Part shown: in pieces, positions 1 through 64,000 of the stretch
Layout: every line of letters starts with the position of its first letter
How positions within the stretch are numbered: position 1 is the first letter of the stretch
Source: Flavobacteriaceae bacterium
Lineage (GTDB): Bacteria > Bacteroidota > Bacteroidia > Flavobacteriales > Flavobacteriaceae
Direction: 5' to 3'
Length of the DNA stretch: 64,000 nucleotides
NCBI GenBank assembly: GCA_029243245.1
Contig: JAQWSK010000004.1
Coordinates: forward strand, 124,001-188,000
Position numbers and translations under genes: made by a program
Notes under the pieces: generated by a model
What the model was told of the DNA's origin: nothing
Databases searched by the model: none
What the model saw: the letters and a program-made list of their open reading frames with translations, nothing else

Positions 1-468
1 GGCAAGAGTGGCAGCTTTAGTCTGATTAAAATCACATGTATTTATCACAGTCATTCCTGGAAGCATTTTCATAAGCCCAATATCTTCTAGTATTTGATGA
101 GTAGCTCCATCTTCTCCTAGAGTAACACCAGCATGAGAAGCACAAATTTTTACATTTTTCCCTGAATACGCTATTGACTGACGAATTTGGTCATAAACTC
201 GTCCTGTAGAAAAGTTTGCAAAAGTTCCTGTAAATGGAATTTTATCTCCAATGGTTAGCCCAGCAGCAATCCCCATCATATTTGCTTCAGCAACACCTAC
301 TTGAAAAAAACGTTCAGGATTTTCAGCTATAAATTGATCCATTTTTAATGAACCAATTAAATCTGCACAAAGTGCAACAACTTTTGGGTTAGTTCTTCCA
401 AGTTCTGTTAATCCTGCTCCAAACCCTGACCTTGTATCATTAGCACCAGTATCTATATATTTTTTCAT
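1..468 (-). CDS. Transketolase, C-terminal subunit (partial)
   Basis: Second half of a split transketolase, which moves two-carbon units between sugar phosphates in the pentose phosphate pathway. The first 156 residues are present and the gene runs off the left edge. The pyrimidine-binding domain is recognisable: the conserved glutamate that activates thiamine diphosphate lies in VGVAEANM (about residues 57-64), followed by [12 protein letters not shown] (about 114-125). The ATG at 468 is 10 bases after the stop of the N-terminal subunit, so the two are co-transcribed and should form one enzyme. Split transketolases are common in Bacteroidota and archaea. The product call is secure; the end of the gene is not visible. 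Confidence 0.9.
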
Positions 469-478
469 ATTAATCGTT

Positions 479-1324
479 TTAATAATCACCTAATGTTTCT
501 GGATTTTGTAAAAGTGCTAGTTTTAATTGATCATCATTTGGGGCTTTCCCATGCCAAGCATGAGTATTCATCATAAAGTCAACTCCATTACCCATTTCTG
601 TTTTCATTAAAATAGCTACTGGAACTCCATTGCCAAGATTACTTTTTGCTTCATTTAGTTTAGCGATGATTAACTCAATATTATTTCCTTCTTCTAACTC
701 TAAAGTTTTCCATCCAAAAGAATCAAATTTTGATTTTAAACTTCCTAGGTTAAGAACATCGTTAGTCGATCCATCAATTTGTTTACCATTTAAATCAATA
801 GTAGCAATTATATTATCAACTCCTTTTGCTGCTGCAAACATTAAAGCTTCCCAATTTTGTCCTTCTTGAAGCTCCCCATCTCCCATTAAAACAAAAACAG
901 TTTTAGGATCTTTATTGATTTTTTTACTTAATGCTGCTCCAATAGCAACTGATAATCCCTGTCCAAGTGATCCAGATGCAATTCTGATACCAGGAAGTCC
1001 TTCATGAGTTGTTGGGTGTCCTTGAAGTCTCGAATTAATTAACCTAAACGTATTAAGTTCCTCTACAGGAAAATATCTATTTCTAGCTAATACACTATAA
1101 AAGACAGGAGAAATATGCCCATTTGATAAGAAAAAAAGATCTTCTTTTTCACCGTTCATATTGAAATTCGGATTATGTTCCATCACCTCATTATATAGTG
1201 CTACAAAATACTCAGCACACCCTAATGAACCTCCTGGGTGCCCAGAATTTACTTTATGAACCATCCTTAAAATATCCCTTCTTACTTGTTGAACAAAGGC
1301 TTCTAATGTTAAAGTGTCTGACAT
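479..1324 (-). CDS. Transketolase, N-terminal subunit
   Basis: The 281-residue thiamine-diphosphate-binding half of transketolase. It carries the substrate and cofactor motif SGHPGGS (28-34), the histidines at about 70 and 103, and the diphosphate-binding GDG...N motif starting at 148 ([10 protein letters not shown]) and ending near IDLNG (176-180). The length is right for the N-terminal subunit of a two-gene transketolase and about half that of the fused enzyme. It lies directly upstream of the C-terminal subunit on the same strand, and together they make the catalytic unit. No clear promoter box was found in the 150 bases separating it from the divergent tgt gene. Confidence 0.93.
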
Positions 1325-1451
1325 GTCAAATGGAATTAATTTATTAACAATATTACATTAAATGAAAACGTTAGCAAAGCCCAAACTTTGATAATTTTTA
1401 TAGTTTATAACTAATTAATTAACATTATAATTATCCTGTATAATAGATTGG

Positions 1452-1459
1452 TATCTTTG
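1452..1459 (+). promoter_or_regulatory. Putative -7 promoter box of tgt
   Basis: TATCTTTG matches the Bacteroidota -7 consensus TAnnTTTG and lies 15 bases before the preferred tgt ATG. Using the rnpB promoter spacing in this window, transcription would begin near 1463 and leave a leader of about 12 bases. No clear -33 TTTG is present. Confidence 0.4.
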
Positions 1460-1474
1460 CTATTTCTTTTATTT

Positions 1475-2605
1475 ATGAAATTTAATTTACACCAAATAGA
1501 TAGGTTTTCAAATGCTAGAGCAGGGACTATTTTTACTGATCATGGAGAAATTCAAACACCGATTTTTATGCCGGTGGGGACATCAGCGACAGTTAAAGGA
1601 GTTCATCTTAGAGAACTTGAAAATGACATTAATCCAGATATTATATTAGCTAACACATACCATTTATATTTGAGACCAACTACTAATATTATTTCAGCCG
1701 CAGGAGGAGTTCATAAATTTATGAATTGGAAAAAGCCAATCTTAACTGATTCTGGTGGATATCAGGTGTATTCATTGTCAGCAAATCGTAAAATTAAAGA
1801 AGAAGGTGTTAAATTTAAATCTCATATAGATGGATCATATCATTTTTTTACACCAGAAAGTGCTATTTCTATTCAGAGAAAAATAGGTGCTGATATAATT
1901 ATGGCATTTGATGAATGTACACCATACCCTTGTGATTACCAGTATGCAAAAACTTCTATGAATAGAACTCATCGGTGGCTCGATCGTTGTTTTTTGCAAA
2001 ATAACAAAGAAACCTTTTTTTATGATTATTCTCAGACACTTTTTCCAATAATTCAAGGAAGTGTATACAAAGATTTAAGGAAACAGTCTGCCGAGTATAT
2101 TTCCAATAAAAATGCTTTTGGAAATGCAATTGGCGGATTGTCTGTAGGGGAACCAGCCGAGGAAATGTATGAAATGACAGAAGTAGTTACAGCAGTTTTA
2201 CCTGAAGATAAACCAAGATATTTAATGGGGGTTGGTACCCCAATAAATTTACTTGAAAATATCTCTTTAGGAATAGATATGTTTGACTGTGTTATGCCTT
2301 CCAGAAATGCAAGAAATGGAATGGTTTTTACTGCAAATGGAACAATAAATATTAAAAATAAAAAATGGGAATCAGATTTTTCATTGCTTGATTCTGATAA
2401 TTATTGTTTTGTAGATTTATCCTATTCAAAGTCTTATGTAAGGCATCTTTTTACTATTAATGAGATGTTAGGTAAACAAATATGTACTATTCATAACCTT
2501 GCTTTTTATATGTGGTTGGTTCGAGAATCTAGAAAACATATATTAGCAGGAGATTTTGTATCATGGAAAACAAAAATGGTGAAACAATTAGATCAACGTT
2601 TATAG
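1475..2605 (+). CDS. tgt: tRNA-guanine transglycosylase
   Basis: Exchanges guanine for preQ1 at the wobble position of GUN-anticodon tRNAs in queuosine synthesis. From the ATG at 1475 it has 376 residues. The substrate-binding DSGGYQ lies at about 92-97, and the nucleophile aspartate at about 271 in MFDCVMPSRNARNG. The frame is open back to a TTG at 1448, but that would overlap the promoter box and add a non-homologous leader, so the ATG is preferred. The zinc site is degenerate: where classical enzymes have CxCxxC, this one reads NYCFVD (309-314), keeping one cysteine and the later histidine (about 340). It is followed one base later by the LptG-like gene. Confidence 0.93.
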   Translation: MKFNLHQIDRFSNARAGTIFTDHGEIQTPIFMPVGTSATVKGVHLRELENDINPDIILANTYHLYLRPTTNIISAAGGVHKFMNWKKPILTDSGGYQVYSLSANRKIKEEGVKFKSHIDGSYHFFTPESAISIQRKIGADIIMAFDECTPYPCDYQYAKTSMNRTHRWLDRCFLQNNKETFFYDYSQTLFPIIQGSVYKDLRKQSAEYISNKNAFGNAIGGLSVGEPAEEMYEMTEVVTAVLPEDKPRYLMGVGTPINLLENISLGIDMFDCVMPSRNARNGMVFTANGTINIKNKKWESDFSLLDSDNYCFVDLSYSKSYVRHLFTINEMLGKQICTIHNLAFYMWLVRESRKHILAGDFVSWKTKMVKQLDQRL

Positions 2606-2606
2606 C

Positions 2607-3680
2607 ATGAAACTTATTGATTGGTATATTATAAAAAGATATTTAGGGACTTTCTTTGTAATGATTTTATTATTTATTCCAATAGGAATAATGGTAGATA
2701 TAGCAGAAAAAATAGATAAGTTTAAAGAAAATGAGGTTCCAACAAATAACTTGATTAATTATTATGTTGACTTTACGTGGTATTTCGCGAATCTTCTATT
2801 CCCCGTATTTCTTTTTTTATCTGTAATATGGTTTACCTCAAAACTGGCAAATAATTCTGAGGTGATAGCAATTTTAAGTTCAGGAATTTCATTTATTAGG
2901 TTTATGAGACCATTCATGATTTCAGCCACATTAATAGCTATTATTGCTTTTGGAATGGGAATGTTTATTGTTCCAATCTCTAACAAAGGATTTAATGAAT
3001 TTTTATTTAAGTATACAAAAAAGAAAAATGAAAGAAACACCTCATATCTTTATAAACAAATAAACCCTGAAGAATTTATTTATGTTAGCAGCTATAACCC
3101 TCTTAGACAAAGGGCTAATAACTTTACGCTTGAAAGATTTAAAAAACAAAAGTTAGATTTAAAAATAACAGCTGAGAGTATTCGTTGGGTTCAAAAAGAT
3201 TCATTTTTTCGTCTTTCAACCTATACTAAAAGAACTATAAATGGAGATCGTGAATTTTTTGAAAAAGCCTCAGTTAAGGATACAATTTTTGATTTTAAAA
3301 TTGATGATCTTGCTCCAGTCAATTATAAGGCAGAGACATTAACAATGTTTGATTTGAATGATTTTGTAAAAAAGGAAAAAGAAAGTGGATCCATAATGAT
3401 TAACTCTCATTTATTAGTTAGACACAAAAGATATAGTTTGCCCTTGGCATCCTTTATATTGACTATAATAGCAGTTTCTATGTCTTCTTTCAAAAGAAGA
3501 GGAGGTATGGGGGTTAATTTAGCTTTTGGAATTACTCTTGGATTTTTATATATATTTTTTGATAAAATATTTGGAGTATTGGTCATAAAATCTAATTTCT
3601 CTCCTTTTTTAGGAGCTTGGTTGCCTTTAATGTTTTTTGGTATTTTAGCCACTTTTTTATTAAAATATGCAAAACGATAA
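2607..3680 (+). CDS. LptF/LptG family permease
   Basis: Integral membrane protein of the YjgP/YjgQ family (357 residues), a transmembrane subunit of the Lpt machine that extracts lipopolysaccharide from the inner membrane and drives it toward the outer membrane. The layout fits: an N-terminal amphipathic start and first helix (about 10-32), helices near 60-80 and 98-122, a large periplasmic beta-jellyroll region (about 125-265), then three C-terminal helices. It looks more LptG-like than LptF-like, but I cannot separate them firmly. It starts one base after tgt ends and overlaps the next gene by 14 bases. The partner permease and LptB are not in the window. Confidence 0.85.
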   Translation: MKLIDWYIIKRYLGTFFVMILLFIPIGIMVDIAEKIDKFKENEVPTNNLINYYVDFTWYFANLLFPVFLFLSVIWFTSKLANNSEVIAILSSGISFIRFMRPFMISATLIAIIAFGMGMFIVPISNKGFNEFLFKYTKKKNERNTSYLYKQINPEEFIYVSSYNPLRQRANNFTLERFKKQKLDLKITAESIRWVQKDSFFRLSTYTKRTINGDREFFEKASVKDTIFDFKIDDLAPVNYKAETLTMFDLNDFVKKEKESGSIMINSHLLVRHKRYSLPLASFILTIIAVSMSSFKRRGGMGVNLAFGITLGFLYIFFDKIFGVLVIKSNFSPFLGAWLPLMFFGILATFLLKYAKR

Positions 3681-4557
3681 AACTAAAGACTTAATTCATT
3701 TTCACTTTTTAGTTTTTCTTTGGGGTTTTACGTCAATATTAGGAGCCCTGATACAGTTAAATTCAATTCAAATTGTTTGGCACCGAATGTTTATAGCGTA
3801 TTTCTTAGTTGGGTTGTATTTGATTTATAAAAAAAGAAAAGAGTTTATTATTCAAAAGAAATATTTTATTCAACTGAGCATAGCAGGAGTAATGATATCA
3901 TCACATTGGGTAGCATTTTTTTATGCTATTAAAATTTCGGGTGTATCTTTAACATTATCAATAATGGCATCTGGCGCTTTCGTTACATCTTTAATTGAGC
4001 CTGTTGTTTTACGGCGAAAATTTTCATTAAAAGAGTTTTCGTATGGCTCAATCACATTAATAGGTTTAATAATTATTTTTAGAGCAGAATTCGATCAATA
4101 TATTGGAATGTCAATTGCTTTTTTAGCAACAATCTTAAGTGTTATTTTTACTTTTTTAAATAATAAATTAGTTAAAGAAAAACTATCCCCTACCTCTATT
4201 ACTTTTTACGAGCTTTTCATTGGATGGTTTATGTTATCCTTTTATATGTTATTTGATTTAGATCAAATGAATTCATTATTTCAATTTGGCAAAGAGGATT
4301 TAATTTTATTATTAATTTTAGGATCTATATGTACCGCCTATGCACATGTAGGTTCTGTTAAAGTTATGAGAAACCTATCTCCTTTTTCATTTATGATAAT
4401 AATAAATCTCGAACCTGTTTACGCGGTAATATTATCATTAATATTTTTTGGAAAAAATGAATTAATGAGTTTCGACTTTTATATTGGATTTATTCTAATT
4501 TTAACAGCAGTATTTTTAGATAGCTTAGATAAGCGTAAAATTATTATAAATAAATAA
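3667..4557 (+). CDS. EamA/DMT family transporter
   Basis: A 296-residue protein made almost entirely of hydrophobic helices, about ten, arranged as two EamA repeats (roughly 10-135 and 150-285). It fits the drug/metabolite transporter superfamily, inner-membrane exporters of small metabolites. The motif HRMFIAYFLVG early in the first repeat and LEPVYAVILSLIFFGK in the second are typical of the family. The substrate cannot be read from sequence. It overlaps the LptG-like gene by 14 bases and is probably translated from the same message. A 39-base gap with its own promoter box separates it from accA. Confidence 0.85.
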   Translation: MQNDKTKDLIHFHFLVFLWGFTSILGALIQLNSIQIVWHRMFIAYFLVGLYLIYKKRKEFIIQKKYFIQLSIAGVMISSHWVAFFYAIKISGVSLTLSIMASGAFVTSLIEPVVLRRKFSLKEFSYGSITLIGLIIIFRAEFDQYIGMSIAFLATILSVIFTFLNNKLVKEKLSPTSITFYELFIGWFMLSFYMLFDLDQMNSLFQFGKEDLILLLILGSICTAYAHVGSVKVMRNLSPFSFMIIINLEPVYAVILSLIFFGKNELMSFDFYIGFILILTAVFLDSLDKRKIIINK

Positions 4558-4569
4558 CATAAAAGAAAT

Positions 4570-4577
4570 TACATTTG
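4570..4577 (+). promoter_or_regulatory. Putative -7 promoter box of accA
   Basis: TACATTTG, a perfect match to TAnnTTTG, ends 19 bases before the accA ATG. The predicted transcription start is about 4581, leaving a leader of about 16 bases. No obvious -33 element. Confidence 0.4.
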
Positions 4578-4596
4578 TAAATATCAGACAATAAAT

Positions 4597-5556
4597 ATGG
4601 AATATTTAGATTTTGAGGAACCAATTAAAGATTTGCATGAACAAATAAAAAAGTGTAAAAATATTGGGGATGAAAGCGAAGTTGATGTGAGTGATACTTG
4701 TGAGCTTTTGGAGACCAAACTAAAGGTAACTAAAAAAGAAATATACGAAAATTTAAGTGCTTGGCAAAGAGTTCAATTATCTAGGCATCCTTCTAGACCT
4801 TATACTTTAGATTATATTAAAGCTTTAACTAAAGATACTTTTCTTGAACTTCACGGTGATAGAAACATAGCTGACGATAAAGCTATGATTGGTGGTTTAG
4901 GTAAGATTGATGATCAATCTTTCATGTTGATAGGAACTCAAAAAGGATACAATACAAAGACAAGGCAGTATCGAAACTTTGGTATGTCAAATCCTGAAGG
5001 GTATAGAAAAGCTTTAAGACTTATGTATTCTGCTGAAAAATTTAATATTCCTATAGTATGTTTTATTGACACACCTGGGGCGTATCCTGGACTTGAAGCT
5101 GAAGAAAGAGGACAAGGAGAAGCTATTGCAAAAAATATTATAGGAATGATGTCTCTAAAAGTCCCTATAATTGCTATAATTATAGGAGAAGGGGCTTCTG
5201 GAGGTGCTTTAGGTATTGGGATAGGCGACAAGGTTTTTATGCTTGAAAATACGTGGTATTCAGTGATTTCTCCAGAGTCATGCTCTTCGATTTTATGGAG
5301 AAGTTGGGAATATAAAGAAGCTGCTGCAGAAGCATTAAAATTAACTCCTCAAGATATGCTTAAAGCTAAATTAATAGATAAAATAATTAAGGAACCTTTA
5401 GGGGGTGCGCATTATGATCGAAAAACTACATTTGAATCAGTTAAAAAAGAAATATTGACTGCATTTCAAAAATTAAAGAAAATGGAATCTAGAATGAGAA
5501 TTGATTTACGTAGAAATAAATTCTCAAATATGGGTGTTTTTAAAGAAGATAAATGA
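4597..5556 (+). CDS. accA: Acetyl-CoA carboxylase carboxyltransferase, alpha subunit
   Basis: Alpha subunit of the carboxyltransferase that passes the carboxyl group from carboxybiotin to acetyl-CoA, giving malonyl-CoA for fatty acid synthesis. The 319 residues match the usual AccA length. Family landmarks are the N-terminal [20 protein letters not shown], then [33 protein letters not shown] and [12 protein letters not shown], which form the crotonase-fold acyl-CoA pocket and oxyanion holes. It works as an alpha2-beta2 complex with AccD, which is not in this window. It is probably monocistronic or co-transcribed weakly with dnaB. Confidence 0.96.
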
Positions 5557-5630
5557 TTATTTTTGGCTTATTAACAAGTTTTGTAAGTTATCAACGTGTT
5601 ATCTGTTCACATTTGATTTCGAAAAATAAG

Positions 5631-5659
5631 TTTGATTTCATATATCAAGCTTACATTTG
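5631..5659 (+). promoter_or_regulatory. Complete -33/-7 promoter of dnaB
   Basis: TTTG at 5631-5634, 17 bases, then TACATTTG at 5652-5659: both elements of the Bacteroidota housekeeping promoter at acceptable spacing. With the rnpB calibration (start 4 bases after the box) transcription would begin at about 5663, the A of the dnaB ATG, implying a leaderless or nearly leaderless message. Confidence 0.55.
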
Positions 5660-5662
5660 AAA

Positions 5663-7198
5663 ATGGAAGAAAAAAAATCTGTTTTTAAAACTATTAAACA
5701 AAACACTTCAGTCGTTAACCTTGAACAAGGAAAACTTCCTCCTCAAGCCATAGATCTGGAGGAAGCAGTTTTAGGAGCAATGCTAATTGATAAAAAGGGT
5801 GTTGATGAAGTAATTGATATCTTACAGCCTGAGGCTTTTTACAAAACGGCACATCAATATATTTTTGAAGCAATCTTGATGTTATTTGAGTCTACTGATC
5901 CAATTGACTTATTGACAGTTTCATCAGCTCTTCGAAAATCAGAAAGGCTTGAAGCGGTAGGTGGAGATTTTTATTTGGTTCAATTAACTCAAAAGATTGC
6001 AAGTTCTGCCCATATTGAATTTCATGCCAGAATTATTTTACAAAAATATATTCAAAGAAGCCTAATTAAAATATCAAGCGAAATAATAGAAAAATCTTAT
6101 AAAGACTCAACTGACGTATTGGAATTGTTAGATGAAGCAGAGTCTAAGCTTTATGATGTTACACAAGGTAACATTAAAAAATCTGCCACATCTGCTCAAA
6201 ATCTTGTTATAGAAGCTAAAAAAAGAATTGAGGATATAGCAAGCCGTGAAGGTTTAAGCGGAGTTAGTAGTGGTTTTGATGAACTTGATAAATTGACATC
6301 AGGATGGCAACCCAGTGATTTAATAATTATTGCCGCTCGACCTGGTATGGGAAAAACTGCATTAACATTGTCAATGGCAAGAAATATTGCAGTGGGGAGA
6401 CAAATACCCGTAGCATTTTTTTCTTTGGAGATGTCCTCTGTCCAACTTATTACAAGATTGATATCTGCCGAAACAGGTCTTTCATCTGAAAAATTAAGAA
6501 CAGGTAAATTAGCACAACATGAATGGCAACAATTAAATGTGAAGGTAAGTGACCTTGAAAAAGCACCCTTGTATATTGATGACTCTCCGTCATTATCAAT
6601 TTTTGAACTCCGTGCTAAAGCTAGAAGACTTTCTAGATTACACGGGATTAAGCTTATTGTGATTGATTATTTACAATTAATGACTGCAGCATCCAATAAT
6701 AAATCTGGAAACAGGGAACAAGAAATTTCAACAATTTCTAGAAACCTCAAAGCTCTTGCAAAAGAACTAGATACTCCAGTAATTGCACTTTCACAACTAT
6801 CAAGAGCAGTAGAAACAAGAGGAGGAACTAAAAGACCCCAACTGTCAGATCTAAGAGAGTCAGGAGCAATTGAGCAAGATGCAGATATTGTATCTTTTAT
6901 ATATCGTCCAGAATATTATGGAATTGATGAGTGGGATGATGAGGAGCGAAGTCCATCAGATGGGCAGGCTGAATTTATTGTAGCAAAACATAGAAATGGA
7001 GGACTAGATAATATTAGACTTAAATTTATAGCACATCTTGGTAAGTTTGAAAATATTGCTGATTTTGATTTATCTTCTGAATATCAATCAAAAATGAATC
7101 CTGAAAAAAATACTATTTCTAATAAAAATATTCTAGATGCAGATAATGCATTTGGAACGTCACAGAATGACTCAACTGGAGACGACACTCCTTTCTAA
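5663..7198 (+). CDS. dnaB: Replicative DNA helicase DnaB
   Basis: Hexameric 5'-3' helicase that unwinds DNA at the replication fork. The N-terminal DnaB domain spans about 27-130, followed by a RecA-fold ATPase with Walker A ARPGMGKT (about 225-232), Walker B IVIDYLQLM, and the arginine-rich SDLRESGAIEQDAD segment. The length of 511 residues is normal and there is no intein. An upstream in-frame TTG at 5657 is part of the promoter box, so the ATG at 5663 is the better start. The acidic C-terminal tail (DNAFGTSQNDSTGDDTPF) fits flavobacterial DnaB. The Nramp-like gene follows after 17 bases. Confidence 0.96.
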   Translation: MEEKKSVFKTIKQNTSVVNLEQGKLPPQAIDLEEAVLGAMLIDKKGVDEVIDILQPEAFYKTAHQYIFEAILMLFESTDPIDLLTVSSALRKSERLEAVGGDFYLVQLTQKIASSAHIEFHARIILQKYIQRSLIKISSEIIEKSYKDSTDVLELLDEAESKLYDVTQGNIKKSATSAQNLVIEAKKRIEDIASREGLSGVSSGFDELDKLTSGWQPSDLIIIAARPGMGKTALTLSMARNIAVGRQIPVAFFSLEMSSVQLITRLISAETGLSSEKLRTGKLAQHEWQQLNVKVSDLEKAPLYIDDSPSLSIFELRAKARRLSRLHGIKLIVIDYLQLMTAASNNKSGNREQEISTISRNLKALAKELDTPVIALSQLSRAVETRGGTKRPQLSDLRESGAIEQDADIVSFIYRPEYYGIDEWDDEERSPSDGQAEFIVAKHRNGGLDNIRLKFIAHLGKFENIADFDLSSEYQSKMNPEKNTISNKNILDADNAFGTSQNDSTGDDTPF

Positions 7199-7215
7199 AT
7201 GATAATACATTTTAA

Positions 7216-8412
7216 ATGAATAAACTCTCATTTAATTCAGGACCTGCTATTGTTGTAACTGCAGCGTTTATTGGTCCTGGAAGTTTAACAGTTTGTGCTA
7301 TTGCCGGAGTTGAATTTGGTTATGAATTATTATGGGCTGTTTTGCTTTCTTGTATGATTACTATTTTTTTTCAAAATACAGTTGCCCATTTAAGTTTTAA
7401 ATCTGGTCAAGGTTTAGTTGAATTATTTAATAACAAATTAAATAGTTCAATATCCCGATATTTATTTACTACATGGGTGTTGGTCGCAATTTTTATTGGA
7501 AATGCAGCATATGAGGCTGGAAATATATCTGGAGCTTATATAGGTTTAAAAAAGTTTATTGAATTATCATCATTTAATACTGCTCAATTTTTGAGCCCTT
7601 TTTTAAATTATTTTATAGCGATTACTATAATATTTTTAGTTTGGAATGAAAGCAATAGGTTAATTAAAAATATTCTAGGTTTTACTGTGTTTATTATGAG
7701 TGTATCCTTTTTTTTTGCAGCTATTTTAACAAAACCCTCTTTATATGAGTTATTAAAAGGGTTTCTAATTCCTAGGTGGAGGCCTGAGATATGGAAAACT
7801 ATTATTGCTGTTTTGGGAACAACAATAGTACCCTATAATTTATTTTTACATGCTGCATTGGTTAAGCACGACTTAAATCGGTTGCAATTTTCATTTTTGA
7901 AAAGAGATACAATTATTGCTGTGAGTTTTGGGGGATTGATTTCATCTGCAATAATTATATCTGCAGCAGGAGCAGAGATCAATCAAATTAATTCAATAAA
8001 TGATTTAGGAAATGCACTATATAATTTGTATGGACCAAATTCTCAAATTTTTATTTCTATTGGTCTTTTTACGGCAGGTCTAAGTTCAGCTATAACAGCG
8101 CCTATAGCTGCAGGGTATGTTGTTGAAGAATCTTTTATTAAAAATGAAAATCGAAAAAATTTAAAAAAAATTGCAATATATTTTGTAATCATTACAGGAT
8201 TAGCTTTTACTGTTTCTGGATACAACCCAATAGAGTTAATAAGAGCGGCTCAAGTAGCAAATGGATTGCTGCTTCCTGGAATAGCTTTATTTATAAGCAT
8301 CTTATGCTTTCCTAAAAAAGATGATATTTTGATTATTAAAATACGATTTTTAGGTCTTTTGATTTTATTTTTATTTTTCACTGTACTTGCTGCTAAGGTT
8401 TTATTTTTATAG
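7216..8412 (+). CDS. Nramp-related transporter, altered metal site (candidate 5-oxoproline transporter)
   Basis: A 398-residue inner-membrane protein with about 11 helices and the Nramp (SLC11) fold. Two discontinuous helices should bind the ion. In metal-transporting Nramps helix 1 has DPGN and helix 6 has MPH. Here helix 1 reads GPGS (20-23) and helix 6 reads VPY (205-207) followed by NLFLHAALVKH. The aspartate, asparagine, methionine and histidine ligands are all replaced, so Mn/Fe transport is unlikely. It sits 33 bases upstream of pxpA. In Bacillus subtilis an Nramp-family gene (ycsG) also lies beside the pxpA homologue ycsF. Transport of 5-oxoproline or a related compound is my inference from this context, not shown by sequence. 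Confidence 0.75.
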   Translation: MNKLSFNSGPAIVVTAAFIGPGSLTVCAIAGVEFGYELLWAVLLSCMITIFFQNTVAHLSFKSGQGLVELFNNKLNSSISRYLFTTWVLVAIFIGNAAYEAGNISGAYIGLKKFIELSSFNTAQFLSPFLNYFIAITIIFLVWNESNRLIKNILGFTVFIMSVSFFFAAILTKPSLYELLKGFLIPRWRPEIWKTIIAVLGTTIVPYNLFLHAALVKHDLNRLQFSFLKRDTIIAVSFGGLISSAIIISAAGAEINQINSINDLGNALYNLYGPNSQIFISIGLFTAGLSSAITAPIAAGYVVEESFIKNENRKNLKKIAIYFVIITGLAFTVSGYNPIELIRAAQVANGLLLPGIALFISILCFPKKDDILIIKIRFLGLLILFLFFTVLAAKVLFL

Positions 8413-8445
8413 TATTTTTAAATCAACATTCAATATTTAAATTTT

Positions 8446-9159
8446 GTGCAAATAAATGTCGATTTAGGAGAAGGGGGTGAAAATGATAGTATTTTCATGC
8501 CTTATATAACTACCTGCAGTATTGCTTGTGGAGGTCATTATGGCTCTATTGAAACAATTAAAGAAACAATTGCTTTAGCGTTACGTTATAAAATAAATGT
8601 TGGATCTCATCCCTCATACCCTGACAAAAAAAATTTTGGACGAAAATCTATAAGTATTAAATTAAATGAATTTCAAGATTCAATTAGAGATCAATTGTTA
8701 AATTTTAAAAAGGCACTTAGTTTTTATTCTACTAAATGGCACCATTGTAAAGCTCACGGAGCATTATATAATGATATAGCAGATAATGGTAAATTGACCG
8801 ATGCTTATTTGGAGGTTTTAAGTGATTTTCCAGAAATTAACTATTTAATCCTCCCAACTTCAAAACCAATAATTGAATCTGCTAAAAAAATGAATTTTAA
8901 AGTTTTAAAAGAAGTATTTTCTGACAGGAAATATGATGAAGTATTGTCTTTGATTCCAAGAAATAATAAGGGATCAATTATTACTTCTTCAAATGTTTTT
9001 CTAATGAATTTAAAACTTCTATTAGATGGAAAAATTCAAACTTCAGATGGGGTAATTAAAAATGTATTATATGACACTATTTGTCTTCATAGTGATACAC
9101 TTAAATCTAAAGAATTTATCAATACTATAGCAAAACAAATCAATAAAAAACAATTGTAA
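8446..9159 (+). CDS. pxpA: 5-oxoprolinase subunit A (LamB/YcsF family)
   Basis: Subunit A of the ATP-dependent prokaryotic 5-oxoprolinase, which opens 5-oxoproline (pyroglutamate) to glutamate. The 237 residues show the family motifs: VDLGEGGE near the start, CSIACGGHYG, VGSHPSYPDKKNFGRKSI, and KAHGALYND, giving conserved acidic and histidine residues of a deacetylase-like barrel. The start is GTG at 8446, which places the conserved VDLGE motif at residue 5 as in homologues; no ATG is suitably placed. Its stop overlaps the ATG of pxpB by one base, indicating coupled translation. Confidence 0.92.
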   Translation: MQINVDLGEGGENDSIFMPYITTCSIACGGHYGSIETIKETIALALRYKINVGSHPSYPDKKNFGRKSISIKLNEFQDSIRDQLLNFKKALSFYSTKWHHCKAHGALYNDIADNGKLTDAYLEVLSDFPEINYLILPTSKPIIESAKKMNFKVLKEVFSDRKYDEVLSLIPRNNKGSIITSSNVFLMNLKLLLDGKIQTSDGVIKNVLYDTICLHSDTLKSKEFINTIAKQINKKQL

Positions 9160-9896
9160 TGTTATTAAAAGTTAAGTTTAAAGAGTTTGGAAAAAAAGTA
9201 TATATTATAAATATCACAAAAAATATTCATGCAAATAGTATTATTGCTTGGCAATCAGAATTATGTAATTCTATTCAAAATGAATTTAAAAACATAATAG
9301 AAGATGTTGTTTTTTCTTTATCAGAGATTACACTTTTTTTTAAAGAAATACCTGATGATAATGATAAAAGGCTAATAAGATTATGGGTAAGGGGTTTTTC
9401 TTTAAGGAAACAAACTATAAAAAGAAATTTTTGGGAAATACCTGCTTGCTTTGATCCTATATATTCTGAAGATTTAATGAATTATTTTCAAAAAAATTCA
9501 TTAGCTTGTAATACATACATTTCAGATTTTCTAAAATGTATTTTTCAAGTACACCACTATGGTTTTTTACCAGGTTTTTTTTATTCTACAGGACTTCCAA
9601 CTAAATTAAATTTACCAAGGAAAGCCAGTCCTTTAAAATTAGTAGAACCTGGCACTTTAGCTATAGGCGAATCATATGTTGGAATTTATCCTCAAAAAAG
9701 TCCAGGAGGGTGGCATAGAATTGGAAAAACTTATTATTCTTTTTTTAATAGGTTAAATAATCCTCCTTGCTTCGCTTTGCCAGGCGATAAGATTAAATTT
9801 ACCTCTATAAATCTTAATGAGTATCAAAAACAAAATGACAAGATTTATGACACCAAAAAATTACCAAATTCAACATCATTTGAAATCATCTGTTAA
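9159..9896 (+). CDS. pxpB: 5-oxoprolinase subunit B (KipI family)
   Basis: Subunit B of the 5-oxoprolinase, homologous to B. subtilis KipI. The C-terminal cyclophilin-like half carries the diagnostic run YGFLPGFFYSTGLP, LPRKASP, AIGESYVGIYPQKSPGGWHRIGKT and ALPGDKIKF. The N-terminal half is more divergent, as usual in this family. Older annotations call such genes allophanate hydrolase subunit 1 or kinase inhibitor; the adjoining pxpA and pxpC make 5-oxoprolinase the better reading. It shares its first base with the end of pxpA, and pxpC begins inside its 3' end in another frame. Confidence 0.9.
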   Translation: MLLKVKFKEFGKKVYIINITKNIHANSIIAWQSELCNSIQNEFKNIIEDVVFSLSEITLFFKEIPDDNDKRLIRLWVRGFSLRKQTIKRNFWEIPACFDPIYSEDLMNYFQKNSLACNTYISDFLKCIFQVHHYGFLPGFFYSTGLPTKLNLPRKASPLKLVEPGTLAIGESYVGIYPQKSPGGWHRIGKTYYSFFNRLNNPPCFALPGDKIKFTSINLNEYQKQNDKIYDTKKLPNSTSFEIIC

Positions 9897-10728
9897 AATA
9901 ATTGATCCTGGATTTTATACGTCTATTCAAGATAATGGTCGTTATGGTTATCGAAGATTGGGTTTTCCTGTTTCAGGCCCTATGGATAAACTTTCATTTA
10001 CAACTGCAAATAAATTAGTTGGAAATTTTAATAATGAACCTGCTTTAGAATCTACATTTAAAGGTCCAAAACTCTTGTTTTCAGGTCCTAGTTGGGTAGC
10101 TGTAAGCGGAGCAACAATTCCTGTACTTAAGAATGATAGAATTATTGAAATAAATAAACCTTTTTTTTGTGATTTAGGAGATGTTTTAGAGTTAGGACCT
10201 GTAATTAAAGGTGTTAGAAGTTATATTAGTTTTGAAGGCGGGATATTTAAAAATAAGGTTTTCGGAAGTTATTCTCAATATTATCCAATAACTAAAAATG
10301 CTACTATAAAAAAGGGAGAAAAGATTTCACTTAAGAGCTCAACAAGTCTTTTAAAGCAAACGAAGTATAATTTTGAGATAAATAATTTAAGATTTGATCA
10401 ACAATTAGAAGTTTTTGAGGGCCCATATTGGAAGTATCTGTCTAATGAATTAAAAAAGATAATATTAAATATTGAATTTAAAATAGGCTTAAACGATAGG
10501 ATGGCTTATCGGTTGACTGGAAGTTTGCCGAAAAATAAAATTTCAACTCCCAGCGCACCTGTTCTTCCTGGCACAGTTCAATTAACACCAAATGGAGATT
10601 TAATAATTGTAATGAGAGACGGACAAGTTACAGGTGGATACCCTAGGATACTCCAGTTGACTGAAAAATCTCAGTCAGACTTGTCCCAGTTTACAAACGG
10701 AAAGTTAATTAATTTTAGAATTATCTAG
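9847..10728 (+). CDS. pxpC: 5-oxoprolinase subunit C (KipA family)
   Basis: Subunit C of the 5-oxoprolinase, related to the biotin-dependent carboxyltransferase/KipA family. Motifs are PGFYTSIQDNGRYGYRRLGF, VSGPMDKLSF, and near the C-terminus PSAPVLPGTVQLTPNG and QVTGGYPRI. The start is uncertain: ATGs at 9817, 9835 and 9847 and a TTG at 9880 are in frame. Homologues begin only a few residues before the PGFYTSIQD motif, which favours 9847 or the TTG at 9880. I chose the ATG at 9847. It overlaps pxpB by about 50 bases, and its 3' end overlaps the convergent nitroreductase by 8 bases. Confidence 0.9.
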   Translation: MTPKNYQIQHHLKSSVKIIDPGFYTSIQDNGRYGYRRLGFPVSGPMDKLSFTTANKLVGNFNNEPALESTFKGPKLLFSGPSWVAVSGATIPVLKNDRIIEINKPFFCDLGDVLELGPVIKGVRSYISFEGGIFKNKVFGSYSQYYPITKNATIKKGEKISLKSSTSLLKQTKYNFEINNLRFDQQLEVFEGPYWKYLSNELKKIILNIEFKIGLNDRMAYRLTGSLPKNKISTPSAPVLPGTVQLTPNGDLIIVMRDGQVTGGYPRILQLTEKSQSDLSQFTNGKLINFRII

Positions 10729-11449
10729 AATAATAGATCTCATTAGTAGGTATTCTAAATCTTTTACCATAAACTCCTTCTTCTTTACGTATCCCACACC
10801 CTATAACCATACTGATTTCAACCTTAGATGGCAAGTCTAGGTCTTTTTTTATTCTATTTGAGTCAAACCCTTCCATTGGACAAGTATCATATCCAATTCC
10901 AGCCATGCTTACCATAAAAGATTGAGCTGCTAAAGCCGCACTTTTATGAGAAACCACTCTTAAATCACAGCTTCCAACTTCACGATATATTGGCTTGTAT
11001 AAACCAACCACTTTTGTATATATTTTTTTTATAAAACTTGTTAACCCAAAAAAATCTGAATAAAGTAATGGAACTAATTTATTATAATAACGTAAAGATT
11101 TCTTTTTAAGATTAGGATCTAAATTTTCAATTTTGGATAAAGAGGATTTGATATTAGTTACATTTGAATCAAGTCTTTTTCTCCACAAATCTTTTCTAAC
11201 AACGACAATAACAATTTGTTCGGCTGTTTTTGCTGCTGGTTGATTGAAGCAGGATTTGACAATTTTTCCTTTTTCATATTTTGAAATTATATGGTGAAAT
11301 TCCCATAATTGCATATTACTACTTGAGGGTGATAGTGTAGCCTGTATGATACATTTTTTAACTTTCTTTTGATCTATTGTTTTTTCTGGATCATAAACAC
11401 GTACAGACCTTCTAAAATCTATAGCCTCACTAACTGATTTTTCTTGCAT
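10721..11449 (-). CDS. Nitroreductase family protein
   Basis: A flavin-dependent oxidoreductase of the nitroreductase superfamily (242 residues). FRRSVRVYDPEKTID (12-26) is the usual FMN phosphate-binding start, followed by ATLSPSSSNMQLWEFHHI, where the SPSSSN segment contacts FMN. MAGIGYDTCPMEGFDSNRI near residues 180-198 is the conserved C-terminal flavin-binding section. The physiological substrate cannot be told; family members reduce quinones, nitro compounds or dihydropteridines with NAD(P)H. It is alone on this strand, convergent with pxpC and divergent from ilvD. Confidence 0.85.
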   Translation of the reverse strand: MQEKSVSEAIDFRRSVRVYDPEKTIDQKKVKKCIIQATLSPSSSNMQLWEFHHIISKYEKGKIVKSCFNQPAAKTAEQIVIVVVRKDLWRKRLDSNVTNIKSSLSKIENLDPNLKKKSLRYYNKLVPLLYSDFFGLTSFIKKIYTKVVGLYKPIYREVGSCDLRVVSHKSAALAAQSFMVSMAGIGYDTCPMEGFDSNRIKKDLDLPSKVEISMVIGCGIRKEEGVYGKRFRIPTNEIYYSR

Positions 11450-11579
11450 ATGAATAATATATCCTTTATTGAAAAGGATTAACTTTGCTGCAAATATCAG
11501 TAATTTTAATAATTTTTAAAGTATTATGTTTAAAATTGATTTGAATTCCAGCTTTTATTTAATGTAAAATACTGATAAT

Positions 11580-11602
11580 CATAATCTTAATATTAGATTA
11601 TG
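11580..11602 (+). repeat. Inverted repeat upstream of ilvD
   Basis: An 8-base perfect inverted repeat, CATAATCT / AGATTATG, separated by a 7-base AT-only loop. It lies about 80 bases before ilvD and upstream of the box at 11659. It could be an operator for the ilv operon or a hairpin in a longer leader. There is no T run after it, so it is not a classical terminator. Confidence 0.35.
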
Positions 11603-11658
11603 TGTTTTGGGTATAGTGATGATTTATTACATTATTTATTCTAAGTAGTTGTTCTAAT

Positions 11659-11666
11659 TATTTTTG
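11659..11666 (+). promoter_or_regulatory. Putative -7 promoter box of the ilv operon
   Basis: TATTTTTG matches TAnnTTTG and ends 17 bases before the ilvD ATG, predicting a leader of about 14 bases. A second match, TAACTTTG at 11480-11487, would give a leader of about 190 bases. No -33 element is clear for either. Confidence 0.35.
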
Positions 11667-11683
11667 TTAAAGAAATTTTCGTT

Positions 11684-13363
11684 ATGGGTTTAAATAAATA
11701 TAGCCATCAAGTCACACAAGATTCTACGCAGCCAGCGGCTCAAGCTATGCTTCATGCTATCGGTATGACGGATGATGATTTTAAAAAGCCTTTAGTTGGT
11801 ATCGCAAGTACTGGATTTGAAGGGAATCCATGTAATATGCATTTAAATGATCTTTCTGTTCATGTAAAAAAGGGAATTGAAAATGATAAAAATATGGTTG
11901 GATTAATTTTCAACACAATTGGAGTTAGTGATGGAATTTCTATGGGAACTCCAGGCATGAGATTTTCACTTCCATCTAGGGACGTTATAGCAGATTCAAT
12001 TGAAACTGTAGTTCAGGCAATGTCTTACGATGCTGTTACTACTGTTGTTGGATGTGATAAAAACATGCCAGGAGCTTTAATAGCTATGATAAGATTAGAT
12101 CGTCCTAGTATACTAGTTTATGGAGGTACAATATCTTCTGGCTGCCATAATGGAAAAGAACTGGATGTTGTTTCAGCATTTGAAGCATGGGGAGAAAAAG
12201 TGGCTGGAACTATTGATGAAAAGGAATATAAAAATATAATTCAAAATGCTTGTCCTGGAGCTGGAGCATGTGGTGGTATGTACACTGCAAACACTATGGC
12301 TTCTGCTATAGAAGCATTGGGAATGTCATTACCATATAATTCATCTAATCCAGCTATAAGTGAGGATAAAATAACTGAATGTCATTTAGTAGGTAATTCT
12401 ATTTACAATCTTTTAATAAATGATATTAAACCTTCTGACATTATAACAAAAACATCATTGAATAATGCATTAAAATTAATATCTGTTCTTGGAGGCTCTA
12501 CAAATGCGGTTCTTCATTTTTTAGCCATTGCTAAAGCTGCAAATATTGATTTAAACATAGATGATTTTCAAAAGATTAGTGATGAAACCCCTTTTCTAGC
12601 TGACTTGAAGCCTAGTGGAAGATATTTGATGAAAGATTTACATTCAATAGGAGGAATACCAGCTGTTTTAAAATTTATGTTAGAAAATAAAATGATTAAT
12701 GGAGAATGTTTAACTGTAACTGGAAAAACATTAGCTGAAAATTTAGAAAATATTCCATCACTTAAAAAAAATCAAGATTTAATACGTCCATTGTACAACC
12801 CTATTAAACCTAGTGGTCATATTCGTATTTTGAAAGGCAATCTTGCACCGTCTGGATCTGTTGCTAAAATAACAGGAAAAGAAGGGCTTCTTTTTAAAGG
12901 ACCAGCTCGTGTATTTAATGGTGAATTTGAAGCTAATAATGGTATTTCTTCTGGAATAGTGAATAAAGGTGAGGTCGTAGTTATTCGTTATGAAGGACCA
13001 AAAGGGGGCCCAGGAATGCCTGAAATGCTTAAACCAACTGCAGCAATTATGGGAGCAGGACTTGGAAAAAATGTTGCATTAATTACAGATGGAAGATTTT
13101 CAGGGGGAACACATGGGTTTGTAGTTGGACACATTGTTCCAGAAGCTCAAGAGGGAGGACCAATAGCACTTGTTAAAAATGGAGATATAATTACTATTGA
13201 TGCTGAATCAAATACTATAAGAGTTGATTTATCTGACAGCGAATTAAATTCAAGAAAGTCAAAATGGATTAAACCAGAATATAAATTTCAAAAGGGTGTT
13301 TTATTTAAATACATTAAAAACGTCAGTGATGCTTCTAAGGGTTGTGTAACTGATGAAAATTAA
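11684..13363 (+). CDS. ilvD: Dihydroxy-acid dehydratase
   Basis: Iron-sulfur enzyme that dehydrates dihydroxy-isovalerate and dihydroxy-methylvalerate to the keto acids of valine and isoleucine. All three cluster-ligand regions are present: GNPCNMH (about 47-53), [10 protein letters not shown] (about 121-130) and [17 protein letters not shown] further on. [16 protein letters not shown] near the C-terminus is the IlvD active-site signature. The 559 residues match the family. It is the first gene of a tight ilvD-ilvB-ilvN-ilvC operon with gaps of 3-6 bases. Confidence 0.97.
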
Positions 13364-13366
13364 ACT

Positions 13367-15073
13367 ATGAAAAATAATATTAAATCAATCAAAATTTCTG
13401 GAGCAGAAGCTGTCATTCATAGCCTCTTAGCTGAGGGAGTAGTTTTAATTTATGGATATCCTGGAGGTGCAATAATGCCAATTTATGATGAATTATATAA
13501 ATTTCAAGAGAAGTTACAACATGTTTTAACTAGACATGAGCAAGGTGCAGCTCATGCAGCTCAAGGATACGCAAGAACTTCTGGCAGAGTGGGAGTTGCT
13601 GTGGCAACATCGGGACCTGGTGCTACTAATTTAGTTACTGGAATTGCTGATGCTCAAATTGATTCAACACCAATAGTATGTATAACTGGTCAAGTAGCAT
13701 CAAATCTTTTAGGTTCTGATGCTTTTCAAGAAACTGATATAATTGGTATTTCAACACCGGTAACTAAATGGAATTATCAAATAACAAAAGCAAGTGAAAT
13801 ACCATCTATATTGTCAAAAGCTTTTTATATAGCTAAATCTGGTAGACCAGGACCTGTTCTTATTGATATTACAAAAGACGCTCAGTTTGAAGAATTTGAT
13901 TTCAAATATGAACACTGTAGAGGTATAAGAAGTTATAAACCAGTTCCTGATTTGAATATTGATTTATTAAAAGATGCTGCAGAAATTATTAATAAAGCAA
14001 AAAAACCAATGATAGTTTGGGGTCAGGGAGTTGTTTTAGGCCAAGCAGAAGAAATACTCAAAGAGTTTATTGAGCATTCTGGGATTCCCGCAGTTTGGAC
14101 TATTTTAGGTGCATCTGCGATACCTACATCACACCCTTTGAATAAAGGCATGGTAGGAATGCATGGGAATTATGGACCAAACATTTTAACTAATGAATGC
14201 GATGTTCTTATTGCTATTGGTATGCGTTTTGATGATCGAGTAACAGGTAAATTAGAAACGTATGCTAAGCAAGCAAAAGTAATTCATTTTGAAATTGATC
14301 CTGCAGAAATTAATAAAAATGTATATGCAGACGTTGCTGTTTTAGGAGATTGCAAGATAAGTTTAAAAAAAATAATTCCTTTAATTAATCAAGATGCCTA
14401 TTCTTCTTGGATTTATCGCTTCGATTCTTTAATGGAAATTGAAAATGAAAAAGTTATAAAAAATGATTTATTTCCAACAAAAAAGGGGCTTACGATGGGT
14501 GAGTCAATAAGAATTATAAATAAATATACCAAAGGAGATGCTGTTATAGTAACGGATGTTGGTCAACATCAGATGGTAGCATGCAGATATACTAACTTTA
14601 TTAAATCTAAAAGTAATATTACATCTGGAGGTCTTGGCACAATGGGATTTGCATTACCAGCAGCTATAGGAGCTAAAATGGGTGCGCCTGGTCGGCAAGT
14701 TATTACGATTATAGGAGATGGAGGATTTCAAATGACAATTCAAGAATTAGGAACTATTTTTCAAACTAAAATTGCTGTTAAGATTGTTGTTTTAAATAAC
14801 GGTTTTTTAGGCATGGTACGTCAGTGGCAACAAATGTTTTTTGATAAAAGATATGCTTCAACAGAGATGGTTAACCCTGACTTCGTTAAAATTGCAAAGG
14901 GATATTATATTGATGCAGAAAGAGTAAGTGAAAGAAATAATCTAGATGCTGCTGTATCTAGAATGTTATCTTCGGACAAACCATATTTTTTAGAAATTTG
15001 TGTTGAAAAGGAAGATAATGTTTTTCCAATGATTCCTACAGGTGCTTCGGTATCAGATATAAGATTATCATAA
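13367..15073 (+). CDS. ilvB: Acetolactate synthase, large (catalytic) subunit
   Basis: Thiamine-diphosphate enzyme that makes acetolactate or acetohydroxybutyrate, the first common step for branched-chain amino acids. Landmarks are YGYPGGAIMPIYDEL, the catalytic glutamate in TRHEQGAAHAAQGYAR, ATSGPGATNLVTGIADA, the central FAD-binding domain, and the diphosphate-binding IIGDGGFQMTIQEL...LNNGFLGMVRQWQ. The 568 residues are normal for the biosynthetic form. It lies 3 bases after ilvD, with its regulatory subunit next. Confidence 0.96.
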   Translation: MKNNIKSIKISGAEAVIHSLLAEGVVLIYGYPGGAIMPIYDELYKFQEKLQHVLTRHEQGAAHAAQGYARTSGRVGVAVATSGPGATNLVTGIADAQIDSTPIVCITGQVASNLLGSDAFQETDIIGISTPVTKWNYQITKASEIPSILSKAFYIAKSGRPGPVLIDITKDAQFEEFDFKYEHCRGIRSYKPVPDLNIDLLKDAAEIINKAKKPMIVWGQGVVLGQAEEILKEFIEHSGIPAVWTILGASAIPTSHPLNKGMVGMHGNYGPNILTNECDVLIAIGMRFDDRVTGKLETYAKQAKVIHFEIDPAEINKNVYADVAVLGDCKISLKKIIPLINQDAYSSWIYRFDSLMEIENEKVIKNDLFPTKKGLTMGESIRIINKYTKGDAVIVTDVGQHQMVACRYTNFIKSKSNITSGGLGTMGFALPAAIGAKMGAPGRQVITIIGDGGFQMTIQELGTIFQTKIAVKIVVLNNGFLGMVRQWQQMFFDKRYASTEMVNPDFVKIAKGYYIDAERVSERNNLDAAVSRMLSSDKPYFLEICVEKEDNVFPMIPTGASVSDIRLS

Positions 15074-15078
15074 AAAAA

Positions 15079-15615
15079 ATGAACACAAAAGAAACATATA
15101 CTATTTCAATTTATTCAGAAGACAATATTGGTTTATTAAATCGAATTTCTGCAATATTTTTAAAAAGACATATAAATATTGAAAGTTTTTCTACATCTTT
15201 ATCTGAGATAGAGAATGTTTTTAGATTTATTGTTGTTGTGAATATTCATCCTGATCAAATAAATAAAATTATTCTTCAAATAGAAAAACAAGTAGATGTA
15301 ATTAAAGCTTTTTATCATACCGATGATGAAACAATTTTTCAAGAATCAGCTTTGTATAAAGTAAAGTCTAGTTCTCTTTTTGAAGAAAGACATATACAAA
15401 ATGTTATAAAAAAAAGTCATGCAAATATAGTTACTGTTTCCCCAGAATATTTTGTAATTGAAAAAACAGGTTTTAGGGATGAAACAGAAGATTTAAGGAA
15501 AAAATTACTTGAGTTCGGCTTACTTCAATTTGTAAGATCTGGTCGAATTTCAGTAACAAAATCTAAAATGGAAATTTCAGGAATACTTAATATCATTAAG
15601 AAAAAAATAAAATAA
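15079..15615 (+). CDS. ilvN: Acetolactate synthase, small (regulatory) subunit
   Basis: Regulatory subunit that stimulates the catalytic subunit and gives feedback inhibition by valine. An ACT domain occupies about residues 6-76 (YTISIYSEDNIGLLNRIS, RHINIESFSTS), followed by the C-terminal ACT-like region that ends in a lysine-rich tail. The length of 178 residues is in the long-IlvN range. It begins 5 bases after ilvB and ends 6 bases before ilvC. Genes for the rest of the pathway (ilvE, ilvA, leuABCD) are not in the window. Confidence 0.93.
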   Translation: MNTKETYTISIYSEDNIGLLNRISAIFLKRHINIESFSTSLSEIENVFRFIVVVNIHPDQINKIILQIEKQVDVIKAFYHTDDETIFQESALYKVKSSSLFEERHIQNVIKKSHANIVTVSPEYFVIEKTGFRDETEDLRKKLLEFGLLQFVRSGRISVTKSKMEISGILNIIKKKIK

Positions 15616-15621
15616 CAAAAT

Positions 15622-17091
15622 ATGGCGAATTATTTTAATCAATTATCACTAAGACAACAACTAGGACAATTAGGTAAGTGTCGATTTATGGAATCTTCTG
15701 AGTTTTCAGAAGGTGTGTCTATTTTAAAAAACAAGATCATAGTTATAGTAGGTTGTGGAGCTCAGGGATTAAATCAGGGTTTAAATATGAGAGATTCTGG
15801 CCTGAAAATATCTTATGCGCTTAGACAAGGAGCTATAGATCAAAAAAGAACCTCATTTATTAATGCTTCTGAAAATAACTTTAAAGTAGGAAATTACGAT
15901 GAAATGATTCCTGATGCTGACCTAGTAATTAATCTTACTCCTGACAAAAATCACACCTCTGTTGTAAATGCTATAATGCCACTAATGAAGGAAAATGCCA
16001 CTATTTCTTATTCACATGGTTTTAATATTGTTGAGGAAGGCACAAAGATTCGAGAAGATCTGACAGTTATTATGGTTGCTCCTAAATGTCCAGGATCAGA
16101 AGTTCGAGAAGAATATAAACGTGGATTTGGAGTTCCTACATTAATAGCTGTTCATCCCGAAAATGATCCAAAAAGAATCGGTTTAGATCAAGCAAAAGCA
16201 TATGCTGTTGCAACTGGAGGAGACAGAGCTGGTGTTTTAGAATCTTCTTTTGTTGCTGAAGTTAAATCTGATTTAATGGGAGAACAAACAATACTATGTG
16301 GCGTATTGCAAACTGGTAGTATTTTGTGTTTTGATAAAATGATATCTGAAGGAGTTGATCCTTCTTATGCTTCAAAGCTAATTCAATATGGATGGGAAAC
16401 AATTACTGAAGCATTAAAGCAAGGGGGAATAACTAATATGATGGATAGGCTATCAAATCCAGCTAAGATAAAAGCCTTTGAACTTTCTGAAGAATTAAAG
16501 TTTATTTTAAAACCATTATATAATAAACATATGGATGATATAATGTCAGGTCATTTTTCAAAAAAGATGATGGAGGATTGGGCTAATGATGATAAAAATC
16601 TTCTGAGCTGGAGATCTGCTACATCAGAAACTGCTTTTGAAAAAACTGACCCAACAACAAAAGAAATTAGTAACCAAGAGTATTTTGAAAATGGTGTTTT
16701 GATGGTTGCGTTTGTTCGTGCAGGAGTAGAACTAGCATTTGACACAATGGTTGATGCGGGTATTAAAGAGGAATCGGCATATTATGAATCTTTGCATGAA
16801 ACACCTCTTATTGCTAATACAATCGCAAGAAAGAAATTGTTTGAAATGAATCGCGTAATATCTGATACAGCGGAGTATGGATGTTATTTATTTGATCATG
16901 CTGCAAAGCCTTTGTTAAAAAAATTTATGAGTAAAATTTCATCAGATGTTATAGGCAAACCCTTTATGAAAGGTAAGAATGATGCAGACAATCAAAAATT
17001 AATTATTATTAATGAAATGATTCGTTTTCACCCGATAGAAATTATTGGTTATGATCTTCGTGAGTCTATGACTAACATGAAGAAAATTTAA
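15622..17091 (+). CDS. ilvC: Ketol-acid reductoisomerase (class II, long form)
   Basis: NADPH- and Mg-dependent enzyme that rearranges and reduces acetolactate to dihydroxy-isovalerate. At 489 residues it is the long class II form with a duplicated knotted C-terminal domain, like the Escherichia coli enzyme and unlike the ~330-residue class I form. Rossmann motif [19 protein letters not shown] (about 42-60); the active-site acidic residues lie in [14 protein letters not shown] and later ESLHETPLI. It is the last gene of the operon. The 87 bases to the convergent M14 peptidase contain no convincing terminator hairpin. Confidence 0.96.
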
Positions 17092-17178
17092 TAGATTGAT
17101 TACCTTCTCTTTATAGAATTAAATCATGTTTAAATTCCTTACTTAACATTGCTTTTAAAATTTCTTTTTATTTCAATT

Positions 17179-19686
17179 TTACATAAAATCAGAATTAAAT
17201 ATAGCGTTTGAAAGAAGTCTATTTGTTCCATACCAAAATGCTCTAAACTGTGTGTTGTCTGTAAACATTAAAACCTTGCCCTTGCCAACTTTTTTAACTT
17301 TAAAGGGAACACTGTTTTTTAATATATCTAAATTGTCATTAGATATGTATCCGCTTAATAGTGGACTAGTAGTATACTTAATAGGATTGTTGAATTTGTC
17401 TTTCTCAGGAGACATGAAAATTGTTGAATTTCTAAAATGCGGTATAGTTGAATTAGAAACACCAAAATTTATCGGATGACTTCTATCTAAATTTGTATTA
17501 AATATTGAACCGCTTATTAATTGAGCACCATAATATTTTCTTTTTTGATCAAAATTAACATTAGATGGTTTTAATTCGTTTTTAATAAAATTCACTTTAA
17601 CAATTTCATTTTTATTAAGCCATTGAATTGATGATCTATATGCAATTAATTTTCCACCATTATTTATATAAGTTTTAATTTGATTAGCATCAATTTTATT
17701 ACTTGAGTAATTAGGTAGGATTACATGAGAATATTTGGATAAACTTCCTCTATTTAGGTTATTAACATCAATTTTTGTAACAGGAATTTTATACTTGGTA
17801 TCTAAAAGATGCCATATTTCTCCAGCATCATAACTTCGAATCCCATCACCTACAATTAAAGCAATTTTCGGTTTTTTCAGTGTTACAAAATTTCTAGACC
17901 CTAGATCTATACCCTCTGTTAATCCAGTTGAAACTCCATGCACTTTTAGGGAACACGAAGAAGCAATTTTTTTGATTTCATCAAAAATTTCATTACTGTT
18001 CAATTTCTGATTTTGTAATGGTATTAAATAGGTGCCATAATCATAAGAAATACCATTTAGTTTAAATGGATTTAACCCTATTTTAACACGTATACCCTTT
18101 TCAATAAGAGAGTATATAGCTTTAGGTGTATAGAAACTATTTCCTTCAAAAAGATATGCATAGGTAGCTTTTTTATCTATATTACCAAGAGGGAATTTTA
18201 AATCTTTAACTTCGCCACCTATAATTTCTTCAGATTTTTCAAAATGGTAATTCACATTAAATGCTAAAGGGAATGTCCATGCAGATATATCATAAAACAA
18301 ACTATCAGTGAACTTTGTTTGAGTGTCAAATATGGCATGAATCAATTTAATTTTCTTTTGATTTAATGGAACTACAAAACTATTTTCTTTTGAATATTTT
18401 TTTCCATTACGAGATAAAGTTTTGTTAATTCGATGAATTTTTATGCCGTGTAAATTCAACACTTCTGCAAGATGAAATGTTGTTGCTGGGTCTTTTGGCG
18501 CTTCAAAAACTATAGCTTTTAATTTGTCTTTAGAAGCTATAACACGTGCATCATTATAAAACTTCCTATAATAATTGAGTATCTCAACTCTCATTTCATT
18601 AGCGGCTTTTAATGTTGAAAAAGCTGCAGTTAGTTGATTCCTTATAGTGAATGGAAATGTTAATATGCCATTATCACTTTCTTGTATATGCCCTCTAGAA
18701 CTTGCCTGTTCAAATAAAATGCCAATACTACCATTTACATCAGGATATGTAGATCCTTTGCCATAGTAAAAATCATCGTAATCTTCTTCAGTATAATATA
18801 GCGAACCTATTTTATTTAATGCATCAGCATGGTAATTACCAATTTTTCTTGTTAGTTTTTGATTCATAATTGGAGTTAATGGATGCACTCTTGAATCAAT
18901 TCCTGGCTGAAAAAAGAAACTTGAATTGGTGCCCATTTCATGATGATCTGTAAGAATATTTGGAATCCAATCTGTAAAAGTTTTTATTCGAGCCCTAGAC
19001 TCAGGAAGTTGAACAGGAAGCCAATCTCTATTCAAATCAAACCAATAATGATTAGTTCTTCCTCTTGGCCAATTTTCGTTATATTCACGATCTTGACTGT
19101 CAGGGTTTAGCAACATGTTCCTATTACTATTAGCCCATTGTGAAAATCTTTGAAGGCCATCAGGATTGAAACTTGGATCAAATAAAACGACAGTGTTTTT
19201 TAGCATTTCTTTTGTTTCAATAGATTCACTAGCTGCTAAATGATAAGCTAAAAGAATTCCAGCATTAGCTCCGCTTGGTTCGTTACCATGAATCGAAAAT
19301 CCTTGATATACAATAATAGGAAGTTTTTCAGTGTTTAATTTATCACCGCCTAACTCTGTCAATTCTTTATGTAATTTTTTAATTAATTCAATTTTTTTAT
19401 GATTTTCCGGATCAGTAATAGTCAATAAAAGTATTGGTCTTCCTTCATATGTTAGTCCTCTATTTTCAATGGTAATGCGATCGGATTTAGACGCTAACAC
19501 ATACATGTATTGTGATAATTTATCATGACTTACATGCCATTCACCAACTTCATGCCCCAATATACTTTGAGGAATAGGAATCTTAGAATTATATATATGA
19601 TTAGATTTAAGAAAATAATCTTGTGAGAATTGAGCTGTTAGCTGAAAGCTAAGAAAAAATATAAAAGTTTTAAAAAGTTTTATCAT
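17179..19686 (-). CDS. Exported M14 family zinc carboxypeptidase
   Basis: An 835-residue secreted protein. A signal peptide (about 1-18, ending near LTA-QF) precedes a peptidase M14 domain at about 55-350. The zinc-binding HGNEPSG (H and E of HxxE), the FNPDGLQRF arginine segment and the third-ligand region TDHHEMG are visible. The C-terminal half (about 400-835) resembles the class I glutamine-amidotransferase-like tail found in many Bacteroidota M14 peptidases, with VILPNYSSNK and GGKLIAYRSS stretches; this domain reading is less certain. It probably degrades external or periplasmic peptides for nutrition. It lies 67 bases after the DUF3276 gene. Confidence 0.85.
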   Translation of the reverse strand: MIKLFKTFIFFLSFQLTAQFSQDYFLKSNHIYNSKIPIPQSILGHEVGEWHVSHDKLSQYMYVLASKSDRITIENRGLTYEGRPILLLTITDPENHKKIELIKKLHKELTELGGDKLNTEKLPIIVYQGFSIHGNEPSGANAGILLAYHLAASESIETKEMLKNTVVLFDPSFNPDGLQRFSQWANSNRNMLLNPDSQDREYNENWPRGRTNHYWFDLNRDWLPVQLPESRARIKTFTDWIPNILTDHHEMGTNSSFFFQPGIDSRVHPLTPIMNQKLTRKIGNYHADALNKIGSLYYTEEDYDDFYYGKGSTYPDVNGSIGILFEQASSRGHIQESDNGILTFPFTIRNQLTAAFSTLKAANEMRVEILNYYRKFYNDARVIASKDKLKAIVFEAPKDPATTFHLAEVLNLHGIKIHRINKTLSRNGKKYSKENSFVVPLNQKKIKLIHAIFDTQTKFTDSLFYDISAWTFPLAFNVNYHFEKSEEIIGGEVKDLKFPLGNIDKKATYAYLFEGNSFYTPKAIYSLIEKGIRVKIGLNPFKLNGISYDYGTYLIPLQNQKLNSNEIFDEIKKIASSCSLKVHGVSTGLTEGIDLGSRNFVTLKKPKIALIVGDGIRSYDAGEIWHLLDTKYKIPVTKIDVNNLNRGSLSKYSHVILPNYSSNKIDANQIKTYINNGGKLIAYRSSIQWLNKNEIVKVNFIKNELKPSNVNFDQKRKYYGAQLISGSIFNTNLDRSHPINFGVSNSTIPHFRNSTIFMSPEKDKFNNPIKYTTSPLLSGYISNDNLDILKNSVPFKVKKVGKGKVLMFTDNTQFRAFWYGTNRLLSNAIFNSDFM

Positions 19687-19753
19687 GGGTTTTTAATAAA
19701 TATAAAAACACGTCTTTAAAAGTTAGAGGCGGCAATTATTTATAAATTAATTT

Positions 19754-20116
19754 TTAAACTTCGTTAAAATCAACATCCGAAAATTCAGAATTATTTTCAT
19801 GTGTTTCATTTTTATTATCTTGGGGTGAATAGTTTTTTTGATGCCTATCACTAATGACTTCTGATCCTTTTTCAGAAATTATGAAATTTGTCATTTCATT
19901 AAAACTTTCCTTGAATTCATTAAAATCTTCTTTATACAAGTATATTTTATGTTTTTTAAAGTGAAAAGTTCCATCGTCATTTGTAAACTTTTTACTTTCT
20001 GTAATTGTTAGGTAATAATCTCCAGCTTTTGTTTCTCTAACATCGAAAAAGTAGGTTCTTCTACCTGCTCTCTGAACTTTAGAAAATATTTCTTTGTGTT
20101 CTCCTTCTACAAACAT
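19754..20116 (-). CDS. DUF3276 (PUR-alpha-like nucleic-acid-binding) protein
   Basis: A 120-residue cytoplasmic protein of the DUF3276 family, which has a PUR-alpha-like fold and is common in Bacteroidota. The conserved core is FSKVQRAGRRTYFFDVRETKAG, YYLTITESKK and the basic FKKHKIYLYKEDFNEF (all within the first 80 residues); the C-terminal 35 residues are polar and probably disordered. PUR repeats bind single-stranded nucleic acid, so a role in RNA or ssDNA binding is likely but unproven for this family. It has its own promoter (20138-20169). Confidence 0.8.
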   Translation of the reverse strand: MFVEGEHKEIFSKVQRAGRRTYFFDVRETKAGDYYLTITESKKFTNDDGTFHFKKHKIYLYKEDFNEFKESFNEMTNFIISEKGSEVISDRHQKNYSPQDNKNETHENNSEFSDVDFNEV

Positions 20117-20137
20117 TTTTTGATTTTAAATTATATT

Positions 20138-20169
20138 CAAAAATGCAATAAAAAATTAAACATAGCAAA
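20138..20169 (-). promoter_or_regulatory. Putative promoter of the DUF3276 gene
   Basis: On the minus strand TTTG (20169-20166), 20 bases, then CATTTTTG (20145-20138), one mismatch from TAnnTTTG. The predicted start at about 20134 gives an 18-base leader. Confidence 0.4.
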
Positions 20170-21927
20170 TTATTTATTTTGTTCAGATTGTTGTTTGAAA
20201 TATAGGCTTCTGTAATAACTTTTTTTATTCATTAATTCGTTATGTTTCCCATATTCAATAAGATTCCCATTTTTAAAAACCATAATATTATCTGCTGATT
20301 TTATCGATGAAATTCTATGACTGATGATTAAACTAGTTTTATTTCTACTAAAATGATACAAATTTTTTAGGATGGTTTCTTCAGTGTCAGTATCTATGGA
20401 TGAAAAGCAATCATCAAGTAGAATTATAGATGGGTTTTTGATAAAAGCTCTTGCGATTGAAATTCTTTGCACTTGTCCTCCCGATAGCGTTATACCTCTT
20501 TCACCGAGTATTGTGTCGTATCCATATTTTAATTTTTGTATTTCTTTATCAATTGAAGCATTAATTGCAGCAATTTCGATTTCTTTGATTGAAGCATTAT
20601 TTTTGCCAAATCTGATATTATTAGTTATAGATTCGGAAAAAAGAAAGGGGTTTTGTGGAACATATCCTATGTTTTTTCTTAGTTCATTTAGTTTAAATGA
20701 CTTTAAATTTTCACCATCTATTAGGATCTCACCTATGTTTGGATCATAGAACCTTGATATTAAATCAAATAATGATGTTTTTCCTGAGCCTACTGGACCT
20801 AATATTCCAATAGTCTCACCTGATTTGATTTTAAAAGAAACATTATTTAAGGCTTTAAGTTTAGTTTCAGGATATGTAAGAGTTACATTTTTAAATTCAA
20901 TTTCACCTCGAGTGATTTTTTTATTTCCATTACCATCTTTAATATTTGAAGTTTCCTTTAAAAAATCATTAATTCTTTTTTGAGAAGCTTCAGCTTGTTG
21001 TATTATGGAAGTTAACCAACCAACAACAGTAACTGGCCAAGTAAGCATATTTACATAAATTATAAATTCTGCGAGTACTCCTATTTCAATTTCACCATTT
21101 ATGTATTGAGAACCTCCAATTAATATAACGATTAGGTTTGAAACACCAATTAAGAGTAACATAAGAGGAAAAAACCATGCTTGTAGCTTAACAAGACTCA
21201 TGTTTTTCTCTTTTGCAATTATTGACAGGTCATTAAAATTTGAGATTATTTTAGATGATAAATTATATGATTTTATAATAGTTATACCTGTAAAAATTTC
21301 TTGAGTAAAAGATGATAATTTTGATAGCATCTCTTGAACTTTAGTACTTCTGAAATGTATAGCTTTATTTAGCTTATAGATTAAAAATGAGAGGAGGGGT
21401 AGCGGTACTAGTGTGTACAACGTAAGTTTAGGAGCAACGGATATCATATATGATATAACAATTATAAAAAGAGCGACAGTATTAATACTATACATAATTG
21501 CTGGTCCAAAATACATCCTCACCTTTCCCACATCTTCACTAATCCTATTCATTAGATCTCCTGTTCGATTATTTTTGTAAAATCTTTGAGTTAAACTTTG
21601 ATACTGAATAAAAATCTCATTTTTAAGATCAAACTCGATATATCTAGAAACATTAATTATTGCCTGTCTCATTAGAAATGTAAAAAAACCTGAAATTAAA
21701 GCTGCTCCTATTATTATAGAGATATTAATAAATAATATTTTTTGTAATGAAGCTAGGTCTGTTTCTGTATTGTTTTTAAGAAAATGTTCCACTGCGGTTA
21801 GTGAATTTCCAATTAATCTTGGAGCAAATAAAGAGAAAATTCTAGATATTACTGTAATAAAAAAACCAAAAAGCAATTTTTTTCTATATTTAAAAAGGTA
21901 CTTATTTAGGTATTTTAATTCTTTCAT
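20170..21927 (-). CDS. ABC exporter (fused transmembrane and ATPase domains)
   Basis: A 585-residue half-exporter of the ABCB/MdlA type: six transmembrane helices (about 15-310) then a nucleotide-binding domain. Walker A is GPVGSGKT (377-384), the signature LSGGQ (481-485), Walker B IILLD (501-505) and the switch histidine at about 537. The residue after Walker B, normally the catalytic glutamate, is aspartate (D506, in LLDDCFSS), as in one half of heterodimeric exporters. No partner gene is nearby. The substrate is unknown; lipids, drugs or peptides are possible. It is transcribed from a promoter divergent from rpsA. Confidence 0.85.
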   Translation of the reverse strand: MKELKYLNKYLFKYRKKLLFGFFITVISRIFSLFAPRLIGNSLTAVEHFLKNNTETDLASLQKILFINISIIIGAALISGFFTFLMRQAIINVSRYIEFDLKNEIFIQYQSLTQRFYKNNRTGDLMNRISEDVGKVRMYFGPAIMYSINTVALFIIVISYMISVAPKLTLYTLVPLPLLSFLIYKLNKAIHFRSTKVQEMLSKLSSFTQEIFTGITIIKSYNLSSKIISNFNDLSIIAKEKNMSLVKLQAWFFPLMLLLIGVSNLIVILIGGSQYINGEIEIGVLAEFIIYVNMLTWPVTVVGWLTSIIQQAEASQKRINDFLKETSNIKDGNGNKKITRGEIEFKNVTLTYPETKLKALNNVSFKIKSGETIGILGPVGSGKTSLFDLISRFYDPNIGEILIDGENLKSFKLNELRKNIGYVPQNPFLFSESITNNIRFGKNNASIKEIEIAAINASIDKEIQKLKYGYDTILGERGITLSGGQVQRISIARAFIKNPSIILLDDCFSSIDTDTEETILKNLYHFSRNKTSLIISHRISSIKSADNIMVFKNGNLIEYGKHNELMNKKSYYRSLYFKQQSEQNK

Positions 21928-21950
21928 TTCTTGTTTTAATTAGAGCAAGT

Positions 21951-21978
21951 CAAAGTTAGTCAAATACCTATCTTCAAA
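21951..21978 (-). promoter_or_regulatory. Putative promoter of the ABC exporter gene
   Basis: Minus-strand TTTG (21978-21975), 16 bases, then TAACTTTG (21958-21951), a perfect -7 match. The predicted start near 21947 leaves a leader of about 20 bases. Confidence 0.45.
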
Positions 21979-22061
21979 ATATAATTTTACATTTTTCGTC
22001 TAATAAAAGTGTTATTATTGAAATTTTAAAGAATAAAACTTTATTTATTAGTCTTTTTAGT

Positions 22062-22175
22062 TAAATTTGCAAACTCTTAATTGATAGGGGGTTTTGAGAG
22101 TAATAATAATATAAACCGCTACTGATGTTTTCAAATTAATAGAACCCTAAGACTCAGTATACAAATATTAAGACA
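22062..22175 (+). promoter_or_regulatory. Promoter box and ~100-base leader of rpsA
   Basis: TAAATTTG at 22062-22069 matches the -7 consensus and predicts transcription from about 22073. The resulting leader of about 103 bases is far longer than the 12-20 bases seen at other promoters here. It holds a G5 run at 22087-22091 and a weak TACTGA/TCAGTA pairing (22120-22125 with 22154-22159). S1 represses its own translation in E. coli; a similar role here is only a possibility. Confidence 0.35.
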
Positions 22176-24002
22176 ATGGCTAAAAAAGCTACTCCAGATA
22201 AAGATCAAGAAAATGATCTTGTTGATGAAGTGAAAACAATTAAATCAACCACATCAACAAACACAGCAGAAGAATTTCTTACAAATTTTAATTGGCATAA
22301 TTATGAAGAAGGCATTGATGTTATAGATGATAAACAATTAAAAGAATTTGAATCTTTAGTTAAAGAAAACTTTGTGGATACTACCGATGAAGATGTTATT
22401 GAGGGGGAAGTTGTATACATGACTGATAGAGAGGCTATTATAGATATAAATGCAAAATCAGAGGGGGTAATATCTTTAAATGAATTTAGATATAATCCTA
22501 ATTTAAAAGTTGGAGATAAGGTTGAAGTTATTGTCGATATTAGAGAAGATAGAACAGGTCAATTAGTATTATCTCATCGTAAAGCTAGAGTTATTAAAGC
22601 TTGGGAGAGAGTCAATAATGCACACGACAATGGAGAGGTTGTAAATGGATTTGTTAAATGCAGAACTAAAGGAGGGATGATTGTTGATGTTTTTGGAATT
22701 GAAGCATTTTTACCTGGATCTCAAATAGATGTTAAACCAATTCGTGATTATGATCAATATGTTGACAAAACTATGGAGTTTAAGGTGGTTAAAATTAATC
22801 ATGAGTTCAAAAACATAGTTGTATCTCACAAAGCTCTTATTGAATCTGACATTGAAGAACAGAAAAAAGAAATTATTAGTCAATTAGAGAAGGGACAAGT
22901 CCTTGAAGGATCTGTAAAAAATATAACTTCATACGGAGTTTTTATTGATTTGGGGGGAGTTGATGGTCTTATTCATATTACTGACTTATCATGGAGTAGA
23001 ATTAATCATCCAAGTGAGATTTTAGAACTTGATGAAAAACTTAATGTTGTTATTCTTGATTTTGATGATAACAAATCAAGAATTCAATTAGGCTTAAAAC
23101 AGCTTAGCGCACATCCATGGGATAATTTAAGTGATTCTATAAATGAGGGTAAAGAAGTGAAGGGTAAAGTTGTAGTTATAGCTGATTATGGAGCTTTTAT
23201 TGAAATTAATGAGGGTGTAGAGGGGTTAGTTCATGTTTCAGAAATGTCATGGTCAACCCATTTAAGATCAGCTCAGGATTTTGTAAAAATCGGAGATGAA
23301 GTTCAGGCAGTTGTGTTAACTATTGATAGAGATTCAAGGAAAATGTCATTAGGAATTAAGCAATTAACACAAGACCCATGGACTGATATAACAGAAAAAT
23401 ATCCTTTGAAATCAAAACATAAGGGTATAGTTCGGAACTTTACCAATTTTGGTGTGTTTATTGAGTTAGAAGAAGGGATTGATGGATTGGTTTATATTTC
23501 AGACCTTTCATGGACAAAGAAAATAAAACATCCTTCAGAAATTTTAGCAATAGGAGACTCTATAGATGTAGTAGTTCTTGAATTAGATGTAGAAGGGCGT
23601 AAATTAAGTTTGGGCCATAAACAAACTAAAGATAATCCTTGGGATAAATATGAAAAAGAATTTGCGTTAGATACGATTCATAAAGCATCTCTATCAAAAA
23701 TTGTTGATAAAGGTGCAACGATATCGTTTAATGATGATATAGTTGCTTTTGTCCCTTCTCGTCATCTTGAAAAAGAGGATGGTTCAAAATTGGACAAAGG
23801 AGAAGAGGTTAGTTTTAAAATTATTGAATTTAATAAAGAGTTTAAGCGAGTAGTTGCTTCTCATTCTGTTATTTTTAAAGAACAGGAAAGTAAAAATATA
23901 AGAAAAGCAACAAAAAAAGCTCAAGCTTCTAATAATGATAAAACTACTTTAGGAGATCTAGACGCTTTAGTAGATCTTAAACAGCAAATGGATGATAAAT
24001 AA
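22176..24002 (+). CDS. rpsA: 30S ribosomal protein S1
   Basis: RNA-binding protein of the small ribosomal subunit that captures and unfolds mRNA. The 608 residues contain six S1 repeats, roughly at 60-125, 145-210, 230-300, 318-385, 403-470 and 488-555. Repeats three to five are the most canonical (SYGVFIDLGGVDGLIHITDLSW, DYGAFIEINEGVEGLVHVSEMSW, NFGVFIELEEGIDGLVYISDLSW). The N-terminal 55 residues are acidic and lysine-rich and the C-terminus is polar. As no Shine-Dalgarno sequences are seen in this window, S1 is expected to matter for initiation in general. A strong terminator follows. Confidence 0.95.
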   Translation: MAKKATPDKDQENDLVDEVKTIKSTTSTNTAEEFLTNFNWHNYEEGIDVIDDKQLKEFESLVKENFVDTTDEDVIEGEVVYMTDREAIIDINAKSEGVISLNEFRYNPNLKVGDKVEVIVDIREDRTGQLVLSHRKARVIKAWERVNNAHDNGEVVNGFVKCRTKGGMIVDVFGIEAFLPGSQIDVKPIRDYDQYVDKTMEFKVVKINHEFKNIVVSHKALIESDIEEQKKEIISQLEKGQVLEGSVKNITSYGVFIDLGGVDGLIHITDLSWSRINHPSEILELDEKLNVVILDFDDNKSRIQLGLKQLSAHPWDNLSDSINEGKEVKGKVVVIADYGAFIEINEGVEGLVHVSEMSWSTHLRSAQDFVKIGDEVQAVVLTIDRDSRKMSLGIKQLTQDPWTDITEKYPLKSKHKGIVRNFTNFGVFIELEEGIDGLVYISDLSWTKKIKHPSEILAIGDSIDVVVLELDVEGRKLSLGHKQTKDNPWDKYEKEFALDTIHKASLSKIVDKGATISFNDDIVAFVPSRHLEKEDGSKLDKGEEVSFKIIEFNKEFKRVVASHSVIFKEQESKNIRKATKKAQASNNDKTTLGDLDALVDLKQQMDDK

Positions 24003-24024
24003 AAAAATTAATTTATTTAACTTT

Positions 24025-24059
24025 AAAAACCACTTCTTAAGAAGTGGTTTTTTTTTCTC
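24025..24059 (+). terminator. Rho-independent terminator of rpsA
   Basis: A perfect inverted repeat AAAACCACTTC / GAAGTGGTTTT around a TTAA loop at 24025-24050, merging into a run of T that continues to 24056. It is 22 bases after the rpsA stop and before the pyrR promoter box. This is the clearest intrinsic terminator in the window. Confidence 0.9.
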
Positions 24060-24073
24060 ATTCATTAATTTGG

Positions 24074-24081
24074 TATTTTTG
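24074..24081 (+). promoter_or_regulatory. Putative -7 promoter box of pyrR-pyrB
   Basis: TATTTTTG matches TAnnTTTG just after the rpsA terminator. The predicted start near 24085 gives a leader of about 14 bases, too short for a PyrR-type attenuator. Confidence 0.4.
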
Positions 24082-24098
24082 TTATTATATTAATCTAG

Positions 24099-24641
24099 AT
24101 GTTAGATAGAGTTCTTCTTGATGAGTTAAAAATTAATGTCTTGTTAAACAGATTATCATGTCAATTACTTGAGTTTCACGGTGATTTCACAAATACTCTT
24201 CTAATAGGACTTCAGCCAAGAGGAATTTATTTGCTTGATCGTATAGTTGAATTACTTAAAAATGAATATGGGATTAAAGATGTTAAAGTTGGGAAACTAG
24301 ATACTACATTTTACAGAGATGATTTTAGACGATCTAAAAAAATTCATTTTGCTAAAGCAACTGAACTGAATTTTGAAGTTGAAGGAAGAAAAATTGTATT
24401 AATAGATGATGTTTTATATACAGGACGAAGTATTAGAGCAGCTCTTACCGCTATTGATTATTATGGGCGTCCATCAATTATTGAGTTGTTAGTTTTGATT
24501 GATCGCCGATTTTCAAGACATCTTCCTATTCAACCAGATTATCTTGGTGTTCAGATTGATGCAATTGAGGGAGATAAGGTTAGAGTTGAATGGAGGCCTG
24601 AAAAGAGAAGTGATTGTGTTTATATTGAAAAAGAAAGCTAA
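24099..24641 (+). CDS. pyrR: PyrR: uracil phosphoribosyltransferase / pyrimidine regulator
   Basis: Phosphoribosyltransferase-fold protein of 180 residues. The PRPP-binding loop IDDVLYTGRSIRAA is at about 102-115, with the PyrR-type GLQPRGIYL near 37-45 and a basic face (RDDFRRSKK). In Gram-positive bacteria PyrR binds pyr mRNA to cause attenuation and also makes UMP from uracil. Here it is translationally coupled to pyrB (one-base overlap), but the predicted leader is too short to hold an anti-antiterminator, so the mode of control is unclear and the enzymatic role may dominate. Confidence 0.9.
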   Translation: MLDRVLLDELKINVLLNRLSCQLLEFHGDFTNTLLIGLQPRGIYLLDRIVELLKNEYGIKDVKVGKLDTTFYRDDFRRSKKIHFAKATELNFEVEGRKIVLIDDVLYTGRSIRAALTAIDYYGRPSIIELLVLIDRRFSRHLPIQPDYLGVQIDAIEGDKVRVEWRPEKRSDCVYIEKES

Positions 24642-25582
24642 TGAATGAAATTAGTGTTAACCACCTTCTAGGTATTCAGAATCTAACTGAAAAAGATTTT
24701 GATTTAATTTTTAATACTGCTTCACAATTTAAAGAAGTAATTAATCGTCCAATAAAAAAGGTTCCGAGCTTAAGAGATTTAACTATTGCAAATTTATTTT
24801 TTGAAAATAGCACGAGAACAAAATTGTCATTTGAATTAGCTGAAAAAAGATTAAGTGCTGATGTTATAAATTTTTCTACATCTCAATCTTCTATAAAGAA
24901 AGGAGAAACCTTAGTAGATACTGTAAATAATATTCTAGCAATGAAAGTTGATATGATTGTTATTAGACATCCGCATGCAGGATCTGCAAAATTTTTGTCT
25001 CAAAATGTAAATTCTCAAATAATTAATGCTGGAGATGGAGCTCATGAACATCCAACACAGGCATTGTTAGACTGTTTTTCACTAAGAGAAAGACTTGGGG
25101 ATCTTAAGGGTAAACACATAGCAATAATAGGCGATATAATTCATAGCCGTGTCGCTATATCAAATATTTTTGCCCTTAAGGCTTTGGGAGCAGAGGTTAT
25201 GATCTGTGGTCCAAAATCATTGCTTCCTAAATATGCAGAATCTATGGGAGTTAATGTTGAAATTGATTTAATTAAAGCGCTTAGATGGTGTGATGCGGTG
25301 AATATGTTAAGAGTTCAAAACGAAAGAATGAACATAAATTATTTTCCGTCAACAAGGGAATATTCTAAACTCTATGGGCTTACAAATGAAAAAATACAAT
25401 CTATTAGGAAACCTATAACAATATTGCATCCTGGACCAATAAATAGAGGGGTTGAGATTACATCTGAAGTTGCAGATTCAGAAAATGCAATTATTTTGGA
25501 TCAAGTAGAAAATGGTGTTGCAATTAGAATGGCTGTTATTTACTTATTAGCTTCAAAAATTAAAAACATTAGTTCTGCATAA
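24641..25582 (+). CDS. pyrB: Aspartate carbamoyltransferase, catalytic subunit
   Basis: Joins carbamoyl phosphate and aspartate, the committed step of pyrimidine synthesis. The 313 residues carry the carbamoyl-phosphate motif ENSTRTKLSFE (about 53-63), GDGAHEHPTQALLD and the C-terminal LHPGPINRGVEI aspartate-binding loop. No pyrI regulatory-chain gene follows, so this is probably the unregulated trimeric form, paired with pyrR. The ATG overlaps the pyrR stop by one base. RNase Z follows after 28 bases. Confidence 0.96.
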   Translation: MNEISVNHLLGIQNLTEKDFDLIFNTASQFKEVINRPIKKVPSLRDLTIANLFFENSTRTKLSFELAEKRLSADVINFSTSQSSIKKGETLVDTVNNILAMKVDMIVIRHPHAGSAKFLSQNVNSQIINAGDGAHEHPTQALLDCFSLRERLGDLKGKHIAIIGDIIHSRVAISNIFALKALGAEVMICGPKSLLPKYAESMGVNVEIDLIKALRWCDAVNMLRVQNERMNINYFPSTREYSKLYGLTNEKIQSIRKPITILHPGPINRGVEITSEVADSENAIILDQVENGVAIRMAVIYLLASKIKNISSA

Positions 25583-25610
25583 TGATAATAAAGATCTTGG
25601 ACTATAATAT

Positions 25611-26516
25611 ATGAACATAACAATTTTAGGTTGCCATTCAGCTACACCCAGGAGTAATTTTCATACTACATCACAGTTAATTGAGTTAAAAAACCATATG
25701 TTTCTTATTGATTGTGGAGAGGGCACCCAAATTCGTCTTAGAGAAGAAAAAATCAAATTCTCAAGAATTAAAAATATTTTTATATCACATTTGCATGGGG
25801 ACCATTTTTACGGACTTATAGGTTTAATAAATACTTTCAAACTTTTGGGTAGAAGTGTTGATTTAAATATTTATGGTCCAATAGGAATAAAAGAAGTTAT
25901 TAAGCTTCAACTTAAACTGTCAAATTCTTGGACTGATTTTAGGTTATATTTTCATGAATTAAATAATTCTAAAGCTGAACTTGTTTATGAAGATTCTATA
26001 GTTAAAGTGAAAACTATACCTCTTATTCATAGAGTTTATACTAATGGTTTTCTTTTTCAGGAAAAAGCAGGCCTTAGAAAAATTGAAACTGAAAAAGTAA
26101 AACTTTATAACGTTCCAATTTGTGATTATGAAAATTTAAAAAATGGAAAAGATTTTATTAATGAGAAAGGTCAAACAATTAAAAATAGTGATTTAACATT
26201 ACCACCAAAAAAACCATTTAGTTATGCTTTTTGCAGTGATACAGTATTTAACCCCCAAATGGTAAATCAAATAAAAAATGTTGACTTATTATATCATGAA
26301 TCAACCTTTCTGAACGAACACAAAGACTTAGCCACTAAAACTTTACACAGTACAGCTGAACAAGCTGGAAAAATTGCATCTTTATCAAATGTAGGTAAAT
26401 TAATGTTAGGTCATTTTTCTACAAGATATAGAGATAAAAAAATGTTTATTCAAGAGGCTAATAAACAATTTGACAACGTTTTTTTAGCTAAAGAGGGTGA
26501 AACATATAAGTTTTGA
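25611..26516 (+). CDS. rnz: Ribonuclease Z
   Basis: Metallo-beta-lactamase-fold endonuclease that trims 3' trailers of tRNA precursors lacking encoded CCA. The metal-binding HLHGDH is at 60-65 (motif HxHxDH), with further ligands in the later segments HESTFLNEH and LGHFSTRY. The 301 residues match the bacterial short form. Both tRNA genes in this window lack an encoded CCA, consistent with a need for this enzyme and a CCA-adding enzyme. It stands between pyrB and pdxH on the same strand with short gaps. Confidence 0.94.
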   Translation: MNITILGCHSATPRSNFHTTSQLIELKNHMFLIDCGEGTQIRLREEKIKFSRIKNIFISHLHGDHFYGLIGLINTFKLLGRSVDLNIYGPIGIKEVIKLQLKLSNSWTDFRLYFHELNNSKAELVYEDSIVKVKTIPLIHRVYTNGFLFQEKAGLRKIETEKVKLYNVPICDYENLKNGKDFINEKGQTIKNSDLTLPPKKPFSYAFCSDTVFNPQMVNQIKNVDLLYHESTFLNEHKDLATKTLHSTAEQAGKIASLSNVGKLMLGHFSTRYRDKKMFIQEANKQFDNVFLAKEGETYKF

Positions 26517-26542
26517 GAAACAGTTTTTAGTAACTTGCAATA

Positions 26543-27187
26543 ATGAAAAAAGATTTAGAGCATATGCGTAAGACATATGAAAAGGGATCATTAGAAATAT
26601 CTTCAGTAGGTAACGATCCTTTATTGTTTTTTGAAAAATGGTTTGATCAAGCCCAATCTAACAATAGTATAGAAGAAGCAAATGCTTTTAGTCTTTCAAC
26701 TATCGGTAAAGATGGTTTTCCCAAATCAAGAATTGTTTTGTTAAAATCATATGATTCTGATGGATTTGTTTTTTATACTAATTATAATAGCGTCAAAGCA
26801 AAAGATATTTTGAATAGTCCTAAAGTTGGTGTTTCTTTTTATTGGCCATCTTTAGAAAGACAAGTTATAATTAAGGGAACTGCTTTCAAGGTAGAAGGTG
26901 ACATTTCTGATAAATATTTTAATTCTAGACCAATAGGAAGTAGACTAGGCGCAATAGTATCAAATCAAAGTCAGGTAATTCCAAATCGAAAGATACTAGA
27001 AGAGAAACTTGAGTACTTGAAAAAAAATTATAAAGATAAATCACCTAAAAGACCTGATAATTGGGGAGGTTTCAAAATATCACCTATTTCATATGAATTT
27101 TGGCAGGGTAGATCAAACAGATTACACGATAGGATAATTTTTTATGATCTAGATGAAAAATGGACGATTAAGAGATTATCTCCTTAA
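26543..27187 (+). CDS. pdxH: Pyridoxamine 5'-phosphate oxidase
   Basis: FMN enzyme that oxidises pyridoxine or pyridoxamine phosphate to pyridoxal phosphate, the last step of vitamin B6 synthesis and salvage. The 214 residues include AFSLSTIGKDGFPKSRIVLLK (FMN- and substrate-binding), FYTNYNSVKAKDI, RPIGSRLGAIVSNQSQVI and the C-terminal EFWQGRSNRLHDRI signature. It ends one base before the sixA start and is likely co-transcribed with sixA-ppk1-ppx. Confidence 0.96.
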   Translation: MKKDLEHMRKTYEKGSLEISSVGNDPLLFFEKWFDQAQSNNSIEEANAFSLSTIGKDGFPKSRIVLLKSYDSDGFVFYTNYNSVKAKDILNSPKVGVSFYWPSLERQVIIKGTAFKVEGDISDKYFNSRPIGSRLGAIVSNQSQVIPNRKILEEKLEYLKKNYKDKSPKRPDNWGGFKISPISYEFWQGRSNRLHDRIIFYDLDEKWTIKRLSP

Positions 27188-27188
27188 A

Positions 27189-27665
27189 ATGAAAACGCTA
27201 ATTTTATTGCGTCATGCTAAATCATCTTGGAAACATCCCATAGATGATGTAGATCGCCCCTTAATTTTAAAAGGAATTAATAGAATTATTAATGTTTCTA
27301 GAGAATATAAAAATATATTTAATAAATCAAATATAATTATAACTAGTCCAGCTAACAGGACAATTCATACAGCTATTATTTTGGCAAGAGAAACTGGTAT
27401 AAGCTTTAATAAAATTTCAATTAATGAATCCTTATATACTTTTTCATCAGCTTCAGTTGAAATATTTATTAGATCTCTTTCTGATAAATTTGATTATGTT
27501 ATTTTTGTTGGACATAACCCTGCTTTTACTGAAATAATAAAAAAATTAACAAATACAATAATAGATAATTTACCTACTGCGTCTTGGGTAAAAATTAATT
27601 TTAAAGAAAATAAATGGCGTGAAGTTAAAAATGGACAAGCAACTTTAGGTTTTTCCGTTAAATAA
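27189..27665 (+). CDS. sixA: SixA-like phosphohistidine phosphatase
   Basis: A 158-residue histidine-phosphatase-superfamily protein. The catalytic motif LLRHAKSSW (about 5-13) has RHA in place of the usual RHG, as in SixA proteins; the second histidine is in FVGHNPAFTE. SixA removes phosphate from phosphohistidines in E. coli. The frame is open upstream to 27153, but only the ATG at 27189 gives the conserved MKTLILLRHAKSSW start. It is sandwiched between pdxH and ppk1 (5-base gap). Clustering with ppk1, whose mechanism uses a phosphohistidine, is suggestive but unproven. Confidence 0.85.
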   Translation: MKTLILLRHAKSSWKHPIDDVDRPLILKGINRIINVSREYKNIFNKSNIIITSPANRTIHTAIILARETGISFNKISINESLYTFSSASVEIFIRSLSDKFDYVIFVGHNPAFTEIIKKLTNTIIDNLPTASWVKINFKENKWREVKNGQATLGFSVK

Positions 27666-27670
27666 TCCAA

Positions 27671-29743
27671 ATGAAAAATTCCCAAAGATTTATAAACCGT
27701 GAACATAGTTGGTTAGATTTCAATGAACGTGTGCTTCAAGAAGCAGCAGATAAAAGGGTGCCCATTATTGAGAGACTTAGATTCTTAGGCATTTTTTCAA
27801 ATAACTTAGATGAATTTTTTCAAGTTAGGTATGCAACTGTTAAAAGAATTGCTCAATCGGTAAAGAGTGGTAAAAAAGTTTTGGGTGGGACAAATGCGAT
27901 TGAATTATTAGAAGAAATTACTGAACGCGTTATTAATCTTCAATCTAAAAGTAATGAGATTTTAAACTTAATAGAGAAGTCTTTGAAAAATGAAGATATC
28001 TATTTTATAAATGAAAAAGAAGTCCTCCCTGATCAAGAGTCATTTTTAAGGGAATATTTTTTAAGCAAAATTAGTCCTGCTTTAGTTACTGTAATTCTAA
28101 ATGAAGAACGTGAGCAAGACTTTACTGACAATACTGCATTTTTGGTAATTAAAATGGAGTTTGATAATTCTAAAAACAATCATAACAAGCAATTTGCTAT
28201 AATTGAAATTTTAAATGACTTAGATAGATTTATTGTTCTTCCAAAGACTAATAACATTCAATATATTATGTTAGTTGATGATTTGATTAGATTTCATTTT
28301 GATCAAATCTTTAGCTTTTTTAATTATAAATCAATTGAAGGTCACATGATAAAAATTACTCGTGACTCAGAACTTGATTTAGAGGGTATTGCTTCAAAAA
28401 GTTATATTGAAAAAATCATCGAAAGTGTTAAGGATAGAATGTTTAGTGAGCCAGTTAGAATGGTTTATGATAATACTATTTCTAAAGACACATTGTCCTT
28501 AATAATGAAAAAGCTTCGACTGAATCCGGATGGAAGTATAATTCCTGGAGGAAGATACCACCACAGAAGAGACTATATGAAATTTCCTAGTCTCAACCGT
28601 CCGGATTTAGTATATCCTATACAGGATCAATTAACCATTCCAGAACTACCTTTGAGTGCTAATATTTTAGAAGCAATTTCAAAAAAGGATTATATGATTT
28701 TTACTCCATATCATTCCTTCGCATATTTAGTTAAATTTTTAAGGGAAGCTGCTTTAGATCCTAAGATTAAAAGAATAAAAATAACAATATACAGGCTTTC
28801 AAAAATTTCTCAAGTTATTAGTTCACTAATTAATGCGGCCAAAAATGGAAAAAAAGTCTTTGTTCAAATTGAATTACAGGCAAGATTTGATGAAAAAAAT
28901 AATATTGAATCTGCAACACGGCTTGAAGCAGCTGGAGTTCAAATCACATTTGGAATACCAGGCCTTAAAGTTCATTCAAAAATATGTGTCATCGAAAGGG
29001 AAGAAAATAATAAAATTGTAAGATATGGTTTTGTAAGCACAGGCAATTTTAACGAGATAACAGCAAAAGTTTATACTGACTATACTTTATTCACATCTGA
29101 TCAAAAAATACTTAAAGAAGTAAACAAAGTATTTAATTTTATTGAGGTCAGTTACAAATTGAAAACATATAAGCATTTAATTGTTTCTCCTCATTATACT
29201 TTCAATGCAATTAACAGGCTGATTGATAATGAAATTTTATTACATAGTCATAGAAAAAGTTCAGGAATAAAGTTAAAAATCAATAATATTACTGATTATA
29301 AGATGATTGATAAGCTTTATCATGCTAGTCAGCAAGGGGTTAAGATTCAAATCATTGTTCGTGGAATTTGTTGTCTGATTCCTGGCGTTAAAGGGTTAAG
29401 TGAAAATATTCAAGTTATTAGTATAGTTGATAAATTTTTAGAACACCCTAGAGTAATGATTTTTGAAAATGACAATAACCCAAAAATATACATATCTTCA
29501 GCAGACTTGATGACTCGTAATATTTCTGAAAGAGTTGAGGTTACCTGTCCAATTTATGATTTGGATATAAAAAAGCAGATTCTTGATACATTTTCAATAG
29601 CTTGGAATGATAATGTAAAGGCAAGGCTGATAAACACTGGAAAACATCAAAATATTTTTAAGAAATCAAAGAATCCAAGAATTCGTTCTCAATGGGACAC
29701 TTATAACTATTTTAAATTATTAGTTGAGGATAATGAAAATTGA
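27671..29743 (+). CDS. ppk1: Polyphosphate kinase 1
   Basis: Makes inorganic polyphosphate from ATP through a histidine phospho-intermediate. The 690 residues follow the PPK1 plan: N domain starting FINREHSWLDFNERVLQEA, head domain, and two phospholipase-D-like C domains. The catalytic histidine lies in PGLKVHSKICVI, with the ATP-contacting RYHHRRDYMKFPS earlier and STGNFNE after it. Directly upstream of ppx, which overlaps its 3' end by 11 bases, so synthesis and breakdown of polyphosphate are encoded together. Confidence 0.96.
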   Translation: MKNSQRFINREHSWLDFNERVLQEAADKRVPIIERLRFLGIFSNNLDEFFQVRYATVKRIAQSVKSGKKVLGGTNAIELLEEITERVINLQSKSNEILNLIEKSLKNEDIYFINEKEVLPDQESFLREYFLSKISPALVTVILNEEREQDFTDNTAFLVIKMEFDNSKNNHNKQFAIIEILNDLDRFIVLPKTNNIQYIMLVDDLIRFHFDQIFSFFNYKSIEGHMIKITRDSELDLEGIASKSYIEKIIESVKDRMFSEPVRMVYDNTISKDTLSLIMKKLRLNPDGSIIPGGRYHHRRDYMKFPSLNRPDLVYPIQDQLTIPELPLSANILEAISKKDYMIFTPYHSFAYLVKFLREAALDPKIKRIKITIYRLSKISQVISSLINAAKNGKKVFVQIELQARFDEKNNIESATRLEAAGVQITFGIPGLKVHSKICVIEREENNKIVRYGFVSTGNFNEITAKVYTDYTLFTSDQKILKEVNKVFNFIEVSYKLKTYKHLIVSPHYTFNAINRLIDNEILLHSHRKSSGIKLKINNITDYKMIDKLYHASQQGVKIQIIVRGICCLIPGVKGLSENIQVISIVDKFLEHPRVMIFENDNNPKIYISSADLMTRNISERVEVTCPIYDLDIKKQILDTFSIAWNDNVKARLINTGKHQNIFKKSKNPRIRSQWDTYNYFKLLVEDNEN

Positions 29744-30638
29744 AAAGTATGCAGCAATTGATATTGGATCTAATGCAATAAGGACTCTTATAGCTAATAT
29801 TGTTACTAATGAAAATGGGAGTGTTTTTATTTCAAAAAACGCCTTGTTAAGAGCCCCGATTAGATTAGGTGAAGATACTTTTACGTCAGGAAATATTTCT
29901 AATCATAATATTAAAAGGATGTTAAGAGCAATGAAAGCATTTAAGCTATTGATAAAAGTTCATAGTGTTGTTGATTATAACGTTTATGCTACTTCTGCTT
30001 TAAGAGAGGCAAATAATCGATTACATGTTGTTGAACTAATAAAAAAAAAGACAGGAATTGAAATAGAAATGATAAATGGAAAAAAAGAAGCAAAATTAAT
30101 TTCATCATTAGACTTATTTCAAGGAATCAATAAACAGTCTAATTTTTTATTTGTAGATGTAGGAGGTGGTAGTACTGAATTTTCAATACTTCAAAATGGA
30201 GATAGAGTAATAGAAAAATCCTTTAAAATAGGGACAGTTAGACTTCTTAACAACATGGTTTCTGATTTATTATGGGATGAAGTGAAAAAATGGATAGTTG
30301 ATAAAACAAAAGATTTGGATAAGTTATCCATACTTGGCACAGGAGGAAATATAAATAAAATTCATAGAATAACACAAACAAAAGAGGGAAAGCCAATTAC
30401 TTCTAAAACTTTACGCCATATTTACAAAAAAATGTCTTTGTTAACATATAATGAAAGGATTATTAATTATCAATTGAATCCAGATAGGGCAGATGTTATT
30501 TTACCTGCATTACAAATATATTTAAGGGCCATGCAATGGAGTAATACATCTAAAATCCATGTCCAAAAAATTGGATTAACGGACGGAATGATCGAAGAAT
30601 TATATATGTCAAGAAAAAATTTAATTTTAAATATCTAG
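29733..30638 (+). CDS. ppx: Exopolyphosphatase (Ppx/GppA family)
   Basis: Sugar-kinase-fold phosphatase that removes phosphate from polyphosphate ends or hydrolyses pppGpp. The 301 residues contain AAIDIGSNAIRTLI (phosphate 1 motif) and FVDVGGGSTEFSI (phosphate 2 motif). The protein is the short form without the C-terminal HD-like domain of E. coli Ppx. I start at ATG 29733, which fits homologues beginning just before the AIDIGSN motif; an upstream ATG at 29724 adds three residues. The pairing with ppk1 favours polyphosphate as substrate. Its 3' end overlaps the convergent dnaX frame by 12 bases. Confidence 0.9.
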   Translation: MKIEKYAAIDIGSNAIRTLIANIVTNENGSVFISKNALLRAPIRLGEDTFTSGNISNHNIKRMLRAMKAFKLLIKVHSVVDYNVYATSALREANNRLHVVELIKKKTGIEIEMINGKKEAKLISSLDLFQGINKQSNFLFVDVGGGSTEFSILQNGDRVIEKSFKIGTVRLLNNMVSDLLWDEVKKWIVDKTKDLDKLSILGTGGNINKIHRITQTKEGKPITSKTLRHIYKKMSLLTYNERIINYQLNPDRADVILPALQIYLRAMQWSNTSKIHVQKIGLTDGMIEELYMSRKNLILNI

Positions 30639-31196
30639 GTCAAAAGTTTGTTTCAGAATTTTAATAGCTGGATTAATTGATTTCATTTTTTCATATTTTT
30701 CTTCTGTTGTGTAGATAATGTTTTTATTAGGCTTTTCAATTATGTTTGTGTTAAAATTAATTTTATAATTATTTAATTTACTTCTTAAATAAGGTAACAT
30801 TGATTCTAGCTCCTTATTTAATTCAACTTTATTAATAGAATTAGCAACATTAAATTCAATGTTATATTTATTGGTTATTCTAGGAGAGTCCATTTTTAAA
30901 ATGGCTAAAATATTTTGATTACCCTCAGATTCAATTTTATTTAAATAATTTGACCAATGAACCATTAAATCATCTAAATTAAATGGGTTTTCTAATTGAT
31001 TTTCAGTAGTATCATTTTGATTTTTTTTAATCACCTCCTTTTTGAACTGAACGCTCTTTAGAGAAAATCCAGAAATTCCATTGGAACTTGTCTTATCAAT
31101 ATTTTTTGATTTTATAGTATTTTCTTCTTCGTTTATTAAAACAAAATGTGATCTTGGATTTATTTCTATTTCAACAGGTAGTTTTGGTAGTTTCAA
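30627..31196 (-). CDS. dnaX: DnaX C-terminal (tau-like) extension, reached by frameshift
   Basis: This reading frame has no good start: the longest independent version would use a TTG. It encodes the C-terminal part of a flavobacterial DnaX: proline-rich linker, PFNLDDLMVHWSNYLNKI, and the typical end EKYEKMKSINPAIKILKQTF. The frame is open without a stop upstream to about 31250, immediately after a run of ten A in the preceding dnaX frame. A -1 shift there (or one extra A in the mRNA) joins the two into a 564-residue protein, the usual full DnaX length. In clamp loaders this region binds the polymerase core and helicase. It is not a separate gene in my reading. Confidence 0.8.
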   Translation of the reverse strand: MKLPKLPVEIEINPRSHFVLINEEENTIKSKNIDKTSSNGISGFSLKSVQFKKEVIKKNQNDTTENQLENPFNLDDLMVHWSNYLNKIESEGNQNILAILKMDSPRITNKYNIEFNVANSINKVELNKELESMLPYLRSKLNNYKINFNTNIIEKPNKNIIYTTEEKYEKMKSINPAIKILKQTFDLDI

Positions 31197-31243
31197 GTTT
31201 TTAATTTCAGGCTTTTCATAATTTTTAAAGATCTCACTGTTAA

Positions 31244-32320
31244 TTATAAAATTTTTTTTTTCCCATTAAAATGGAGAGATGCTAACTGTAAAAGACAGAG
31301 TTCGGTATTTAGTCTTTTATTTAAAGACAATTTATGATTTGATTCTGCCTCTTTTATTAATGAAAGTGCATCCATTAGCCAATCAAAGCTAAAATCTTTA
31401 GATTGTTCTAGGTATTTATTTTGAGTTTTTTCTCCAACCTCTAATAAATCAATTGTTGATGAGTTCTTACATAAAATTAGCATGCGAATATGATTTGCCA
31501 AACCATTAATTAAATGTATTGACTCATATCCTTGACTAATAATTTTATCGACCTCTAAGAGGATATCTGGAATCTGGTTTTTCTTTATTAATACAGAAAT
31601 TGTAAAAAAAGTTTGATAATCTAACACATTTAAATTTTTAGACACTTCTGATATTGAAAGATTTCCAGATGTAAAACTTACCATTCTGTCAAAAATTGAT
31701 AATGCATCTCTCATAGCGCCATCAGCTTTTTGAGCAATTAAAATTAGTGAGTCATCATCATATTTTAATTTTTTTTCAGAACATATGAGAATTAAAGATT
31801 TTTTTATTTCTTGAACTGAAATACGTTTAAAATCATATATCTGGCATCTTGAAAGAATAGTTGGAATTATCTTGTTTTTTTCGGTTGTGGCCAAAATAAA
31901 AATTGCATGCTTTGGAGGTTCTTCAAGAGTTTTCAGAAAAGCATTAAATGCTGATAGAGACAACATATGAACTTCATCAATTATATAGACTTTATAATTT
32001 CCAATCTGAGGAGGTATACGTATTTGATCATTTAATTTTCTTATATCATCAACGGAATTATTCGATGCAGCATCTAATTCAAAAATATTAAATGCATAGT
32101 TTTGGTCTGAGGAGTTGTTTTCGTTTTCATTAATTGCTTTTGCAAGAATTCGAGCACATGAAGTTTTACCAACACCACGTGGTCCACAAAATAATAAAGC
32201 TTGAGCTAGCTGGTTGGTTTTTATTGCATTTTGGAGAGTTGAAGTAATTATATGTTGCCCAATTACTTGATCAAAAGTTTGTGGACGATATTTTAATGCT
32301 GAAACTGTAAAAGATTCCAT
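31244..32320 (-). CDS. dnaX: DNA polymerase III gamma/tau subunit, zero-frame (gamma-like) product
   Basis: Clamp-loader ATPase. The AAA+ domain has Walker A GPRGVGKT (46-53), Walker B VYIIDEVHML and the sensor SRC motif (ILSRCQIYDF), followed by clamp-loader domains II-III to LCLLQLASLHFNGKKK. The cysteine zinc cluster of the E. coli protein between Walker A and B is absent here. I use ATG 32320 (start MESFTVSALKYRP); the TTG at 32341 belongs to a promoter box. The zero frame stops at residue 358 just after an A10 run, giving a gamma-like short product; the -1 frame continues into the tau-like tail at 30627-31196. Confidence 0.92.
   Translation of the reverse strand: MESFTVSALKYRPQTFDQVIGQHIITSTLQNAIKTNQLAQALLFCGPRGVGKTSCARILAKAINENENNSSDQNYAFNIFELDAASNNSVDDIRKLNDQIRIPPQIGNYKVYIIDEVHMLSLSAFNAFLKTLEEPPKHAIFILATTEKNKIIPTILSRCQIYDFKRISVQEIKKSLILICSEKKLKYDDDSLILIAQKADGAMRDALSIFDRMVSFTSGNLSISEVSKNLNVLDYQTFFTISVLIKKNQIPDILLEVDKIISQGYESIHLINGLANHIRMLILCKNSSTIDLLEVGEKTQNKYLEQSKDFSFDWLMDALSLIKEAESNHKLSLNKRLNTELCLLQLASLHFNGKKKIL
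31252..31264 (-). other. dnaX slippery site (GGG followed by ten A)
   Basis: On the coding (minus) strand, GGG is followed by ten A read as AAA-AAA-AAA-A, then TTTTATAA with the zero-frame stop at 31246-31244. A AAA AAA heptamers are classical slippery sequences, and A9-A11 runs also cause RNA polymerase slippage. A -1 shift yields GKKKNFIINSEIF and continuous homology to DnaX. I see no obvious GC-rich stimulatory stem-loop downstream, which favours transcriptional slippage or a homopolymer length error over strong ribosomal frameshifting. Confidence 0.75.
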
Positions 32321-32338
32321 GAAATAAAAGTTCTTTTC

Positions 32339-32346
32339 CAAAGATA
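32339..32346 (-). promoter_or_regulatory. Putative -7 promoter box of dnaX
   Basis: Minus-strand TATCTTTG, a perfect TAnnTTTG match. The predicted start near 32335 gives a 15-base leader to ATG 32320. It is divergent from the rnpB promoter 53 bases away. Confidence 0.45.
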
Positions 32347-32398
32347 TAAATTGCCCTAACCTTCATTTTATTTTTAATTATTAATTATCAACAATGTG

Positions 32399-32406
32399 TA
32401 CATTTG
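32399..32406 (+). promoter_or_regulatory. -7 promoter box of rnpB
   Basis: TACATTTG, a perfect -7 match, ends 4 bases before the first base of the P1 helix of RNase P RNA. This RNA does not need a leader, so the spacing calibrates where transcription begins relative to TAnnTTTG in this genome. Confidence 0.6.
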
Positions 32407-32409
32407 CAT

Positions 32410-32707
32410 AAAGCAGGCTATCTTATCGCTGTATTAATTACAATAGAGAGGAAAGTCCGGGCACCATAGAGCAGTATAGCGGGTAACACCCGTCCTTTTA
32501 CAAAAGTAAAAGCGGACTAGTGCAACAGAAAGCAAGTACAGTTAGGCTGTAGTGAAATCGGTAAACTCTATACGGTGAAACGCCAAGTAAATCTGCAATT
32601 AAGGATAGCTCGTCCAATGTAGAAGGGTAGGCGGTTTGAGCTATGCAGTAATGTTTAGTCTAGATAAATGATAAGACACGACAGAATCCGGCTTATCGGC
32701 CTGCTTT
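32410..32707 (+). ncRNA. rnpB: RNase P RNA (class A)
   Basis: Catalytic RNA that removes 5' leaders from tRNA precursors. The universal core is present: GAGGAAAGTCCGGGC at 32448-32462, ACAGAAAGC near 32525, and the 3' ACAGAATCCGGCTTA at 32681-32695. The ends pair exactly: AAAGCAGGC at 32410-32418 with GCCTGCTTT at 32699-32707, forming helix P1, which fixes the boundaries to within a few bases. A T-rich stretch follows. Its last 15 bases overlap the 3' end of rsmD on the other strand. Confidence 0.95.
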
Positions 32708-33238
32708 ATTTTTATAAAACGAAAAAGAATTGCTTCCGTATTTTCTACACTTTTTAAAACCAATTATTTTATCTAATTCAATTTTTGATGAATGTTCAAC
32801 AATAATAAATCCATCAAATATTAAATTATCCGATAAAAGCTTTAATATAATTTTCTCATAATCATTTATTTTAAATACATAAGGAGGGTCTAAAAAAATA
32901 ATATTGAATTTTTTTGAATTACTATTTAAAAAATCTAAAATCTTTTTTTGGAAAGTAATGATCTTGAAATCAAGTTCATCAGACATTTTATTAATAAAAT
33001 TAATACAATCTTTATTTTGATCTACTGAAGTTATTGATTTAACTCCTCTAGATGCAAATTCAAAACTAATGCTTCCTGTTCCAGAAAAAAGATCGAGAAC
33101 ACTAACTTCTGACCATTCAAATAAATTATTTAAAATATTAAAAAGAGCTTCTTTTGACCTATCTGTTGTTGGCCTAACAGGCAGTTTTTTAGGAGGGTTT
33201 AACTTTCTTCCTTTATGAATTCCTGAAATAATACGCAT
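32693..33238 (-). CDS. rsmD: 16S rRNA (guanine-966-N2)-methyltransferase
   Basis: SAM-dependent methyltransferase acting on 16S rRNA in 30S assembly. The start MRIISGIHKGRKL at ATG 33238 matches the family; an upstream TTG at 33247 is less likely. The SAM site LDLFSGTGSISFE is at about 45-57 and the catalytic DPPY motif is in FLDPPYVF. 181 residues. The 5' end overlaps DUF3822 by 26 bases, and the last four codons plus stop are antisense to the P1 3' strand of rnpB. Confidence 0.93.
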   Translation of the reverse strand: MRIISGIHKGRKLNPPKKLPVRPTTDRSKEALFNILNNLFEWSEVSVLDLFSGTGSISFEFASRGVKSITSVDQNKDCINFINKMSDELDFKIITFQKKILDFLNSNSKKFNIIFLDPPYVFKINDYEKIILKLLSDNLIFDGFIIVEHSSKIELDKIIGFKKCRKYGSNSFSFYKNKAGR

Positions 33239-33986
33239 GAAGATCAATTAAAAAAGGAGTAGGAGTGTTATTTATATCGTTTTGACTTTTTGCTAAAATA
33301 AATTTTATATTATTATGATAAAGTTTTGCACCTTCATAATATTCTTTGAATATTAAATAATTGCCAAGAAAACATATAAAAAATTCATTTTTATTTAGCT
33401 CATGTTTTTCAATTATGAAAAACAAGAAGTATAAAAAACTATCAACACCATTGTTTGGATACCTATTTACTAATTGGAGTTGTTCATTAAAAAATAAAAA
33501 AATATCAATAGATTTCGTTTGAATGTTTACGTATAATTTTTTTTCGTTAATATTTTTAGCAATTAAATAGTCATAAATTATTGTTTGATAATGAACTAGA
33601 TTTGAGTTTTTGAAATAATTTTCTTTTATACTTATAATAGAACTTGATACTTTATATGTAATTGACTTAATATGGTTTGAAGTTATATCTGTTTTAAGAA
33701 TATCTGAATTTTTCCTCTTATCAAACTTGTCATAATAATCATTTACTATTTTTTGATTAAATAATTTACTAGGAACAAATAAACCAGCATTATTTGCAAT
33801 AACTAATTGAATATTATTCCTGATTTTATTTTTTAAAACCCATTCTTCAAATGATTTTCCTTCAGTTAAAGTAATTGTTTCGAATGTAGTAAAAGGGTAA
33901 TGTTCAGAATCACAATATGTAAATCCGTCCTCGCTAATAATAATTGAGGATTTATTAAATGAATCTATTTCAGTCTTTGGATGCAT
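33213..33986 (-). CDS. DUF3822 family protein
   Basis: A 257-residue protein of the DUF3822 family, found in Bacteroidota mostly just upstream of rsmD. The family has a weak actin-like/ASKHA resemblance and no known function. Segments such as SIIISEDGFTYCDSEHYPF near the N-terminus and the C-terminal FICFLGNYLIFKEYY fit that family in my reading. I choose ATG 33986; the frame continues to 34022, but that would start inside the upstream gene. It overlaps the upstream unknown gene by 17 bases and rsmD by 26, so the three are translated from one message. Confidence 0.7.
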   Translation of the reverse strand: MHPKTEIDSFNKSSIIISEDGFTYCDSEHYPFTTFETITLTEGKSFEEWVLKNKIRNNIQLVIANNAGLFVPSKLFNQKIVNDYYDKFDKRKNSDILKTDITSNHIKSITYKVSSSIISIKENYFKNSNLVHYQTIIYDYLIAKNINEKKLYVNIQTKSIDIFLFFNEQLQLVNRYPNNGVDSFLYFLFFIIEKHELNKNEFFICFLGNYLIFKEYYEGAKLYHNNIKFILAKSQNDINNTPTPFLIDLHAYYFRNS

Positions 33987-34629
33987 CAAAAATAGTAGGC
34001 CAGTTACCGTTAATCCTAACATTTGACATTGACCCTAAAATAATTTCAGGACCATTTACTCCATCTACTGAAATTGTTTCATTTTCTTGCTTAAGAAGGT
34101 CTTTCTGTTGATCATAGAGAATAATGTCTTTAGAGACTTTAACTTCAAAAACAGGTACATTATAATTAACACTTCCACTATTTTTTACTATTATATCAGC
34201 ATTAATTGAAAATTCAGCATCGACCCCATCGATGGGAATTTTAGCCATGTTTACATAATCATCATTCTTACTGAAAAGAGAATCTTTAACGTTTACAGTG
34301 CCAAGGGTATCAATTAAAACAACTTCCTTAAGCATATCTATTCTATATGTTCTATCATATTCTAAATATGAAGAATCTCTTTTTTGAATTAAAGTAAAAA
34401 TACCTTCATCAATGAATTTGATCAAACTATCAAAATTATTTGAATAGACCCCATTAACATCTTTGTATGCAATCTGAGCTTTACGAATTTCTTTTAAACG
34501 GTTTATAACTTTTGAATAACGTTGATCTCTAACTTTATTAAAATCTATTGGACCCATTATAGAATTATAGATTTTATAACTAAAGAAGATTGAAAGGATC
34601 CAAAGAAAGACTTGAAGTACTATTTTCAT
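33970..34629 (-). CDS. Conserved membrane-anchored protein of unknown function
   Basis: A 219-residue protein that I cannot assign. One N-terminal hydrophobic segment (about 3-23, VLQVFLWILSIFFSYKIYNSI) looks like an uncleaved anchor, followed by a basic helix-forming stretch RYSKVINRLKEIRKAQIAYKDVNGVYSNNFDSLIKFI. This layout, a short helix then a globular domain, resembles type IV pilin or pseudopilin subunits but lacks a leader-peptidase site. The remainder is beta-rich with no metal or nucleotide motifs. It heads the DUF3822-rsmD operon and has its own promoter box. Confidence 0.65.
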   Translation of the reverse strand: MKIVLQVFLWILSIFFSYKIYNSIMGPIDFNKVRDQRYSKVINRLKEIRKAQIAYKDVNGVYSNNFDSLIKFIDEGIFTLIQKRDSSYLEYDRTYRIDMLKEVVLIDTLGTVNVKDSLFSKNDDYVNMAKIPIDGVDAEFSINADIIVKNSGSVNYNVPVFEVKVSKDIILYDQQKDLLKQENETISVDGVNGPEIILGSMSNVRINGNWPTIFDASKD

Positions 34630-34651
34630 TTCATTTTATTTTGACTAGAGA

Positions 34652-34659
34652 CAAAACTA
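34652..34659 (-). promoter_or_regulatory. Putative -7 box upstream of the 34629 gene
   Basis: Minus-strand TAGTTTTG matches TAnnTTTG, predicting a start near 34648 and a leader of about 19 bases. It drives the unknown gene, DUF3822 and rsmD. Confidence 0.4.
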
Positions 34660-34717
34660 CAATTTTTTTTTATTCATAAAAGAATTGCTTGTTAATTATA
34701 ATGCGTAGTTTTCATAA

Positions 34718-36139
34718 ATGAATTCATCTGAAATTTATTCAACTTTATCCAGCACTTTCCCATTAAAACCAACTATTAAGCAAATGGACTGGTTTAGATC
34801 TATAGCTGAGTTTTTAGATTCTCCATTAAAAGAAAATGTATTTTTACTAAAAGGTTATGCTGGAACTGGAAAATCCACTTTAATTGGACACTTGGTCCAA
34901 CATCTTCACAAATTTAATTATAAAAGCGTATTAATCGCTCCAACGGGAAGAGCAGCTAAGGTTATTTCTAACTATTCTAATAGAAGCGCTTTCACCATTC
35001 ATAAACAAATATATTTTCCTAAAAGCGAAAAAGGAGAAGGGGTTAAATTTATATTAAAAGCAAATAAATTTAAAAATACTCTTTTTATAGTTGATGAAGC
35101 CTCAATGATTGGAGATGATAAGCAACAGTCAAAATTATTTGAGAATGGATCATTATTAAATGATTTAATTCAATATGTTTCTACTGGAAAGTCATGTTTT
35201 CTTATTTTAGTTGGTGATTCAGCACAGTTGCCTCCAATTAACCTAGAAATAAGCCCTGCTCTAAGTGAAAGGGAATTAGAAAATCAATATAATAAAAAAG
35301 TAACTGTTATTACTTTGACTGATGTTGTCAGACAATTATCAAACTCTGGAATTTTATTCAATGCAACTAGTTTAAGGGAATATATTTTTCAAGAAATTTA
35401 TGATAAATTTAAATTTGACTTAAATAGTTATAAAGATGTACAGAGAATCCATGACGGAGAAGAATTGCTTAGCACTCTTGACAACTCCTTAAAAGAGCAT
35501 GGAATTGATCAAGTGATTTTTATAGTTAGATCTAATAAGAGAGCCAATTTATATAATCAAAATATTAGAAAAAGAATTCTTTTTCTTGAATCATCACTAT
35601 CAGTTGGAGATCAATTGATGGTTGTAAAAAATAATTATTATTGGGTTAAACCAGAATCACAAGCTGGTTTTATAGCAAATGGGGATATAATTGTTGTAGA
35701 TAGAATTAATAAAATAAAAGAGTTGTATAATTTTAAATTTGCTGAAATTACAGCTAGATTAATAGATTATCCAGAAATGTCTCCTTTTGAGACAGTAATT
35801 TTAACTGACAATCTAACCTCAAACACACCTTCATTAACTTATGATGAAAGTCAATCTTTTTATAGGTCCGTACAAGAAGATTATAAACATGAAAAATCCT
35901 CATACAAAAAATTTTTAAAGGTTAAAAGCGATCCTTATTTTAATGCTTTACAAGTCAAATATTCGTATGCAATTACTTGTCATAAATCTCAGGGAGGTCA
36001 ATGGGATATAGTTTTTGTAGAATACCCCTATTTGCCGGATGGCCCCAATAAAGATTTTTTTAGATGGTTATATACTGCGATTACTAGAACTAAGAAAGAA
36101 TTGTATTTGGTTGGTTTTCCAAAAGAATTTTATAATTAA
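34718..36139 (+). CDS. RecD-like ATP-dependent DNA helicase
   Basis: A 473-residue superfamily 1 helicase of the RecD/AAA_30 type. Walker A GYAGTGKST is at about 45-53, the Walker B LFIVDEASMIGDD follows, motif III lies in LVGDSAQLPPI, and the C-terminal UvrD_C_2-like motif is YAITCHKSQGGQWD. It is shorter than RecD2 and lacks an N-terminal extension. Such stand-alone proteins are common in Bacteroidota; the DNA-repair role is inferred from the fold. It lies divergently from the unknown membrane protein, with a near-match promoter box (TAGTTTTC) 6 bases upstream of the ATG. Confidence 0.85.
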   Translation: MNSSEIYSTLSSTFPLKPTIKQMDWFRSIAEFLDSPLKENVFLLKGYAGTGKSTLIGHLVQHLHKFNYKSVLIAPTGRAAKVISNYSNRSAFTIHKQIYFPKSEKGEGVKFILKANKFKNTLFIVDEASMIGDDKQQSKLFENGSLLNDLIQYVSTGKSCFLILVGDSAQLPPINLEISPALSERELENQYNKKVTVITLTDVVRQLSNSGILFNATSLREYIFQEIYDKFKFDLNSYKDVQRIHDGEELLSTLDNSLKEHGIDQVIFIVRSNKRANLYNQNIRKRILFLESSLSVGDQLMVVKNNYYWVKPESQAGFIANGDIIVVDRINKIKELYNFKFAEITARLIDYPEMSPFETVILTDNLTSNTPSLTYDESQSFYRSVQEDYKHEKSSYKKFLKVKSDPYFNALQVKYSYAITCHKSQGGQWDIVFVEYPYLPDGPNKDFFRWLYTAITRTKKELYLVGFPKEFYN

Positions 36140-36186
36140 TAATGAATTATTAAATTTTGCATCTTTGCATTATAATAATAATATAA

Positions 36187-36924
36187 ATGAAAATTATTGC
36201 AGTTATTCCAGCTCGCTACGAAGCTAAAAGATTTTCAGGAAAACTTTTAATGAAATTGGGTAATAAAACTATAATAGAGCAGACTTATTTATCTGTATTA
36301 TCAACTGGTTTATTTGAAGATGTTTATGTTGTAACTGATGATGAGAGAATTTTTTCTGTTATTAATGATATTGGTGGAAAAGCTATAATGAGTGAAGGTG
36401 ATTTTGAGTGTGGGAGTGATAGGATTGCTTCAGCTATAATTAATATGGATATTGATATTGTTTTAAATATTCAGGGCGACGAACCTTTTATTAATAAGAC
36501 CTCGTTGTCAAACCTTCTAGATTCTTTAAAAACTGACACTAACAAAAAAATTTCATTAGCGTCTCTAATGACACCTATTATTGATTTAAAATTAATTGAG
36601 GACCCAAATACTGTTAAAGTAATAGTTGATAAAGAAAATTTTGCTATATATTTTTCTCGTCTTCCATTACCATTCAGAAGAGATGAGTTAGTTCCCGTAA
36701 GCTATTATAAACATATTGGTGTATATGCTTTTAGAAAAAGTGCTTTAATGGAATTTTATAAACAAAGTATGACTCCACTTGAAAAGTCAGAGAAGATTGA
36801 ATGTCTTAGATATATAGAAAATGGTAAAAAAATTAAAATGATTCCTACATCATTTAAGGGTTTGTCAATTGACACACATGCAGATTTGGAATATGCAAAA
36901 TTAATATGGGATAATAATGAATAA
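36187..36924 (+). CDS. kdsB: 3-deoxy-manno-octulosonate cytidylyltransferase
   Basis: Activates KDO with CTP to CMP-KDO for lipid A inner-core synthesis. The 245 residues begin IIAVIPARYEAKRFSGKLL (nucleotide-binding loop), with the Mg-binding NIQGDEPFI in the middle and YFSRLPLPFRRDE, YKHIGVYAFRKSAL and the C-terminal GLSIDTHADLEYAK that are standard for KdsB. Its presence shows a lipopolysaccharide outer membrane. A near-match promoter box CATCTTTG (36160-36167) would give a 16-base leader. It overlaps the acyltransferase gene by 8 bases. Confidence 0.95.
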   Translation: MKIIAVIPARYEAKRFSGKLLMKLGNKTIIEQTYLSVLSTGLFEDVYVVTDDERIFSVINDIGGKAIMSEGDFECGSDRIASAIINMDIDIVLNIQGDEPFINKTSLSNLLDSLKTDTNKKISLASLMTPIIDLKLIEDPNTVKVIVDKENFAIYFSRLPLPFRRDELVPVSYYKHIGVYAFRKSALMEFYKQSMTPLEKSEKIECLRYIENGKKIKMIPTSFKGLSIDTHADLEYAKLIWDNNE

Positions 36925-37468
36925 ATTTTATAAATGGATCTACTTTAGAGTTATAAAATGGGAATTAATTGGAGAGTTTCCTAAAATTGATAAAATGGTT
37001 TTACCTGTTGTTTCTCATACTCATTGGAATGATTTTTTATTGGGAATTTTAATACGTAATGTGGTTAGTGAGCAAATTAATTTTGTTGGTAAGAAGGAAA
37101 TTTTTGGACCATTAACGGGTTGGTTTTTTAAAATGATGGGTGGTACTTCAGTTGATAGAGGTAGTAATTCTAATACGGTCAATGCTATTGCTAATATTTT
37201 TAAACAAAAAAAAATTTTTAGATTAGCTTTAGCTCCTGAAGGAACTAGAAAAAAAGTAAAAGAATGGAAAACAGGTTTTTACCATATAGCCAAAATAGCA
37301 AAAGCTCCAATTTGTTTAGTTGCTTTTGATTATGGAAAAAAACAAATAGTTTTTCATCCACCATACTATCCTTCAGGTAATATTGAAAAAGACTTAGATT
37401 TTTTAAAAAAACAATTTAAAGGTGTTGTTGGAAGAATTCCAGATTATTCATGGGTATATGAGGATTAA
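36917..37468 (+). CDS. PlsC-like 1-acylglycerol-phosphate acyltransferase family protein
   Basis: A 183-residue lysophospholipid-acyltransferase-fold protein. The catalytic HX4D motif appears as HTHWND (about 34-39), and the phosphate-binding motif as APEGTR (about 112-117). It is shorter than PlsC (about 240) and lacks an N-terminal transmembrane helix, so it may act on another lipid acceptor or be a peripheral enzyme. Overlap with kdsB suggests a link to envelope lipid synthesis. It converges on yebC with only 2 bases between stops. Confidence 0.8.
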   Translation: MNKFYKWIYFRVIKWELIGEFPKIDKMVLPVVSHTHWNDFLLGILIRNVVSEQINFVGKKEIFGPLTGWFFKMMGGTSVDRGSNSNTVNAIANIFKQKKIFRLALAPEGTRKKVKEWKTGFYHIAKIAKAPICLVAFDYGKKQIVFHPPYYPSGNIEKDLDFLKKQFKGVVGRIPDYSWVYED

Positions 37469-37470
37469 AC

Positions 37471-38184
37471 TTATGATATATCCATAGAATGATATACATT
37501 TTGCACATCACCATCCTCTTCAATTTTTTCAATTAGACTTTCTACTTCTTCTTGTTGTTCTGAATTTATTTTTTTTGTAATCATTGGAATTCTTTCAAAA
37601 CCTGAAGATAAAATTTCAATATTTCGATTTTCTAATTCTTTTTGAATTATTCCAAAATTCTCAAATGACCCATATAATAAGAGTCCATCTTTAGCAATAA
37701 AAACTTCTTCAACACCATAGTCTATAAATTCAAGCTCTAACTGATCTTGGTCAAAACTGTTTTTATCTAATCTAAAGTTACAAGTTCGCTCAAACATAAA
37801 CTCAACTGACCCAGACACTCCAAGATTTCCATTGGCTTTATTAAAATAACTTCTAATATTAGCTACAGTTCGATTATTATTATCACTAGCTGTTTCCACC
37901 AGTATGGCTACTCCATGAGGTGCATAACCCTCAAAAAGAATTTCTTTAAAATTTTCTGAGCTTTTGTCTGAAGCTTTTTTTATAGCTCTTTCAATATTAT
38001 CTTTTGGCATATTAGCTGATTTTGCATTTTGCATTATAGCTCTTAGTCTTGAGTTGTTGAATGGATCAGGACCTCCATCTTTAACAGCCATGACTATATC
38101 TTTACCAATACGTGTAAAGGTTTTAGCCATTGCTGACCAACGCTTCATTTTTCTTGCCTTTCTAAATTCAAAAGCTCGGCCCAT
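37471..38184 (-). CDS. YebC/PmpR family protein
   Basis: A 237-residue protein of the YebC family. The N-terminal three-helix segment (MGRAFEFRKARKMKRWSAMA, then AVKDGGPDPFNNSRLR) and the NMPKDNIERAIKKA motif are highly conserved; two alpha-beta domains follow. Members have been described as transcriptional regulators, and YebC-type proteins have been linked to translation through difficult proline stretches. I do not choose between these. It stands alone upstream of the RmlD-like gene, both on the minus strand. Confidence 0.93.
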   Translation of the reverse strand: MGRAFEFRKARKMKRWSAMAKTFTRIGKDIVMAVKDGGPDPFNNSRLRAIMQNAKSANMPKDNIERAIKKASDKSSENFKEILFEGYAPHGVAILVETASDNNNRTVANIRSYFNKANGNLGVSGSVEFMFERTCNFRLDKNSFDQDQLELEFIDYGVEEVFIAKDGLLLYGSFENFGIIQKELENRNIEILSSGFERIPMITKKINSEQQEEVESLIEKIEEDGDVQNVYHSMDIS

Positions 38185-38225
38185 TATAGATTATATTATA
38201 ACATAAATATAATAAAATAAGGTAT

Positions 38226-39047
38226 TTAAATTCTTTTATGAATTAATTCTAAATCATTTAACCCTTGTTCTGTAGAATATGATAAATGAGAGGGTAATTT
38301 GTTTGTATTGTTTAGTAAAGCTAAATATAAAATCTCATTAGAAGAATAAACTTTTTTATATATAGGTTTTATAAAATATCTAGATTCAACAATTTTTTCA
38401 ATTAACTCGGAATGAGATATTAATTCATTTGTTCCAAGATGAAAAATTCCACTTAAATTATGGTTGATTATGTAGTGAATTTGCTGTGTTAGCCTCCAAA
38501 GAATACTAAAGTTAATTATAGCGTTTGGAAATACTTCAATTGGTATTCTTTTTTGAATACTAAGATCAATTTCTTTTATCCTTGGAGATTTAGAACCAAA
38601 AATTATTGCTGATCTAACTATTACATATTTTGTATAAGACAGTTTTAAGGCACAGTTTTCTAATTTAATCTGCAATTTACCATATTTACTTTCTGACAAT
38701 GTTTTATCATATTCGTATGATGGATAATTATGAAATGCATCAAAAACATTTGATCCAGACATCAACATTAATCTACAATTGTGCTTAAAACAATAATTAA
38801 CTATAGTTTGTTGAGCTTTAATTAGTTCTTCATCCTCCCCCTTTAATGCATTGATAATTAATTTAGGACTAGTTTTTTTTAAAACAGATTTTAATGAATC
38901 AACATGTGAATTGAAATAAAAATAGTTATTGTTTACACAAGACTTATTGTTGTAAAAAGTAGCATAAGTATTATAATAAGGGGCAAGTTCTTTATATAAT
39001 GCACTCCCTATAGTTCCACTTCCTCCTAGTATTAGGATATTTTTCAC
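38226..39047 (-). CDS. RmlD-like sugar-nucleotide-binding / SDR family protein
   Basis: A 273-residue short-chain dehydrogenase-fold protein. The NAD(P)-binding GGSGTIGSAL is at about 8-17 and a YxxxK motif is in SYEYDK (about 112-117); FHLGTNELISHSELIEKI resembles the C-terminal part of dTDP-4-dehydrorhamnose reductases. It is not in a sugar-nucleotide operon: its neighbour 6 bases upstream is gcvT. The substrate is unknown, with a reductase or epimerase on an activated sugar the likeliest. Confidence 0.7.
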   Translation of the reverse strand: MKNILILGGSGTIGSALYKELAPYYNTYATFYNNKSCVNNNYFYFNSHVDSLKSVLKKTSPKLIINALKGEDEELIKAQQTIVNYCFKHNCRLMLMSGSNVFDAFHNYPSYEYDKTLSESKYGKLQIKLENCALKLSYTKYVIVRSAIIFGSKSPRIKEIDLSIQKRIPIEVFPNAIINFSILWRLTQQIHYIINHNLSGIFHLGTNELISHSELIEKIVESRYFIKPIYKKVYSSNEILYLALLNNTNKLPSHLSYSTEQGLNDLELIHKRI

Positions 39048-39053
39048 AAATCA

Positions 39054-40136
39054 TTATTTTACAAAAGGTAATTTAACTATCGAAGCTTTTATTTTTCTCT
39101 CTCTTATTTCAACATATACTTGAGTGCCAATAATTGAATATTTAGAATTAATGTATCCCAGCCCTATTCCAATCTCAAGAGATGGAGAGTGTGTCCCTGA
39201 ACTTATAAAACCAATTTCAATATTGAGATCACTAAATATCTTATATTCAGATCTAGGAATTCCTCTTTCTAATATCTTGATTCCAACTAGCCTTTTCTCT
39301 GTTCCATTTATTTTTTCGTTTTTAAACTGTTTATTATTTATACAACCAGATGATGGCCTTGTAATCCATCCAAGACCTGCCATTATGGGAGAAGTGTCAT
39401 CATTTATTTCATTTCCATACAAGCAATATCCCATTTCTATTCTAAGTGTATCTCTGGCGGCTAATCCTACTGGAATAATATTACAAGACTCTCCTGCATT
39501 AAAAACAGATTCCCATATTTTAAGAACATCATCATTTTTACAATAAATTTCAATACCTCCTGAACCGGTATATCCAGTGGTGGCAATTAAAACATTTGCT
39601 TTGCCTGCAAAACTTGTTGTTATATGACTATAATTAGGTAATGTATTTAAATTAGCTGCTGATAAATTTTGAGCTACTTCAATAGCTCGAGGACCTTGGA
39701 TTGCTAGCAAAGATATTTGGTCAGAAACATTATTGATTTTAGCATTGAAATGTTTATTCCATTCACTTATCCATTTCCAATCCTTTTGAATATTAGATGC
39801 ATTTACAACTAAAAAATATTTAAATTCTTCAATTCTATAAACAATTAGGTCGTCAATAATACCTCCAGTTTCGTTTGGGAAACAATTATACTGAGCTTTC
39901 CCAATTTTTATATTTGCAATATCATTACTACAGACCTTTTGTAATAATGCTAAAGCATTAGAACCTTTAACTATAAATTCTCCCATGTGAGAGACATCAA
40001 AGATTCCAACACTATTTCTGACTGCTAGATGTTCTTTTTTAACACCTGAATATTGGATTGGCATTTCATATCCTCCAAATGGTGCCATTTTTGCTCCTAA
40101 AGCTTTATGAATGCTATTTAAAATTGTTTTTTGCAT
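39054..40136 (-). CDS. gcvT: Glycine cleavage system T protein (aminomethyltransferase)
   Basis: Transfers the methylene group from the lipoyl H protein to tetrahydrofolate, releasing ammonia. The 360 residues begin with the family-typical FGGYEMPIQYSGVKKEHLAVR and GIFDVSHMGEF, with the folate-contacting aspartate in GGIIDDLIVYR (about 90-100), then GYTGSGGIEIYC and AARDTLRIEMGYCLYGNEI, ending FISSGTHSPSLEIGIGLGYI. The other glycine cleavage genes (gcvH, gcvP) are not in the window. It probably heads a two-gene unit with the RmlD-like gene. Confidence 0.95.
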   Translation of the reverse strand: MQKTILNSIHKALGAKMAPFGGYEMPIQYSGVKKEHLAVRNSVGIFDVSHMGEFIVKGSNALALLQKVCSNDIANIKIGKAQYNCFPNETGGIIDDLIVYRIEEFKYFLVVNASNIQKDWKWISEWNKHFNAKINNVSDQISLLAIQGPRAIEVAQNLSAANLNTLPNYSHITTSFAGKANVLIATTGYTGSGGIEIYCKNDDVLKIWESVFNAGESCNIIPVGLAARDTLRIEMGYCLYGNEINDDTSPIMAGLGWITRPSSGCINNKQFKNEKINGTEKRLVGIKILERGIPRSEYKIFSDLNIEIGFISSGTHSPSLEIGIGLGYINSKYSIIGTQVYVEIRERKIKASIVKLPFVK

Positions 40137-40194
40137 TTTAAAAACATTATTTTTAATAATTATTTAGTATCCAAAATTAAATTCATTTTCACAT

Positions 40195-41814
40195 ATGATC
40201 ACTAAAATATTTTATAAAGTTTTAATTATTTATTCATTGATTTTTCATTTGGATTTAATTGCACAAGATAAATACGGTATTTCGAATGAGTTTCATTTAA
40301 AAAATAGAAATAATTTAAGAGATCAGATGCCAGAAAATAGTGTTTCTGTGTTGTTTTCAAATCCAGTTAGAAACAGATCAAATGATGTGTATTATTCTTA
40401 TCACCCTGATCCTAATTATTATTATCTTACTGGATGGAGAGAACCCCACTCTGTTTTAATGATATTTAAAAATTCTCTTAAAGATAGCTTAGGCAGTTAT
40501 GATGAGATTTTATTTGTAAGGGAAAGAAACCCTTATGATGAACAGTGGAATGGAAAAAGGAAGGGTTTAGAAGGGGCAAAAAAATTAGGCTTTGATCGAG
40601 TCATAAGCAAAAAAAGTTTTTCACAAATGAATTTTAATTTCGAAACCTTTGATAAAGTCCTATTAAATCCATTTCAAACTGATGTAAAAGATATAATTTC
40701 AGATGAGAGCGATCTTTTTGATCTTCAAAACCAACTAAAAGGTAAAATAAATTATCCTGATGGATATGACCCTGAAATTTTTAAATGGTATAATCGAATT
40801 GAATCCGTTAATAATAAAGATGCTGAAAAATTAAAAAATCAACTTCGTTTTTATACAAAAAGAAATAAACATATTTTAAATGATAAAATAATTCAAAAAT
40901 TTATTTCAATGGACACTGAGGAATTTATGAAAGAGACAATTCGTAAATCATCATATTTTATTCCAGACTTTAATTTTAATTTTGATTTATTAACGAAGTA
41001 TTTAACTAATCAAAGAGAAATTAAATCTACTGAAGAGATTGATTTAATTAGAAAGGCAGTAAAAATTTCAGCAGTTGGTCAATCAGAAGTAATGAAAGCT
41101 GTTAAATCTGGAATGAGTGAAAGAGAAATTCAAGGATTGCATCAATATATTTACAAACGTTATGGGGCAGCTCATGAAGGTTATCCCTCTATTGTAGGTG
41201 CAGGTGAGAATTCATGCATTTTACACTACATAACTAATGATAAAACCAATGTTAAAAACCAACTGATTTTGATGGATCTTGGAGCAGAATATCAGGGGTA
41301 TACTGCAGATGTTACTAGAACAATTCCGATAAATGGTAGATTTACACCTGAACAAAGACAGATATATGAAATTGTTTATAAGGCTCAAGAAGCAGGAATT
41401 GAAATGGCAAAAAAAGGTAATTCATTTTCTCAGATTTATGAAGCTACAAAAAAAGTTGCACTTGAGGGATTAATGGAATTAGGAATCCTAAAAGATCCCA
41501 AAAACCTAAGAACTTATTATCCTCATGGAGTAGCTCATCATATAGGACTAGATGTCCATGACCCTGGGAATTATGGACCTATCTCTGAAAATATGATTAT
41601 TACTGTTGAACCTGGCATATATATCCCTGAAGGCAGTGATTGTGATTCTAAATGGTGGTCAATAGGAGTTAGAATTGAGGATGATATATTAATTACAAAT
41701 AGTGGAAATGAAAACTTATCCAAATTTGCTCCAAGAAAATGGAAATTAATTGAAAAAACAATGAGTTTAAAAAGCCCATTAGATAAGTTTAATTTACCTG
41801 ATATTGTAAACTAA
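40195..41814 (+). CDS. Exported aminopeptidase P (Xaa-Pro aminopeptidase)
   Basis: M24B metallopeptidase that removes an N-terminal residue before proline. A signal peptide (about 1-23, ending LIAQ-D) indicates export. The metal ligands appear in MDLGAEYQGYTADVTRTIP (two aspartates), HGVAHHIGLDVHD (histidine), EPGIYIPE and RIEDDILIT (glutamates). The 539 residues are longer than E. coli PepP; the extra ~100 residues fall in the middle of the N-terminal domain. With the M14 and M20 enzymes it gives three exported peptidases in this window. Its stop overlaps that of thrC by 4 bases, convergently. Confidence 0.9.
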   Translation: MITKIFYKVLIIYSLIFHLDLIAQDKYGISNEFHLKNRNNLRDQMPENSVSVLFSNPVRNRSNDVYYSYHPDPNYYYLTGWREPHSVLMIFKNSLKDSLGSYDEILFVRERNPYDEQWNGKRKGLEGAKKLGFDRVISKKSFSQMNFNFETFDKVLLNPFQTDVKDIISDESDLFDLQNQLKGKINYPDGYDPEIFKWYNRIESVNNKDAEKLKNQLRFYTKRNKHILNDKIIQKFISMDTEEFMKETIRKSSYFIPDFNFNFDLLTKYLTNQREIKSTEEIDLIRKAVKISAVGQSEVMKAVKSGMSEREIQGLHQYIYKRYGAAHEGYPSIVGAGENSCILHYITNDKTNVKNQLILMDLGAEYQGYTADVTRTIPINGRFTPEQRQIYEIVYKAQEAGIEMAKKGNSFSQIYEATKKVALEGLMELGILKDPKNLRTYYPHGVAHHIGLDVHDPGNYGPISENMIITVEPGIYIPEGSDCDSKWWSIGVRIEDDILITNSGNENLSKFAPRKWKLIEKTMSLKSPLDKFNLPDIVN

Positions 41815-43106
41815 TCTTTTAACAAATAGTCTTTGAGTTGTCTATAGTCTGAAATTTTTAATGAATATTTATCACCTTTAAGAGTCTTAATTAGTTTCTT
41901 AGGAATATCCAATTTTTGATTGATGCATTTCTCAACAACATTTGAAAACTTACATGGGTGAGCTGTTTCCATGAATATGCCAATCTGATTAGGATTCGTT
42001 ATAGAATATTCTTTTAATCCTAAATAACCTATAGCTCCGTGAGGGTCAAGTATATAATTAGATTTGTTATAAACATTTTTAATACATTTTTTTGTTTCAT
42101 TGTCATTAAAACTATAACCGCTAATATTTTTTTTAAGCTTAGCAATGTCATTATTAAAAACTTTTTGAACTCGAATAAAATTACTAGGATTTCCAACATC
42201 CATTGCATTAGAAATTGTTTTAATAGTATCATTCGGCATATAAATACCAGAATCCAAATATCTAGGCACAACATTATTAAGGTTTGTACATGCTAAAAAA
42301 TGATTAATAGGTAATCCTAATTTTTGTGTAATCAAGCCTGCATAAAGATTCCCAAAATTACCACTAGGAACTGAGAAGTTTATGGGAAGATTAAATTTGC
42401 TAGCTTTTATATATCCGGCAAAATAATAAAACATTTGAGGAAGCCACCTCGCAATATTTATTGAATTGGCAGATGTAAGTTTTCGTTTTTCATTTATTTG
42501 CATATCCAAAAAAGCTCTTTTAACCATGTCTTGACAATCATCAAAAACTCCTTCGACTTCAAGCGGAATAATATTTTTTCCAAGTGTAGTCATCTGTTTT
42601 TCTTGAATAACACTTACTTTTCCCTTAGGATATAATATAATAACTTCAACACCTGAAACATTATAAAACCCATCAGCAACAGCTCCTCCAGTATCTCCGG
42701 ATGTAGCAACTAGAACAGTAATTTTTTCATTAGAATTTTTATTAAAATATTCTAGACATCGGGCCATAAATCTCGCACCCACATCTTTAAATGCTAGAGT
42801 TGGTCCATGAAACAGTTCCAGAGAAAAAATATTTTCTTCAATTTGAATCAAAGGAAAATCAAAATTAAGTGTTTCCTCAATTATTGTTTTGAGTTTTTTT
42901 TCTGGAATGGCATTACCTATAAACTGTTTTATAGCTTTAAACGCTATATTGTGTAGGCTTAATTTATTTAAATTTCGTATAAGTTTTTTTGAAAATGGTT
43001 TTATTTTCTCGGGATAGTATAATCCATTGTCTTGGGCAATACCTTTAATTACTGCTTCTTTAAATGATTCTGATTTAGATAGATAATTTAGGCTTTTATA
43101 TAACAT
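41811..43106 (-). CDS. thrC: Threonine synthase
   Basis: PLP enzyme that converts O-phosphohomoserine to threonine. The 431 residues begin with the family's YKSLNYLSKSESFKEAVIKG; the PLP lysine lies in FHGPTLAFKDVGARF (about 107-121) and VATSGDTGGAVADGF contacts the phosphate. FSVPSGNFGNLYAG binds the cofactor phosphate. It is the last gene of the thrABC operon and its ATG overlaps the thrB stop by one base. Confidence 0.96.
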   Translation of the reverse strand: MLYKSLNYLSKSESFKEAVIKGIAQDNGLYYPEKIKPFSKKLIRNLNKLSLHNIAFKAIKQFIGNAIPEKKLKTIIEETLNFDFPLIQIEENIFSLELFHGPTLAFKDVGARFMARCLEYFNKNSNEKITVLVATSGDTGGAVADGFYNVSGVEVIILYPKGKVSVIQEKQMTTLGKNIIPLEVEGVFDDCQDMVKRAFLDMQINEKRKLTSANSINIARWLPQMFYYFAGYIKASKFNLPINFSVPSGNFGNLYAGLITQKLGLPINHFLACTNLNNVVPRYLDSGIYMPNDTIKTISNAMDVGNPSNFIRVQKVFNNDIAKLKKNISGYSFNDNETKKCIKNVYNKSNYILDPHGAIGYLGLKEYSITNPNQIGIFMETAHPCKFSNVVEKCINQKLDIPKKLIKTLKGDKYSLKISDYRQLKDYLLKD

Positions 43107-44029
43107 TATATTATTTTTTTAACTCCATTTGAATTTATTTTAGATATATATATATCATAATCAATCCCTAACTTTGATATTATACTTTTAAAACCTGAAG
43201 CGATCTCTTTGGCTTTTATTTTTCCTCTTGATAATGCAAAAACTGACGGGCCAGAACCAGATATTCCACATCCTAAAGCTCCTGCTTCTAATGCTGAGCT
43301 TTTTAATGATATATACTCAGGTATTAATAAAGATCTTTCTTTTTCAATTATTTCATCATTTAAACTTCTAGAAATTAAACCATAATCTTCGGAATATAAA
43401 CCACTTACTAATCCAGCAATGTTTGCTGTTTGTTTAATAACGCTTTTTAAAGGAACTTGTTTTTTTAAAATTGCTCTTGCATCTGAAGTTTTTAGTTCAA
43501 TTTTAGGATGAATAATTGTAACAATAAGTTCCGATGGTGTAGGTAGTTTTATAATATCTAGAGTGTTTAGATCCCTAACTAATGTAAATCCTCCAAGCAT
43601 TGCTGGAGCAATATTATCAGCATGAGCCTCTCCACTTGCTATTTGTTCTCCATCCAATGCAAAAGGAATAAGGTCAATCTTTTCAAGTTTTCTTTCTAAT
43701 AATTCGTTAATTCCATAAACTGCTCCTACTGCACTAGCAGCACTACTTCCTATTCCGCTGCCAGCACTAATTTTTTTATATATTTCTATTTCGATACCAA
43801 CCTCAGCCGGAAATGAATTGAGGTATGACTTTGCAGCAACTCCAGCCACATTTTTTTCTATTGAGAATGGTAAGTCTTCTCCTTCAATCTTGGTAATTCT
43901 TAAACCAGGCACTTCGGATTTTTTAATAATCATCTCATCACCTACAGTTTCTAAACAAAGTCCAAGCACATCAAAACCACATAAGACATTAGCAACACTT
44001 GAAGGAGAAAATATTTTGATTGAATCCAC
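43106..44029 (-). CDS. thrB: Homoserine kinase
   Basis: GHMP kinase that phosphorylates homoserine with ATP. The N-terminal IFSPSSVANVLCGFDVLGLCLE and the ATP-binding loop KISAGSGIGSSAASAVGA (about 86-103) are diagnostic, as is the C-terminal GCGISGSGPSVFAL. 307 residues. It is positioned 2 bases after thrA ends and overlaps thrC by one base, so the three enzymes from aspartate to threonine are made together. Confidence 0.96.
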   Translation of the reverse strand: MDSIKIFSPSSVANVLCGFDVLGLCLETVGDEMIIKKSEVPGLRITKIEGEDLPFSIEKNVAGVAAKSYLNSFPAEVGIEIEIYKKISAGSGIGSSAASAVGAVYGINELLERKLEKIDLIPFALDGEQIASGEAHADNIAPAMLGGFTLVRDLNTLDIIKLPTPSELIVTIIHPKIELKTSDARAILKKQVPLKSVIKQTANIAGLVSGLYSEDYGLISRSLNDEIIEKERSLLIPEYISLKSSALEAGALGCGISGSGPSVFALSRGKIKAKEIASGFKSIISKLGIDYDIYISKINSNGVKKII

Positions 44030-44031
44030 AA

Positions 44032-46473
44032 TTACTTTTTTCCAATCCTTATGATGTCAGCAAAAATACCAGCCGCAGTTACTTCTGCACCAGCTCCAGC
44101 ACCCTTTACTATTAATGGTTGATCTGCGTATCGATTAGTATAAAACAAAATTATATTATCACTTCCTTCTAGATTATAAAAATCATGATTTTCATTTATA
44201 TATTGTAACCCAACACTTGCTATGCCATTTTCTAATTGAGCAACATATTTTAGTCTACATTTCTTCAATTCGGCATCTAATAGAATTTTATTAAAGTGAT
44301 TTGAATTACTCTCCAAGCTATTGTAAAATTCTTCTTTTGTTGAAGCAGCTATTGAATCATTTGGTAAAAATGAATCATTTTTTATTTCACTTAGCTCAAT
44401 ATTTAAACCAGATTCTCTTGCTAGAATCAAAATTTTTCTAGCAACGTCAGTCCCGCTTAAATCTATTTTAGGATCTGGCTCTGTATAGCCTAATTCTTCA
44501 GCTTTTCTAACTACATCCGCAAATGTTTTTCCTTTTTTAAAATTATTAAAAATATAATTTAAACTTCCAGATAAAATTGCCTGAATTTTTAATATCCGAT
44601 CACCTGATGCAACTAAGTTATTTAGGGTGTCAATAACAGGAAGGCCTGCACCAACATTTGTTTCGAATAAAAAAGGACTATTGAATTTTCTTGAAATAGA
44701 TTTTAAATTTATATAATTTTTTAATTCATCAGCACAAGCAATTTTATTACAAGTAACAACTGCTATATTATTATTTAAATAATTAGAATACTTTTTTGAT
44801 ATTAATTCACTAGCTGTATTATCTATAAAAATGGAGTTTCTTAAATTTTTTGATTTTATATGGTCGAAAAATAATGTTCTATCAGCTTTAATTCCACTTT
44901 CTAAATACGATTTCCAACCTACTAAATCAATAGGCTTTTCACTTAAAATCATTTTTTTTGAGTTTGAAAGACCCATTACTCGTATTTTTAAATGAAGGTT
45001 ATCAGAAAGATATTTTTCTTGTTGACGTATTTGTTCTAATAATTTTCCTCCAACATTTCCAACTCCAGTGACAAAAAGGTTTAATTCTTTAATTTGAGAT
45101 TCAAAAAAGCTTTCATGTAAAGTGTTTAAGGCTTTTTTAATATTGATCTTATCAATAATTATTGAGATATTCCTTTCTGATGCACCTTGTGCTATTGCTC
45201 GGATATTAATATTATTAGATCCTAGACTGCTAAATAATTTTCCACTTATTCCTTGATGATCTTTCATTTTATCTCCAACAATTGCTAGATTAACCATGTC
45301 ACCCTCTATTTTTGCAGGAAAAACTTTACTTAAACTTATTTCAAATTTAAACTCATCATCAATTGAATTTTTTGCTTCTTCAGCATCCTCATTATTAATA
45401 CCTATGCAAATTGAATATTCAGACGATGCTTGAGTAATCATTATTATATTTATATTTTTTTTTGAAATCGCTTCAAAAAGCCTATTTGAAAATCCAGGAA
45501 TTCCTATCATTCCATTTCCTTCTAGAGTCACGAGAGCTACATTATCAATATGACTAATCCCCTTAACAATCTGACCATTAGTGTTGCTAAAATTAGTAAT
45601 TAATGTGCCTTGTTCATCTGGTTTAAATGTGTTTTTTATAATTAATGGTATTTGTTTCTCAATGATTGGTTGAAGAGTTGGAGGGTAAATTACTTTAGCT
45701 CCAAAGTGAGACAGCTCCATAGCTTCATAATAAGACAGGTTAGTTATTGGCATAGCTTGACTTACTAGTTTAGGATTTGCTGTGTACATTCCACTTACAT
45801 CTGTCCAAATTTCCAAAACATCAGCATCTAAAATATTTGCTATAAGAGCTGCTGTATAGTCTGAGCCTCCTCTGCCGAGTGTCGTTGGTTCCCCATTTTT
45901 ATCTGATGCAATAAACCCTGGAATTAATGTAACTTTATAATTATTTTTATTAAAAAAATCAAGTACTTTATTTCTAGTATTGATTATGTTGACAATTTCA
46001 CGATTATTTTGTTTCTCAGTTTCAATTAAGTTTCTTGAATCTACATGGATAACATTAATTTCTTGACTCTTTAAAATCTCAAATAAAATTGAACTAGAAA
46101 GAACTTCTCCAAAACTTGTTATAGTTGCAGAAGATTTTAAAGTTATTTCTTTTAATGAAAAAACAGAATCAAGAAGGTTTTCGAGATTATTAAGTTGAGT
46201 TTTTACAAAACTAACTATATTACTTTGCTTTGTAACCGGTATTCTGTTTTTGATTAATTCTAAGTGTCTTTCCTCTATAACATTAATATTATTTTTAAAA
46301 CTTTTATCTCCTTTACCTGCTTTTTCTATCATCATTGAGAGAATATCTGTAATTCCGCCCAATGCTGAAACAACAACTGTAAGATTGTTTTTATTTTTTT
46401 TAATAATTTCAGAAACACAATCTATAGATTTTGCGTTAGAAACTGATGTTCCTCCAAATTTTATAACTTTCAT
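44032..46473 (-). CDS. thrA: Bifunctional aspartokinase / homoserine dehydrogenase
   Basis: Fused enzyme of 813 residues catalysing the first and third steps from aspartate to homoserine. The aspartokinase half begins with KFGGTSV (4-10) and has LGRGGSDYTAALIA; ACT domains occupy about 310-460. The homoserine dehydrogenase half has the Rossmann motif VTGVGNVGGKLLEQ and the later GSLNYIFN and GYTEPDPKIDLSGTDVARK catalytic region. The ACT pair should give feedback inhibition by threonine. It is the first gene of thrABC; a 32-bp palindrome lies about 105 bases upstream. Confidence 0.96.
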   Translation of the reverse strand: MKVIKFGGTSVSNAKSIDCVSEIIKKNKNNLTVVVSALGGITDILSMMIEKAGKGDKSFKNNINVIEERHLELIKNRIPVTKQSNIVSFVKTQLNNLENLLDSVFSLKEITLKSSATITSFGEVLSSSILFEILKSQEINVIHVDSRNLIETEKQNNREIVNIINTRNKVLDFFNKNNYKVTLIPGFIASDKNGEPTTLGRGGSDYTAALIANILDADVLEIWTDVSGMYTANPKLVSQAMPITNLSYYEAMELSHFGAKVIYPPTLQPIIEKQIPLIIKNTFKPDEQGTLITNFSNTNGQIVKGISHIDNVALVTLEGNGMIGIPGFSNRLFEAISKKNINIIMITQASSEYSICIGINNEDAEEAKNSIDDEFKFEISLSKVFPAKIEGDMVNLAIVGDKMKDHQGISGKLFSSLGSNNINIRAIAQGASERNISIIIDKINIKKALNTLHESFFESQIKELNLFVTGVGNVGGKLLEQIRQQEKYLSDNLHLKIRVMGLSNSKKMILSEKPIDLVGWKSYLESGIKADRTLFFDHIKSKNLRNSIFIDNTASELISKKYSNYLNNNIAVVTCNKIACADELKNYINLKSISRKFNSPFLFETNVGAGLPVIDTLNNLVASGDRILKIQAILSGSLNYIFNNFKKGKTFADVVRKAEELGYTEPDPKIDLSGTDVARKILILARESGLNIELSEIKNDSFLPNDSIAASTKEEFYNSLESNSNHFNKILLDAELKKCRLKYVAQLENGIASVGLQYINENHDFYNLEGSDNIILFYTNRYADQPLIVKGAGAGAEVTAAGIFADIIRIGKK

Positions 46474-46578
46474 TATTTAAAGAATAGTATGAATTTTCAA
46501 AAAGTAAAACTATGTTTAATGGGTGATTGTATTACTATGCTTAATTGAATTAACAAAAAGCATTTTATTCAGATATGA

Positions 46579-46610
46579 TTAATGAATACCCCTCGAGGGG
46601 TATTCATTAA
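46579..46610. repeat. 32-bp perfect palindrome between clpC and thrA
   Basis: Two 14-base arms, TTAATGAATACCCC and its exact complement GGGGTATTCATTAA, around a TCGA centre that is itself self-complementary. It stands in a 223-base gap with clpC upstream and thrA downstream, both leftward. It could form a strong GC-cored hairpin in RNA or be a dimeric protein-binding site. Neither side has a run of T, so it is not a standard intrinsic terminator. Confidence 0.85.
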
Positions 46611-46663
46611 AGCTTCTATAATAGGTTGAGATATAAACAACATAGAGCAAAAATAGTAAAATG

Positions 46664-46688
46664 TTTTGTTTTTATTATAAAAACAAAA
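46664..46688. repeat. AT-only inverted repeat after clpC
   Basis: A 12-base inverted repeat with a single-base centre: TTTTGTTTTTAT then ATAAAAACAAAA. It starts 9 bases beyond the clpC stop. It may protect the clpC mRNA end or help termination, but the stem has only two G-C pairs and no following T run, so the call is weak. Confidence 0.4.
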
Positions 46689-46696
46689 ATGTTTTC

Positions 46697-49249
46697 CTAC
46701 GAAGATGTAGCTTTAACTTTAGAAATAGTAAGGGTTTCATTATTTTTTGAGTGGTCTATTGTGATAGAGTCACCATCATTTATTGAATTACTAACTATTT
46801 GCTCAGCTATTAAATCCTCAACATATTTTTGAAGCGCTCTTTTAAGTGGTCTTGCGCCATATTTAGTATCATATCCCTTTTCAACTATAAAATCTTTTGC
46901 AGATTTAGTTAAAACTATAGAATATCCTAATTTTTCAACACGGAGTATTAGTTTCTTTAACTCAATTTCAACAATACTAGATATTGCTTTTTTATCCAAT
47001 GAATTAAATATTACAAAGTCATCAATTCTATTTAAAAATTCTGGAGCAAATGTTTTTTTCAATGCATTTTGGATTACGCCTTTTTGAAGATCGACAGATT
47101 GAGCTTTTTGAGAAGAAGTTTCAAAGCCGACACCTGTCCCAAAATCTTTTAATTGACGAGCTCCAATATTTGATGTCATTATAATTATTGTGTTTTGAAA
47201 GTTTACTTTTCTACCTAAGCTATCTGTTAAAAATCCATCATCGAGAACCTGAAGCAACATATTAAAAACATCAGGATGGGCTTTTTCTACTTCATCTAAA
47301 AGTATTACTGAGTAAGGGCGTCTTCTTATTTTTTCACTTAATTGTCCACCTTCTTCATAGCCAACATAACCAGGAGGGGCACCAATTAATCTTGAAATAG
47401 CAAATTTTTCCATATACTCGCTCATATCTATACGGACAAGACTTTCTTCAGAATCAAAAATTTCCTCAGCTAATATTTTAGCTAATTGAGTTTTACCAAC
47501 TCCAGTTTGACCAAGAAAAATAAATGACCCAATTGGTTTGTCTGGCGCTTTTAGACCTGACCTGTTTCTTTGAATTGCTTTAACTACTTTTTCAACTGCT
47601 TCTTTCTGTCCAATTATTTTTTTAGATATAGTAGATGTAAGTTTTGAAAGTTTGTATTTTTCTGATTTTACTATTTTATTTACGGGTATATTAGTCATCA
47701 TAGACACAACATCAGCAATGTGATTTTCGTTCACGATTATCCGATTTTGCTTAGATGCTTCATTCCATTCTTCTTGAGCAATTAATAAATTTCGTTCAAT
47801 TTTTTTCTCATCATCACGAAGTTTTGCCGCTTCTTCATATTTCTGTTTTTTAACAACAGAATTTTTTTGTTTTTTAATATCTTCAAGTTCCTGTTCAAGT
47901 TTCACAATTTCTTCAGGGACATTCATGTTTTTAATATGAACACGAGCACCTGCTTCATCAAGTGCATCAATCGCTTTATCCGGGAGGAAACGATCAGACA
48001 TATACCTGAAACTAAGATCTACACATGCTTCAATAGCTTCATTTGTATAGCTTACATTATGATGATTTTCATATTTATCTTTAATATTTTTTAATATTTC
48101 AAGAGTTTCTTCAATTGAGGTTTCCTCAATTAATATTTTCTGAAAGCGTCGTTCAAGAGCTCCATCTTTTTCTATATTTTGTCTATATTCATCCAATGTT
48201 GTTGCTCCAATACATTGGATTTCTCCTCTAGAAAGAGCGGGTTTAAACATGTTAGACGCATCTAGGCTTCCTGTAGCTCCTCCAGCTCCTACAATTGTGT
48301 GAATTTCATCAATAAAAAGGATAATTTGATCATTTTTTTCTAATTCATTCATCACAGCTTTCATTCTTTCTTCAAATTGACCTCTATATTTTGTTCCAGC
48401 CACAAGACTTGCAAGATCTAGAGTAACAACTCTTTTATTATAAAGAACCCTTGAAACTCTTTTTTGAATTATTCTTAGTGCTAATCCTTCCGCTATAGCA
48501 GATTTTCCAACTCCAGGCTCTCCTATTAAAAGAGGGTTATTCTTTTTACGACGACTCAGAATTTGAGAAACCCTTTCTATTTCTTTTTCCCTTCCAACTA
48601 CAGGATCAAGTTTGTTGTTTAGAGCCATATTAGTTAAGTCTCTTCCAAAATTATCTAATACAGGAGTTTTTGATTTTTTATTTGATTTTGATTCTGATAT
48701 TGGAATAAAAGGGTCTTCTTTTTTTATTGAATTTTCTTCATCATTTTCTTTTTCATCAGGAAATGAATCATTACTAGTTAAATCTTCATAATCATTATTG
48801 TCATTAGCAATTAGAATCTTGAATTGTTCCTTTACAGATTCGTAATCGACATTTATGTTATATAATAATTTGGTGGTAGGATCATTTTCATTTCTAAGTA
48901 TACATAACAACAAGTGAACTGTATTAATTAAATCACTTTGAAAAAGTTTTGCTTCTAAAAATGTAGTTTTTAAAGCTCTTTCTGCTTGTCGTGTCAAGTG
49001 AAGATTCTTTTTTTCATTAACTGAAGAATTTGATTCGATAACCGCAGGATTCAAAATTTCAACTTTTTTTCTTAATAAATCTAAATCAATCTTCATGGAG
49101 GTTAAAATTGAAATAGCTTTTCCTCCACCATCCCTAAGCATACCAAGCATTAAATGCTCAGTTCCAATAAAGTTATGTCCTAATCTTATAGCTTCTTCTT
49201 TACTAAAAGCTATAACATCTTTTACACGAGGAGAGAAATTATCATCCAT
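46697..49249 (-). CDS. clpC: ATP-dependent Clp protease ATP-binding subunit ClpC
   Basis: AAA+ unfoldase of 850 residues that feeds substrates to ClpP. The N-terminal Clp repeat domain (about 3-145: [34 protein letters not shown]) is followed by an acidic linker, the first ATPase with [14 protein letters not shown], a middle UVR-type segment ([22 protein letters not shown]), and the second ATPase with [12 protein letters not shown] and the C-terminal ClpB-like D2 domain. The UVR segment separates ClpC from ClpA and ClpB. It is divergent from gyrA across a 222-base gap. Confidence 0.95.
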
Positions 49250-49471
49250 AAAATCAAGTTTTTATATAACTATATAACGCAAAAAATGTTCCAAACTATA
49301 TGTTCATGTTAAAAAGACAAAAAATAATTGATTTATCAAAACTCCTAAGAGAAAAAATTATGATTATTATCTTTAATTGAATGTTAATAAATATCAAAAT
49401 AAAAGACTTTGTGATGACTATTAATTAGGACTCTTATAGTTATTTTCGTAGATACAGTAAAAAAACAAAAA

Positions 49472-52120
49472 ATGACTTCTGAAGAAAAATTGATTCCAAT
49501 CAATATTGAAGATGAAATGAAATCGGCTTACATAGATTATTCTATGTCTGTCATTGTGTCACGTGCCCTTCCAGATGTGCGTGATGGTTTGAAACCTGTT
49601 CACAGAAGAGTGCTTTATGGAATGCATGATATGGGTGTTAGGTCAACGACTGCTTACAGAAAATCTGCAAGAATAGTTGGAGATGTTTTAGGAAAATATC
49701 ATCCTCATGGAGACTCCTCTGTATATGATACTATGGTTCGCATGGCTCAAGAATGGAGTTTGAGATATTTGTTAGTTGATGGGCAAGGTAACTTTGGTTC
49801 TGTTGATGGTGATAGTCCAGCTGCAATGAGATATACGGAAGCAAGAATGAAAAAGATATCTGAAGATATGCTTGCTGATATTGAAAAGGAGACTGTTGAT
49901 CATCAGTTAAATTTTGATGATACATTAAAAGAGCCAACTGTCCTTCCAACAAAGATTCCTAATTTATTAGTTAATGGTGCTTCAGGAATTGCTGTTGGTA
50001 TGGCTACAAATATGCCTCCACATAATTTAACAGAAATAATAAATGGAATAATATTATTTATTGATAAAACTTTTATTCAAGAAGTTGGTCTTTCTGAAGA
50101 AGTTCAAGTAACTGAAAATGAAGCTATAGAATCGTTAGTTAATAAACAATCAGATGAAAAGTATTCTCCTACAAAAAAAGAAATTTCTGTTGAGCAGAAT
50201 TTATTGAAGAAAAGTAAAAAAAGTGAAAATGATATTAACGCATTAATGCAACATATTAAAGCTCCTGATTTTCCAACAGGTGGTATAATCTATGGTTATG
50301 AGGGGGTTCGTGATGCTTTTCATACTGGACGTGGTAGAATAGTTATTAGAGCCAAGGCAATAATTGAAGAGGTTAAAGGTAGAGAGTGTATTATTGTAAC
50401 TGAAATTCCATTTCAAGTTAATAAAGCTGAAATGATTAGAAAAACAGCTGAATTAATTAATGACAAGAAAATAGAGGGAATTTCTAATATTAGAGATGAA
50501 TCTGATAGAAAGGGTATGCGTGTCGTCTATATTTTAAAGCGTGATTCAATCCCTAACATAGTTTTAAATAAATTATTTAAATATACTGCTTTGCAGTCTT
50601 CTTTTAGTGTCAACAATATTGCTCTTGTAAAAGGAAGACCACAAATGTTAAACCTTAAGGATATGATTTTACATTTTGTAGATCATCGTCATGAGGTTGT
50701 CATTAGAAGAACTAAATTTGAGTTAAAAAAAGCTGAAAACCGTTCACATGTTCTAGAAGGCTTAATTATAGCTTCAGATAACATTGATAGTGTGATAGCG
50801 CTTATTAGAAGCTCAAAAAGCCCAGATGAAGCTAGAGAAAAACTCATGGGTAAATTCAAGTTGTCAGAAATTCAAGCTAAGGCAATTGTTGAAATGAGAC
50901 TTCGTCAACTTACAGGTTTAGAGCAAGATAAGTTACGTTCTGAATTTGATGAACTTCAAAAAAACATTACTGACTTAAAAAATATTCTTGACAAAAAAGA
51001 TCGCCGGATGGAAATTATTAAAACAGAACTTGAAGAGGTAAAGGAAAAATATGGTGATAATAGACGTTCTGAAATTGATTATGCTGGAGGAAATTTTAGT
51101 ATAGAAGATATGATTCCTAATGAGAAAGTTGTTATTACAATATCTCATGCTGGTTATATTAAAAGAACACCATTATCTGAATATAAGACACAAAACAGAG
51201 GTGGAGTTGGTCAAAAAGCATCCACAACAAGGAATGAAGACTTTTTAGAGGATCTTTTTGTAGGAACGAATCACCAATATATGCTCTTTTTTACTCAAAA
51301 AGGAAAATGTTTTTGGATGCGGGTATATGAAATTCCAGAGGGCTCTAAAATTTCTAAGGGAAGAGCTATACAAAATCTTGTAAACATAGAGCAAGATGAT
51401 AAGGTTAAAGCATTTATATGCACTCAAGATCTGAAAAATGAAGTTTATATAAATAGTCACTATGTAATCATGGCTACAAAAAAAGGTCAGGTTAAAAAAA
51501 CATCATTAGAAAAGTATTCTAGACCTAGAGCAAATGGAATTAATGCTATCACTATTAAGGAAGATGATGAATTATTAGAAGCAAAATTAACTAACGGTAC
51601 AAGTCAAATTATTTTAGCTGTCAAATCTGGAAAGGCAATAAGATTTGAAGAAAGTAAAACAAGACCTATGGGAAGAGGTGCCTCTGGAGTTCGTGGAATT
51701 AGACTTAAAAATGATTCAGATGAAGTTATAGGAATGGTTTCTGTTAATGATATGGACGCTAATATTTTAGTCGTTTCTGAAAATGGTTATGGAAAAAGAT
51801 CTAGTTTGGATGGTTACCGAATTACTAATAGAGGAGGCAAAGGCGTTAAAACAATTTCTGTCACTGAAAAAACTGGGGAATTAGTTTCTGTTAAAAGTGT
51901 TTCTGATTCAGATGATTTAATGATTATTAATAAATCTGGCATTGCAATAAGAATGGAAGTTGAGAATCTCAGAGTAATGGGTAGAGCTACTCAGGGAGTA
52001 AAATTAATTAATTTAAAGTCTAATGATCAAATTGCAGCGGTAGCAAAAGTCATGAAAGATGATGAAACTATTGAAGATGTTGATGATATTGAAGTAAGTG
52101 ATGGAGCTGTAATTGAATAA
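49472..52120 (+). CDS. gyrA: DNA gyrase subunit A (with internal insertion)
   Basis: Breakage-reunion subunit of gyrase. The catalytic tyrosine is Y121 in [10 protein letters not shown]; the quinolone-resistance region reads [11 protein letters not shown], with serine and aspartate at the usual sensitive positions (82 and 86). A GyrA-box-like NRGGKG lies in the C-terminal beta-pinwheel, with the six-blade repeats following. 882 residues. Between FID (196-198) and [14 protein letters not shown] (from 258) there are about 59 residues where homologues usually have about 8-10; the extra stretch is charged and low in aromatic residues, probably a disordered loop. The acidic C-terminal tail ([12 protein letters not shown]) fits Bacteroidota. 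Confidence 0.95.
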
Positions 52121-52152
52121 ATTCTATTAATTTTATAATAAAACAAGAAATA

Positions 52153-53388
52153 ATGAAAAAAATTACAACTCTTTTTTTTATACTCTTGAGCACTATAATA
52201 TTTGCTCAAAAAAAAGAATTCAGATTGGCAGAAAAAGCTTTTAAAAAGGGAAATGTTTCATTATCAGAATCTATCATTTCTGATAATGAAGCTCTCTTTA
52301 ACACTGCGGATGATAAAATAAAAAATCAGGTAAAGCTTTTATCTGCTAGAATTAATCATCATAATAAAAACTATTCGGCTGCTTTAAGTAGTTACATTGA
52401 ATTAAAAAATAATCCTGCTTTTAAAACATTAGCAACTGAACGATTAAATGTTTTGTCAGGGGATTTAATTACTGCTGCTATTGAGGAAAGTGAAGCAAAA
52501 GAATACATTGAATCTTCAAAAAAACTGTACATGGCATATACTATAAATAATGATGTTGGCATTGATTTTCTTTATTATGCCGCGCAAAATGCTATAAATG
52601 GATTAGGTTATGATATGGCTTTGAATTACTTACTTGAATTAAAAGAAAAGAAATATACAGGTGTAGTTACTAATTATTTTGCAAAGGAGGTTGCTACTGG
52701 AAAAGAAACTCCTTTAGATGCGAATCAATACATGTTTTATCAAAAGTCTGATGAATATACTGATTTTAGAGAGGAAGAAACTATCTCCAAATATCCTGAA
52801 ATAGTTAAGAATATTGCCCTTATATATGCAAAGCAAGGTGAAACTGATAAAGCGCTTCAAGCTGTAAAAGAAGCTCGAGTGGAAAATCCTAATGATGTGA
52901 ATTTAATTCTTACTGCTGCTGAAATTTATATTGAATTAGGTGAAAAGAAGAAATTTAGAGAATTGATATCTCAAGCTATTGAAAAAGATCCAAACAACAC
53001 AATATTATACTTTAATTTAGGGGTTGTGAATAATGATTTAGGTGATAGTAAATCTGCTAAAAAATATTATCAGAAGGCCATTGAAATTGATCCTACTTAT
53101 GAGGCTGCTTATTTTAACTTAACCTCGCTAATTTTATCAGGGGAATCTGCTATAGTAGATGAAATGAATACATTAGGAACTTCTAGAGCAGATAATGCTA
53201 GATATGATGTTCTAAAGATAAGTAGAGAGGCTTTATACCTTGAATGTGTTCCTTTATTAAAAAAATTAATTGATATAAATAAAAATAGAGAGGCAATTTC
53301 TACATTGATGAATATTTATGGAACAATTGGTGATAATGAAGGTTATATGAAAATGAAAAAAATGCTTGAAGAGATAAACCCAGATTAA
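52153..53388 (+). CDS. Exported tetratricopeptide-repeat protein
   Basis: A 411-residue protein with a signal peptide (about 1-18, ending IIFAQ). TPR units are readable in the C-terminal half, best at about 217-250 (KNIALIYAKQGETDKALQAV), 251-284, and 285-318 (TILYFNLGVVNNDLGDSKSA and YYQKAIEIDPTYEAAYFN). The N-terminal half is also helical and probably holds degenerate repeats. Periplasmic or outer-membrane-associated scaffolding is likely, with no enzymatic motif. It lies 32 bases after gyrA, so may be co-transcribed with it. Confidence 0.85.
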   Translation: MKKITTLFFILLSTIIFAQKKEFRLAEKAFKKGNVSLSESIISDNEALFNTADDKIKNQVKLLSARINHHNKNYSAALSSYIELKNNPAFKTLATERLNVLSGDLITAAIEESEAKEYIESSKKLYMAYTINNDVGIDFLYYAAQNAINGLGYDMALNYLLELKEKKYTGVVTNYFAKEVATGKETPLDANQYMFYQKSDEYTDFREEETISKYPEIVKNIALIYAKQGETDKALQAVKEARVENPNDVNLILTAAEIYIELGEKKKFRELISQAIEKDPNNTILYFNLGVVNNDLGDSKSAKKYYQKAIEIDPTYEAAYFNLTSLILSGESAIVDEMNTLGTSRADNARYDVLKISREALYLECVPLLKKLIDINKNREAISTLMNIYGTIGDNEGYMKMKKMLEEINPD

Positions 53389-53471
53389 TTTTTATGTTTT
53401 GGAATATCAAATAAGTTCTCTTTTTTAATGGGGGTGTATTTAGTATAAATTAATGAGTTAAATACATTTAC

Positions 53472-53479
53472 TATTTTTG
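53472..53479 (+). promoter_or_regulatory. Putative -7 promoter box of the HD-domain gene
   Basis: TATTTTTG matches TAnnTTTG. The predicted start near 53483 gives a 12-base leader to the TTG start at 53495, supporting that unusual start codon. Confidence 0.4.
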
Positions 53480-53494
53480 AATTAAATTCATCGT

Positions 53495-55534
53495 TTGAAA
53501 AATTTTTATAGTTATTTTATTCATAATCAAGCGTTTTTGTATAAGCTGCTTCTTTTTATAAGTTGTAGTGTTTTTGTTATTTATATCTTCCCTAGAGGAG
53601 GACAATTTAAATATGAGTTTCAAAAAGGAAAGCTATGGCAGCATCCAAGCTTATATGCACCTTTTGATTTCACTATTCAAAAATCCGAAGAAGAACTCGC
53701 AGAAGAAAACAAAACAATTGAGATTCAGCAGCCTAAATATTATAGATATAATACATCTATTTATGAGGAAATAGTTTCAAAATATTTTGATCAATTTAAT
53801 TTATTTTTTGAAAAAAATAAATTAAACGATAAATTAATATTATTTGGAAGAGAATTAATAGATAAAATATATGAATACGGTGTATTACCAATTAATTTCA
53901 AATCGGAAAATAAAAATTTATATTTAATTCGAAATACTGAAGAAATTTCTCTGAGTATTGATCAGTTTTTTGAACTAAAGAACCTAAATGATTTTGTTTT
54001 AGAGGAAACTAATACTGCTTTTTTAAATGATTATAATGACGAATACTATAATCTTTTATTTGATTTAGTTCAACCAAATATAACAATTGATGAAGATTTC
54101 ACAAATCAAGCTTTAAAAGAATCATTGAGCTCTATATCACCTACTAGAGATTTTATCTCTAAAGGGAAACTTATTATAGCTCAAGGTGAAATTGTAGAGG
54201 GTGAAAATTTTCTTCAATTAGAATCTCTAAAGAAAGAATTTTTGTCATTAAATATTTCTTCTAAACAAGAGCATACGATTCTACTTGGGTATTCCATATT
54301 AATAAGTGCTGTTTTTTTAATGCTTTTTTTATTTATTAAAAATTATAGATCTAAGATTTATCAAAACAATAAAGATTTAACTTTTATTATTTTTAATATT
54401 ATTTTTATTTTGGGAGCAACCACTTTAATATTAAGATTTAACGGCAATTACTATTATGCGATGCCATTATGTATACTTCCTTTAACATTAAAAACATTTT
54501 ATGATGCAAGACTAGGCCTTTTTACTCATGTTTTAACAGTTTTACTTCTAGGTTTTGTAGTTCCAAATGGTTTTGAATTTGTATTTCTTCAAATAATAGC
54601 TGGAATAGTAATTATTCAAACCCAAACAGAGCTACATAAACGAGCAAGTATTTTTGTTTCTGTTAGTCAAATTGTACTTGTTTACTTATTGGGGTATTTT
54701 GCTTTTTCTATTATTCATGAGGGTAATTTTAATTCTATAGACATAAATATTGTATTATATTTTATAATTAATGGTATGCTGACTCTTTTCGTTCAACCAT
54801 TAATTTATGTTTTTGAAAAAGTGTTTGGTTTGGTTTCAGACATTACATTATTAGAATTTTCCGATACAAATTCAAAATTACTGAAGGAATTATCTGAAAA
54901 AGCACCAGGAACCTTCAATCACTCACTACAAGTTGCTAATTTAGCTGAATCTGCTGCCAATGAAATTGGGGCAAATAGCCTTTTAGTAAGAGTAGGGAGT
55001 TTATATCATGATATTGGAAAAATTAATGCCCCTACTTTTTATTCAGAAAATCAAAAATCTTCAGTTTCACCTCATGAAGATCTTCCCCCAGAACAAAGCG
55101 CTGAAATTATTATTGGACATGTAAATGAAGGGATTGCAATTGCTAAAAAAAACAATATTCCAGATAGAGTTATTGATTTCATAAGAACACATCATGGCAA
55201 CAACACTGTTTATTATTTTTATCAAAAGGCTATAGAATTATATGGAGAGACTTATGTGAATGAAAAAAAATTTAAATATCCAGGACCAATACCTTTTTCT
55301 AAGGAAACAGCTATTTTAATGATGGCTGATTCTGTAGAAGCTGCTTCTAAAAGTTTAAGAACCCCTACGTTTGAAAAAATTCAAGATTTTGTTACTCAAT
55401 TAATTGATAAACAAATGATTGGAAAACAATTTGAACAGTCTAACATAACTTTACATGAAATAGAGCTTGTTAAAAAAGTTTTAATTAAAAGGCTAGTTAA
55501 TATTTATCATTTGAGAATTGAGTATCCGGAATGA
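53495..55534 (+). CDS. 7TM-HD family phosphohydrolase (PgpH-like c-di-AMP phosphodiesterase)
   Basis: A 679-residue membrane protein. One N-terminal helix (about 15-32), an extracytoplasmic 7TMR-HDED domain (about 40-255), a seven-helix bundle (about 265-440), then a cytoplasmic HD domain. The metal ligands are in FNHSLQVANLAE, GSLYHDIGKINAP, IIIGHVNEGI, FIRTHHGN and MMADSVEAAS. PgpH of Listeria with this architecture breaks down c-di-AMP. The start is TTG at 53495; no ATG precedes the first helix, and a promoter box lies at the right distance. Loss of c-di-AMP control is not testable here because no synthase gene is present. Confidence 0.9.
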   Translation: MKNFYSYFIHNQAFLYKLLLFISCSVFVIYIFPRGGQFKYEFQKGKLWQHPSLYAPFDFTIQKSEEELAEENKTIEIQQPKYYRYNTSIYEEIVSKYFDQFNLFFEKNKLNDKLILFGRELIDKIYEYGVLPINFKSENKNLYLIRNTEEISLSIDQFFELKNLNDFVLEETNTAFLNDYNDEYYNLLFDLVQPNITIDEDFTNQALKESLSSISPTRDFISKGKLIIAQGEIVEGENFLQLESLKKEFLSLNISSKQEHTILLGYSILISAVFLMLFLFIKNYRSKIYQNNKDLTFIIFNIIFILGATTLILRFNGNYYYAMPLCILPLTLKTFYDARLGLFTHVLTVLLLGFVVPNGFEFVFLQIIAGIVIIQTQTELHKRASIFVSVSQIVLVYLLGYFAFSIIHEGNFNSIDINIVLYFIINGMLTLFVQPLIYVFEKVFGLVSDITLLEFSDTNSKLLKELSEKAPGTFNHSLQVANLAESAANEIGANSLLVRVGSLYHDIGKINAPTFYSENQKSSVSPHEDLPPEQSAEIIIGHVNEGIAIAKKNNIPDRVIDFIRTHHGNNTVYYFYQKAIELYGETYVNEKKFKYPGPIPFSKETAILMMADSVEAASKSLRTPTFEKIQDFVTQLIDKQMIGKQFEQSNITLHEIELVKKVLIKRLVNIYHLRIEYPE

Positions 55535-55606
55535 TGTTTTATTAAAAAATATTTGTTGTTATCAGCTTAAACTTTAGATTTGCAAATCTTTATCATATCC
55601 TAATTA

Positions 55607-55690
55607 GGAGGGGTGCCAGAGTGGTAATGGAGCAGATTGCTAATCTGTCAACGGGTAACCGTTGCCGGGGTTCGAATCCCCGTCCCTCCG
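55607..55690 (+). tRNA. tRNA-Ser(GCU)
   Basis: An 84-base gene. Acceptor stem GGAGGGG (55607-55613) pairs with TCCCTCC (55683-55689), discriminator G at 55690. The anticodon loop TTGCTAA places GCT at 55639-55641. A long variable arm (CAACGGGTAACCGTTG) marks it as class II serine tRNA. The 3' CCA is not encoded. Confidence 0.96.
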
Positions 55691-55697
55691 CAATCAA

Positions 55698-55771
55698 GGT
55701 CGCGTAGCTCAGCTGGATAGAGCATCTGCCTTCTAAGCAGACGGTCACAGGTTCGAATCCTGTCGCGATCA
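55698..55771 (+). tRNA. tRNA-Arg(UCU)
   Basis: A 74-base gene 7 bases after tRNA-Ser. Acceptor GGTCGCG (55698-55704) pairs with CGCGATC, discriminator A at 55771. The anticodon loop CTTCTAA carries TCT at 55732-55734, reading AGA/AGG, common arginine codons in this AT-rich genome. GTTCGAATC is the standard T loop. CCA is not encoded. Confidence 0.96.
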
Positions 55772-55780
55772 CATTTTTAA

Positions 55781-55806
55781 CCTCAACTTTTAGTTGGGGT
55801 TTTTTA
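55781..55806 (+). terminator. Terminator of the tRNA-Ser-Arg unit
   Basis: CCTCAACT pairs with AGTTGGGG (one G-T pair) around a TTT loop, followed by six T. It begins 10 bases after tRNA-Arg and ends the tRNA transcript ahead of ald. Confidence 0.85.
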
Positions 55807-55867
55807 TTAAACAGCCGTTGCTATATATTTTCTTAAATTTAATATACTTTTACATCAAAATAAATCT

Positions 55868-56980
55868 ATGAAAATAGGAGTGCCAAAAGAAATGAAACCT
55901 CAAGAAGCTCGTGTTGGATTAACCCCTTCAGGAGCAGCAACTTTAATTGCAGATGGTAATGAAGTTTTTATTCAAAAAAGTGCTGGAAATGATAGTGGTT
56001 TTTCTGATGAGGACTATAAATCAGCTGGGTGCACTATATCTAAATCAATAGAAGAAATATATTCATTTGCTGACATGATAGTCAAAATTAAGGAGCCTAT
56101 GAGTGATGAGTATCCTTTAATTAGAGTAAATCAGTTAATTTTTACATACTTTCATTTTGCATCAAGTGAAGCTCTTACAAAAGCTATGATAGATAGAGGT
56201 GCAATTTGTATTGCGTATGAAACTGTTGAAAAAAATGGAGGCTTGCCTCTATTGGTTCCAATGTCTGAGGTCGCAGGTAGAATGGCAACACAACAAGGTG
56301 CTAAATATCTTGAAAAACCTCAAGGTGGCTTAGGGATCTTACTTGGAGGTGTTCCAGGGGTTGCTCCAGCTAATGTTTTGATATTAGGTGGGGGTGTCGC
56401 TGGAACAGAAGCAGCTCGAATGGCTGCAGGTATGGGTGCAAACGTAACATTGTTAGATACTAATTTAGACCGACTAAAAATTTTAGGAGATATTTTACCT
56501 CCAAACGTAACTATTTTATACTCGGATTCATCTACGATTAGTCACCATATTAAAATATCACATTTAATTATTGGAACAGTTCTAATTCCAGGCTCTAAGG
56601 CACCAAAATTGATAACTCGAAATATGCTCGCTGAGATGCAAGAAGGAACTGTCCTTGTTGATGTTGCTATTGATCAAGGTGGATGTTTTGAATCAAGTCT
56701 TCCAACAACACATAAAAACCCTATTAACACAATTAATGGTATAGTTCACTATGCAGTTACTAATATGCCAGGAGCTGTTCCAAACACATCAACTAGAGCC
56801 TTAACTAATGCAACCATTTCATATACTCGAGAATTGGCGTCTAAAGGCTGGAAGAAGGCATGTAAAGAAAACCATTCTTTAATTAAAGGTGTTAATATTG
56901 TAAATGGAAAAATTGTGTATAAAGAGATTGCAGAAACATTTTCATTACCATTTGAGTCAATTGATAAATTTTTGAACTAA
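55868..56980 (+). CDS. ald: Alanine dehydrogenase
   Basis: NAD-dependent enzyme interconverting alanine and pyruvate plus ammonia. The 370 residues match the family length. MKIGVPKEMKPQEARVGLTPSGA starts the substrate domain; YFHFASS (about 94-100) holds the catalytic histidine; the Rossmann motif is VLILGGGVAGTEAARMAAG (about 169-187). NMPGAVPNTSTRALTNATISY is the C-terminal signature that separates Ald from transhydrogenase alpha chains. It is followed 18 bases later by a DUF4442 gene. The role may be nitrogen release from alanine or its synthesis. Confidence 0.94.
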   Translation: MKIGVPKEMKPQEARVGLTPSGAATLIADGNEVFIQKSAGNDSGFSDEDYKSAGCTISKSIEEIYSFADMIVKIKEPMSDEYPLIRVNQLIFTYFHFASSEALTKAMIDRGAICIAYETVEKNGGLPLLVPMSEVAGRMATQQGAKYLEKPQGGLGILLGGVPGVAPANVLILGGGVAGTEAARMAAGMGANVTLLDTNLDRLKILGDILPPNVTILYSDSSTISHHIKISHLIIGTVLIPGSKAPKLITRNMLAEMQEGTVLVDVAIDQGGCFESSLPTTHKNPINTINGIVHYAVTNMPGAVPNTSTRALTNATISYTRELASKGWKKACKENHSLIKGVNIVNGKIVYKEIAETFSLPFESIDKFLN

Positions 56981-56987
56981 AATTAAT

Positions 56988-56995
56988 TATATTTG
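56988..56995 (+). promoter_or_regulatory. Possible -7 box at the DUF4442 start
   Basis: TATATTTG fits TAnnTTTG and ends 4 bases before the GTG start at 56999, so any transcript would be leaderless. No -33 at good spacing. It may be a chance match, as the gene can be read from the ald transcript. Confidence 0.3.
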
Positions 56996-56998
56996 GTT

Positions 56999-57454
56999 GT
57001 GAAAGTAACTCCAGCTCGTTTTAATATTTTCATGTTTTTTAAGCTCCCATCAGCATGGTGGTCTGGAGTTAGATTACATGAAATAAACTCTGAGAAATGT
57101 ATTGTAAAGGTCAGATACAGATGGATAAACCAAAATCCATTTAAGTCAATGTTTTGGGCTATTCAGGGAATGGCAGCTGAAATGACTACTGGTGCTTTTT
57201 TAACTCGTGAAATTGAATCAAGTGGTTACAATATATCTATGTTAGTAGCTAATAATACTGCAAAATTTACTAAAAAAGCAACAGGCAAAATTCGTTTTGT
57301 TTGTGATCAAGGAATAGAAGTAAAAAATTTAATTAAAAGGGCTATTACCACAGGGAATGGTCAAACTCTATGGCTTAATTCTAAAGGGTATAATGAAGAT
57401 AACGTTATGGTGTCTCATTTTTCTTTTGAATGGTCTGTTAAACTCAGAAAATAA
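56999..57454 (+). CDS. DUF4442 hotdog-fold protein (PaaI-like thioesterase)
   Basis: A 151-residue protein of the DUF4442 family, hotdog-fold relatives of PaaI acyl-CoA thioesterases. Characteristic features are the N-terminal FNIFMFFKLPSAWWSGVRL, RYRWINQNPFKSMFWAIQGMAAEMTTG (the helix and catalytic-loop region) and SHFSFEWSVK at the end. I use GTG at 56999; the TTG at 56993 lies within a promoter-like box. It is between ald and the nitronate-monooxygenase-like gene, with which it shares one base. Substrate is unknown. Confidence 0.75.
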   Translation: MKVTPARFNIFMFFKLPSAWWSGVRLHEINSEKCIVKVRYRWINQNPFKSMFWAIQGMAAEMTTGAFLTREIESSGYNISMLVANNTAKFTKKATGKIRFVCDQGIEVKNLIKRAITTGNGQTLWLNSKGYNEDNVMVSHFSFEWSVKLRK

Positions 57455-58428
57455 TGAAACCATCTTTTTTTAATGATTTATCGCTGCCAGTAATTGCTGC
57501 ACCAATGTTTTTAATTTCAGGACCAGAGCTAGTTATAGCTTGTTGTAAGAGTGGAGTAGTAGGTACATTTCCTGCTCTAAACCATAGAACAACTGAGGGG
57601 TTTGAACAATGGGTTATTCAAATTAAAGAAGAACTCGATATTTTTGAAAAGAAAACTGGAAAAAAAGCAGCTCCTTTCGGAGTAAATTTAATTGTACATG
57701 CTACGAACATGAGAGTTCAAGCTGATCTAGAGGTTTGTGTCAAGCACAAAGTTCCTATCATTATTACTTCTTTGGGAGCTGTGCCAGAATTAGTAGATAC
57801 TGTCCATAGTTATGATGGTTTAGTTTATCATGATGTTATTAAAAAGCGTCATGCTGAAAAAGCTACAGAAGCTGGTGTTGATGGCCTTATTTTAGTTGCA
57901 GCTGGAGCTGGTGGTCATGCAGGAACTCTTCATCCTATACCTTTGATAAATGAAATTCGAAATTTCTTTAAAAAAACAATCCTACTTTCAGGATGTTTAA
58001 GTTCTGGTAAGGATATTGCTAGCGCCCTACAAATGGGAGCAGACTTTGCTTACATGGGAACTAGATTTATTAACGTAACTGAAAGTAATGCCAGTAAAGA
58101 TTATAAGCAAATGATTATTGATAGTTCTGCTGAAGATATTGTATATACTGCTGCTGTTTCTGGGGTTCATGGTAGTTTTCTTAGGCCAAGCCTAGAAGCT
58201 ATGGGTATTACTGAGGAACAATGGTCTAAATCTAAAAAAATTGATTTTGGAAGTGAATTAGATGCTGCTAAAGCTGAGGCTCAAGCCTGGAAAACAATTT
58301 GGTCAGCTGGCCAAGGTGTTACATCTATTAGGGATGTTCAGTCAACAGAGTCTTTGGTTACTCAACTAAAAAAGGAGTTTAAATCTTCAATTGAAGAACA
58401 AGAAAAATTACTTGAAGTTTTTAAGTAA
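57454..58428 (+). CDS. Nitronate monooxygenase / 2-nitropropane dioxygenase family protein
   Basis: An FMN-dependent TIM-barrel enzyme of 324 residues. LPVIAAPMFLISGPELVIAC is the N-terminal FMN-binding motif; GVDGLILVAAGAGGHAGTLHPIPLI carries the phosphate and glycine-rich loop with the catalytic histidine, and ADFAYMGTRFI follows. The family oxidises alkyl nitronates or acts as enoyl reductase (FabK-like); the motif set here is closer to nitronate monooxygenase. It ends 5 bases from the convergent M20 stop, inside a short inverted repeat (58422-58440). Confidence 0.85.
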   Translation: MKPSFFNDLSLPVIAAPMFLISGPELVIACCKSGVVGTFPALNHRTTEGFEQWVIQIKEELDIFEKKTGKKAAPFGVNLIVHATNMRVQADLEVCVKHKVPIIITSLGAVPELVDTVHSYDGLVYHDVIKKRHAEKATEAGVDGLILVAAGAGGHAGTLHPIPLINEIRNFFKKTILLSGCLSSGKDIASALQMGADFAYMGTRFINVTESNASKDYKQMIIDSSAEDIVYTAAVSGVHGSFLRPSLEAMGITEEQWSKSKKIDFGSELDAAKAEAQAWKTIWSAGQGVTSIRDVQSTESLVTQLKKEFKSSIEEQEKLLEVFK

Positions 58429-58440
58429 AAACCTTACTTA
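58422..58440. repeat. Inverted repeat spanning two convergent stop codons
   Basis: TAAGTAA, AAACC, TTACTTA: a 7-base perfect inverted repeat. The TAA of the nitronate-monooxygenase gene ends its left arm, and the M20 stop on the other strand is formed by its right arm. A weak bidirectional hairpin, with no strong T run. Confidence 0.4.
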
Positions 58441-59732
58441 GAGTTAATCAACCGGTAAATAAAGATAGCCGTTCTTGATGTTAATGACTCCATTGTCTTA
58501 AGGTTAACGGTTTCTTGAGGAGTGTGTGCATCTTCTCCCATTGTTCCAAGGCCATCTAGAGCATCAACATAATCCGCAACAAAAGAAACATCTGCAGCAC
58601 CTCTTTTTCCTGGATCATATGGAACTACTTCTCCTTGTTTAAGCGAAAGACTCACATTGCTTAATTGTTTTAAAAGTTTTATATTTCCTGGGGTTGGACG
58701 CATAGCTGGATAACTGTCAGTAAAAGATATAGTTGCTGATGTATTAGGAAGAGATTTTTTAATAATTGCACTCATTTTATCTCTAGCACGTTCTTTTTGT
58801 TTTTTAGAAATAAAACGTAACCCTCCATTTACTTTTGCAATCTGGGCTATCACATTAGTTTTTCCAAATACAACTCCTTCACTTTTTTTATAATCATAAT
58901 CCACGAAAGTTCCTCCCATTAAATTCCCCGGATTAAAAGTTAGTAATTCTTCACCACGAACTTCTTTGTAAAAACTATCTAAGATCCGACCCATTTCAAA
59001 GATAGCTCCAGCTCCAACGGATTCTCTAAAAATCCCAGAAGAATGAGCTCTTTTTCCAGTAGTTGTGACACTCCATCCAGAGGCTCCTCTTCTAGCAATA
59101 GTTGCATTATTATATCCTGTTGAATTTTCAAAACCTAGTGCAATATCACTATTTTTAGCAGCTTCAATTAAATCTTTCCTTGATATACTTAATGGTTTAC
59201 CAGTGCTTTCTTCATCTCCAGTCATTGCAACTGTTATATAAGAATTGTTTAATAAATTCAATTCATCTAAAGCTTTAAGAGCATAAAGCATAATCACATT
59301 TCCACCCTTCATATCATTCCCACCGGGCGCATATGCAATAGTATCTTTTCTTTCAAAAGTTTGAAATGGACTATTTTCTTCAAAAACCGTATCTAAATGC
59401 CCAATAAGAAGCAATCTTTTACCTTTTGAACCATTTTTAAATGCAAAAAGATGACCAGCTCTATTCATTGCTTCAGGCATTTCAATCCATTGTGTAGAAA
59501 AATTGATATCATCAAAAGCACTACTGAAAACTTTTCCAACTTTTCTAACGCCAATTTTATTTAAGGTTCCACTATTAATATTTACAACTTTTTCTAAAAA
59601 AATAATAGCCTCTTCATTATTTAAATTAACCTGTTTTAATATTTTCTTTTCGATTCTAGAAAGTTTCGTTTGACTAAAGCAGTTAAATTGTAAAATAATG
59701 ACTAAAACGAATAAAGTTTTTTTGAATAACAT
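58434..59732 (-). CDS. Exported M20 family metallopeptidase
   Basis: A 432-residue zinc peptidase of the M20/M25/M40 group, resembling carboxypeptidase G2 in layout. A signal peptide (about 1-20, ending NCFSQ) shows export; there is a cysteine but not a clean lipobox. Zinc ligands are in IGHLDTVFE, GGNDMKGG and TGDEESTGKP, and RAHSSG in the lid domain holds the dimerisation-domain histidine. C-terminal GTMGEDAHTPQETV provides the last ligand. Transcribed after the AI-2E permease with one base between. Confidence 0.87.
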   Translation of the reverse strand: MLFKKTLFVLVIILQFNCFSQTKLSRIEKKILKQVNLNNEEAIIFLEKVVNINSGTLNKIGVRKVGKVFSSAFDDINFSTQWIEMPEAMNRAGHLFAFKNGSKGKRLLLIGHLDTVFEENSPFQTFERKDTIAYAPGGNDMKGGNVIMLYALKALDELNLLNNSYITVAMTGDEESTGKPLSISRKDLIEAAKNSDIALGFENSTGYNNATIARRGASGWSVTTTGKRAHSSGIFRESVGAGAIFEMGRILDSFYKEVRGEELLTFNPGNLMGGTFVDYDYKKSEGVVFGKTNVIAQIAKVNGGLRFISKKQKERARDKMSAIIKKSLPNTSATISFTDSYPAMRPTPGNIKLLKQLSNVSLSLKQGEVVPYDPGKRGAADVSFVADYVDALDGLGTMGEDAHTPQETVNLKTMESLTSRTAIFIYRLINSK

Positions 59733-59733
59733 A

Positions 59734-60822
59734 CTACAAGTTTTTTGTTAATGATTTTACAACTTTATTTTCTTCAAAAAAAGTTTGAAGCATAACTTTT
59801 ATTGACGTATAGGACGGTATGGCAACTATAAGTCCTATTGTTCCAAAAAGGGTTCCAGCAATTATAATTATTATGAAAATTTCCAAAGGATGAGACTTTA
59901 CAGATTTTGAAAAAATGTATGGCTGACTAAAAAAATTATCGATTAATTGCCCAAAAGAAAAACCTAAAAGAACGTAAATAGTTTTTGGAAGAATTACTTC
60001 GGTAAAAGAGGCGTCTATAAAACTAGTCATAGTTAAAAGACTAATTAATACTGCTCCAATCATAGGTCCTAGATAGGGTATTAAGTTTAATAGAGCACAT
60101 AAAAAAGCTATAATGAAAGCATTTGAAACACCACATATAAGTAATATGGAAGTATATATTATTAGCAAAATTGTGATTTGAAAAAATAGTCCAATAAAAT
60201 ATCTGGAAAGTAAATCTTTAATTTTTTCAAGTGCTTTTTTAAACTTTGATTCTTGATCATCTTTTATAAAAATTAAAGTTGTTTTTTCCAATAGCTTACT
60301 ATCTTTAAGAAGAAAAAAACTAGCAAAAATTACTGAAAAAAGTCCAATCGTGAAATTACTTAGAGCTCCAGCAAATCCATTTAAGAACTCTGGGATAGTG
60401 CTAAGTCCAATATTAGAAAACAGATTGTTTGATATTGTATGTTTATTTAAATTGGTATTGTTCCAGCCAATAAAATCAGTTATTTGTGAACTTAAAAAAA
60501 TAAACTTACTTTCTAGATCTTCTACATTTAATAGTGATAAATTATCTCCTTGTTTTAGTAATAATGGAATGAATAATGAAATTATGCCAATCATTAATGT
60601 AATAAAAATTATTAGTGTAGTTGTTGCAGCCCATAGTGCAGAAAACTTTAATTTTCTTTCCAAAAAGATAACGATTGGCCTTCCTAATAAAGCTAAAACA
60701 GCAGCTATTGCAAGATGTATGATTAGTTCTTGTAGTTTGTAAAATAAAAAAACTCCCAACGATAACATTAAAAGTCTGTAAGTAGCAATTAAAATTCCTT
60801 TAGCAACAGTATTAGCTTCCAT
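59734..60822 (-). CDS. AI-2E family transporter (PerM-like permease)
   Basis: An integral membrane protein of 362 residues with about eight helices: two N-terminal hairpins (about 12-85), a soluble middle (about 90-180) and the conserved C-terminal block with PYLGPMIGAVLISLL and NFFSQPYIFSKSVKSHPLEIFIIIIIAG. This family includes the TqsA exporter and Na/H antiporter-like members; the substrate is not known here. ATG 60822 (MEANTVAKGIL) is the start; the TTG at 60831 is part of a promoter box. The gene lies between rsmE and the M20 peptidase. Confidence 0.85.
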   Translation of the reverse strand: MEANTVAKGILIATYRLLMLSLGVFLFYKLQELIIHLAIAAVLALLGRPIVIFLERKLKFSALWAATTTLIIFITLMIGIISLFIPLLLKQGDNLSLLNVEDLESKFIFLSSQITDFIGWNNTNLNKHTISNNLFSNIGLSTIPEFLNGFAGALSNFTIGLFSVIFASFFLLKDSKLLEKTTLIFIKDDQESKFKKALEKIKDLLSRYFIGLFFQITILLIIYTSILLICGVSNAFIIAFLCALLNLIPYLGPMIGAVLISLLTMTSFIDASFTEVILPKTIYVLLGFSFGQLIDNFFSQPYIFSKSVKSHPLEIFIIIIIAGTLFGTIGLIVAIPSYTSIKVMLQTFFEENKVVKSLTKNL

Positions 60823-60828
60823 AGATAT

Positions 60829-60836
60829 CAAAGATA
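60829..60836 (-). promoter_or_regulatory. Possible -7 box at the AI-2E transporter start
   Basis: Minus-strand TATCTTTG, a perfect -7 match that ends only 6 bases before the ATG, which would put transcription about 3 bases upstream of the start codon. Confidence 0.35.
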
Positions 60837-60844
60837 TAAAACTC

Positions 60845-61567
60845 CTATAACTTGTTTTTTTGAATATAAAAAAGTGTTGAAACAGTTAGTGTTGCATAAA
60901 GTGCAGCAGTTTCAGTTCGGAATCTTTGATCACCAAGACTAATTGGTTGGTATCCTTTTGACAGTGCAATTGATATTTCATTTTTGTTAAAATCTCCTTC
61001 AGGTCCAATTAAAATTATAAGTGGTTTAAAATCTATGTATATATCAGTAATGTGTTTTTTAGATGAATCATCACAATAAGCAATATATTTTTTTTCAATA
61101 GTGTTTTTTTTCAGAAACTTTTTATATGAAATTATATCTTCTATTTCAGGTAAATAAAATTGTTTAGACTGTTTCATTGCACTAATTGCAATTTTTTGAA
61201 ATCTTGTTAAATTAATTCTTCTACGTTCACTATTTTCTGATTTAATAAAATGAATTTTTTTTACACCAATTTCGGTGGCTTTTTCTATGAACCACTCAAT
61301 TCTATCATTACTTTTTGTTGGTGCAATTGCTATTTCAAGTTCGTAAGGAATACCTTTTCTGACATTTGCTTTAATTTTTTTTATTTGTGTATATCTTTGA
61401 CCTACTTGAATTAATTCGCCTAACCATTCTAACCCTTTTCCGTTTGTAACTATAACCTTGTCACCAGGAACTTTTCTTAAAACCTTACAAATATGCTTGC
61501 TTTCTTCTGCTGAAAAAATAAAATTTTTAGTTTCAATATTTAGCGATGGATTAAAGAACAAACTCAT
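60845..61567 (-). CDS. rsmE: 16S rRNA (uracil-1498-N3)-methyltransferase
   Basis: SPOUT-fold methyltransferase acting on 16S rRNA in 30S subunits. From the ATG at 61567 it has 240 residues starting MSLFFNPSLN; the frame is open further upstream, but that part lies inside tsaD and is not homologous. The PUA-like N-terminal domain includes SKHICKVLRKVPGDKV, and the knotted C-terminal domain has LIGPEGDFNKNEI and LGDQRFRTETAALYA. The start is one base after the tsaD stop. Confidence 0.93.
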   Translation of the reverse strand: MSLFFNPSLNIETKNFIFSAEESKHICKVLRKVPGDKVIVTNGKGLEWLGELIQVGQRYTQIKKIKANVRKGIPYELEIAIAPTKSNDRIEWFIEKATEIGVKKIHFIKSENSERRRINLTRFQKIAISAMKQSKQFYLPEIEDIISYKKFLKKNTIEKKYIAYCDDSSKKHITDIYIDFKPLIILIGPEGDFNKNEISIALSKGYQPISLGDQRFRTETAALYATLTVSTLFYIQKNKL

Positions 61568-61568
61568 T

Positions 61569-62591
61569 TTAAAAAGACATTCTAGAATTAGCAACTGAAG
61601 AAAAATCACTGAAGTTTTTATTTTTCCAATTATAATAACCTGCAATACCAATCATTGCTGCATTATCAGTAGTATATTCAATTGACGGAATGTGAATTTT
61701 CCATCCACTAATTTTTCTTTTTTCATTTAAAAAATCTCGAATTTTACTATTTGCAGAGACACCTCCACCAATTGCAACACAATTTATTCCTGTTTTCTGA
61801 ACCGCCATTTCTATTTTTTGAGTTATAATTTTTATTAGAGTTGATTGAATACTACTGCAAAGATCGTTTATGTTTTCATTAATAAATTTAGAGTTTTTAT
61901 ACTTTTCTTTTTCTATAAAATTTACAAATGCAGTTTTACACCCACTATAACTTACATCCAATCCTTTTACCTTCGGCACTGGAAATAAAAATTTTTTAGG
62001 ATTTCCTGTTTTTGACAATTTATCAATAATAGGTCCAGAAGGATAATCAAGTCCCATTTTTTTACCACATTTATCAAATGCTTCCCCAATTGCATCATCA
62101 ATTGTGGTTCCAATTATTTCCATATCAAAATAATTTCTAACAATCAAAATTTGAGTATGACCTCCAGAGACATTAACACCTATAAATGGAAATCCTGGAA
62201 TTAATGATTTTTTTTCATTTATAAAATGAACCAATATGTGTGCCTGCATATGATTAACCCCAATCAATGGAATATTTAAACCCATAGCCATTGATTTTGC
62301 AAAACTATTTCCAACAAGTAATGATCCCAAAAGACCGGGACCTTGTGTATAAGCAATTGCACTCAATTGATTTTGAGTAATATTAGCTTTTTTTAAAGCT
62401 TGATCAACAACAGGGATTATATTTAACTGGTGTGCCCTTGAAGCTAATTCAGGAACTACTCCGCCATATTGCATATGAATTTTTTGGTTGCTTATACAAT
62501 TTGACAGAACTTTGTTGTGATTCAATATCGCTGCTGCAGTATCATCACAAGAAGATTCAATTCCTAATATGTAGCATGGTTTTTGTTTCAT
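61569..62591 (-). CDS. tsaD: tRNA N6-adenosine threonylcarbamoyltransferase TsaD
   Basis: Catalytic subunit that places the threonylcarbamoyl group on A37 of ANN-decoding tRNAs (t6A). The 340 residues begin with the diagnostic ILGIESSCDDTAAAI; the metal-binding histidines are at about 114 and 118 (GVNHMQAH). The ASKHA motifs GVNVSGGHTQILIV and CVAIGGGVSANS and the final DNAAMIG are standard. An open frame extends upstream to 62696, but ATG 62591 is the homologous start. It works with TsaB, TsaC and TsaE, none of which are in the window. Confidence 0.96.
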   Translation of the reverse strand: MKQKPCYILGIESSCDDTAAAILNHNKVLSNCISNQKIHMQYGGVVPELASRAHQLNIIPVVDQALKKANITQNQLSAIAYTQGPGLLGSLLVGNSFAKSMAMGLNIPLIGVNHMQAHILVHFINEKKSLIPGFPFIGVNVSGGHTQILIVRNYFDMEIIGTTIDDAIGEAFDKCGKKMGLDYPSGPIIDKLSKTGNPKKFLFPVPKVKGLDVSYSGCKTAFVNFIEKEKYKNSKFINENINDLCSSIQSTLIKIITQKIEMAVQKTGINCVAIGGGVSANSKIRDFLNEKRKISGWKIHIPSIEYTTDNAAMIGIAGYYNWKNKNFSDFSSVANSRMSF

Positions 62592-62610
62592 AAATGAAAT
62601 AGTAACTTGA

Positions 62611-62618
62611 CAAAAATA
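62611..62618 (-). promoter_or_regulatory. Putative -7 promoter box of tsaD
   Basis: Minus-strand TATTTTTG matches TAnnTTTG, predicting a transcript from about 62607 with a 16-base leader. It lies in the short divergent gap between tsaD and the TamB-like gene. Confidence 0.4.
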
Positions 62619-62628
62619 AACGATTAAC

Positions 62629-64000
62629 ATTAAACGGAGATATAAAATACTGACGGGACTTTTTATAGCACTAATTTTATTATTGCTTATGATCATGCAC
62701 CTACTAAATACAGGTAGTATTCAAGAAAAAGTGATTCAAAGTTTAACAAATAAAATTAGTGAAAAGTATAGCGTCAATATAAGTGTTAATTCATCAGAAC
62801 TGTCTATTGAGGGTGGTATTATCTTAAATGATGTTTTACTTAATGATCATTACAACGATACTTTAATTTATATTAATAACTTAAAAACTAATCTTAAATC
62901 ATTAGATAAAATTCTTGATGGGAATGTAAGATTCACTAATCTTCAATTAAAGGGTTTAATTCTTAATATAAAGAAGTATTCGAATGATCAAATTAACAGT
63001 CTACAATTCTTTTTGAATTTAGTAAAGTCAAAAAGAGATACCACAAAATTTTTACCAATTATATCTACTTCTTTTTTAAAAATTCAAAATAGCGAGATAA
63101 GGTTGCCAAATATTAGTGAATCTTATAAAATATTTAACCTTAAATCAAATAATTTTATTGCTGGACCTGATTTTGTTGAAACAAGCTTAATTGATGGAAA
63201 TTTTGAAGCATTTAGAATCAAGAACTTTTCTTTTAAGTCTGATTCATTTAAATACTCAGGATGTTCGGTTTTGATAGATGATTATATACTAACCTCTGAT
63301 CAAGGTAAAATATCTGGTAATTTAAAATATGAAAGTTTAGCTGGCAACGTATTTGATTATTTTGAAAAACCGAAAATTTATTCTAATCTAACAATTTCAA
63401 ATTTCAAGCCAGCTAAAATCGGAATGTCTAAAAAAATAGATCCATTATTAACAGTATCTGCCAATTTAGATGTAGTCGGCACATTAGATTCTATCAATAT
63501 TAAAAATGGAAAATTTGATTTTGGTTTTTTAAAATTTGAAGCAGAACTTAAACTATTAAACATATTTTCTGAAAAAGAAAATATGTTTTCTGGATATGTT
63601 AAAACTACAAATGTTGTGTTAAGTGAGTTGAAAAATAATATTAAAATTCCAGTTTCACCAATAGTTGACTTTAAAAAACATAGAATAAAAAAGTTTTATG
63701 TAACTGGAAATTATTCATCAAATAAATGGAATATAAATGCTGATATAGAAACAGATTTTGGAGATTTTAAAACTAAATTATTAAATAGTAAAATTGATAA
63801 ATTGATTTCAAATTCTATTTTAGTTGATGTTAAAAATTTAAATTTATCAAAGCTTTATAATTCATTTCCTGAAGGTTTTATTTCATCAAATATAAATATA
63901 AAGTTAAAAAACGATTTATTTGATTGGAAAATTAGAGAAGGATATTTCACTACTTCTAATTTTGCTCCAATTCAATTTAGTTTAAACGGTTTAGGTAATT
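62629..64000 (+). CDS. TamB-like translocation/assembly protein (partial, non-AUG start)
   Basis: N-terminal part of a very large envelope protein of the TamB/AsmA-like group, which spans the periplasm and helps lipid transport or outer-membrane assembly. A basic start KRRYK then a hydrophobic helix (about 6-25) and repetitive beta-rich sequence (for example IEGGIILNDVLLND, FTNLQLKGLILNIK) fit the family. The frame is open from 62620 to the right edge. No ATG, GTG or TTG lies before the membrane helix: the first ATG (62689) is inside it. I place the start at ATT 62629, which keeps the helix, and treat this as uncertain. Confidence 0.7.
   Translation, partial: MKRRYKILTGLFIALILLLLMIMHLLNTGSIQEKVIQSLTNKISEKYSVNISVNSSELSIEGGIILNDVLLNDHYNDTLIYINNLKTNLKSLDKILDGNVRFTNLQLKGLILNIKKYSNDQINSLQFFLNLVKSKRDTTKFLPIISTSFLKIQNSEIRLPNISESYKIFNLKSNNFIAGPDFVETSLIDGNFEAFRIKNFSFKSDSFKYSGCSVLIDDYILTSDQGKISGNLKYESLAGNVFDYFEKPKIYSNLTISNFKPAKIGMSKKIDPLLTVSANLDVVGTLDSINIKNGKFDFGFLKFEAELKLLNIFSEKENMFSGYVKTTNVVLSELKNNIKIPVSPIVDFKKHRIKKFYVTGNYSSNKWNINADIETDFGDFKTKLLNSKIDKLISNSILVDVKNLNLSKLYNSFPEGFISSNINIKLKNDLFDWKIREGYFTTSNFAPIQFSLNGLGN

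Follow-up and report, generated by a model that had tools for sequence, protein, structure and literature searches.

A Nramp-fold transporter that lacks the metal-ligand residues of its family lies directly in front of the three 5-oxoprolinase genes in the window, by which we mean the whole 64,000-nucleotide stretch of Flavobacteriaceae DNA that was analysed. The reading we prefer, with a probability of roughly three in four, is that this protein is a LeuT-fold secondary transporter importing 5-oxoproline for the PxpABC enzyme encoded directly behind it. The substrate of its group, here called clade A, is most probably 5-oxoproline and not a metal. This is already in print in part, since a Nramp-family 5-oxoproline transporter, PxpT, is described in PMC13274462; that 2026 paper overtakes the suggestion of an earlier sequence-only reading of this DNA that the Nramp fold has a substrate class not yet generally recognised. 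Newer here are the standing of clade A as a putative second group of 5-oxoproline transporters, the two non-homologous enzymes that accompany it, and a site signature common to clades A and B.

Arrangement of the transporter and pxpABC genes

Judged by gene order and overlaps, the transporter and pxpABC genes have an operon-like arrangement (Table 1). The sequence-only reading had described a 33-base gap and mutually overlapping pxp genes, and both descriptions are borne out. The gap runs from the transporter stop (8412) to the pxpA GTG (8446), pxpA and pxpB share 1 base, and pxpB and pxpC share 80 bases counted from the first pxpC ATG (9817) or 17 from a TTG (9880); pxpC runs into the end of pxpB whichever candidate start between these two is used. 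All three subunits are present, and each exceeds its Pfam cut-off (LamB_YcsF, CT_C_D and CT_A_B, respectively). Their best NCBIfam matches are Pxp models, except that the top match of PxpC is the broader TIGR00724. All of these fall below the curated cut-offs (178.8 bits against 213 for the PxpA model, 99 against 145.55 for TIGR00370 with the pxpB product, and 181.9 against 230.2 for TIGR00724 with the pxpC product), which makes the window Pxp proteins divergent members.

Table 1 Features of the transporter and 5-oxoprolinase locus, in window positions
Feature	Position	Strand	Detail
Nramp-fold transporter, clade A	7216..8412	+	398 aa; Pfam Nramp PF01566, 216.3 bits
TM1 motif GPGS codons, residues 20-23	7273..7284	+	motif position in ORF
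TM6 motif VPY codons, residues 205-207	7828..7836	+	motif position in ORF
pxpA, 5-oxoprolinase subunit A (LamB/YcsF), GTG start	8446..9159	+	PF03746, 200.4 bits
pxpB, 5-oxoprolinase subunit B	9159..9896	+	PF02682, 127.8 bits
pxpC, 5-oxoprolinase subunit C	9817..10728	+	PF02626, 193.1 bits

All seven genomes of the window's genus, its own included, encode the transporter with pxpA and pxpB adjoining, and all seven carry the site residues GPGS, G-N, VPY and N-G; because the pairing is kept together with these residues, it is not due to chance. Pairwise dN/dS within the genus is 0.17-0.33 for the 10 of 21 pairs that were computable (NG86; dS 0.73-1.50, partly saturated). A decaying gene was considered and rejected, given these values and the lack of inner stops in all seven members.

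Replacement of the metal site

The window transporter exceeds the PF01566 cut-off of 29.8 bits by a wide margin and the 50-bit cut-off of NF037982 with 71.5 bits, and it falls short of the cut-offs of NCBIfam MntH (126.3 bits; cut-off 430) and NCBIfam Nramp (91.3 bits; cut-off 272.5). Its AF2 model (pLDDT 82.7, pTM 0.84) breaks helix 1 at residues 19-20 and helix 6 at 204-205. Inspection of the site reveals G20-P21-G22-S23 in TM1, G102-N103 in TM3, V205-P206-Y207 in TM6 and N349-G350 in TM10. The metal-ligand residues are absent from this protein: DPGN and MPH occur in all 30 MntH-type comparators (motifs read in control genomes with loci; flanks up to 1.5 kb), where the window protein has GPGS and VPY. 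The sequence-only reading was thus accurate both in placing these motifs at residues 20-23 and 205-207 of the 398-aa ORF and in holding that the usual metal-ligand positions are replaced. Five positions set the window protein apart from every MntH-type protein compared, in that G20, N103, Y207, N349 and G350 are found in 0 of the 30, the residues there being D, E, H, L and S, respectively. An identity as ordinary MntH was rejected, being contradicted by the site residues and the tree position.

The same residues recur in the relatives of the window protein. G20 and N103 are present in 100% of the aligned sequences of clade A (n=118), its sister clade A2 (n=28) and clade B (n=15, of which 12 came from pxpA searches). 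Y207 and N349 are present in every aligned sequence of the three save one A2 row, and G350 in 99%, 96% and 80% of them, respectively.

These residues bear on a rival account in which the window protein is still a Mn2+ importer with a rebuilt site, its link to oxoprolinase arising through a metal need of the enzyme or shared regulation, which we regard as unlikely. A precedent exists in EleNRMT, which carries Mg2+ and Mn2+ despite changed canonical ligands and shares with clade A a Thr at the TM6 Ala position (T202 in the window protein; 100% Thr across clade A). Near its TM3 site, clade A also retains an acidic residue, E100 (97% Glu). EleNRMT nevertheless keeps the TM1 Asp, described as universal in SLC11, and the TM3 Glu, which are Gly and Asn in every sequence aligned from clades A, A2 and B.

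Clades A and B share an altered site

In the tree, the window protein falls inside a 28-row clade-A branch (96/97), and clade B stands apart (100/100). A merger of the two was rejected on the separate branches and on an identity of 17-23% between them. Their motifs differ as well, with GPG[TS] and mostly VPY in clade A versus GPGF and VGGY in clade B, whose 15 sequences have N-G or N-A in TM10. Clade A was sampled in the phylum of the genome set described below and on haloarchaeal plasmids.

Proteins of the PxpT/YcsG type appear to form clade B, which has the same altered site. We infer the placement of PxpT and YcsG from sources other than their own sequences, one of them being the Bacillus badius locus, where the genes run pxpA - Nramp - hydro-lyase, an order that we take to be that of the B. 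subtilis ycsG locus as well. The others are the 50% identity of PxpT to YcsG (PMC13274462) and a figure legend in the preprint PMC12873925. MumT is probably clade B too, via an unannotated A. baumannii stretch (L066) whose genes fit the mum operon. A sequence search with a Bacillus clade-B protein returned one PDB sequence only, which was not YcsG. The sequence-only reading had drawn a parallel with ycsG beside pxpA in Bacillus subtilis; the MumT-like and Bacillus-type neighbours of pxpA examined are clade B, not A.

Co-occurrence with two lactam hydrolases

The enzymes found alongside clade A and its sister A2 are lactam hydrolases from two families that are unrelated to each other. Among 296 genomes of the window's phylum, drawn by homology and taken as Bacteroidota from their nearest named relatives, pxpA is found in 35 of the 36 clade-A genomes versus 22 of the 260 others, and lies within 5 kb of the clade-A transporter in 31 of the 36. 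In the 36th genome (G282), a HyuAB-type gene adjoins the transporter on the opposite strand. The 27 clade-A2 genomes carry hyuB in 21 cases and pxpA in the other 6. All 63 clade-A/A2 genomes thus have pxpA or hyuB versus 38 of the 233 without these clades, counts uncorrected for relatedness; the 63 are related members of one phylum, spread over 30 genera, so that Fisher p values make the association look stronger than it is. The outliers L187 (G162, which has pxpA elsewhere) and L188 (G119) stand outside this genome tally, L187 being counted among the 28 A2 rows of the alignment and neighbourhood count, and G106, below the Pfam cut-off, was not scored as a pxpA genome. The link is not reciprocal, since none of A, A2 or B was found in 7 of the 57 genomes with pxpA or in 22 of the 45 with hyuB, with relatives listed to E ~5e-19, where more distant ones may be missed, and clade B sought only around pxpA.

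MntH-type genomes behave differently, which argues against the window protein being a rebuilt Mn2+ importer. In 98 control genomes chosen by MntH score (at least 359 bits) and without A, A2 or B found, pxpA or hyuB is present in 4, and MntH lies within 5 kb of pxpA in 0 of the 9 genomes carrying both (distances read by eye).

Gene neighbourhoods beyond the window

Among the best 80 clade-A loci from named records, pxpA lies within 5 kb in 74, and two of the six unlinked loci (L144 and L152) end at a contig edge; the scan used a GPG-containing pattern, so motif counts from its loci are not independent. Neither enzyme lies within 5 kb in 10 of 117 clade-A loci and 16 of 28 A2 loci, with hyuA and/or hyuB that close in the other 12 A2 loci (short duplicate loci L001, L036, L042, L047, L060 and L064 excluded). 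Nine of the A2 members, in which T or A replaces the TM6 proline, form a group with neither enzyme nearby, and a 2-oxoacid oxidoreductase adjoins six of them. The unlinked A and A2 loci have no common neighbour theme (Pfam on one copy of each gene type); among their neighbours, a 2-oxoacid oxidoreductase occurs at six loci, a DUF2891 gene at three, and an alpha/beta hydrolase together with RmuC also at three. In 2 of 17 pxpA loci without a Nramp gene within 5 kb, an MFS transporter sits between pxpC and pxpA, a further point in favour of the import reading.

Outside the phylum, hyuAB lies directly downstream of the clade-A-like gene in all five haloarchaeal loci fetched, out of 13 or more records counted for Haladaptatus and Haloarcula (the weaker H10, at 24.7%, left out). 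For clade B, pxpA lies within 5 kb in 8 of 9 loci obtained with a clade-B protein query and picked for organism variety from 168 records. The sequence-only reading had made such a link one of its tests: the survey ties the altered-motif subfamily to 5-oxoprolinase-type enzymes, and the lack of a pxp link that would speak against that case is not seen. That related transporters accompany two lactam hydrolases without homology to each other is an independent pointer to the substrate.

These neighbourhoods also bear on whether another small organic anion is the true substrate of Pxp and HyuAB, such as a hydantoin-type lactam, D-5-oxoproline, an N-carbamoyl compound or a glutamate-like molecule. 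The relatives of HyuAB include hydantoinases as well as caprolactamases, and for the five HyuAB proteins tested the models hit, in each case under the cut-off, were those for caprolactamase and acetophenone carboxylase. In keeping with another anion, an aspartate/glutamate racemase family protein occurs in three of the five haloarchaeal clusters, hydro-lyase and biotin-carboxylase genes are frequent additions in the clusters of clade B, and the window Pxp proteins score under curated cut-offs. We nonetheless consider such a substrate improbable: both enzyme types accompany related transporters, and 5-oxoproline is the best-known substrate of both. In addition, B. subtilis and C. glutamicum both require PxpABC to use 5-oxoproline (PMC13274462).

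A proposed route for 5-oxoproline

Under the preferred reading of 5-oxoproline import, the substrate (pyroglutamate) would enter via the transporter and pass to PxpABC, where it would be opened to glutamate. In the unwound part of TM1, a Gly-x-Gly turn takes the place of the Asp of DPGN, and the carboxylate of the substrate could be held by the free backbone amides of this turn; the GxG motif of LeuT/APC amino-acid carriers holds the carboxylate of their substrates. The lactam pocket may be lined by Y207 of TM6, N103 of TM3 and N349-G350 of TM10. This shared signature names residues to mutate. If the import reading is right, annotations assigned automatically, for instance 'Nramp family divalent metal transporter', mislabel these groups.

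The literature is split on whether YcsG carries Mn2+ or 5-oxoproline. YcsG (MntG) of B. subtilis is reported as a Mn importer: cell Mn rose on its overexpression, and in its absence a triple importer mutant was unobtainable (PMC10448178). MumT of A. baumannii is likewise reported as a Mn importer, its deletion lowering cell Mn, with the level complemented, and raising Mn tolerance (PMC5050338). A link through metal need or regulation is the argument made for both proteins, and it underlies the rebuilt-importer account of the window protein. Speaking against that account, PxpT of C. glutamicum is needed for growth on 5-oxoproline and its mutants grow normally on glucose (PMC13274462). For the sequence-only inference that this Nramp subfamily imports 5-oxoproline or another organic anion and not metals, the ligand loss and the enzyme link weigh in favour, and the Mn import reported for the clade-B-type proteins YcsG and MumT weighs against.

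Both phenotypes, reported for clade-B-type proteins (PMC13274462, PMC10448178, PMC5050338), could be reconciled by export or venting of 5-oxoproline or by co-transport of a metal-organic acid complex. We give this scarcely any credence: loss of PxpT stops the use of external 5-oxoproline, which argues for import (PMC13274462), and of the canonical metal ligands compared, the side chains D, N, E and M, none of the four is kept.

A broader reading, which we hold tentatively and at less than even odds, is that clades A and B form an organic-anion Nramp branch with one site, from which metal transport is derived, and that the Mn roles of MntG and MumT are indirect. The anions would be lactam or amino-acid-like, and the two clades would not be failed metal transporters. 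In the rooted tree of PMC12873925, whose outgroup consists of NSS carriers of the amino-acid type, Nramp-related groups are paraphyletic around canonical Nramps, and on this topology metal transport would have arisen from organic-anion carriers.

Comparison with known systems

Like the clade-B type (PxpT/YcsG/MumT), the clade-A transporter clusters with pxpABC, and the window protein and clade B (n=15) have in common the Nramp fold and the replacement of TM1 Asp by G, TM3 Glu by N and TM6 His by Y. In contrast to clade A, clade B has GPGF, VGGY and, often, hydro-lyase and biotin-carboxylase neighbours. Divergence at DPGN and MPH is itself in print, for the Slc11 'orphan' outgroup (PMC10606218) and the G-motif groups (PMC12873925). 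The h6 V-Y and h3 Y-N of that outgroup correspond to V205/Y207 and Y99/N103 of the window protein, the h3 register being our own match (PMC10606218). A legend in PMC12873925 calls the Nramp-related groups 'entirely uncharacterised' except the NRMT-like group and G-motif 3, the group of MntG; a term search of this preprint's text finds neither 'oxoprol' nor 'operon'.

Structurally, the closest comparisons are with Nramps. Canonical MntH (DraNramp, 6d91) has the same fold (Z 44.9, rmsd 2.8 over 374) and shares PF01566, with its D56, N59, M230, H232 and TM3 Glu E134 becoming G20, S23, V205, Y207 and N103. The Mg2+ transporter EleNRMT (7qia, Z 39.4) is alike in fold, and the ligand set is altered in both proteins, Thr224 corresponding to T202; it keeps Asp55 and Glu133, both lost in the window protein (G20, N103). 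The integrative model of B. subtilis YcsG (9a52) also matches, with Z 35.7, rmsd 3.8 over 374 and 17% identity. The next structural neighbours after the Nramps include the LeuT-fold carriers BasC, AdiC, ApcT, AgcS and Mhp1, which belong to other families (~8-15% identity), with carriers such as KimA and NKCC1, of the same fold and specific for K+ and Cl-, mixed among them; a Gly-rich TM1 break is found in LeuT-fold amino-acid and hydantoin carriers.

Organization of the window locus

The window genome is 1.8 Mb in size, and Flavobacteriaceae, Bacteroidota are its nearest named relatives among the matches listed and in the tree. As the sequence-only reading had described, the transporter gene lies directly ahead of pxpA-pxpB-pxpC, with a gap of 33 bases to pxpA and overlaps between successive pxp genes. 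The Pxp subunits of the window are divergent, and the long branch of the window protein in the tree (2.57) indicates that it is fast-evolving. A dnaB frame sits directly upstream of the transporter in 7/7 genomes of the genus (including loci L222-L227) and was absent from the loci collected outside the genus, many of which have short flanks.

Features at the window locus and at loci of related transporters
Feature	Location	Observation
dnaB	window 5657-7216	ends 17 bases ahead of transporter gene
Nramp-fold transporter, 398 residues	window 7216-8412	ORF
Nitroreductase-family gene	window 10721-11449 (-)	tail to tail with pxpC, 8-base overlap
pxpA-pxpB fusion (Kordia sp. TARA_039_SRF)	L148:9228-10697	490-aa frame, both Pfam domains above cut-off, behind clade-A transporter
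Clade-A transporters without pxp nearby	L124:6884-8005; L140:6854-8005; L189:3838-4992	each directly after gene of one common family
Second Nramp-like protein of window genome (G000 contig C7)	L002:1417-2625	very divergent, 60 bits; TM1 GVSH replacing DPGN or GPGS
Further Nramp-fold type	L187:4866-6167	GPGS with SSFSIA; placement uncertain
Further Nramp-fold type	L188:3-1256	GTGS with TTVSSV; placement uncertain

Transporter and enzyme genes occur together

Presence of the transporters and enzymes was tallied across 296 genomes of the phylum, of which 36 carry clade A (that of the window protein), 27 its sister clade A2, and nine a clade-B gene no more than 5 kb from pxpA. pxpA was found in 57/296 and hyuB (hydantoinase/oxoprolinase B) in 45/296, with both in one genome. 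The Nramp-pxp link proposed from the window extends well beyond it: 63/63 genomes with A or A2 have pxpA or hyuB versus 38/233 without (Fisher p = 5e-38, not to be read at face value because of relatedness among the genomes; those 63 come from 30 genera). Where a strong MntH match (at least 359 bits) was found and A, A2 and B were not, 4/98 genomes have either gene. Inspection by clade reveals pxpA in 35 of 36 clade-A genomes, within 5 kb of the transporter in 31, and hyuB in 21 of 27 A2 genomes, with pxpA in the remaining six. The association is one-way, as none of the three clades was found in 7/57 pxpA genomes and 22/45 hyuB genomes.

The only clade-A genome lacking pxpA (G282) has a HyuAB-type gene adjoining the transporter on the opposite strand. 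Its transporter pairs with a pxp-linked relative (support 93/94) in a branch of the tree that is otherwise pxp-linked; this nesting, together with the HyuAB-type neighbour, suggests that the lineage switched enzyme partner.

Within 5 kb, the 117 clade-A loci (including the best 80 named-genome matches) have pxpA in 104, hyu genes in 3 and neither in 10, and the 28 A2 loci have hyu genes in 12 and neither in 16. hyuA and hyuB lie directly downstream of the transporter in 5/5 haloarchaeal loci fetched, two of which have a gene within 5 kb for glutamate dehydrogenase, glutamate being the 5-oxoprolinase product. Clade-B loci fetched via a transporter query have pxpA within 5 kb in 8/9, Ilyobacter being the exception. 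At the 17 pxpA loci without an Nramp in 5 kb, tests of five hydrophobic or small neighbours placed an MFS transporter between pxpC and pxpA in two and beyond pxpC in two more (together L208-L211).

Three clade-A transporters follow a gene of a common family, whose L124 copy is DUF2891; this family is a possible further partner of clade-A transporters. Six A2 transporters with TM6 proline replaced by T or A (L160-L164, L169) adjoin 2-oxoacid:ferredoxin oxidoreductase-type genes (Pfam on L163 only), and hyuB lies elsewhere in all six genomes. In the tree, the clade-A gene of a Verrucomicrobiaceae MAG (L152, JAACDM010000053.1) branches within Flavobacteriaceae, a placement suggesting that the contig was misbinned or the gene transferred.

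The metal site is replaced by a common signature

The alignment comprised 191 relatives: 118 clade A (with the window protein), 28 A2 (for 27, identity to the window protein is 32-37%), 30 MntH-type and 15 clade B, a type occurring in A. baumannii, Klebsiella, Bacillus badius and others. Both metal motifs are altered in the window protein as first noticed, to GPGS at 20-23 and VPY at 205-207. D, N, E, M and H occupy the metal/proton site in 30/30 MntH-type proteins; Asp is replaced by G and TM3 Glu by N in every A, A2 and B sequence aligned, and TM6 His by Y with one A2 row excepted. N349, where MntH has L, is present in A, A2 and B bar one row and is followed by G350 in 99%, 96% and 80%, respectively. 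Position 352 in TM10, presumably DraNramp Q378, is Gln in 30/30 MntH-type proteins, and in clade A Leu predominates. Clade A retains one acidic residue close to the site, E100, where MntH has Asp. Clades A and B have a mere 17-23% identity and form separate well-supported tree groups, yet possess a common site signature.

The AlphaFold2 model of the window protein (with 46 relatives; pLDDT 82.7, pTM 0.84) has breaks at the two motifs, in helix 1 (19-20) and helix 6 (204-205), as would be expected for the LeuT fold. A fold search with the model returned Nramps as the closest solved structures (6d91, Z 44.9, rmsd 2.8, 374 residues), followed by the LeuT-fold carriers BasC, AdiC, ApcT and AgcS (amino acids), KimA and NKCC1 (K+, Cl-) and Mhp1 (hydantoin).

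Proposed function and comparison with known systems

PxpABC and HyuAB are described as unrelated enzyme types, each including 5-oxoprolinases (PMC13274462). The transporter family tracks the activity and not one enzyme, and therefore a common substrate is the simplest cargo. The window gene most likely encodes a 5-oxoproline importer supplying PxpABC. 5-oxoproline would be imported by the window protein and converted to glutamate by PxpABC, reportedly named in a 2017 paper. In LeuT/APC carriers a Gly-x-Gly turn in TM1 holds the carboxylate, and by analogy the TM1 turn here may hold that of the substrate. The HyuAB enzymes may act on other lactams; those tested resemble caprolactamase best, with all scores under every cut-off.

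Growth of C. glutamicum on 5-oxoproline is reported to require the Nramp-family gene pxpT, the same requirement being cited for B. subtilis ycsG, and the authors leave room for metal transport (PMC13274462). Published claims argue instead that clade-B-type proteins are Mn importers: YcsG is argued to import Mn2+, with polar effects considered possible in the earlier ycsG work (PMC10448178), and Mn phenotypes are reported for MumT (PMC5050338). These Mn data are direct, with complementation for MumT, and are not dismissed here. Among papers available without subscription, titles and abstract openings on Nramp with oxoproline, oxoprolinase or hydantoinase contained no clade-A or HyuAB link.

A preprint describes Nramp-related proteins as paraphyletic around canonical Nramps, assigns MntG to a 'G-motif 3' group and calls groups besides that and the NRMT-like uncharacterised (PMC12873925). 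For the proposed 5-oxoproline importer, EleNRMT as described is similar in that clade A also has Thr for the TM6 Ala of canonical Nramps, but it keeps the Asp and Glu that are both replaced in clade A (PMC8806188). DraNramp D56, E134 and H232, linked in published work to proton movement, are all replaced in the window protein. An orphan Slc11 outgroup is described as carrying V-Y (helix 6) and Y-N (helix 3), and the window protein matches both (PMC10606218).
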